A stretch of DNA of 20,780 bases from a virus, in the IMG/VR virus record IMGVR_UViG_3300031622_000568, positions 1-20,780 of that record. The stretch is one strand, 5' to 3'. The notes under the pieces are model-generated. The model worked only from the letters and a program-made list of their open reading frames with translations. It made no database searches and was not told where the DNA came from. Position 1 is the first letter of the stretch. Each line of letters begins with the position of its first letter. Positions 1-20,780 of the stretch are shown here, in pieces. Made by a program: the position numbers and the translations under genes.

Positions 1-1
1 A

Positions 2-175
2 ATTCATGCATCTGCAGAGAGGTATGTTGATTTACTTTGTGACATGGGAACAAAAGAAGAAACGTTCAACGATGTATTAGGATCTGACTCAGATCTTGAT
101 GATGCAATATGTTATTACTTAGATCTAGATAAAATGGACGATGATGACGATGACGATATGTTTGGGGAAGAGTAA
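2..175 (+). CDS. C-terminal end of an acidic protein of unknown function (5' truncated)
   Basis: An open frame enters from the left edge and stops at TAA 173-175, giving 57 visible residues. The visible part is mostly helix-forming and ends in a strongly acidic tail: seven consecutive aspartates followed by Met-Phe-Gly-Glu-Glu. Acidic tails ending in a hydrophobic pair occur on T4-family proteins that bind the sliding clamp, such as the late transcription factors gp55 and gp33. That is only an analogy here, because no diagnostic domain is visible. The stop lies 5 bases before the uvsY start, so the two genes are probably co-transcribed. I do not recognise the family. Confidence 0.6.
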   Translation: MHASAERYVDLLCDMGTKEETFNDVLGSDSDLDDAICYYLDLDKMDDDDDDDMFGEE

Positions 176-180
176 AAGTT

Positions 181-636
181 ATGGGATGGTATTCTGAAGT
201 ATCTAGAGACGTATCAAAGATTCCTAGTGCAATTGCATACTACGAAGCTCAAATTGTAGACGCACAGCCTGAGATAAAATTAAGAGGAAACGTTGAAAAA
301 GCTGCTTCGGAAATGCCTGGAATAGTTGCCCATAGGTTTAACCAACTTCAAGAAATTGAAGCAATCTTACATTACATGAATATTGAGCTACGCAGGTTGC
401 GTAGCTCATATTTTAAAAAATATCTTGAAAACTATCAACGTGCATTATCAAGTCGAGATGTTGATCGATATGTTGACGGCGAGGCAGATGTAGTTGACTA
501 CGAAAAAATTATAAACGAATTTGCATTACTTCGTAACAAATGGTTAGGAGTATTAAAAGGTCTTGATCAAAAGCAATGGCAGATTACAAATGTTGTAAAG
601 TTAAGAGTAGCAGGTATGGAAGATGCAAGCCTTTAA
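181..636 (+). CDS. uvsY: UvsY-like recombination mediator
   Basis: The 151-aa product is close in length to T4 UvsY (137 aa). UvsY loads the UvsX recombinase onto single-stranded DNA coated with gp32 during recombination-dependent replication and repair. The protein is helical and rich in charge. Its middle part, about residues 57-106, has a basic segment (IELRRLRSSYFKK) followed by a Leu-Ser-Ser...Arg-Tyr-Val-Asp-Gly pattern. The C-terminal part (KGLDQKQWQITNVVKLRVAG) matches what I recall of UvsY from T4-like marine phages. The start ATG follows the preceding stop by 5 bases. The codons for residues 69-76 form a perfect 11-bp inverted repeat. The assignment rests on remembered family pattern and neighbourhood (UvsW lies 7.5 kb downstream), because UvsY diverges strongly. 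Confidence 0.72.
   Translation: MGWYSEVSRDVSKIPSAIAYYEAQIVDAQPEIKLRGNVEKAASEMPGIVAHRFNQLQEIEAILHYMNIELRRLRSSYFKKYLENYQRALSSRDVDRYVDGEADVVDYEKIINEFALLRNKWLGVLKGLDQKQWQITNVVKLRVAGMEDASL
384..408. repeat. Perfect 11-bp inverted repeat (hairpin) inside uvsY
   Basis: Bases 384-394 (TGAGCTACGCA) pair perfectly with 398-408 across a 3-base loop (GGT). The downstream flank is TATTTT. The stem is GC-richer than its surroundings and resembles an intrinsic terminator with a short U-tract, but it lies about 200 bases inside the uvsY reading frame. It could attenuate transcription, stabilise a processed 3' end, or be a by-product of codons for a basic helix. Function is inferred, the pairing is directly visible. 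Confidence 0.75.
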
Positions 637-653
637 TGAGAGTTGTCAAAACA

Positions 654-681
654 TTGTCAGATAAGTAATATGACATATGAT
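654..681 (+). promoter_or_regulatory. Possible sigma70-type promoter before the glycan island
   Basis: TTGTCA (654-659) and TATGAT (676-681), 16 bases apart, each match the -35 and -10 consensus at five of six positions. A second TTGTCA sits at 643-648. The predicted transcript start near 688 leaves about 10 bases before the methyltransferase ATG at 698, which is preceded by GGAGAG. In AT-rich DNA such matches can arise by chance. Confidence 0.35.
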
Positions 682-697
682 AGCGATTGGAGAGTAA

Positions 698-1249
698 ATG
701 CATTCGGAAAAATACCTAAAAGAATTAAAACGTTTACATAGTAAAAAATCTTTTGGAACTGCAAAGAATATTCCGCAAGGAGTACAAGATTTAATTTCTA
801 AAGAAGGCCTTGCATCAGTATTAGATTTTGGATGCGGCAAAGGCATGCCTTTTACACAACTTAAAGACGTAATAACTGTTCATAATTATGATCCAGTTAC
901 ATCTCCAATTCCTCTTCCTAACGATGCTGATATAGTTTATAGTAGTGATGTATTAGAGCATATTGAAGTAGACCAACTAGATCAAGTTATTGATAAATTA
1001 TATAATATAGCTTCAAAATATCAGTATCATTTAATTGCTTGTCATCCCGCAAAGAAAAAACTTAGCGATGGTAGAAATGCACATTTAATTATAGAAAAAC
1101 CTGAGTGGTGGAAAGCTATCCTTGACAAGAAAAATAAAGAATTAGGTTGGGAAATGATCAGCGAAGAAAGCACAGATCGTATGGTAAGTCTAAAAAAAGG
1201 TCCAGATATTCGTGTTATTAAATACATTGTCTATATGAAGAAAATATAA
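698..1249 (+). CDS. Class I SAM-dependent methyltransferase
   Basis: The 183-aa product has the glycine-rich motif I of Rossmann methyltransferases near residues 41-49 (VLDFGCGKG), an acidic residue after strand 2 (YDP, about 66-68) and a YSSDVLEHI segment typical of motif IV in small-molecule or sugar methyltransferases. The methyl acceptor cannot be read from sequence. Since the gene begins a run of sugar-transfer genes, a glycan or lipid-linked sugar is the likeliest substrate. The ATG at 698 has a good GGAGAG ribosome site 3 bases upstream. The next gene starts 1 base after its stop, indicating one operon. Confidence 0.75.
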   Translation: MHSEKYLKELKRLHSKKSFGTAKNIPQGVQDLISKEGLASVLDFGCGKGMPFTQLKDVITVHNYDPVTSPIPLPNDADIVYSSDVLEHIEVDQLDQVIDKLYNIASKYQYHLIACHPAKKKLSDGRNAHLIIEKPEWWKAILDKKNKELGWEMISEESTDRMVSLKKGPDIRVIKYIVYMKKI

Positions 1250-1250
1250 T

Positions 1251-1871
1251 ATGAAACAAGTTTATAATTACTGGATGCCTGATAGTGACAATCACTTTCA
1301 TAGGATGATTACTAAGCGTGTTAAAAATGGCGGTCCACCTGAATATCAAGATGATGTTAGAGACGAAGCATACAAGTATGTAACTGATTTTGATTTAGCA
1401 ATTGACGTTGGTGCAAACGTAGGCCTCTGGGCAAAACCTTTAAGTCAACATTTTAAACAAGTAATAGCATACGAACCAATGTCACAAGTATACGAATGCC
1501 TACATTTAAATATCAAAGATTTGCCTGTACAAGTTAATGAATATGCACTTGGTAATGTTAACAGCACAGTTCAAATGACATACGATAGTGATAATACTGG
1601 TAATAGTTTTATCAGCGAAGTTGGTGTTGGAAACATTGAAGTTAAGCGTATGGACGATTTAGATCTTCCTAAATTTGGATTGTTAAAGATAGATTGTGAG
1701 CGTCATGAATTAGAAGTATTACAAGGCGCTACTGAAACAATTTTAAAGTACAAGCCTATTGTAGTATGTGAACAACATCCTGATACTGAAGAATGTGCAG
1801 GAAAATATTTAAAATCTTTAGGAGCAAAGGAACTAACAAACGTTCGGAAAGATTATATCTTTGGATGGTAA
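1251..1871 (+). CDS. FkbM-family methyltransferase
   Basis: This 206-aa protein has the layout of FkbM-type (Methyltransf_21) enzymes. Motif I is at residues 51-58 (IDVGANVG). An acidic motif II follows in YEPM. A Leu-Leu-Lys-Ile-Asp-Cys-Glu segment near residues 145-151 leads into HELEVLQGA, and a CEQHP strand comes later. The LKIDxEGxExxVLxGA signature is typical of the family, though here the Gly after the Glu is Arg. Family members O-methylate sugars and other small hydroxyl groups. The gene sits between another methyltransferase and a nucleotidyltransferase fusion, so it probably caps or modifies a phage-specified glycan. Its stop lies 1 base before the next ATG. Confidence 0.85.
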   Translation: MKQVYNYWMPDSDNHFHRMITKRVKNGGPPEYQDDVRDEAYKYVTDFDLAIDVGANVGLWAKPLSQHFKQVIAYEPMSQVYECLHLNIKDLPVQVNEYALGNVNSTVQMTYDSDNTGNSFISEVGVGNIEVKRMDDLDLPKFGLLKIDCERHELEVLQGATETILKYKPIVVCEQHPDTEECAGKYLKSLGAKELTNVRKDYIFGW

Positions 1872-1872
1872 T

Positions 1873-2631
1873 ATGAGCAAAAAAGTTGTACTAGTAACTG
1901 GCGGGTTTGATCCGCTACACAGCGGACACATAGCATATTTCAAAGCAGCTAAAACATTAGGCGACACACTTATAGTCGGCCTTAATTCAGATGAGTGGCT
2001 TGAGCGTAAAAAGGGTCGATCCTTTATGCCGTGGAATGAACGCCTTTGTATAATTAATAACCTATCAGTAGTAGACGAAGTGTTTACCTTTATGGACAAT
2101 GATGATACTGCTATAAACTTTATAAAACAAGTTAAAGCACACTATCCTAAAGACAAGTTAATATTTGCTAACGGTGGCGATAGAACAGCAGACAACATTC
2201 CAGAAATGGTAGTTGACGGTGTTGAATTTGAATTTGGCGTAGGCGGCAAAGATAAAATAAACTCAAGTAGTTGGATACTTGAAGAATGGAAAAATCCAAA
2301 GACTATTAGAGAATGGGGATGGTATCGAGTTCTTGACACCCAAATAGGTTATAAGGTTAAAGAATTAGTTATTGCACCAGGAAAAAGTCTAAGTAATCAA
2401 CGACATTTTAAAAGAAGTGAACATTGGTATGTACTTAAAGGCCAGTGTGCGTTAACTACAGAATGGGATGATCGGGCGACAACGTCTTTACTAACTGAAC
2501 TAACATCTGGGTATGCTATTGGACAAAAAGTATGGCATCAAGCATCTAACAATACTAAAGATTTATGCCATATACTTGAAGTACAATATGGGGAAGAATG
2601 TGTGGAGGAAGACATTGAGCGAAGAACTTGA
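1873..2631 (+). CDS. Cytidylyltransferase-like domain fused to a C-terminal cupin
   Basis: The 252-aa product joins two domains. Residues 1 to about 135 form a nucleotidyltransferase of the glycerol-3-phosphate cytidylyltransferase / HldE C-terminal type. It has the GGFDPLHSGH motif (HxGH at 16-19) and the following GLNSDEWLERKKG segment, which activate a phosphorylated sugar or alcohol with CTP or ATP. Residues from about 165 to the end form a cupin resembling the C-terminal sugar isomerase domain of type II mannose-1-phosphate guanylyltransferases (HFKRSEHWYVLKG). I start at ATG 1873 rather than the upstream in-frame TTG at 1861, because 1873 follows the previous stop by 1 base. The substrate is unknown. 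One chain may combine isomerisation or sensing with activation of a sugar phosphate. The 3' end overlaps the next gene. Confidence 0.8.
   Translation: MSKKVVLVTGGFDPLHSGHIAYFKAAKTLGDTLIVGLNSDEWLERKKGRSFMPWNERLCIINNLSVVDEVFTFMDNDDTAINFIKQVKAHYPKDKLIFANGGDRTADNIPEMVVDGVEFEFGVGGKDKINSSSWILEEWKNPKTIREWGWYRVLDTQIGYKVKELVIAPGKSLSNQRHFKRSEHWYVLKGQCALTTEWDDRATTSLLTELTSGYAIGQKVWHQASNNTKDLCHILEVQYGEECVEEDIERRT
2604..2617 (+). promoter_or_regulatory. Shine-Dalgarno deciding a TTG start
   Basis: GGAGGA at 2604-2609 lies 5 bases before an in-frame TTG at 2615, inside the end of the upstream gene. An ATG at 2588 is also in frame but lacks a comparable site. This supports translation of the glycosyltransferase fusion from TTG 2615 by coupling with the upstream gene. 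Confidence 0.6.
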
Positions 2632-4315
2632 ACCTTTAAAGATTTTTATAGGATGGGACAGCAGAGAAGACATTGCTTATCAAGTATGCAAACAAAGTAT
2701 TCTTGATACTGCAACAGTACCTGTTGAAATTATACCATTAAAATTAGATGAACTACAAAAACAAAACTTGTATACTCGAGAACAAGATGTATTAGGTAGT
2801 ACTGAATTTACATTCAGTAGGTTTATGATTCCGTATCTTACAGACTATAAAGGCTGGGCATTGTTTATTGATTGCGATTTTATCTTTAAGAAAGATGTTG
2901 CACACTTATTTGAACTTAAAGATGACAAATATGCAGTAATGTGTGCTCATCACGATTATACTCCTAAAGAAGGATCAAAGATGGACGGGCAAGCACAATT
3001 ACCTTATCCAAGAAAAAATTGGTCGAGTATGGTTCTTTGGAACTGCGAACACCCTAGTAATAAAAAAGTAGACTTACGATTAATTAATGATAAAAAAACA
3101 AGTGGTGCATTCCTTCATAGATTTTCTTGGTTAGCTGATAAAGAAGTAGGAGAAATAACTCATCAATGGAATTGGTTAGTAGGTTGGTATAAAGAACCAC
3201 AAGATGGTACTCCGTGGGCATTACACTATACTGAAGGTGGTCCTTGGTTTGAAGGATTTGAAGATTGTGAATATGCATTAGATTGGGTAAGATCAAAATC
3301 AAATTATTACCAATCTCAGCTAGGTAAATTTTATGCAAGAGATAACCGAGCAGCATTACGAAAAATAGACGTTAACGAGTTAACAGTAAGTGAACATGCT
3401 AAACAACTATTAAACTTGACATTACAAGAATTAGTAGATCCTAATGAGCTAGTATATAAAGAAACTAAGTCTAAAATACAACAAATAAAGGAGGATGCAA
3501 TGGGGAAGAAAGTTGCAGCAATTAATATGCCTGACTTTAATAAATTAGGTGTAACAGCAAAAGGTCTAGCGTATGATCCTTTTTGTGAAGACTTTATACT
3601 AGGTAGTGGTGGTACATTAAGTGACTTTGATAGACAAGTAGGTACTGATAATGCTTTGGTTATTAGAGGATTAGGCGGTGGTGGACAAAAAGCCATTAAG
3701 TATTGTAAAGAAAATAATAGAGACTTTTATGCAATTGATACTGGCTACATGCAACCTGGCAGTAGAAAAGACTATCATAGAATTACAAAAAATAATCTAC
3801 AAAACTTAGGACCAATAATAGAACGGCCCGACGATAGGCTATCAACATTAGGCTGGCGTGGTAAAAAAATGAGAAAAGGTAGTTATATTTTAATATGTCC
3901 ACCAAGTCCAAAAGTAATGAAATTTTACGGACAAGATGTAGACGAATGGATGGAACATGTACTATCTGAACTTCCAAAATATACTGATAGAGAACTTAAT
4001 GTAAGACTGAAACCTTCAAGAAGAGAACGAGTGTCAAATATGTCTATATATGATGCACTAGAAGAAGCACATTGTCTTGTAACATTTAATAGTATAGCTG
4101 CAACAGAAGCATTATTTTTTGGTAAGCCTGCTATTGCATTGGCACCTAATGCTGCACAAGCATTATGTAATAATAAACTTAGTGAAGTTGAAGACTTAAA
4201 CTATCCTAGTTTAGACGAAGTGCATGCATTTGCCGCTCACTTATCGTATTGCCAATTTACGCCAAATGAACTTCGAACCGGGTATGCTTGGAGCATAGTC
4301 AATGAAGGTAGTTAG
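2615..4315 (+). CDS. Two-domain glycosyltransferase (GT-A-like N-terminus, polysaccharide-biosynthesis-like C-terminus)
   Basis: The product is 566 aa from TTG 2615, or 575 aa from ATG 2588. Residues 1 to about 290 look like a GT-A glycosyltransferase related to family 8: an N-terminal IFIGWDSRED, then FTFSRFMIPYL, and a metal-binding DxD (DCD, 86-88) in ALFIDCDFIF. From Met296 a second domain of about 271 residues begins. It resembles the proteins encoded at 4302 and 6066, sharing the strand LNVRLKP (Arg at 464), the TFNSIAATEALFFGKPAIAL segment near 490, and a C-terminal helix ending in a Thr-x-x-Glu-Leu-x-x-Gly pattern. The role is probably sugar transfer to a surface glycan. The Met296 codon has its own strong ribosome site, so a separate C-terminal chain may also be made. 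Acceptor and donor are unknown. Confidence 0.75.
   Translation: MSEELEPLKIFIGWDSREDIAYQVCKQSILDTATVPVEIIPLKLDELQKQNLYTREQDVLGSTEFTFSRFMIPYLTDYKGWALFIDCDFIFKKDVAHLFELKDDKYAVMCAHHDYTPKEGSKMDGQAQLPYPRKNWSSMVLWNCEHPSNKKVDLRLINDKKTSGAFLHRFSWLADKEVGEITHQWNWLVGWYKEPQDGTPWALHYTEGGPWFEGFEDCEYALDWVRSKSNYYQSQLGKFYARDNRAALRKIDVNELTVSEHAKQLLNLTLQELVDPNELVYKETKSKIQQIKEDAMGKKVAAINMPDFNKLGVTAKGLAYDPFCEDFILGSGGTLSDFDRQVGTDNALVIRGLGGGGQKAIKYCKENNRDFYAIDTGYMQPGSRKDYHRITKNNLQNLGPIIERPDDRLSTLGWRGKKMRKGSYILICPPSPKVMKFYGQDVDEWMEHVLSELPKYTDRELNVRLKPSRRERVSNMSIYDALEEAHCLVTFNSIAATEALFFGKPAIALAPNAAQALCNNKLSEVEDLNYPSLDEVHAFAAHLSYCQFTPNELRTGYAWSIVNEGS
3488..3502 (+). promoter_or_regulatory. Internal ribosome-binding site at the domain junction
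   Basis: AAGGAGG (3488-3494) is followed after 5 bases by an in-frame ATG at 3500, exactly where the second domain begins (Met-Gly-Lys-Lys). It is one of the strongest Shine-Dalgarno sequences in the window. It suggests either internal initiation or the relic of two genes later joined in frame. Confidence 0.6.
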
Positions 4316-5231
4316 TTATCTTAAAACTGTTCCAGGTAAGAACATCAATCCGCAAAAAGAACAACTGTTATATGACTTTGCTACAGGAGTTACTGCGGCC
4401 GGTGACATTGGAATAGTTCATCTAAACGATAACTTAGTTACTTGCGATGCAGCAATGATACAAGGATGGGTTTATGATAAGATCACTACTCCACATTTGA
4501 GATTAAGAAATTCTGTTATAAAATCACAAAAAGAATACGGTAAGCACACTATTACTGCTGATGCAAATTTGTTTTTATTTCATGATCCAAAAAACTCTAA
4601 AGAATATTTAAGATATAGTTTTGATGGTATTTTTCCTACTACAGGAATATACTGCGATACAACAATTAATGATAAACGGTGGAACTCTATTTCAAAAACG
4701 TTAAACCTCAATCTAGCACAGTACACAAGACAAGGACATCATATAGTATTAATGTGTCAACGTCAAGGAGGATGGAGCATGAAAGGCTATGAAGTTTTAC
4801 AATGGATAGTTGATACTGTAAAAAGAATACAATTACATACATCTAGAAAAATTATTATAAGAAGCCATCCGGGTGATAAACTAGCAGTAGATTATCTAGC
4901 AAACAAACCTGGACATCCGTTAGGGCAGTTTTCTAATGTAGAATTAAGTCCACCAGGACGTTTATTAGATGAAGATTTAAACGGAGCATGGGCAATAGTT
5001 AATCATAATAGTAGTGCAGCCGTAGGACCAATTATTAAAGGGTATCATTGTTTTTTAACAGACTCAAACGATAGCCAATGCAAAGAAGTTAGCAACACAG
5101 ATTTTAGTACAATCGAACAGCCTGAATTTTTTGATAGAGAATTATGGCTTAAACGAATAAGCATGTTTCACTGGACTTTTGAAGAATTAAGATCAGGAGC
5201 ATGCTGGAAACATATGAGAGAACATATATAA
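4302..5231 (+). CDS. Capsular-polysaccharide-biosynthesis-like protein (paralogue 2 of 3)
   Basis: This 309-aa protein shares a layout with the C-terminal half of the preceding protein and with the product at 6066. A strand HIVLMCQRQGGWSM is followed by a helix, then IIIRSHPGDK (R187-P190), then AWAIVNHNSSAAVGPIIKGY (NHNSS near 234-238), then a closing WTFEELRSGACW helix. The Arg-x-His-Pro strand followed by a Ser/Asn-rich nucleotide-sugar-like loop is reminiscent of GT-B-fold capsule enzymes (Kdo or sialyl transfer type), an inference from pattern only. The ATG overlaps the upstream stop by 14 bases, and GGAG lies 8 bases before it. The gene ends in TAATG, overlapping the next start. The reaction is not established. 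Confidence 0.6.
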   Translation: MKVVSYLKTVPGKNINPQKEQLLYDFATGVTAAGDIGIVHLNDNLVTCDAAMIQGWVYDKITTPHLRLRNSVIKSQKEYGKHTITADANLFLFHDPKNSKEYLRYSFDGIFPTTGIYCDTTINDKRWNSISKTLNLNLAQYTRQGHHIVLMCQRQGGWSMKGYEVLQWIVDTVKRIQLHTSRKIIIRSHPGDKLAVDYLANKPGHPLGQFSNVELSPPGRLLDEDLNGAWAIVNHNSSAAVGPIIKGYHCFLTDSNDSQCKEVSNTDFSTIEQPEFFDRELWLKRISMFHWTFEELRSGACWKHMREHI

Positions 5232-6076
5232 TGGATATCACAGTATTAACAACATTTCATCAACCAGGATTAGAAAAATACGGACAGAGATTTTTAGATA
5301 GTTTTGCAGAACGTGTAGATAATCGTATTAAGTTATTAGTATACGCAGAAAATTGTTCACCTATTAATCCTAATCCAGAGCAAATTACAATACTAAATGC
5401 AGTAGAAGTATTGCCTAAATTAAATGCATTTAAAGTAAAATGGAAAGACTCTCCAAAAGCAAATGGCATCCCACCAGAGGCTATTAAAGCACGTAGACCA
5501 CGTGATCATCATAAGGCTTTTAAATGGGACGCTATACGCTTCGCTAATAAAACATACGCTGTGTATGACGCTTGTACACGCTCTAAGGACTGGTGTGTGT
5601 GGATGGACGCGGATACGTTTGTACATAGTGATTGGAGTTATGATGATTTTATAAAACTTCTACCAAACGACAAATGGATTACATACGTAGGCAGAGGCAA
5701 GGGTTCAGCCACCTGGCCAGAGTGCGGGTTTTATGGAATGAATTTACATAACACAGTTTGTCAAGAGTTCTTAACAGAATTTGAACGGGTGTATGAAGAT
5801 GCTGACAATGGTATCTTTAAGTTAGAAGAATGGCACGATAGTTTTGTGTTCGGCGACATTTTAAATCGTATGATACAAACATATCCCAATGTACTAGACT
5901 ATACAGCTGAAATGATATTAAAAGGAGCTATTACCGGGGGCGGCGGTCATCCGTTAATTAACAGTGAATTAGGAAGATGGATGGACCATCTTAAAGGAGC
6001 CCGCAAAGAATCTGGAAAGAGTTTAGATAAAGATCTAGTAAAAAATAGGCAAGAAGAATATTGGAATGAAAGTTAG
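5231..6076 (+). CDS. GT-A-like glycosyltransferase
   Basis: The 281-aa protein opens with a beta strand MDITVLTTFHQPG and contains the DxD motif in WCVWMDADTFVHSDW (about residues 124-126), which binds the metal and nucleotide sugar in GT-A folds. An aromatic segment with ECGFYGMN and a helical C-terminus follow. The start at 5231 is preferred to an upstream ATG at 5201, because it overlaps the previous stop as TAATG and follows GAGAG at 5216-5220. It lies between two paralogues of a second transferase-like family, so the set probably builds one oligosaccharide. Donor and acceptor sugars are unknown. Confidence 0.75.
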   Translation: MDITVLTTFHQPGLEKYGQRFLDSFAERVDNRIKLLVYAENCSPINPNPEQITILNAVEVLPKLNAFKVKWKDSPKANGIPPEAIKARRPRDHHKAFKWDAIRFANKTYAVYDACTRSKDWCVWMDADTFVHSDWSYDDFIKLLPNDKWITYVGRGKGSATWPECGFYGMNLHNTVCQEFLTEFERVYEDADNGIFKLEEWHDSFVFGDILNRMIQTYPNVLDYTAEMILKGAITGGGGHPLINSELGRWMDHLKGARKESGKSLDKDLVKNRQEEYWNES

Positions 6077-6905
6077 TTTATGGACAGATTATGGTGCACT
6101 TAATAGTAGACCTATCTTTGATGCTTTTGAACACAGTCTTATATCTGCTGGGTGGACTGTTTCTCATAATGATGCTAGTGCCGATGTTAATGTTATTTGG
6201 AGTGTGTTGTTTAATGGACGAATGGCTGGAAACAAGAAAGTCTGGAAACAAACCAAACCAACCATAGTATTAGAAGTCGGTGGCATTAAAAGAGGTACAA
6301 CATGGAAGGTAGGACTAAATGGGATTAATAGAGATGCTTACTTTGGCCCCAATAATAACAATGACACTCGCCATCGTCTATTGGGCCTATCATTAAAACC
6401 TTGGCGTACTAGCGGAGAGTTTATTCTTATAGCAGGACAACACGATAAGAGTCTGCAATGGCAAGGTATGCCAAGCATGAGCCAATGGCTGATGAACACT
6501 ATTGATACTATTCGAACATATACCAACCGTCCTATACTATTCCGTCCTCATCCTCGTTGTCCATTACCAAATATTGAAAACGAATTTAAAAATGTTTATA
6601 GACAACAACCAGTACAACTACCAAACAGTTACGATGATTTTGACATAGGCTTTGACAACGTACACGCTACTATAAGCTACTCTAGTAACCCAGGCATTCA
6701 TAGTGTACTTGATGGCGTTCCTGCGTTTGTAGGTACTAGCTCGTTAGCGTACGACGTTGCTAACGACATAAACTCTATGAACAATATAGAAGCACCCCTA
6801 ATGCCTGATAGAACACAATGGCTTAACGACTATGCACACACCGAATATACAGTTGAAGAAATATCTCAAGGAATTCCACTTAAACACTTGACATTCAAGC
6901 TATAA
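6066..6905 (+). CDS. Capsular-polysaccharide-biosynthesis-like protein (paralogue 3 of 3)
   Basis: This 279-aa product is the third copy of the domain seen at 3500-4315 and 4302-5231. Shared landmarks in the same order are a strand FILIAGQ, a helix with TIRTYTNRPILFRPHPR (R160-P163), ATISYSSNPGIHSVLDGVPAFV (SYSSN near 204-208), and a closing helix YTVEEISQGIPLKHL. The opening residues MKVSLWTDYG and the segment IVLEVGGIKRGTTW suggest an N-terminal Rossmann-like half. It overlaps the preceding stop by 11 bases and is the last gene of the glycan island. The promoter for the next operon lies in its last codons. The function is probably glycan synthesis; the specific reaction is unknown. Confidence 0.6.
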   Translation: MKVSLWTDYGALNSRPIFDAFEHSLISAGWTVSHNDASADVNVIWSVLFNGRMAGNKKVWKQTKPTIVLEVGGIKRGTTWKVGLNGINRDAYFGPNNNNDTRHRLLGLSLKPWRTSGEFILIAGQHDKSLQWQGMPSMSQWLMNTIDTIRTYTNRPILFRPHPRCPLPNIENEFKNVYRQQPVQLPNSYDDFDIGFDNVHATISYSSNPGIHSVLDGVPAFVGTSSLAYDVANDINSMNNIEAPLMPDRTQWLNDYAHTEYTVEEISQGIPLKHLTFKL

Positions 6906-6916
6906 TATAGTATAAT
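6888..6916 (+). promoter_or_regulatory. Perfect sigma70-type promoter, leaderless geometry
   Basis: TTGACA (6888-6893), a 17-base spacer and TATAAT (6911-6916) match the consensus at every position. The next ATG (6923) is 7 bases after the last -10 base, where transcription would be expected to begin, and no Shine-Dalgarno lies between. It probably drives the operon from 6923 through uvsW early in infection using host RNA polymerase. Confidence 0.8.
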
Positions 6917-6922
6917 AGTAAT

Positions 6923-8140
6923 ATGATTAAACCTAGTATAGAAGATTGTCTTGAACTGTTAGTTGGATTACAAGAGGACCCAACTAAGAAGTTTAAAGTT
7001 ATTTCGGAAGATTATTCCGTATTAACTAGTATTGGTCGACAAGTCTTTAAGGGTGTTGGATTAACTGATAGACAATATGAATTAGTTAAAACAAAGCTAT
7101 TAGCATACCAAGATATGTTTGATCATAATTTAACAGAATCTTTTACTACTTTACGAATTCCTCTAAGAGAACTTAATAGAGAAAAGACTATTAAAATAGT
7201 TTCTATGCACGACGATGAAACTATTTTATACATTGCTGTTAAGTTCATATTTAATAAAAAATTATTGACTAGTATAGAACGAGTAAAACAAGCAGTTGAC
7301 GGACACTGCCATACTTATGATAGCATTGAGAAAGTACATTATTTTCTATTTAATGAACACAATGCATTTGCTGTTGTAAAGAATTTTAAAAATAATAATT
7401 TTGAAATACAGCCAGAATTATTAACATATTATAATAAAGTAGAGATCATGAATAATAATGAGGAAGACCACATACCGGGAATATATTCTTTTAAGTTAAA
7501 AAACTTAACTGATAAAGCTATCAACTTTATGGTTTCGTCAATTGGTAAACCTTCAAAAGAAAACTTAGCAATATACAACGACCGTAAAGAACAATTAGGA
7601 CTATATCATTTTGAACAAGAAGAACTAGAAAATAGTCTAAATGCATTAACAGTACTAAGTAAAAAAATTGTAACTAGAAAATTATACACTGTATTAATTT
7701 CTCCTGAAAAATATCCTATTGAACGAGTAATAGAAAGTTTATTAGAATTAAATAGATTTCCATTGCTAGTAATATTACCAAACGATAATTCATTAGATGG
7801 GTTAATTGCAGTACATAGCGGATTAACTAATATATTCTTTAATGAAGATACAAGTGTACTATTTAGAGTTGATAATGATACTGGTCGAAATTTTAATGAA
7901 TATATTAAAACTAATAAATTAAACAATCCGATTGACAGCAACACAAAAGTAGTGTATATTAATACTAATAAGTTTCCTAAACCTTTACTTAAAAGCAATT
8001 GGATACCTAGTGCAGTATTAACGATAGGCAGTCAACGAATGAACACTAAAGTAAACGATTATATATCTCCAATGGATTTGGTTATTCATTATGACACTGA
8101 TATAACTCCGTTTACTCGAATTAAAGCTGATAAACTATAA
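6923..8140 (+). CDS. Unknown protein beside UvsW, possibly HARP-like
   Basis: I do not firmly recognise this 405-aa protein. Residues about 20-70 carry a FKVISEDYSVLTSIGRQVF stretch followed by LTDRQYELVKTKLLAYQDMF, a helical module I associate with phage DNA-metabolism proteins. Residues about 87-175 alternate strands and helices (KFIFNKKLL, VHYFLFN, FAVVKNFKNNNFEIQPELL) in a way that recalls the HARP domain of annealing helicases. The C-terminal half (YTVLISPEKYPIERVIESL, FPLLVILPND, KVVYINTNKFPKPLL) looks like an alpha/beta fold but has no Walker A motif. The gene follows a perfect promoter and is 1 base from uvsW, suggesting a partner role in branch migration or replication. That role is inference. 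Confidence 0.6.
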   Translation: MIKPSIEDCLELLVGLQEDPTKKFKVISEDYSVLTSIGRQVFKGVGLTDRQYELVKTKLLAYQDMFDHNLTESFTTLRIPLRELNREKTIKIVSMHDDETILYIAVKFIFNKKLLTSIERVKQAVDGHCHTYDSIEKVHYFLFNEHNAFAVVKNFKNNNFEIQPELLTYYNKVEIMNNNEEDHIPGIYSFKLKNLTDKAINFMVSSIGKPSKENLAIYNDRKEQLGLYHFEQEELENSLNALTVLSKKIVTRKLYTVLISPEKYPIERVIESLLELNRFPLLVILPNDNSLDGLIAVHSGLTNIFFNEDTSVLFRVDNDTGRNFNEYIKTNKLNNPIDSNTKVVYINTNKFPKPLLKSNWIPSAVLTIGSQRMNTKVNDYISPMDLVIHYDTDITPFTRIKADKL

Positions 8141-8141
8141 A

Positions 8142-9599
8142 ATGGCAACATGTAAACTAATTATAGAAGACGAAGTTAATATAAAACTTGAAGGACTAGA
8201 CGTAGATGTACGAAGAGCAATTGCAAATAAGCTCAAGTTTGAAGTGCCGTATGCAAAGTATATGCCACAGTATAAGCTAGGTCGTTGGGACGGCAAAGTT
8301 GCATTCTTTGGTATAGGTGGAACAGGATATGTTAATCATTTAGATGTAGTGCAAGAAGTATTACGAAACAATCACGTAGAAATAACTTCAATTGATGATA
8401 GACGAGTACCGCTTGATTTAAAGTTTGATACTATCACCGAAGATTTTTGGGGAGATACAGTTTGGCCAGAAGGACATCCTGTAGCAGGAGAACCTATTCG
8501 TCTTCGAGACTATCAAGTTGAAGTAGTTAACAATTTTCTAACAAATCCTCAAGCATTACAAGAAGTTGCTACTGGTGCAGGTAAAACTATTATTACAGCT
8601 ACATTATCTAAACTTACAGAAAAATACGGGCGTAGTCTTGTAGTAGTTCCAAACAAGAGCTTAGTAACACAAACTGAAGAAGACTATATTAACTGCGGTC
8701 TTGACGTAGGAGTTTACTTTGGTGATAGGAAGATGTTAGGATGCACACATACTATTTGCACTTGGCAGAGCTTAAACATTCTTGATAAAAAGAATAAAGA
8801 CGGCACGGCAGTATTAAGTCTTGCAGAGTTTCTAGAAGGTGTAAGCACAATTATTATTGACGAAGTACATCAAGCAAAAGCAGAAGTACTTAAGAATTTG
8901 TTAACACGTAACTTACGTAATGCGCCAATTCGTTGGGGGCTTACTGGTACTGTGCCTAAAGAAAAGTTTGAGTTTGAAAGTATACATGCAAGCCTAGGTC
9001 CAGTTATTGGAAACATAACTGCTAAAGAGTTACAAGATAAAGGTGTACTTTCAAACTGTCATGTAAATGTTGTACAGTTAATAGACACAGTAGCACATAG
9101 TAATTACCAAGAAGAATTAAAATATCTTGTTACTAATACAAACAGGATTCAATATATAGGCAAACTATTAAACACAATTTCACAATCAGGCAATACACTT
9201 ATCTTAGTTGACAGAATCTCTGCAGGAGAACTACTTCAGGAAATTATTCCTAATAGTGTTTTCGTTAAAGGAGATATGAAACTAACTGATAGAAAAGAAA
9301 CTTACGATGAGATTAAAGAAGGCACTAATAAAGTTATTATCGCAACATATGGAGTTGCGTCAGTAGGAATTAATATTCCTCGTATTTTTAACTTGGTGCT
9401 TATTGAACCAGGCAAGAGCTTTGTTCGAGTTATTCAAAGCATAGGTAGAGGTGTACGTAAAGCAAAAGATAAAGACTTTGTTCAAATCTGGGATCTTACA
9501 TCAACTTGTAAATTTGCAAAACGACATTTAACTCAACGTAAGAAATTTTATAAAGATGCTCAATACCCATTTAGTATTGAAAAAGTAGATTGGAATTAA
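8142..9599 (+). CDS. uvsW: UvsW-like ATP-dependent DNA helicase
   Basis: The 485-aa protein is close to T4 UvsW (503 aa), a superfamily 2 helicase that remodels branched DNA, drives branch migration and unwinds R-loops during recombination-dependent replication. The N-terminal part (residues 1 to about 115) holds the family pattern KYMPQYKLGRWDGKVAFF. The helicase core then shows RDYQ (Q motif), Walker A ATGAGKT (143-149), motif II DEVH (240-243), motif III LTGT, a second RecA-like domain with TLILVDRI, and motif VI QSIGRGVR (432-439). All catalytic motifs are present. It starts 1 base after the upstream stop and shares its operon. Confidence 0.92.
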   Translation: MATCKLIIEDEVNIKLEGLDVDVRRAIANKLKFEVPYAKYMPQYKLGRWDGKVAFFGIGGTGYVNHLDVVQEVLRNNHVEITSIDDRRVPLDLKFDTITEDFWGDTVWPEGHPVAGEPIRLRDYQVEVVNNFLTNPQALQEVATGAGKTIITATLSKLTEKYGRSLVVVPNKSLVTQTEEDYINCGLDVGVYFGDRKMLGCTHTICTWQSLNILDKKNKDGTAVLSLAEFLEGVSTIIIDEVHQAKAEVLKNLLTRNLRNAPIRWGLTGTVPKEKFEFESIHASLGPVIGNITAKELQDKGVLSNCHVNVVQLIDTVAHSNYQEELKYLVTNTNRIQYIGKLLNTISQSGNTLILVDRISAGELLQEIIPNSVFVKGDMKLTDRKETYDEIKEGTNKVIIATYGVASVGINIPRIFNLVLIEPGKSFVRVIQSIGRGVRKAKDKDFVQIWDLTSTCKFAKRHLTQRKKFYKDAQYPFSIEKVDWN

Positions 9600-9612
9600 A
9601 GGGAATATATAC

Positions 9613-10119
9613 ATGAGAATTTTAACACTAGAAGATAAATGTTTTTCATTAACAAACTTACCGGACGAACTAGATGAAGATATAAGATTTGCAGTCTTAG
9701 ATAACAGCGACCCAAAAGATCCAGATTTCTTTTTTATTCCTTTGATTTTCTTAGAAAGTTTTAACGCTCCGGCAATGGTTTTAGAAATTAACGGCAACGA
9801 AATAATGATGCCACTTGATTGGTCAATTGCTGTAGGCGATAGCCAAAGCGGAAATGATATAGAAGTACTACCATTAACTAGTATTAACAATAGAGGATTT
9901 GAAGCATTTTTATTTAATCCGTTATCAAGTTTTAAAGTTGACTTTGCTGAAATTAAAATTACTAATTTTTACAATGATGTAAAATGGTATTTTCCTAAAG
10001 TTAAGAATGGACAGTTGCTAAGTGTTCCAATTACCGATGGAGATAAACCAAAATGTGCATATTTCATTAAAGAGATATCACGACAGTCTGAAACTATCGA
10101 CTATGGTGCGATATTATAA
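9613..10119 (+). CDS. Unknown protein downstream of uvsW
   Basis: This 168-aa acidic protein has no motif I can name. It is rich in beta-strand-like stretches (FFFIPLIFLESF, MVLEINGNEIMMPLDWSIAVGD, FNPLSSFKVDF, VKWYFPKVKNGQLLSVPI) and ends KCAYFIKEISRQ...IDYG. It looks soluble, without signal peptide or membrane segment. From memory, similar proteins occur in other T4-like marine phages, always uncharacterised. The start ATG follows uvsW by 13 bases with AAAGGG upstream. The position suggests co-expression with uvsW, but a functional link is not shown. Confidence 0.75.
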   Translation: MRILTLEDKCFSLTNLPDELDEDIRFAVLDNSDPKDPDFFFIPLIFLESFNAPAMVLEINGNEIMMPLDWSIAVGDSQSGNDIEVLPLTSINNRGFEAFLFNPLSSFKVDFAEIKITNFYNDVKWYFPKVKNGQLLSVPITDGDKPKCAYFIKEISRQSETIDYGAIL

Positions 10120-10130
10120 AGGAGAGACTA

Positions 10131-10484
10131 ATGGGAATTAAAGCAGGAAAAGTATGGGGTGGAACAGAATTAATCCATGCTAATGGTGTATTAGAATTTC
10201 ATCGTATTGAATTTAATAAAGGATTTAAATGCAGTGAACACGAACATGAATTTAAATGGAACGGATTCTTTGTTGAATCTGGCAAGATGATTGTCAGAGT
10301 TTGGCAGGATGATCAAGATGGTCTCATTGATGAAACTATTCTTGGTCCAGGTGATTTTACTCAAGTTAAACCAGGTAAAATTCATCAATTTGAAGGCCTC
10401 GAAGACGGAGTAGCTTTTGAACTGTACTGGGCAGAATTTAATCACAATGATATTGTGAGAAGATCTGTTGGTGCAAAAATTTAA
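10131..10484 (+). CDS. Small RmlC-like cupin protein
   Basis: The 117-aa product is a single cupin barrel. Cupin motif 1 is at about residues 34-51 (CSEHEHEFKWNGFFVESG, metal-ligand candidates H37 and H39). Motif 2 is at about 73-88 (PGDFTQVKPGKIHQFEG, with H85). It probably binds one divalent metal. Small cupins can be sugar epimerases, dioxygenases or simple binding proteins, and the reaction cannot be read here. A strong ribosome site (AAAGGAGAG) precedes the ATG by about 5 bases. It is followed at 20 bases by a transporter gene with an equally strong site, so both are likely well expressed together. Confidence 0.8.
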   Translation: MGIKAGKVWGGTELIHANGVLEFHRIEFNKGFKCSEHEHEFKWNGFFVESGKMIVRVWQDDQDGLIDETILGPGDFTQVKPGKIHQFEGLEDGVAFELYWAEFNHNDIVRRSVGAKI

Positions 10485-10504
10485 AAATACAAGGAGGAAC
10501 ATTA

Positions 10505-11125
10505 ATGTTTAATATTTTTAAAGAAGTAGACAGAAGTATGCTGATGAAACTAGTAGCACTTCATGTTATTGTTATTACAGTTTCAAACGCACTTGTAGGA
10601 ATTCCAGTAGAAATATTTGGGACTAAACTTACATGGGCGGCATTTACGTTTCCATTAGTTGTTCTTGCAACTGACTTAACAGTTAGATTGCTAGGTAAGA
10701 GTATTGCAAGGTCGACTATCGCCGCTGCATATCCTTTAGCAATTATTGGTTCTATTGCTGTAGTAATGTTAGAAGGTGCGCCAACTAGTGTAGCACTACG
10801 TATTGGCTTTGCAAGTGCAACAGCTTACGGCGTCGGTACATTTCTTGACGTATATGTATTTCAGTACCTAAGAGAAAACTGGAGTAAACAGTGGTGGATT
10901 GCTCCAGCAGTTTCAACAGTTGCTGCAAACGTAATTGATACGTATGCATTTTTCTATGTTGCATTTGCAAACAGTGCAGACGAATACATGGCTGCTAACT
11001 GGATAGAAATTGCAGGATCACAAGTTGTAATTAAAATTGCAGTAGGCTTAATTATCTTCCTACCAGCTTATGGTATGCTACTTCGTTATCTCAAAGATAG
11101 AGTAGCGGATAGTGAGCAAGGGTAA
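10505..11125 (+). CDS. yhhQ: YhhQ/VUT-family transporter, probable queuosine-precursor uptake
   Basis: The 206-aa integral membrane protein has about six hydrophobic segments (near residues 13-33, 42-60, 68-88, 98-118, 133-155 and 172-195). The family pattern includes ALHVIVITVSN, FPLVVLATDLTVRLLGKSIARSTI, and a conserved Asp in NVIDTYAFFYVAF. YhhQ (DUF165, VUT family) proteins import 7-deazaguanine precursors such as preQ0 or preQ1 in bacteria. In a phage this could supply queuosine synthesis or 7-deazaguanine modification of phage DNA. No modification enzyme is in this window, so the use is inferred. AAGGAGG lies about 7 bases before the ATG. The gene overlaps the next by 14 bases. Confidence 0.82.
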   Translation: MFNIFKEVDRSMLMKLVALHVIVITVSNALVGIPVEIFGTKLTWAAFTFPLVVLATDLTVRLLGKSIARSTIAAAYPLAIIGSIAVVMLEGAPTSVALRIGFASATAYGVGTFLDVYVFQYLRENWSKQWWIAPAVSTVAANVIDTYAFFYVAFANSADEYMAANWIEIAGSQVVIKIAVGLIIFLPAYGMLLRYLKDRVADSEQG

Positions 11126-11393
11126 ACTTATACCTGGACAACCTTTGATATATGAGCGAGCCAACAGTGTTGTGTTCGCTCATTATCGAGACCCGCCACA
11201 TAACAAAATTCCAAGATGGATAGTTGGCGGCACCCCCGAAGGTGTATCGAAAGAACAAGGAAATCTATTTTCGTATAGTGAATGGGAACATATGATGGAA
11301 TTAGCTATTACTAATAAGGCATTTAAAATACAACTTGACAGACTTGTATTAATGTATTATACTATAAAGGATACAGAAAAGGAAATTAAATGA
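11112..11393 (+). CDS. Small unknown protein
   Basis: The 93-aa product begins at GTG 11112, inside the end of the transporter gene, and ends overlapping the next ATG by 4 bases. It has an aromatic and proline-rich N-terminal part (GQPLIYERANSVVFAHYRDPP and PRWIVGGTPEG) and a helical C-terminal part (WEHMMELAITNKAFKIQLDRLVLMYYTIKD). I recall similar short proteins in T4-like marine phages but know no function. No membrane segment, signal or catalytic motif is visible. The last codons contain the promoter for the next gene. Confidence 0.7.
   Translation: MSKGKLIPGQPLIYERANSVVFAHYRDPPHNKIPRWIVGGTPEGVSKEQGNLFSYSEWEHMMELAITNKAFKIQLDRLVLMYYTIKDTEKEIK
11335..11363 (+). promoter_or_regulatory. Sigma70-type promoter before the kdsB-like gene
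   Basis: TTGACA (11335-11340), a 17-base spacer and TATACT (11358-11363, five of six matches) lie in the end of the upstream gene. The expected transcript start near 11370 leaves a leader of about 20 bases with AAAAGG before ATG 11390, a conventional arrangement unlike the leaderless promoters elsewhere in the window. Confidence 0.6.
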
Positions 11394-12076
11394 GTCGTTT
11401 AAATATTGCTATTTGTATACCAGCTAGAATTGCTAGTACAAGATTCCCTGATAAACCCCTCGCTTTATTAAATGGAGAACCTATGATAAGCAGGGTATAC
11501 AATCGTTGTCGTAAGACGGGGTTAGACACCTTTGTGCTTACTGATAGTAAAAGAATTGCTAGTTTATTTCCGCATGGTGATTTTATTATACAAGATGCTC
11601 CATATGAAAACGGCACTGAGCGATGTGCAGCCTTTCCACATATTAATAATTATGACGCAATTATTAATGTGCAGGGAGACATGCCTGACATTACAGTTGA
11701 TATCATTAAGAAAGTTGCTTATGGACTTTCAGTAAATGAATCACCAATTACAACAGTTTATACTAAGATGAATAAGGACTTGCAAAAAGATCCTAATAGT
11801 GTTAAACTAATACATACACATGATAGTGCTCATTGGTTTTGTAGAGCCGGATTAGAATACGGTGCTCACCATTTAGGTGTGTATGGATATACCTGTAAGG
11901 CATTAGCTACGTATCCGTCACTACATCAATTTGAAGAAGAACGTATTGAGAAACTAGAGCAACTTCGTTGGTTGCAAAATAATTATACTATGTCAGTATT
12001 TGAAACAGAATTTACTGGAATGGAAATTAACACACCAGAGGACCTAATTGAATGGCACAGACTAAACTCCCAATAA
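11390..12076 (+). CDS. kdsB: CMP-Kdo synthetase-like cytidylyltransferase
   Basis: The 228-aa protein matches KdsB (3-deoxy-manno-octulosonate cytidylyltransferase, usually about 245-255 aa). KdsB uses CTP to activate Kdo for lipopolysaccharide inner-core synthesis. Visible motifs are the N-terminal nucleotide loop IPARIASTRFPDKPL, NGTERCA, NVQGDMP with its metal-binding Asp, HLGVYGY, IEKLEQLRWL, and the closing INTPEDL. All are in the usual order, so the enzyme looks intact though slightly short. Related CMP-sugar synthetases with other sugars cannot be excluded. Together with the glycan island it suggests the phage makes or supplies activated sugar for a surface glycan. It has its own promoter and overlaps the next gene by 25 bases. 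Confidence 0.85.
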   Translation: MSRLNIAICIPARIASTRFPDKPLALLNGEPMISRVYNRCRKTGLDTFVLTDSKRIASLFPHGDFIIQDAPYENGTERCAAFPHINNYDAIINVQGDMPDITVDIIKKVAYGLSVNESPITTVYTKMNKDLQKDPNSVKLIHTHDSAHWFCRAGLEYGAHHLGVYGYTCKALATYPSLHQFEEERIEKLEQLRWLQNNYTMSVFETEFTGMEINTPEDLIEWHRLNSQ

Positions 12077-12522
12077 AAGACATACTTGCGGCAATTGATA
12101 TGAATGCTAAGAATGTTTGGAAAGAATTGTCTGTTGAAGAAAAGAAGCAAGTTAGCTTTTGGTTATTAAATAGATATGTTAGTGCAGTTCAAGGTAGTCG
12201 AGAAGATCAAGAACTTGCTATATTTAAAACTAACGAGTACTATAATAAAAATTTTAATATTATTGGTGTTGGCAAAGAAAACGGACACCAAGAGTTAATG
12301 TGGCAGTTACTATGTATGAGTGGTTCCTGGGGTAAAATTAAATTTCATCCGTATATTGGTTTTAAGAAAAAAACAGGTAATAACAATGCTATACTTAAAT
12401 TCTTAGAACAAATGTATCCTAATATGAAACAACATGAGGTGGAATTACTTGCTACAATATCTACAAAAAAAGAACTTAAACAACTTGCAGACGAACACGG
12501 GATTGAAAATGTTAAGTTCTAA
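12052..12522 (+). CDS. 62: Probable clamp-loader small subunit (gp62-like)
   Basis: The 156-aa helical protein resembles T4-family gp62. Gp62 pairs with the gp44 ATPase to load the gp45 sliding clamp on DNA. It has an early WLLNRYVSAVQ segment like the FIxNRxLS pattern of gp62, a helix with FKTNEYYNK, and a C-terminal STKKELKQLADEHGIE resembling the T4 gp62 ending. No catalytic residues are expected, since gp62 is not an ATPase. T4 gp62 is 187 aa, and shorter forms occur in marine relatives. The neighbour gene 44 is absent here. The start overlaps the kdsB-like gene by 25 bases, with AGAGGA about 10 bases upstream. The assignment is moderate. Confidence 0.55.
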   Translation: MAQTKLPIKDILAAIDMNAKNVWKELSVEEKKQVSFWLLNRYVSAVQGSREDQELAIFKTNEYYNKNFNIIGVGKENGHQELMWQLLCMSGSWGKIKFHPYIGFKKKTGNNNAILKFLEQMYPNMKQHEVELLATISTKKELKQLADEHGIENVKF

Positions 12523-13198
12523 TAAACCATTTGTATGTGAATATTGTAAGACAGGCTACATGAAGGAAAAGACGCTTGCAGTACACATGTGTGAACAAAA
12601 ACGTAGAGCATTACAGAAGAATGAAAAACGTGTACAGTTAGGATTAATTACATTTAATAAATTTTATCAAATAAGCATGGGTGCAAAAACTGAAAAGTCT
12701 TATGAAGATTTTTGCAAAAGTCAATACTATAATGCATTTGTAAAGTTTGGTAGTTTTATATCAAACGTCAAACCATTATACCCAGAAAAGTATATTGAGT
12801 ACGTAGTAAAAAGCGGAGTAAAATTAGACCATTGGTGCAAAGAAGAATTGTATGAAAAATATGCTTTGGAGTTAATTAGAAAAGAAGCAATGCAAACGGC
12901 AGTAGAACGTTCCATTATAAATATGATGGAATGGGCAGACGAAAACAATAGCCAATGGAATCATTATTTTAATTACGTAAGTTTAAACAGAGCAATTTGG
13001 CATATTAAAGATGGCAAAATAAGTCCGTGGATTATATTAAATTGTAAAAGCGGAAAAGAAATGCTAGGCAAATTTAACGATGAGCAACTTGGAATGGTTT
13101 ATAATATTATGGATCCAAGTCATTGGGCAATAAGGTTTAGTCGACAAAAGTCAGACGTAGAAACAGTTAAAGAAGTTGTAAAGGAAAGTAAACTATGA
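12509..13198 (+). CDS. Unknown protein with an N-terminal C2HC zinc finger
   Basis: The 229-aa protein starts at ATG 12509, overlapping the upstream stop by 14 bases. An earlier in-frame ATG at 12434 lies deep in the upstream gene and is less likely. Residues 10-28 form a zinc finger of pattern Cys-x2-Cys-x12-His-x-Cys (CEYCKTGYMKEKTLAVHMC), followed at once by a basic patch (EQKRRALQKNEKR). The rest is helical with several tryptophans and a conserved-looking SLNRAIWHIKDGKISPWIIL and GKFNDEQLGMVYNIMDPSHW. I recall homologues in T4-like marine phages without a known role. The zinc finger and basic stretch suggest binding to DNA, RNA or polymerase, near clamp-loader and polymerase-like genes. 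Confidence 0.72.
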   Translation: MLSSNKPFVCEYCKTGYMKEKTLAVHMCEQKRRALQKNEKRVQLGLITFNKFYQISMGAKTEKSYEDFCKSQYYNAFVKFGSFISNVKPLYPEKYIEYVVKSGVKLDHWCKEELYEKYALELIRKEAMQTAVERSIINMMEWADENNSQWNHYFNYVSLNRAIWHIKDGKISPWIILNCKSGKEMLGKFNDEQLGMVYNIMDPSHWAIRFSRQKSDVETVKEVVKESKL

Positions 13199-13494
13199 TA
13201 GACAAAGAACAAATTATAGCAAATTTACGTGAAGTATTTGATCCAGAGATTAGTATTAACATATATGATCTAGGATTAATATATGATATTAAAATTAATC
13301 AAGAAGACTTTTGGGTAGAAATTACTCATACATTAACTAGTGCATTTTGTCCATTTGCAGATCAGATCGTTAGTGATATAACAGGTGCAGGGTATGCACC
13401 AGAGGTTCTTAACGTTGAGGTGATAACTACATTTGATCCTCCATTTACTATGGACAGTGTGTCAGAAGAAACAAAAATGATAATGGGGTGGTAA
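13195..13494 (+). CDS. SufT/MIP18-family iron-sulfur assembly protein
   Basis: The 99-aa product fits the small MIP18 (DUF59, PaaD/SufT) family, which helps mature or deliver Fe-S clusters. Hallmarks are VFDPEISINIYDLGLIYDI (residues 14-32) and TLTSAFCP with Cys52 at the expected reactive position, then a valine-rich strand and a short C-terminus. The full domain is present. Phage copies are thought to support Fe-S proteins of host metabolism or phage enzymes; which client is served here is unknown. The start ATG overlaps the previous stop by 4 bases, and the deformylase begins 8 bases after the stop. Confidence 0.88.
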   Translation: MIDKEQIIANLREVFDPEISINIYDLGLIYDIKINQEDFWVEITHTLTSAFCPFADQIVSDITGAGYAPEVLNVEVITTFDPPFTMDSVSEETKMIMGW

Positions 13495-13501
13495 TAAAAT
13501 T

Positions 13502-13999
13502 ATGAAATTAATTAAATACCCAGACGACTTCTTAGATAAAAAAGTAAACGAGGTAGACTTATTAAATCCCGGGTTTGATCCAAAAGAATTAAAAAAACAA
13601 ATGGTTGACTTAATGTTAGCTAGTAAAGGTATTGGACTGAGTGCAAATCAAATTGGATTAAATGCTCAAGTATTTGTAATGGGAGAGAATGCTAATAATG
13701 CTATTATATGTATTAATCCTGAGGTACTACAACATACAGAAGAAACAGTAATAGACACTGAAGGTTGTTTAAGTTTTCCAAACGTATATGTAAAAGTTAA
13801 GCGACCTAAAGAAATACTTGTAAAATATTATGATGAAAATTTAAAAGAAATAAGTACTAAGGTCATTGGATACTCAGCTAAGTGCTTTCTACATGAATGG
13901 GATCATTTACAAGGTGTTACATTTAAAGATAGAGTATCAAAACTTAAATGGGATATGGCACAAAAAAAAGCAAGTAAACTAAGGAATATTAATGCCTGA
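13502..13999 (+). CDS. def: Peptide deformylase
   Basis: The 165-aa protein carries all three deformylase motifs: GIGLSANQIG (43-52), EGCLSFP (87-93, metal ligand Cys89) and HEWDH (131-135, ligands His131 and His135, catalytic Glu132). The enzyme removes the formyl group from the N-terminal methionine of nascent proteins, using Fe2+ or another divalent metal. The length is normal for bacterial enzymes and the C-terminus is short, as in other phage deformylases. Known phage examples process host or phage proteins, including photosystem D1 in cyanophages. All catalytic residues are intact. It overlaps the next gene by 8 bases. Confidence 0.93.
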   Translation: MKLIKYPDDFLDKKVNEVDLLNPGFDPKELKKQMVDLMLASKGIGLSANQIGLNAQVFVMGENANNAIICINPEVLQHTEETVIDTEGCLSFPNVYVKVKRPKEILVKYYDENLKEISTKVIGYSAKCFLHEWDHLQGVTFKDRVSKLKWDMAQKKASKLRNINA

Positions 14000-14558
14000 T
14001 ATTGATATAGACTTTGCCGACAGAAACATTGTCCTATCATTAATTAATCATAGGGTTGCAAAACTAGATACTGGAAAGAAACATAACACCGGAGTTTATG
14101 TTACTGAAGTACCACACAACCCTGTGGATAACTTATCTACTATTAACTACAAAGATGCAGAAGATCGGGGCTACTTTAAATTAGACTTTCTAAATGTAAG
14201 TATATACAAAGAAGTAAAAGATCAAGAACACTTAACACAGCTTATGGAGAAGGAACCATTATGGCAACTACTGGAACACACGGACTTCAGCGAAAAAGTA
14301 TTTCATCTAAACGGGCACAGCAGTCTATTAAAACAATTGAAGCCTACTTCGATCAAAGAATTAGCTGCGACATTAGCAATAATACGACCAGCCAAGAGAT
14401 ATCTAGCGAACGAGAGCTGGGACAAGATACACAACGAAGTATGGACTAAGCCAACTGATGGTAATTACTTCTTTAAGAAAGCACATGCAGTTAGCTATGC
14501 AATGGTGTGTGTAGTACATATGAATTTATTATGCGAGGATCTAACTAGTGGAAATTGA
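13992..14558 (+). CDS. Miniature DnaE-like protein (C-family polymerase core fragment)
   Basis: The 188-aa protein matches, in order, the core motifs of bacterial DNA polymerase III alpha, which is normally over 1,000 aa. PDIDIDF (2-8) matches the PDFDVDF catalytic motif and keeps both aspartates (D5, D7). HNTGVYVTEVP (31-41) matches the H-x-x-GVV strand. YFKLDFLNV (61-69) matches KFDFLGL with the third aspartate, D65. VFHLNGHSSLLKQLKPTSIKEL (103-124) and IIRPA (130-134) match VFQLES..MR..L..LKP and the ALYRPGP segment. FFKKAHAVSYA (160-170) matches the KSHA helix. The PHP, tau-binding and OB domains are missing. Whether it polymerises is unknown. The start overlaps the deformylase by 8 bases and the ORF is intact, so it is not a decaying gene. 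Confidence 0.78.
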   Translation: MPDIDIDFADRNIVLSLINHRVAKLDTGKKHNTGVYVTEVPHNPVDNLSTINYKDAEDRGYFKLDFLNVSIYKEVKDQEHLTQLMEKEPLWQLLEHTDFSEKVFHLNGHSSLLKQLKPTSIKELAATLAIIRPAKRYLANESWDKIHNEVWTKPTDGNYFFKKAHAVSYAMVCVVHMNLLCEDLTSGN

Positions 14559-15210
14559 CGAGTATAGAACTGTATTAGCAGACATACAAAAGAGAAATTG
14601 GAAAGACGCAGAAGGTAATAAACTAAATGACATTGGGTATAAGTATTCAAAGAACTTTTGGAATTACTATAACGAAAAACAATTTTGTATAGAACATATG
14701 GACTTAACAGATGTTAACACAGTGCTTGACATCGGCGCCGGTGTTGGCCTGCTTGGAGTGATATTAGAGAACATTGAGCATTTAGATATTACAGTTGAAG
14801 CAACTGATATAGAAGAAACATTTGTTGGCGGAATGTATCAAGAAATATTTGCACACATGAAAACACCAAGACACATGTGTGAAATAAAAAACAAAATACC
14901 AATTGTACTTCCAAAACATTACGATATGATTACCATGACTAGAACAGTGTTTGATCGAGAAGAAATGAAAGATCTTGAAAAATTTGATTATGAATTTTTT
15001 CTTAATGACATATTTCAATACTGTGATCGTATTTTTTGGAAAACAAATTATCAAAATTTAAAAAGTAAAAAGTTGTTTCCTGAAAGCGTACAGCCGTTCT
15101 TGTGGTGGCCAATGAAGAGATTAGAAGATAATCAAAGACTATTTTCTATGGATAAACCGTACCGTGCTTGGTACATTGTACTTACTAAGGAACAGTGGGA
15201 GAACCGATAG
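14548..15210 (+). CDS. Class I SAM-dependent methyltransferase
   Basis: The 220-aa product has motif I at residues 59-70 (VLDIGAGVGLLG), an acidic motif II (ATDIEE), and a strand DMITMTRTVF before FLNDIFQYCDRIFWKTNYQ. The N-terminal region (YSKNFWNYYNEKQFCIEHMDL) is aromatic and probably covers the cofactor. The acceptor is not identifiable. The start is GTG 14548, with GAGGA at 14535-14539 and 11 bases of overlap with the DnaE-like gene. It differs from the 698 and 1251 methyltransferases and is not an obvious duplicate of either. The stop overlaps the next GTG start. Confidence 0.78.
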   Translation: MEIDEYRTVLADIQKRNWKDAEGNKLNDIGYKYSKNFWNYYNEKQFCIEHMDLTDVNTVLDIGAGVGLLGVILENIEHLDITVEATDIEETFVGGMYQEIFAHMKTPRHMCEIKNKIPIVLPKHYDMITMTRTVFDREEMKDLEKFDYEFFLNDIFQYCDRIFWKTNYQNLKSKKLFPESVQPFLWWPMKRLEDNQRLFSMDKPYRAWYIVLTKEQWENR

Positions 15211-15380
15211 TGAACGAAACCCCTTGCGAAAATTGTAGGATTGTAATATCTGAAAAAGGAATTGAGGTTGATAATAGCTCAGGAGATATAGTTGCAGAAG
15301 CTATTGTTATATCAGGACTATTAGTATTAATATGTATAGTATATACATTCAAAAAATGGATTGATAGAAAGTTTAAATAA
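15210..15380 (+). CDS. Small single-span membrane protein with a CxxC pair
   Basis: The 56-aa product starts at GTG 15210 (TAGTG overlap with the previous stop, GGGAG about 9 bases upstream). An alternative GTG at 15195 would add five residues. It has Cys6-x2-Cys9 near the N-terminus, a hydrophobic span at about residues 28-46 (EAIVISGLLVLICIVYTF), and a basic tail (KKWIDRKFK). The basic tail suggests the C-terminus is cytoplasmic. Function is unknown. It ends in TAATG with the next small membrane protein gene. Confidence 0.6.
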   Translation: MNETPCENCRIVISEKGIEVDNSSGDIVAEAIVISGLLVLICIVYTFKKWIDRKFK

Positions 15381-15610
15381 TGCAGTATGAAGTTGTTGAT
15401 TATAGAAAACCCAAGAAGCCTAATGTAGGACCTTGGTTAACTTATAATGTTCCTGAAAAGTTTGCTCTCGGATATGTATGGAAATTATTTTTTTATATGT
15501 TTCTAATACCGTTTGTATTAGGATTTTCAATTTCACCAATTGGTATATTTCTTAACTTTATAATATTTGATTACATCTATTATAGATACATTAAGTATAC
15601 TATTTCTTAG
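15380..15610 (+). CDS. Small membrane protein
   Basis: The 76-aa product has a soluble, basic N-terminus (about 28 residues) and two close hydrophobic stretches (about 32-50 and 53-68) separated by a Pro-Ile-Gly turn. It is rich in phenylalanine and tyrosine. It is coupled by TAATG to the upstream small membrane protein, so the two may act together at the inner membrane. The last 11 bases overlap the 3' end of the convergent minus-strand gene. No family is recognised. Confidence 0.6.
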   Translation: MQYEVVDYRKPKKPNVGPWLTYNVPEKFALGYVWKLFFYMFLIPFVLGFSISPIGIFLNFIIFDYIYYRYIKYTIS

Positions 15611-15971
15611 GTCGTCTTACAAGTTGTACTGATTTACGTTTTATACGTTTAATTGAAAGATTTCCTAAGTTAACACATGGTCCTACAGTTACTTTAACAT
15701 CTTTAGAGTTCATTGTCATAAGAGCATACTGAAACGGTTCGAACTCAGCTCTTAAAAATATGTTAACTGGAATTAGTCTATTCGATTCCCACCACCATAT
15801 TTCTCCTAAATCTAAAAACACTTGTTTATGCACATCAGAATTAAGAGTCGTATACACATACATAGATGTTACGTGTTGATCCTGATTTACTATTATACCT
15901 ACATATTCAGCACCGCCGTATGTAGCAATACTAATAAACGGGTAATTTTCTTCTATATCTTTAAGTAGCAT
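15600..15971 (-). CDS. Unknown protein, only minus-strand gene in the window
   Basis: This 123-aa frame runs opposite to everything else and has no plausible plus-strand competitor. Its ATG (complement of 15969-15971) is preceded on the minus strand by AAAGAGA. The protein is a compact alpha/beta sequence with the distinctive stretch FLDLGEIWWWESNRLIPVNIFL near residues 51-72 and a very basic C-terminus (SIKRIKRKSVQLVRRPKK) suited to nucleic-acid contact. I recall similar proteins in T4-like marine phages, uncharacterised. It converges on the small membrane protein gene with an 11-base tail overlap. On its 5' side it is divergent from the structural gene at 16002. Confidence 0.75.
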   Translation of the reverse strand: MLLKDIEENYPFISIATYGGAEYVGIIVNQDQHVTSMYVYTTLNSDVHKQVFLDLGEIWWWESNRLIPVNIFLRAEFEPFQYALMTMNSKDVKVTVGPCVNLGNLSIKRIKRKSVQLVRRPKK

Positions 15972-15988
15972 TATTCTCTTTGTTATCC

Positions 15989-15996
15989 GATAAATA
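15989..15996 (+). promoter_or_regulatory. Possible T4-type late promoter
   Basis: GATAAATA at 15989-15996 differs at one position from the T4 late consensus TATAAATA. With the usual spacing the transcript would begin at about the ATG at 16002, giving a leaderless message for a virion protein. No ribosome site is seen. Placement in a 30-base divergent gap supports it, but AT-richness makes chance matches common. Confidence 0.4.
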
Positions 15997-16001
15997 TATA
16001 T

Positions 16002-16793
16002 ATGACGCAGTTAATACCTAGATATTTAGCAACTAACAGAACCACGATCATAGCCAATGTGGCTGGATTCATCACGGAGTATAAACCAGTGTATCAAAGA
16101 AACATAAAAATATATAAAAATATAGATAACATATTACAATTTAGGGTTTTAAACCCAGATCAAAAACCATTATCAATTAGTGGACTTACTCCTAAGTTTG
16201 TAGCATTTGATGAAAATAAAAAACTTATTATAGAACACGACGGAGTTGCAATAGTAGGTGATGACAGTGCTGCAACAAGAGGATTATTTTCTGTAACTAT
16301 TGCTGAGAATGATTTGCTTGGAGTTGATACACAGTACCTAAGTTACAACATAGTTTTACAAGATGCAAGTAATATTAACACGTTAACTTATTCTGATACT
16401 GACTTTGGAAACTCTGGAGTTATGTTTGTTGACAGTGGAGCAAGACCAGGTCCAAGCGACTCGTATAGTTTTACGCAGTTCCAACAAGAAAATGTACAAA
16501 GCACAATATTCTTTAGCGAATCAAAAACTGCTGAACCTGCTATTAACGGCAACGATGCATTACACACTGCTTCAATTTATACCAGTTCGTATATTGGAGA
16601 TGTTATTGCACAAGCTACATTAGATAGCTCAGTAACAGAATCAACTGCTTGGGGTGATGTAGCAACTGTTACATTTACTGGTGCAGAAACTACACCTATC
16701 CCTGTAAACTTTAATGGTGTATTCAACCATTTAAGATTTAAAACAACAGCTAACCCTGCAGATAAAATAACCAAAATACTTGTCCGAAACTGA
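16002..16793 (+). CDS. Virion structural protein, BppU-like N-terminus
   Basis: The 263-aa protein has the look of a phage baseplate or fibre-associated component. Residues about 35-125 (IKIYKNIDNILQFRVLNPDQ, then a FVAFDENKKL strand and FSVTIAENDLL) resemble the N-terminal immunoglobulin-like domain of BppU/DUF2479 baseplate proteins. The C-terminal part is Thr/Ser-rich beta structure (WGDVATVTFTGAETTPIPV, LRFKTTANPADKITKILVRN), as in marine T4-like virion proteins. The N-terminus (MTQLIPRYLATNRTTIIANVAG) has no signal peptide. It stands alone between replication genes and is preceded by a late-type box, consistent with late expression. The exact virion position is unknown. Confidence 0.68.
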   Translation: MTQLIPRYLATNRTTIIANVAGFITEYKPVYQRNIKIYKNIDNILQFRVLNPDQKPLSISGLTPKFVAFDENKKLIIEHDGVAIVGDDSAATRGLFSVTIAENDLLGVDTQYLSYNIVLQDASNINTLTYSDTDFGNSGVMFVDSGARPGPSDSYSFTQFQQENVQSTIFFSESKTAEPAINGNDALHTASIYTSSYIGDVIAQATLDSSVTESTAWGDVATVTFTGAETTPIPVNFNGVFNHLRFKTTANPADKITKILVRN

Positions 16794-16822
16794 TTGACTT
16801 TTAACTAGTAAGGTGCTATAAT
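16794..16822 (+). promoter_or_regulatory. Sigma70-type promoter of the primase gene, leaderless geometry
   Basis: TTGACT (16794-16799), a 17-base spacer and TATAAT (16817-16822) lie directly before the primase ATG at 16829, with only 6 bases between the -10 box and the ATG. No ribosome site fits downstream of the expected transcript start. The AAGG at 16810-16813 would lie upstream of it. Confidence 0.75.
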
Positions 16823-16828
16823 ATTACT

Positions 16829-17809
16829 ATGAGTATAGTAATAGAAACAGTTCTGACATACCTTCCGCAAAAGCGTAAAACAACACCTAGTGGTTGGGTT
16901 TCTTTCAATGCTCCCTGTTGCCAGCACAACGGCCAGTCGCTAGACAATAGACAACGTGGCGGCGTTATCCAAGAAGGTGAACATATAAGTTATCATTGTT
17001 TTAACTGTGGGTTTAAGGCCAGCTGGCAACCTGGTCGCAATATATCATTTAAACTTCGTAGTCTATTGCAATGGCTACATGCACCAGATGATGTAATTAA
17101 TAAACTTGCATTACAGGTTATGCAGGAAAACGAAGGTATACATGTACAACAGAAACTAGTTGAATTACCTACATTTGAAACAGTCCCCTTACCTGATAAT
17201 GCTATTAAGTTAACAGACATTACTGACTTCAACAAACATAACTTAGCTATACTTGAATATATGTCAACACGTAACTTACATGTTGACGACACAGAATACT
17301 ATTGGTCTTCTAGCCTTGGTTATCGAGATCGTCTTATAGTTCCATTTTATTATGACAAACGTATTGTAGGATGGACAGCTAGGACTATACAAGCAGATAG
17401 CAAGTACAAATATATGTCTGAACAGCAACCTGGCTATGTGTTTAACTTAGATGAACAACGCCCACAAAAGATATTTGTCGTTGTATGCGAAGGCCCTATT
17501 GATGCGTTACATGTAGACGGTGTTGCATTACTCGGAAGTGAAATCAAAGATCAACAGGCTATGTTGATTAATCGGTTAAGTAAAGATGTAATAGTTGTTC
17601 CGGATAGAGACGAAGCCGGAAAGAAATTAATCGAACAAGCAATTGAGCTTGGTTGGGGAGTAAGTTTACCAGACTGGGAAGTAGGTATAAATGATATTGG
17701 GGACGCAGTTAATAAACACGGAAGGTTATACGCATTGCATAGAATAGTAAGTGCAGCTGAAACTAGTCCTTTGAAAATTAGACTTAAGGAGAAAAAATGG
17801 TTCAATTAA
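16829..17809 (+). CDS. 61: DNA primase (gp61-like)
   Basis: The 326-aa product is close to T4 gp61 (342 aa). Gp61 makes short RNA primers for lagging-strand synthesis and works in a complex with gp41 helicase. The N-terminal zinc-binding region has C30/C31-x-H33 and, after a loop, HCFNCGFK (C57, C60), a CxxH...CxxC-type finger. The C-terminal half holds the TOPRIM fold: VVVCEGPIDALHVDG with catalytic Glu221, and VVPDRDEAGKKL with Asp259 and Asp261. All key residues are present. It has its own promoter and is likely leaderless. Its 3' end overlaps the next small gene by 13 bases. Confidence 0.92.
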   Translation: MSIVIETVLTYLPQKRKTTPSGWVSFNAPCCQHNGQSLDNRQRGGVIQEGEHISYHCFNCGFKASWQPGRNISFKLRSLLQWLHAPDDVINKLALQVMQENEGIHVQQKLVELPTFETVPLPDNAIKLTDITDFNKHNLAILEYMSTRNLHVDDTEYYWSSSLGYRDRLIVPFYYDKRIVGWTARTIQADSKYKYMSEQQPGYVFNLDEQRPQKIFVVVCEGPIDALHVDGVALLGSEIKDQQAMLINRLSKDVIVVPDRDEAGKKLIEQAIELGWGVSLPDWEVGINDIGDAVNKHGRLYALHRIVSAAETSPLKIRLKEKKWFN

Positions 17810-17922
17810 TAAGAAAAATAATAAATTTCTTTACCTGGCCGTATGTTACAATACGTGATCATATTCGATTTAAAAAGAAAATGAAAAAACTTAGAGAAGC
17901 AGATCCCTTTATATACAAATAA
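17797..17922 (+). CDS. 41-aa basic small protein
   Basis: This short gene starts inside the end of the primase gene, with a strong ribosome site (AAGGAG at 17786-17791, 5 bases upstream of ATG 17797). The product is basic and aromatic: a hydrophobic N-terminal stretch (LIRKIINFFTWPY), a basic middle (RFKKKMKKLRE) and the ending ADPFIYK. I recall short proteins with a similar DPFIYK ending in other T4-like marine phages, with no known role. It may be amphipathic and membrane- or nucleic-acid-associated. It is too small for default gene callers. Confidence 0.68.
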   Translation: MVQLIRKIINFFTWPYVTIRDHIRFKKKMKKLREADPFIYK

Positions 17923-17956
17923 TGGAAAAAAATTTAATTAATAATATGGTAATGAT

Positions 17957-18952
17957 ATGATACATTGGGGTATGGTTGGTAATAGTCACGACGCTAGTTT
18001 AGCAGTTTTTGAAACAAGGACTACTGGGCTTAGTAACTTTCCTAAAACAAAACTGTTACATGCAAGCCTAGCTAAAGACTACAGTCAAGTTCAAAACGAT
18101 CCTAACTTTAATTGGACACAGATCGAATCAGCTAGACAAACTTTTGGACCACCTTTAAAGATACAATGGTACGAACGTCCGGTGCTAAAGACATTACGAC
18201 AATGGCGGGCAGGACAGGGTTGGTTGTATAACGAGAACAATATTAAAAAGTATCTTATGCAATGGGATATTACTGCACCAATTAAATATACCCAACACCA
18301 TTTAAGTCATGCGGCCTATGCGTATTACACACAACCACATGACGACTGTGCTGTAATTGTGATAGACAGTATTGGAGAGTTTGAAACCCTAACTATATGG
18401 CATGGAAAGAACAATAAGCTAAAGAAGATACATAGTCAGGGCTACCCACATAGCTTAGGACTTTTCTATAGTGCGATGACACAGCGTATGGGATTAGTTC
18501 CACAATGTGATGAACACCTAGTTACTCAGATGTCTAAGAAAGGTAACTATAAAAGGCTTAGTAAAAAGATACTAACTGAAATCATTAGGCCACCTAATAA
18601 AGGTAACCCTACTATTAAGATGAGAGAAAATTTACATAGAGGGTGCATGTGGTGGAGACCAGAGCTACAAACAGAACAAGATATGTGTGACATTGCAGCC
18701 GCCACCCAACGTATATTTGAACTTAGCCTCAAACACTTATCTGATTGGGCTAAAGAAAAAACACAATCTCCACATCTAGCATTAGCAGGTGGTGGCGCAC
18801 TTAATCAACAAGCAGTAAAAAAGATTAAGCGTAAATGGAAGAACGTGTGGGTACCTACGAACCCAGGCGATCCTGGGTCGTGTATTGGAGCAGTACTAGC
18901 ACAAACAAAAACCAAGATAATACTTGACAACCAATGGTATAAGGCAGTATAA
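17957..18952 (+). CDS. Carbamoyltransferase-like protein, Kae1-like domain only
   Basis: The 331-aa protein matches the N-terminal half of NodU/CmcH/TobZ-type carbamoyltransferases, which move a carbamoyl group from carbamoyl phosphate, via carbamoyl-AMP, to a sugar or other hydroxyl. Visible features are a strand MIHWGMVGNSHDASLAVFE, the metal-binding HHLSHAAYAYY (H114, H118), VIVIDSIGEFET, GLFYSAMTQRMG, and the ASKHA-type LALAGGGALN (GGG at 278-280) followed by VPTNPGDPGSCIGA. Full family members are about 550-600 aa and carry a C-terminal YrdC-like domain. That domain is absent here, and the next gene begins 6 bases later. It may use a separate activating enzyme or do a different reaction. 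The ribosome site is weak. Confidence 0.82.
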   Translation: MIHWGMVGNSHDASLAVFETRTTGLSNFPKTKLLHASLAKDYSQVQNDPNFNWTQIESARQTFGPPLKIQWYERPVLKTLRQWRAGQGWLYNENNIKKYLMQWDITAPIKYTQHHLSHAAYAYYTQPHDDCAVIVIDSIGEFETLTIWHGKNNKLKKIHSQGYPHSLGLFYSAMTQRMGLVPQCDEHLVTQMSKKGNYKRLSKKILTEIIRPPNKGNPTIKMRENLHRGCMWWRPELQTEQDMCDIAAATQRIFELSLKHLSDWAKEKTQSPHLALAGGGALNQQAVKKIKRKWKNVWVPTNPGDPGSCIGAVLAQTKTKIILDNQWYKAV

Positions 18953-18953
18953 T
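18924..18953 (+). promoter_or_regulatory. Sigma70-type promoter before the 58-aa gene and gp41, leaderless geometry
   Basis: TTGACA (18924-18929), an 18-base spacer and TATAAT (18948-18953), all in the last codons of the carbamoyltransferase gene, precede ATG 18959 by only 5 bases. The region just before the -10 box (TAAGGCAG) resembles that of the primase promoter (TAAGGTGC). Confidence 0.7.
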
Positions 18954-18958
18954 AAAGT

Positions 18959-19135
18959 ATGGGAATAAATGATAAAATATCTGAAGAAGATAAAAAAATG
19001 ATGGACGAGTGGCTTAAGAAAAACAAAGTCACTGTAGGAAAAACAAAACCTATGCCGTCTGAACTTGGTATTAGTAACATCACTTGGAACAATAAGTTAA
19101 CGAAGGCAGAGAAAAAAATAAAAGATGGCAACTAG
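18959..19135 (+). CDS. 58-aa small protein upstream of the gp41 helicase
   Basis: The frame begins at ATG 18959, just after a strong promoter, and its last 11 bases overlap the helicase start. The product is highly charged and lysine-rich: a helical N-terminal half (ISEEDKKMMDEWLKKNKVTV) and a tail PMPSELGISNITWNNKLTKAEKKIKDGN. It has no hydrophobic span. Being first in the helicase transcript, it may couple translation into gp41 or act with it. I know no function. It is below the size many gene finders report, but position and overlap support it. Confidence 0.65.
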   Translation: MGINDKISEEDKKMMDEWLKKNKVTVGKTKPMPSELGISNITWNNKLTKAEKKIKDGN

Positions 19136-20561
19136 ACAGAACACAGACTATGGACATGATATACAAAAAGTATATCTAGAAATGATGCTGACTGATGCTG
19201 AGAGCTTCGTTCGGTGTCAGGCTGTGTTTGACCCAATGGCATTTGATAGACGCTTACAGGAACCAGCAAAGTTCCTAACTAATTATGTAAGTGATCATAA
19301 TGCACTTCCTACGTTTGATATGATTAATGCAGCAACAAATGCAAACTTAGCAGCACCCGACGCACCGTTGCAAGAAAATCATTATGATTGGTTGCTATTA
19401 GAGTTTGAAACGTTTAGTAGACACAAAGCATTAGAAGCAGCAATACTTAAAAGTGCAGACTTACTTGAAAGTGGCGACTATGGACCAGTAGAAGATTTAG
19501 TTAAGAAGGCTGTCCAAATTGGATTACAAAAAGACTTGGGTACAAACTACTTTGATGATCCTAGGGCTAGACTAGAAGCTATTAAAGATAACAACGGACA
19601 AGTAAGCACAGGCTGGGCTGCATTAGATAAGAAACTGTTTGGTGGATTTAACAGAGGTGAGCTTAATATATTTGCAGGTGGATCAGGTGCAGGTAAGAGT
19701 TTGTTCTTAGCTAACCTAGGTGTAAACTTTGCACAGAAAGGTATGAACGTACTATACCTAACATTAGAACTTAGTGAGAACTTAGTTAGTATGCGTGTTG
19801 ACAGTATGCTAACAGAGATTAGCACACGTGATATCTTTAAGAACATTGATGAAGTAGAATTAAAAGTTAAGATGATAGGCAAGAAGAGTGGGGCGTTTCA
19901 GGTTAAGTATATGCCTTCAGGTAAAACGCCTAATGACATACGTAGTTACATTAAAGAATACGAAATTAAAACAGGACGTAAGATAGACGTACTACTAATT
20001 GATTATCTAGATTTGCTTATGCCGAATGGTGCTAAAGTAAGTGCAGAGAACTTGTACATCAAAGACAAGTACGTATCAGAAGAGTTACGTAATCTAGCAA
20101 TGGAATTACAAACAGTATTTGTTACAGCAGCACAGTTGAACCGTGGTGCAGTAGAAGAAATTGAATTTGATCACTCGCATATATCAGGTGGACTGAGTAA
20201 GATACAAACTGCTGATAACGTGTTTGGTATCTTTACAAGTAGAGCAATGCGTGAACGCGGACGCTATCAACTACAGCTAATGAAGACACGTAGTTCAAGT
20301 GGAGTTGGAAATAAGATTGATCTAGGATTTGATGTTGACAGCTTACGCATATTTGATCTAGATGAAGACGATGAAGGCGACAACTATCAAACAAGTTCAG
20401 GTAGCTCAACTATTATGGACACATTAAAACGAAGTAGTAGTAATACTCCAGCAGAGTCTAGAGAAGATCCAACAGAAGGTTCTAGTATTGGCAAGGTAAG
20501 AGCAGAAACTGATAGTACAAAACTTAGACAATTTTTAAACAACTTGCCTGGCGATGAATAA
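19125..20561 (+). CDS. 41: Replicative DNA helicase (gp41-like, DnaB family)
   Basis: The 478-aa protein equals T4 gp41 (475 aa) in size. Gp41 is the hexameric 5'-3' helicase at the replication fork and works with gp61 primase. The N-terminal part (to about residue 150) is the helical collar. The RecA-type core then shows Walker A GGSGAGKS (185-192), a following VLYLTLELSE, Walker B DVLLIDYLDLL (Asp293 as the motif Asp), a FVTAAQLNR sensor segment, and LQLMKTRSSSG near the arginine-finger/H4 region. The C-terminal tail is acidic and serine-rich. All catalytic motifs are present. It begins 11 bases inside the 58-aa gene and shares its promoter. Confidence 0.95.
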   Translation: MATRQNTDYGHDIQKVYLEMMLTDAESFVRCQAVFDPMAFDRRLQEPAKFLTNYVSDHNALPTFDMINAATNANLAAPDAPLQENHYDWLLLEFETFSRHKALEAAILKSADLLESGDYGPVEDLVKKAVQIGLQKDLGTNYFDDPRARLEAIKDNNGQVSTGWAALDKKLFGGFNRGELNIFAGGSGAGKSLFLANLGVNFAQKGMNVLYLTLELSENLVSMRVDSMLTEISTRDIFKNIDEVELKVKMIGKKSGAFQVKYMPSGKTPNDIRSYIKEYEIKTGRKIDVLLIDYLDLLMPNGAKVSAENLYIKDKYVSEELRNLAMELQTVFVTAAQLNRGAVEEIEFDHSHISGGLSKIQTADNVFGIFTSRAMRERGRYQLQLMKTRSSSGVGNKIDLGFDVDSLRIFDLDEDDEGDNYQTSSGSSTIMDTLKRSSSNTPAESREDPTEGSSIGKVRAETDSTKLRQFLNNLPGDE

Positions 20562-20780
20562 ATGAGAGATCCTAAGTTATGGCTATTTGGAGATAGCTTT
20601 AGTATACCTTGTTTATCTGATAAGTCTGAAGAACAGTTTTCTGCAGACTGGCAATGGAGTGTAGTATTGTCAGAAAAGTTAAACAGGAAGCTGCTAGTAA
20701 TGGCAGAGTATGGTGTATCAAACGATTGGATACTATTAAAATTTAAACAGGCCTTGGAGCAGTTTAGCCCAGGTGATAAA
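20562..20780 (+). CDS. SGNH/GDSL-hydrolase-like protein (3' truncated)
   Basis: A frame starts at ATG 20562, directly after the helicase stop, and runs off the right edge (73 codons visible). Residues 5-14 read KLWLFGDSFS, the block I GDS motif with the candidate nucleophile serine of SGNH hydrolases (esterases and acyl or acetyl hydrolases). The following WQWSVVLSEKL...AEYGVSNDWI fits block II, where a conserved Gly and nearby Asn build the oxyanion hole (G-x-S-N). The remaining catalytic His lies beyond the window. A role in removing acetyl groups from a surface glycan is possible but unproven. Confidence 0.62.
   Translation, partial: MRDPKLWLFGDSFSIPCLSDKSEEQFSADWQWSVVLSEKLNRKLLVMAEYGVSNDWILLKFKQALEQFSPGDK

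Follow-up and report, generated by a model that had tools for sequence, protein, structure and literature searches.

A conserved replication neighborhood

The DNA analyzed here (the window) makes up the whole of a record, 20,780 bases long and classed as a virus fragment, from an uncultured, probably marine virus of bacteria. At 13992..14558 on the + strand lies a 188-residue open reading frame that, from the reading frame, profile matches and fold, we assign as the C-terminal chain of a split DNA polymerase III (Pol III) α subunit (phrog_11778); we refer to it as the C-half. Its coordinates and intact frame are as given in a preliminary description made from the sequence alone. The gene shares 8 bases with the peptide deformylase gene upstream and 11 with the next open reading frame downstream, which starts with GTG.

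Several neighbors of the C-half gene are conserved. Upstream, on the + strand, are a UvsW-type helicase (8142..9599), two proteins without an assigned function (phrog_11279, 9613..10119; phrog_11758, 12052..12522) and a C2H2-type zinc-finger protein (phrog_11058, 12434..13198), named after a relative annotated as C2H2-type. Downstream are a small convergent gene (phrog_11637, 15600..15971, − strand), a Toprim DNA primase (16829..17809, + strand) and a DnaB-family (gp41-like) replicative helicase (19125..20561, + strand). The order (uvsW), C2H2-type protein, C-half, convergent phrog_11637, primase and DnaB-type helicase is common to marine contigs and to jumbo phages of Pseudomonas, Sinorhizobium, Cronobacter and Agrobacterium, with intervening genes that vary; uvsW falls outside the stretch read, or is unmatched, in two of the compared loci. 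In the window, the variable cargo comprises an Fe-S assembly (PF01883) protein and the peptide deformylase upstream of the C-half (13195-14000) and a putative methyltransferase and two small open reading frames downstream (14548-15607), which appear as insertions in an otherwise conserved replication neighborhood. A carbamoyltransferase-like gene (PF02543, 17957-18952) lies between the primase and the helicase, and a run of open reading frames at 2513-6905 resembles, by eye, glycosyltransferase or capsule-type proteins.

Relatives of the C-half occur in at least 548 viral contigs in IMG/VR, in the closest of which (L001) the protein is identical, and in 63 of 50,697 phage records, mostly those of Rak2-like and other jumbo phages. 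Several jumbo phage records (JN882285.1, KU574722.1 and relatives) label the protein "putative membrane protein," a mis-annotation. Pairwise comparison with ten relatives gives a dN/dS of ~0.1, at near-saturated dS, and shows that purifying selection acts on the gene.

C-family motifs on a 188-residue chain

Judged by sequence family and predicted fold, the protein is a C-family (DnaE-type) homologue. The PHROG profile phrog_11778 ("DNA polymerase") matches residues 3-186 (E 2.6e-62), and phrog_405, which represents full-length phage DnaE, matches more weakly (E 1.2e-10). The Pfam DNA_pol3_finger match (0.0015) is below the Pfam cut-off, and a match to DUF2000 (E 0.05) was discarded as too weak. 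An AlphaFold2 model, for which the input was 68 sequences from the window and viral contigs, has a mean pLDDT of 93.0 and a pTM of 0.82. When this model was searched with Foldseek, the top 15 matches were all bacterial Pol III α or PolC (best E 1.9e-4), and no match outside the C family had an E below 1. VIA-align placed the model on the Taq Pol III ternary complex 3e0d (Z 9.8, residues 461-841, 185 aligned, 3.5 Å) and on E. coli 4jom 403-780 (Z 8.8), with the next unrelated row at only Z 3.7; the model corresponds to E. coli Pol III α residues ~401-780. The resemblance to the DnaE palm and fingers that had been proposed by eye was thus recovered by PHROG, Foldseek and VIA-align. As global hhalign of the C-half profile against the single E. 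coli DnaE sequence misplaced the first strand into the thumb (probability 18), and the same profile failed to align with a 548-residue DnaE, we preferred motif spacing and structure alignment for assigning residues.

All of the motifs named in the preliminary description are present, in DnaE order. Of the 80 closest relatives, nearly all begin, like the C-half, with MPDIDIDF, and many have few in-frame codons upstream of this start. The motif PDIDIDF (13995..14015, +) is thus at the extreme N terminus and is covered by a predicted strand (E4-8) in the AlphaFold2 model; by motif alignment and numbering, D3, D5 and D7 are the equivalents of E. coli D401, D403 and D405. H31-N-T-G34-V-Y (14082..14099, +) corresponds to the palm strand H511-A-G-G-V-V of E. 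coli, and K63-L-D65-F-L (14178..14192, +) to K553-F-D555-F-L, with D65 as the third catalytic aspartate. The start of the fingers, assigned from the Pfam finger match and motif spacing, runs from L116-K-P118 to R132-P133 (14337..14390, +), with a P-to-R spacing of 14 residues that equals that of E. coli 625-639. Finally, the helix K162-K-A-H165-A-V-S-Y169 (14475..14498, +) matches E. coli NKSHSAAY, which contains H760. The ordered set was found in 0 of 200,000 shuffles of the C-half residues, using a pattern that was written after the sequence was seen.

The catalytic aspartates of E. coli DnaE are D401, D403 and D555, whereas D405 is invariant in DnaE and Asn in PolC (PMC3919608). Since PDFDVDF of E. 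coli begins at residue 400, the catalytic residues correspond to D3, D5 and D65 of the C-half, and no catalytic aspartate is missing. The triad had earlier been given as D5, D7 and D65; D5 and D65 were correctly placed, but D7 is the equivalent of D405 and the true third member is D3. Among distinct homologues that have the site, D3, D5, D65 and D7 are identical in 154 of 154, as are H31, G34, K63, R132, P133, K162, H165, Y169 and N178. The expectation that phage homologues would conserve D5, D7 and D65 was therefore borne out for each residue, although D7 lies outside the triad and D3 within it. The invariance of D7 in this family follows the DnaE rather than the PolC pattern.

The C-half shares with bacterial DnaE (E. 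coli DnaE, Taq 3e0d) the palm strands bearing D401/D403/D405/D555, K553 and H511, the start of the fingers, the KxHA helix and the fold over the common part. Unlike bacterial DnaE, it has no PHP, thumb, HhH, clamp-binding, OB or C-terminal domains and lacks most of the fingers; the absence of all PHP, OB and β/τ-binding regions from the 188 residues had been recognized previously. Set against the domain limits of E. coli DnaE, the interval from D401 to H511 has shrunk from 110 residues to 28, indicating that the thumb is gone, and the interval from R639 to H760 has shrunk from 121 residues to 33, indicating that the fingers segment LRRAMGKK (E. coli 708), whose arginines have a role, has also been lost. 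The GPGRGS palm segment (E. coli R362) is absent as well, and the chain ends 23 residues past the KxHA histidine H165.

The other half of the palm and its distribution

The nucleotide-binding part of the palm, which contains GxGRGS (E. coli ~276-393), is encoded by a second gene of ~170-185 amino acids (phrog_11127), here called the N-half, so that the palm of the phage enzyme is divided between two chains. In C-family and pol-β-like enzymes, the GxGRGS segment contacts the triphosphate. Searches with PF07733 detected the N-half in all five jumbo phages examined (CBB, GAP32, PA5oct, Atu_ph07 and Phosso; 8e-13 to 3e-9), and GxGRGS is invariant in 142 of 142 N-halves. An AlphaFold2 model of the N-half (pLDDT 92.9) aligned in VIA-align with 5lew (Z 13.3) and with E. 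coli 4jom 280-393 (Z 11.9), such that it fits E. coli 280-393 and Mycobacterium 304-413 (Z 11.9-13.3). The N-half has the C terminus ...GRGSSVxSYxLxLIGxHxVxSxxYxLDxxEFL; its last residue corresponds to E. coli N393 or lies one or two positions beyond, and the C-half starts at the equivalent of M399/P400. Sequence and models thus place the end of one chain and the start of the other only a few residues apart in the shared parent fold. One N-half relative (L351:2584-3513, +) lies at the C terminus of an open frame of 310 codons and may carry an N-terminal extension.

Because the triphosphate-binding half of the palm lies on a second gene, the C-half is not a self-sufficient α core. This result, together with the missing thumb and LRRAMGKK segment, runs against the self-contained "miniature α core" of the preliminary description. 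That the C-half nevertheless works as a self-sufficient miniature nucleotidyltransferase is highly improbable: all three metal ligands are on the chain and a good fold is predicted for the chain alone, but the triphosphate-contacting GxGRGS is missing and is instead kept in a partner that co-occurs with it. A search with PF17657 gave no further finger match elsewhere in the five jumbo phages. We also looked for the missing fingers or thumb on a further, third fragment and found no credible candidate, as the weak PF07733 matches at L096/L097 contain stop codons.

The two halves are found together in most of the records examined. With tblastn, the N-half was detected in 60 of the 63 isolate records that contain a C-half, rising to 61 of 63 when a profile search was added; since many isolates are close relatives of one another, these numbers count records rather than independent lineages. 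The N-half of Alishewanella phage Slicko01 (141 kb) was missed by tblastn and found by profile (E 7e-17). The other two isolates without a tblastn match are a second Alishewanella record, searched by tblastn only, and PP728206, which at 109 kb is shorter than its ~350-kb relatives. We examined 13 metagenomic records that measure 220 kb or more and contain one half or the other; 11 of them contain both. L040/G001 (261,806 bases), in which PF00136 also found no family B polymerase, has a C-half without an N-half, and L362/G042 (359,044 bases) has an N-half without a C-half; contig ends may explain these single halves. In G001 and G003 the N-half may simply lie beyond the contig, which stops 81 kb (G001) or 11 kb (G003) past the C-half; in G002 and G021 the N-half lies ~120 kb downstream of it.

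From ~14 to 120 kb or more separates the halves, which are never fused and never adjacent. Besides the ~120 kb in G002 and G021, we measured about 30-38 kb for Rak2-like phages; in CM1 and XacN1 the distance falls to ~14-15 kb. Neither a fused N+C gene nor a single fetched locus containing both halves was found among the open reading frames and loci. A family B polymerase is present in every paired relative genome tested (five of five isolates and seven of seven large metagenomic records), in agreement with the earlier view that the replicase is a separate family B enzyme. No N-half is visible in the window, a record of only 20.8 kb; an N-half and a family B polymerase may be encoded elsewhere in the genome.

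Is the C-half an anti-host decoy or inhibitor, which mimics host Pol III α and titrates its partners? It is homologous to host DnaE, and a Pol III α is of no obvious use to phages with a family B polymerase. However, the clamp-, τ- and OB-binding parts expected of a decoy are absent and the active site is what remains; moreover, the N-half co-occurs with the C-half, which sits in a phage replication neighborhood. The decoy role raised in the preliminary description fits poorly with the invariant metal ligands, the invariant GxGRGS of the partner and the co-occurrence of the halves, and we consider it the least probable of the readings.

A proposed two-chain nucleotidyltransferase

In 2021, Iyer et al. 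(PMC7824862) used computation to describe, in jumbo phages of "group 2.2," a minimal DNA polymerase III α that is split between two genes; the CBB N-half had been called a "truncated" α subunit in 2017 (PMC5259590). The split enzyme itself is thus already published, and the C-half described here is a further member. The C-half belongs to the PHROG family of that system, and its relatives have the same two-gene split, with the genes far apart; the split of Iyer et al. comprises an NTP-binding N-part and a Mg/template-binding C-part in phages that also carry UvsW and a family B polymerase. The C-half here differs in coming from an uncultured phage fragment in which the N-half is not visible. Our analysis adds the exact junction, the corrected catalytic residues, the loss of the thumb and LRRAMGKK, counts of invariance and co-occurrence, structure matches for both halves and presence in a 141-kb non-jumbo phage. 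A literature search, which left out most subscription papers, found no experimental test of the split enzyme.

We propose, with a probability of roughly three in four, that the C-half is one chain of a two-chain minimal C-family nucleotidyltransferase that carries out accessory synthesis beside a family B replicase. In this model, the C-chain would supply the palm strands with metal-binding D3, D5 and D65, the conserved K63 and the base of the fingers, and the N-chain would supply the palm helix and loop in which GxGRGS grips the phosphates of the incoming nucleotide. We infer that the two chains pair non-covalently, such that GxGRGS faces D3/D5/D65 and K63 and a single two-metal nucleotidyl-transfer site is formed without PHP, thumb, most of the fingers, OB or τ-binding parts. 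The most likely activity of such a pair would be accessory synthesis in the form of primer extension, gap filling, repair or end addition. Since the thumb and most of the fingers are missing, the pair is unlikely to be processive by itself, and with the thumb and LRRAMGKK lost it may have little or no template-directed activity.

The same losses, and the presence of a complete family B polymerase in the paired genomes, would also be consistent with the C-half, with or without the N-half, being a catalytically dead structural or regulatory subunit, such as a DNA-binding component or adaptor of the family B replisome. In that case, loss of metal ligands would be expected. Instead, D3, D5, D65, K63, H31 and G34 and the GxGRGS of the partner are invariant despite deep divergence, with identity among homologues falling to ~45% for the C-half and ~34% for the N-half. 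We therefore regard a dead subunit as unlikely.

If the two-chain nucleotidyltransferase is the correct reading, what is its job? A role at the replication fork is suggested by the primase and DnaB-type helicase genes close by. A tentative possibility is that the pair, thumbless and with truncated fingers, serves family B phages at the fork in a specialized task other than that of the replicase, for example by briefly extending primers once the phage primase has acted, by filling gaps or by adding nucleotides to ends without a template. If so, a bacterial-type polymerase active site would have been kept as a two-gene enzyme alongside an archaeo-eukaryotic-type replicase. Many large phages with family B polymerases keep the bacterial-type site in two distant genes with all of its catalytic residues intact. 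An active pair would stand out among C-family enzymes for its small size and would serve as a minimal model of the requirements of a Pol III core; in an inactive pair, the unchanging metal ligands would be a puzzle. The exact chain boundaries, invariant residues and paired gene make a simple two-protein test possible.

Finally, some related metagenomic phages encode a compact, complete DnaE of ~548 amino acids beside a gp41-type helicase (L101:541-2187, −; L049:14167-15408; L450-L508). This protein has no PHP domain and contains RGS, LPDVDIDF, KHCGGI, VDIL, YRRAFAKK and RAHA motifs. Like the C-half, the compact DnaE (L101) and full-length phage DnaE (phrog_405) have C-family motifs in the same order; unlike the C-half, they are single chains, encoded by a separate gene, with near thumb-length spacing and an RRAxxKK segment. 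In seven contigs with the compact DnaE, all fragments of 39-108 kb, neither a family B polymerase nor a separate N-half was found. As a split C-half lies within ~8 kb of a compact DnaE in about 20 of the 59 fetched loci, one contig can encode both types of C-family protein.

What the first reader, a model, noticed from the sequence alone, without database searches (positions are those of the whole stretch)
16794..18961. Same leaderless geometry repeated before primase and before the gp41 unit
TTGACT-17-TATAAT sits 6 bases before the primase ATG (16829), and TTGACA-18-TATAAT sits 5 bases before ATG 18959. Both share a TAAGG stretch just upstream of the -10 box. With the promoter at 6888 this makes three replication/recombination units with one design, while the kdsB-like promoter (11335) has a normal leader and ribosome site. 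This suggests a dedicated class of early replication promoters, perhaps giving initiation by intact 70S ribosomes under phage takeover.
Basis: partly seen in the sequence, partly recalled or inferred. Interest (0 to 1): 0.7.

Follow-up and report, generated by a model that had tools for sequence, protein, structure and literature searches.

The report
Leaderless primase promoters in marine phages
A family of large marine T4-type phages places its host-type promoters so that transcription should begin exactly at the start codon of the DNA primase and some other genes, so these messages would carry no ribosome-binding leader, and this layout is conserved with near-perfect spacing across more than a hundred relatives.

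Summary
Related viral loci hold 284 distinct TTGACW-15..19-TATAAT promoters; 192 have ATG 5-7 nt after TATAAT (6 nt in 135), against about 2 expected in shuffles and 5% where the -35 box is missing. For primase, 110 of 124 distinct orthologs have this layout and none has a Shine-Dalgarno site; a pyrimidine precedes the ATG, as expected if transcription starts on its A. The 405-aa gene before UvsW shares it (39 of 57), gp41 partly (38 of 98); other window genes 0-8%. Cultured PA5oct, MIJ3, SCTP-2, Stenotrophomonas CM1/RAS14 and Melnitz match at primase. The interpretation needs changing. It is not a dedicated replication class: SSB, clamp loader, NrdB and the late sigma factor have the same strong promoters with ordinary leaders; some non-replication genes are leaderless; late-type ATAAATA motifs also sit 5 nt before ATG. 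Distances are bimodal (5-7 nt, or about 18 nt and more). The shared TAAGG is not conserved. Best reading: near-consensus sigma70 promoters giving leaderless mRNAs, nearly fixed at primase, interchangeable with leaders elsewhere. No RNA data exist here; start sites and 70S initiation are inferred.

The parts
16794..16822 (+). sigma70-type promoter of primase: TTGACT, 17 nt, TATAAT (with TG before the -10)
   Evidence: layout in 110 of 124 distinct primase orthologs
16829..17809 (+). T4 gp61-like DNA primase, ATG 6 nt after TATAAT, no SD
   Evidence: phrog_47, E 1.5e-38; no in-frame ATG/GTG/TTG between the ATG and the upstream stop
6888..6916 (+). sigma70-type promoter TTGACA, 17 nt, TATAAT before the 405-aa gene
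   Evidence: layout in 39 of 57 orthologs
6923..8140 (+). 405-aa protein, C-terminal half like an XPB/UvsW RecA-like domain; ATG 6 nt after TATAAT
   Evidence: AlphaFold pLDDT 91.8; VIA-align Z 10-12; no family
8142..9599 (+). UvsW-like helicase, second cistron of this unit
   Evidence: phrog_16, E 7e-78
18924..18953 (+). sigma70-type promoter TTGACA, 18 nt, TATAAT inside the 3' end of the carbamoyltransferase gene
18959..19135 (+). 58-aa ORF inserted between promoter and gp41; ATG 5 nt after TATAAT
19125..20561 (+). gp41/DnaB-like helicase; overlaps orf58; in many relatives directly leaderless
   Evidence: phrog_19, E 3e-71; 38 of 98 orthologs leaderless
17957..18952 (+). Nol-like carbamoyltransferase gene whose end carries the gp41-unit promoter
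   Evidence: phrog_1601, E 7e-29; PF02543
15989..15996 (+). late-type motif GATAAATA, 5 nt before ATG 16002 of the structural-type gene upstream of primase
   Evidence: conserved at 4-5 nt in orthologs
11335..11363 (+). leadered comparison promoter TTGACA-17-TATACT before the kdsB-like gene (ATG 11390)

Best explanation
The three sites are near-consensus host-sigma70 promoters whose transcription start coincides with the A of the start codon, so they produce leaderless mRNAs (5'-AUG, no Shine-Dalgarno) for primase, the 405-aa helicase-like protein and the first cistron of the gp41 unit. Selection holds the -10-to-ATG distance at 6 nt (5-7). Leaderless starts are one of two coexisting start modes in this phage group, used by some early genes and by a late-type ATAAATA promoter class, and virtually fixed at primase; the alternative is a leader of about 18-60 nt, usually with SD. 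Shown: the sequence layout, its conservation, SD absence, bimodal distances, pyrimidine before the ATG. Inferred: transcription start on the A, and translation by recognition of a 5'-terminal AUG (70S, or 30S with initiator tRNA). Plausible use, inferred only: the whole control region fits into about 35 nt overlapping or abutting the upstream stop codon, and a start codon without SD should be read well only on mRNAs that begin there, not on read-through mRNA from the upstream structural gene.
For: 192 of 284 strong promoters have ATG at 5-7 nt, 135 at exactly 6; shuffles give 1.8; TATAAT lacking a -35 gives 5.2%. Gene-specific: primase 88%, 405-aa gene 68%, gp41 39%, other window genes 0-8%, with SD 0% at primase. 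Most of the 14 unscored primases still show a degenerate -35/-10 at the same place. Base before ATG is a pyrimidine in 99% (primase) and 96% (405-aa gene) of spacing-6 representatives, 23 of 25 at spacing 5. Distances are bimodal: in six large contigs 27 promoters at 5-7 nt, 112 at 12 or more, 4 in between. In the gp41 slot at least six unrelated small ORFs have their ATG 5-8 nt from TATAAT. PA5oct, MIJ3, SCTP-2, CM1/RAS14 and Melnitz primases score 10-12 of 12 with the layout, 1 of 71 other genes does; an exonuclease shared by PA5oct and a marine contig (41% identity) is leaderless in both. Start regions are less structured than internal windows.
Against: No transcript 5' ends or ribosome profiling for any of these phages were at hand. 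The orthologs are related, so counts are not independent. AT-rich, weakly structured starts could be translated through ribosomal protein S1 on longer transcripts too. Enterobacterial, Vibrio and rhizobial relatives keep leaders with SD-like sites at primase, so the layout is not required for primase function. PA5oct would use GTG, which is poor on leaderless mRNA in E. coli (review PMC9031893).
Confidence: 0.85

Rival explanations
1. By-product of genome compaction: promoters were squeezed against start codons because intergenic space is minimal, and the exact distance has no function; translation depends on unstructured AT-rich starts.
For: The -35 abuts or overlaps the upstream stop in 23 of 27 leaderless cases; starts are AT-rich and weakly structured.
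Against: Compaction alone does not give a peak at 6 nt with almost nothing at 0-4 or 8-12 nt, nor exclusion of SD at primase (0 of 124), nor a conserved pyrimidine before the ATG. Leadered promoters abut upstream stops almost as often (73 of 112).
Confidence: 0.1
2. Real transcripts of these genes start further upstream (read-through from the structural gene or another promoter), and the TATAAT boxes are weak or unused; translation is SD-independent on leadered mRNA.
For: Co-directional genes lie directly upstream; no strong terminator before primase was found.
Against: Near-consensus -35 and -10 boxes are conserved down to about 41-57% protein identity while the spacer between them drifts; a promoter that is not used would not be kept.
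Confidence: 0.05
3. One reading: a dedicated early replication promoter class translated by intact 70S ribosomes after phage takeover.
For: Primase, gp41 and the 405-aa/UvsW unit do share the layout; leaderless mRNAs are known to bind 70S ribosomes (PMC9031893); two of 15 related contigs encode bS21.
Against: Most other replication genes use leaders with the same promoter type, non-replication genes and late-type promoters are leaderless too; leadered and leaderless genes coexist.
Confidence: 0.1

Closest known systems
Leaderless genes of bacteria with a -10 element just before the start codon (e.g. Deinococcus-Thermus, PMC12340547; survey PMC3160421)
   Same: -10 box adjacent to the ORF, no SD, start codon at the expected transcription start
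   Different: Here with a full -35 box, in T4-type phages that also use SD leaders, and nearly fixed at one replication gene across many relatives
Phage lambda cI (named as a leaderless mRNA in review PMC9031893)
   Same: A phage gene with its AUG at the 5' end of the transcript
   Different: A single repressor gene of a temperate phage; here several replication genes of T4-type phages with near-consensus promoters
T4 early (sigma70) and late (gp55-type, TATAAATA) promoters (general knowledge)
   Same: Near-consensus -35/-10, and late motifs; relatives encode a gp55-like late sigma factor
   Different: The layouts here put the AUG at the expected +1; T4 promoters usually have leaders
Giant phage AR9 transcripts (PMC5312081)
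   Same: Jumbo phage; the paper remarks that phage transcripts are often leaderless
   Different: AR9 uses its own RNA polymerases and its leaders are 26-491 nt

Membership tests
Leaderless (5'-AUG) genes | -10 element placed so that +1 falls on the start codon (5-7 nt) | tested here: met
   192 of 284 promoters; primase 110 of 124 orthologs
Leaderless (5'-AUG) genes | No Shine-Dalgarno site before the start | tested here: met
   0 of 124 primases have an SD core
Leaderless (5'-AUG) genes | AUG start codon | tested here: met
   124 of 124 marine primases ATG; PA5oct and MIJ3 have GTG
Leaderless (5'-AUG) genes | Transcript 5' end at the start codon | not testable with these tools
   No RNA data; only the pyrimidine-A initiator context supports it
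Leaderless (5'-AUG) genes | Initiation by 70S ribosomes | not testable with these tools
   Needs translation assays
sigma70-type early promoter | TTGACA-like and TATAAT boxes with a 16-18 nt spacer | tested here: met
T4 middle (MotA) promoter | MotA box near -30 in place of a -35 consensus | tested here: not met
   The conserved element at this place is TTGAC[AT]
Dedicated early replication promoter class | Most replication genes, and only these, have the layout | tested here: not met
   SSB, clamp loader, gp47-like, NrdB leadered; non-replication genes leaderless
T4-type late promoter (site at 15989) | TATAAATA-like octamer, and a gp55-like sigma factor in the phage group | tested here: met
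   26 gene families with NATAAATA 5 nt before ATG, controls 2-3; phrog_12791 in contig G004

The most novel reading that the evidence does not exclude
Leaderless starts act as a 5'-end-dependent translation gate: primase and its partners are translated only from mRNAs that begin at their own promoter and not from late read-through mRNAs of the structural genes among which they lie, so the choice of transcription start also decides translation, in both early and late classes of these phages.
Probability: 0.25. Interest if true: 0.75.

Novelty: new variant of a known kind. Interest (0 to 1): 0.6.

Why it matters
Leaderless mRNAs in lytic-type phages are known mainly as single cases. A layout nearly fixed at one replication gene over more than a hundred marine relatives and several cultured T4-type phages, beside SD-led genes with the same promoters, gives a natural system for asking when and why leaderless translation is preferred. 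It also affects annotation: start callers that rely on SD sites can misplace such starts (SCTP-2 primase is annotated 96 nt too short), and cultured phages (PA5oct, Melnitz) allow a direct test.

Tried and rejected
TAAGG upstream of the -10 as a shared element: rejected (4 of 124, 9 of 98). TATAAT-to-ATG alone as a signal in the window: not significant. MotA-type middle promoter: no box. Dedicated replication class: rejected by leadered SSB, clamp loader, gp47-like and NrdB genes. Pattern hits in PA5oct at 12831 and 216211 and in SCTP-2 at 119904 and 292429 open no real ORF. Family or function for the 405-aa protein by Pfam, PHROGs and a PDB sequence profile: none; a weak Foldseek list was resolved by VIA-align to one helicase-like domain. 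No paper on leaderless replication genes of T4-type or jumbo phages was found in the library; the library is partial. One control motif (NTAAATAA) also peaked, at spacing 4, because it is the late motif shifted by one base. A test of whether leaderless genes sit behind upstream genes more tightly than leadered ones was not decisive.

Full report
Observation. The window is a 20,780-base virus record.

Genes. 16829 is a T4 gp61-like primase (phrog_47), 19125 a gp41/DnaB-like helicase, 8142 a UvsW-like helicase. The 405-aa protein at 6923 has no Pfam or PHROG match; its confident AlphaFold model (pLDDT 91.8) has a C-terminal half like one RecA-like domain of XPB/UvsW helicases (T4 UvsW 1rif Z 10.0, best Z 11.8). 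'Replication/recombination' is therefore plausible but unproven for it. The ATG at 18959 opens a 58-aa ORF, and gp41 follows with an overlapping start. Closest cultured relatives by gp41 and primase are jumbo phages: PA5oct, Atu_ph07, Phosso, SCTP-2, Vibrio 2.275.O.

Conservation. Scans with primase, gp41 and UvsW gave 234 loci. They hold 284 distinct TTGACW-15..19-TATAAT sites; ATG follows at 5, 6 or 7 nt in 25, 135 and 32 cases, at 8 nt in one, and the next broad maximum lies at about 19-36 nt. Shuffled sequence gives 1.8 such cases per set; TATAAT without a -35 has ATG at 5-7 nt in 5.2%. As a control over genes, orthologs of 27 window genes were collected: the layout is found in 88% of primases, 68% of 405-aa genes, 39% of gp41 and both orf58 copies, but in 0-8% of all other genes; SD cores are found in 0% of primases. 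A second classification gives 110 of 124, 39 of 57 and 38 of 98, and most unscored primases still show a degenerate copy in the same place. In spacing-6 representatives the base before the ATG is T or C in 99% (primase) and 96% (405-aa gene), the context RNA polymerase prefers for starting on the A (the preference is general knowledge); at spacing 5 it is 23 of 25.

A natural experiment. At the gp41 promoter, which lies inside the 3' end of the carbamoyltransferase gene, different viruses have gp41 itself or one of at least six unrelated small ORFs (58, about 50, 78, 94, 208 and 34 aa) as first cistron with its ATG 5-8 nt after TATAAT; a few others have a longer distance. On trees, leaderless and leadered states change at least 6 times at gp41 and 4 times at the 405-aa gene, whereas leadered primases are almost unknown in this group.

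Not a replication class. In six large related contigs, promoters of at least 11 of 12 matches fall into two groups: 27 leaderless and 112 with leaders, only 4 in between. Leadered genes with the same promoter type include the clamp loader, SSB, gp47-like nuclease, an exonuclease, dNMP kinase, NrdB and a gp55-like late sigma factor (names from PHROGs). Leaderless genes include an endonuclease (phrog_8420) and an exonuclease (phrog_298) but also an oxygenase-like and an HldE-like kinase gene (named from sequence only). The structural-type gene just before the primase has a T4-type late motif, GATAAATA, 5 nt before its ATG, and this is conserved. Across the loci, NATAAATA stands 5 nt before the ATG of 26 gene families, against 1-2 families at each distance from 8 to 14 nt and 2-3 for control motifs. 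If the late motif lies at -13 to -6 as in T4 (general knowledge), these late starts are leaderless too.

Cultured phages. The primase of PA5oct and MIJ3 has TTGACA-17-TATAAT-6-GTG; SCTP-2 TTGACA-16-TAGCAT-6-ATG, with the annotated start 96 nt downstream; Stenotrophomonas CM1/RAS14 TTGACG-18-TACAAT-7-ATG; Melnitz TTGACA-17-TATATT-7-ATG; Xanthomonas X1 scores 9. Enterobacterial, Vibrio and rhizobial relatives have SD-like leaders. Of 71 other annotated genes in eight of these phages one reaches the same score. The exonuclease EST35_0240 of PA5oct, annotated exactly at a leaderless ATG between two structural genes, is 41% identical to the leaderless exonuclease of contig G001; the G002 ortholog is not leaderless.

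Mechanism. Best-supported: sigma70 RNA polymerase starts on the A of the start codon and the 5'-AUG mRNA is translated without SD. The review PMC9031893 describes 70S binding to AUG at or near the 5' end, with AUG preferred in E. coli. Layout, conservation and bimodality are shown; transcript ends and ribosome behaviour are inferred. A translation gate that ignores read-through mRNA would explain why SD is excluded at primase, but relatives with leaders show that it is not obligatory. bS21 genes in two of fifteen contigs are a loose hint at ribosome changes, no more.

Verdict.

Noticed in passing
window 15989-16002 and orthologs in the loci; contigs G001-G009: Late-type NATAAATA motifs stand exactly 5 nt before the ATG of 26 gene families, so the late class also has leaderless geometry.
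   Followed up: partly
G001:C1:332212-332364 (-) and G002:C1:23004-23159 (-): Two of the large related phage contigs encode ribosomal protein bS21, which might bear on start-codon selection.
   Followed up: no
L135, L138, L141, L148 (minus strand, first ~5 kb of that strand); G001:C1:11663-23296: Tandem arrays of similar strong promoters before small genes, with leaders containing GGAGCGA or GGGCA; in G001 many spacers are 16 nt and partly palindromic.
   Followed up: no
L035:8099 and L085:6964: A BtuB-like outer-membrane receptor gene (about 578 aa, judged from sequence only) sits in a phage contig behind a leaderless-type promoter.
   Followed up: no
L239:3501 (SCTP-2 record position 160185): The SCTP-2 primase is annotated 96 nt downstream of the conserved ATG; SD-based gene calling probably missed the leaderless start.
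   Followed up: yes
window 7932-7960: TTGACA-17-TATATT inside the 405-aa gene recurs in relatives; it lies in conserved codons (NTKVVYI), so it is probably coding constraint rather than a promoter.
   Followed up: partly
window 6923-8140: The 405-aa protein looks like a half or degenerate XPB/UvsW-type helicase next to a complete UvsW-like gene; no family describes it.
   Followed up: partly
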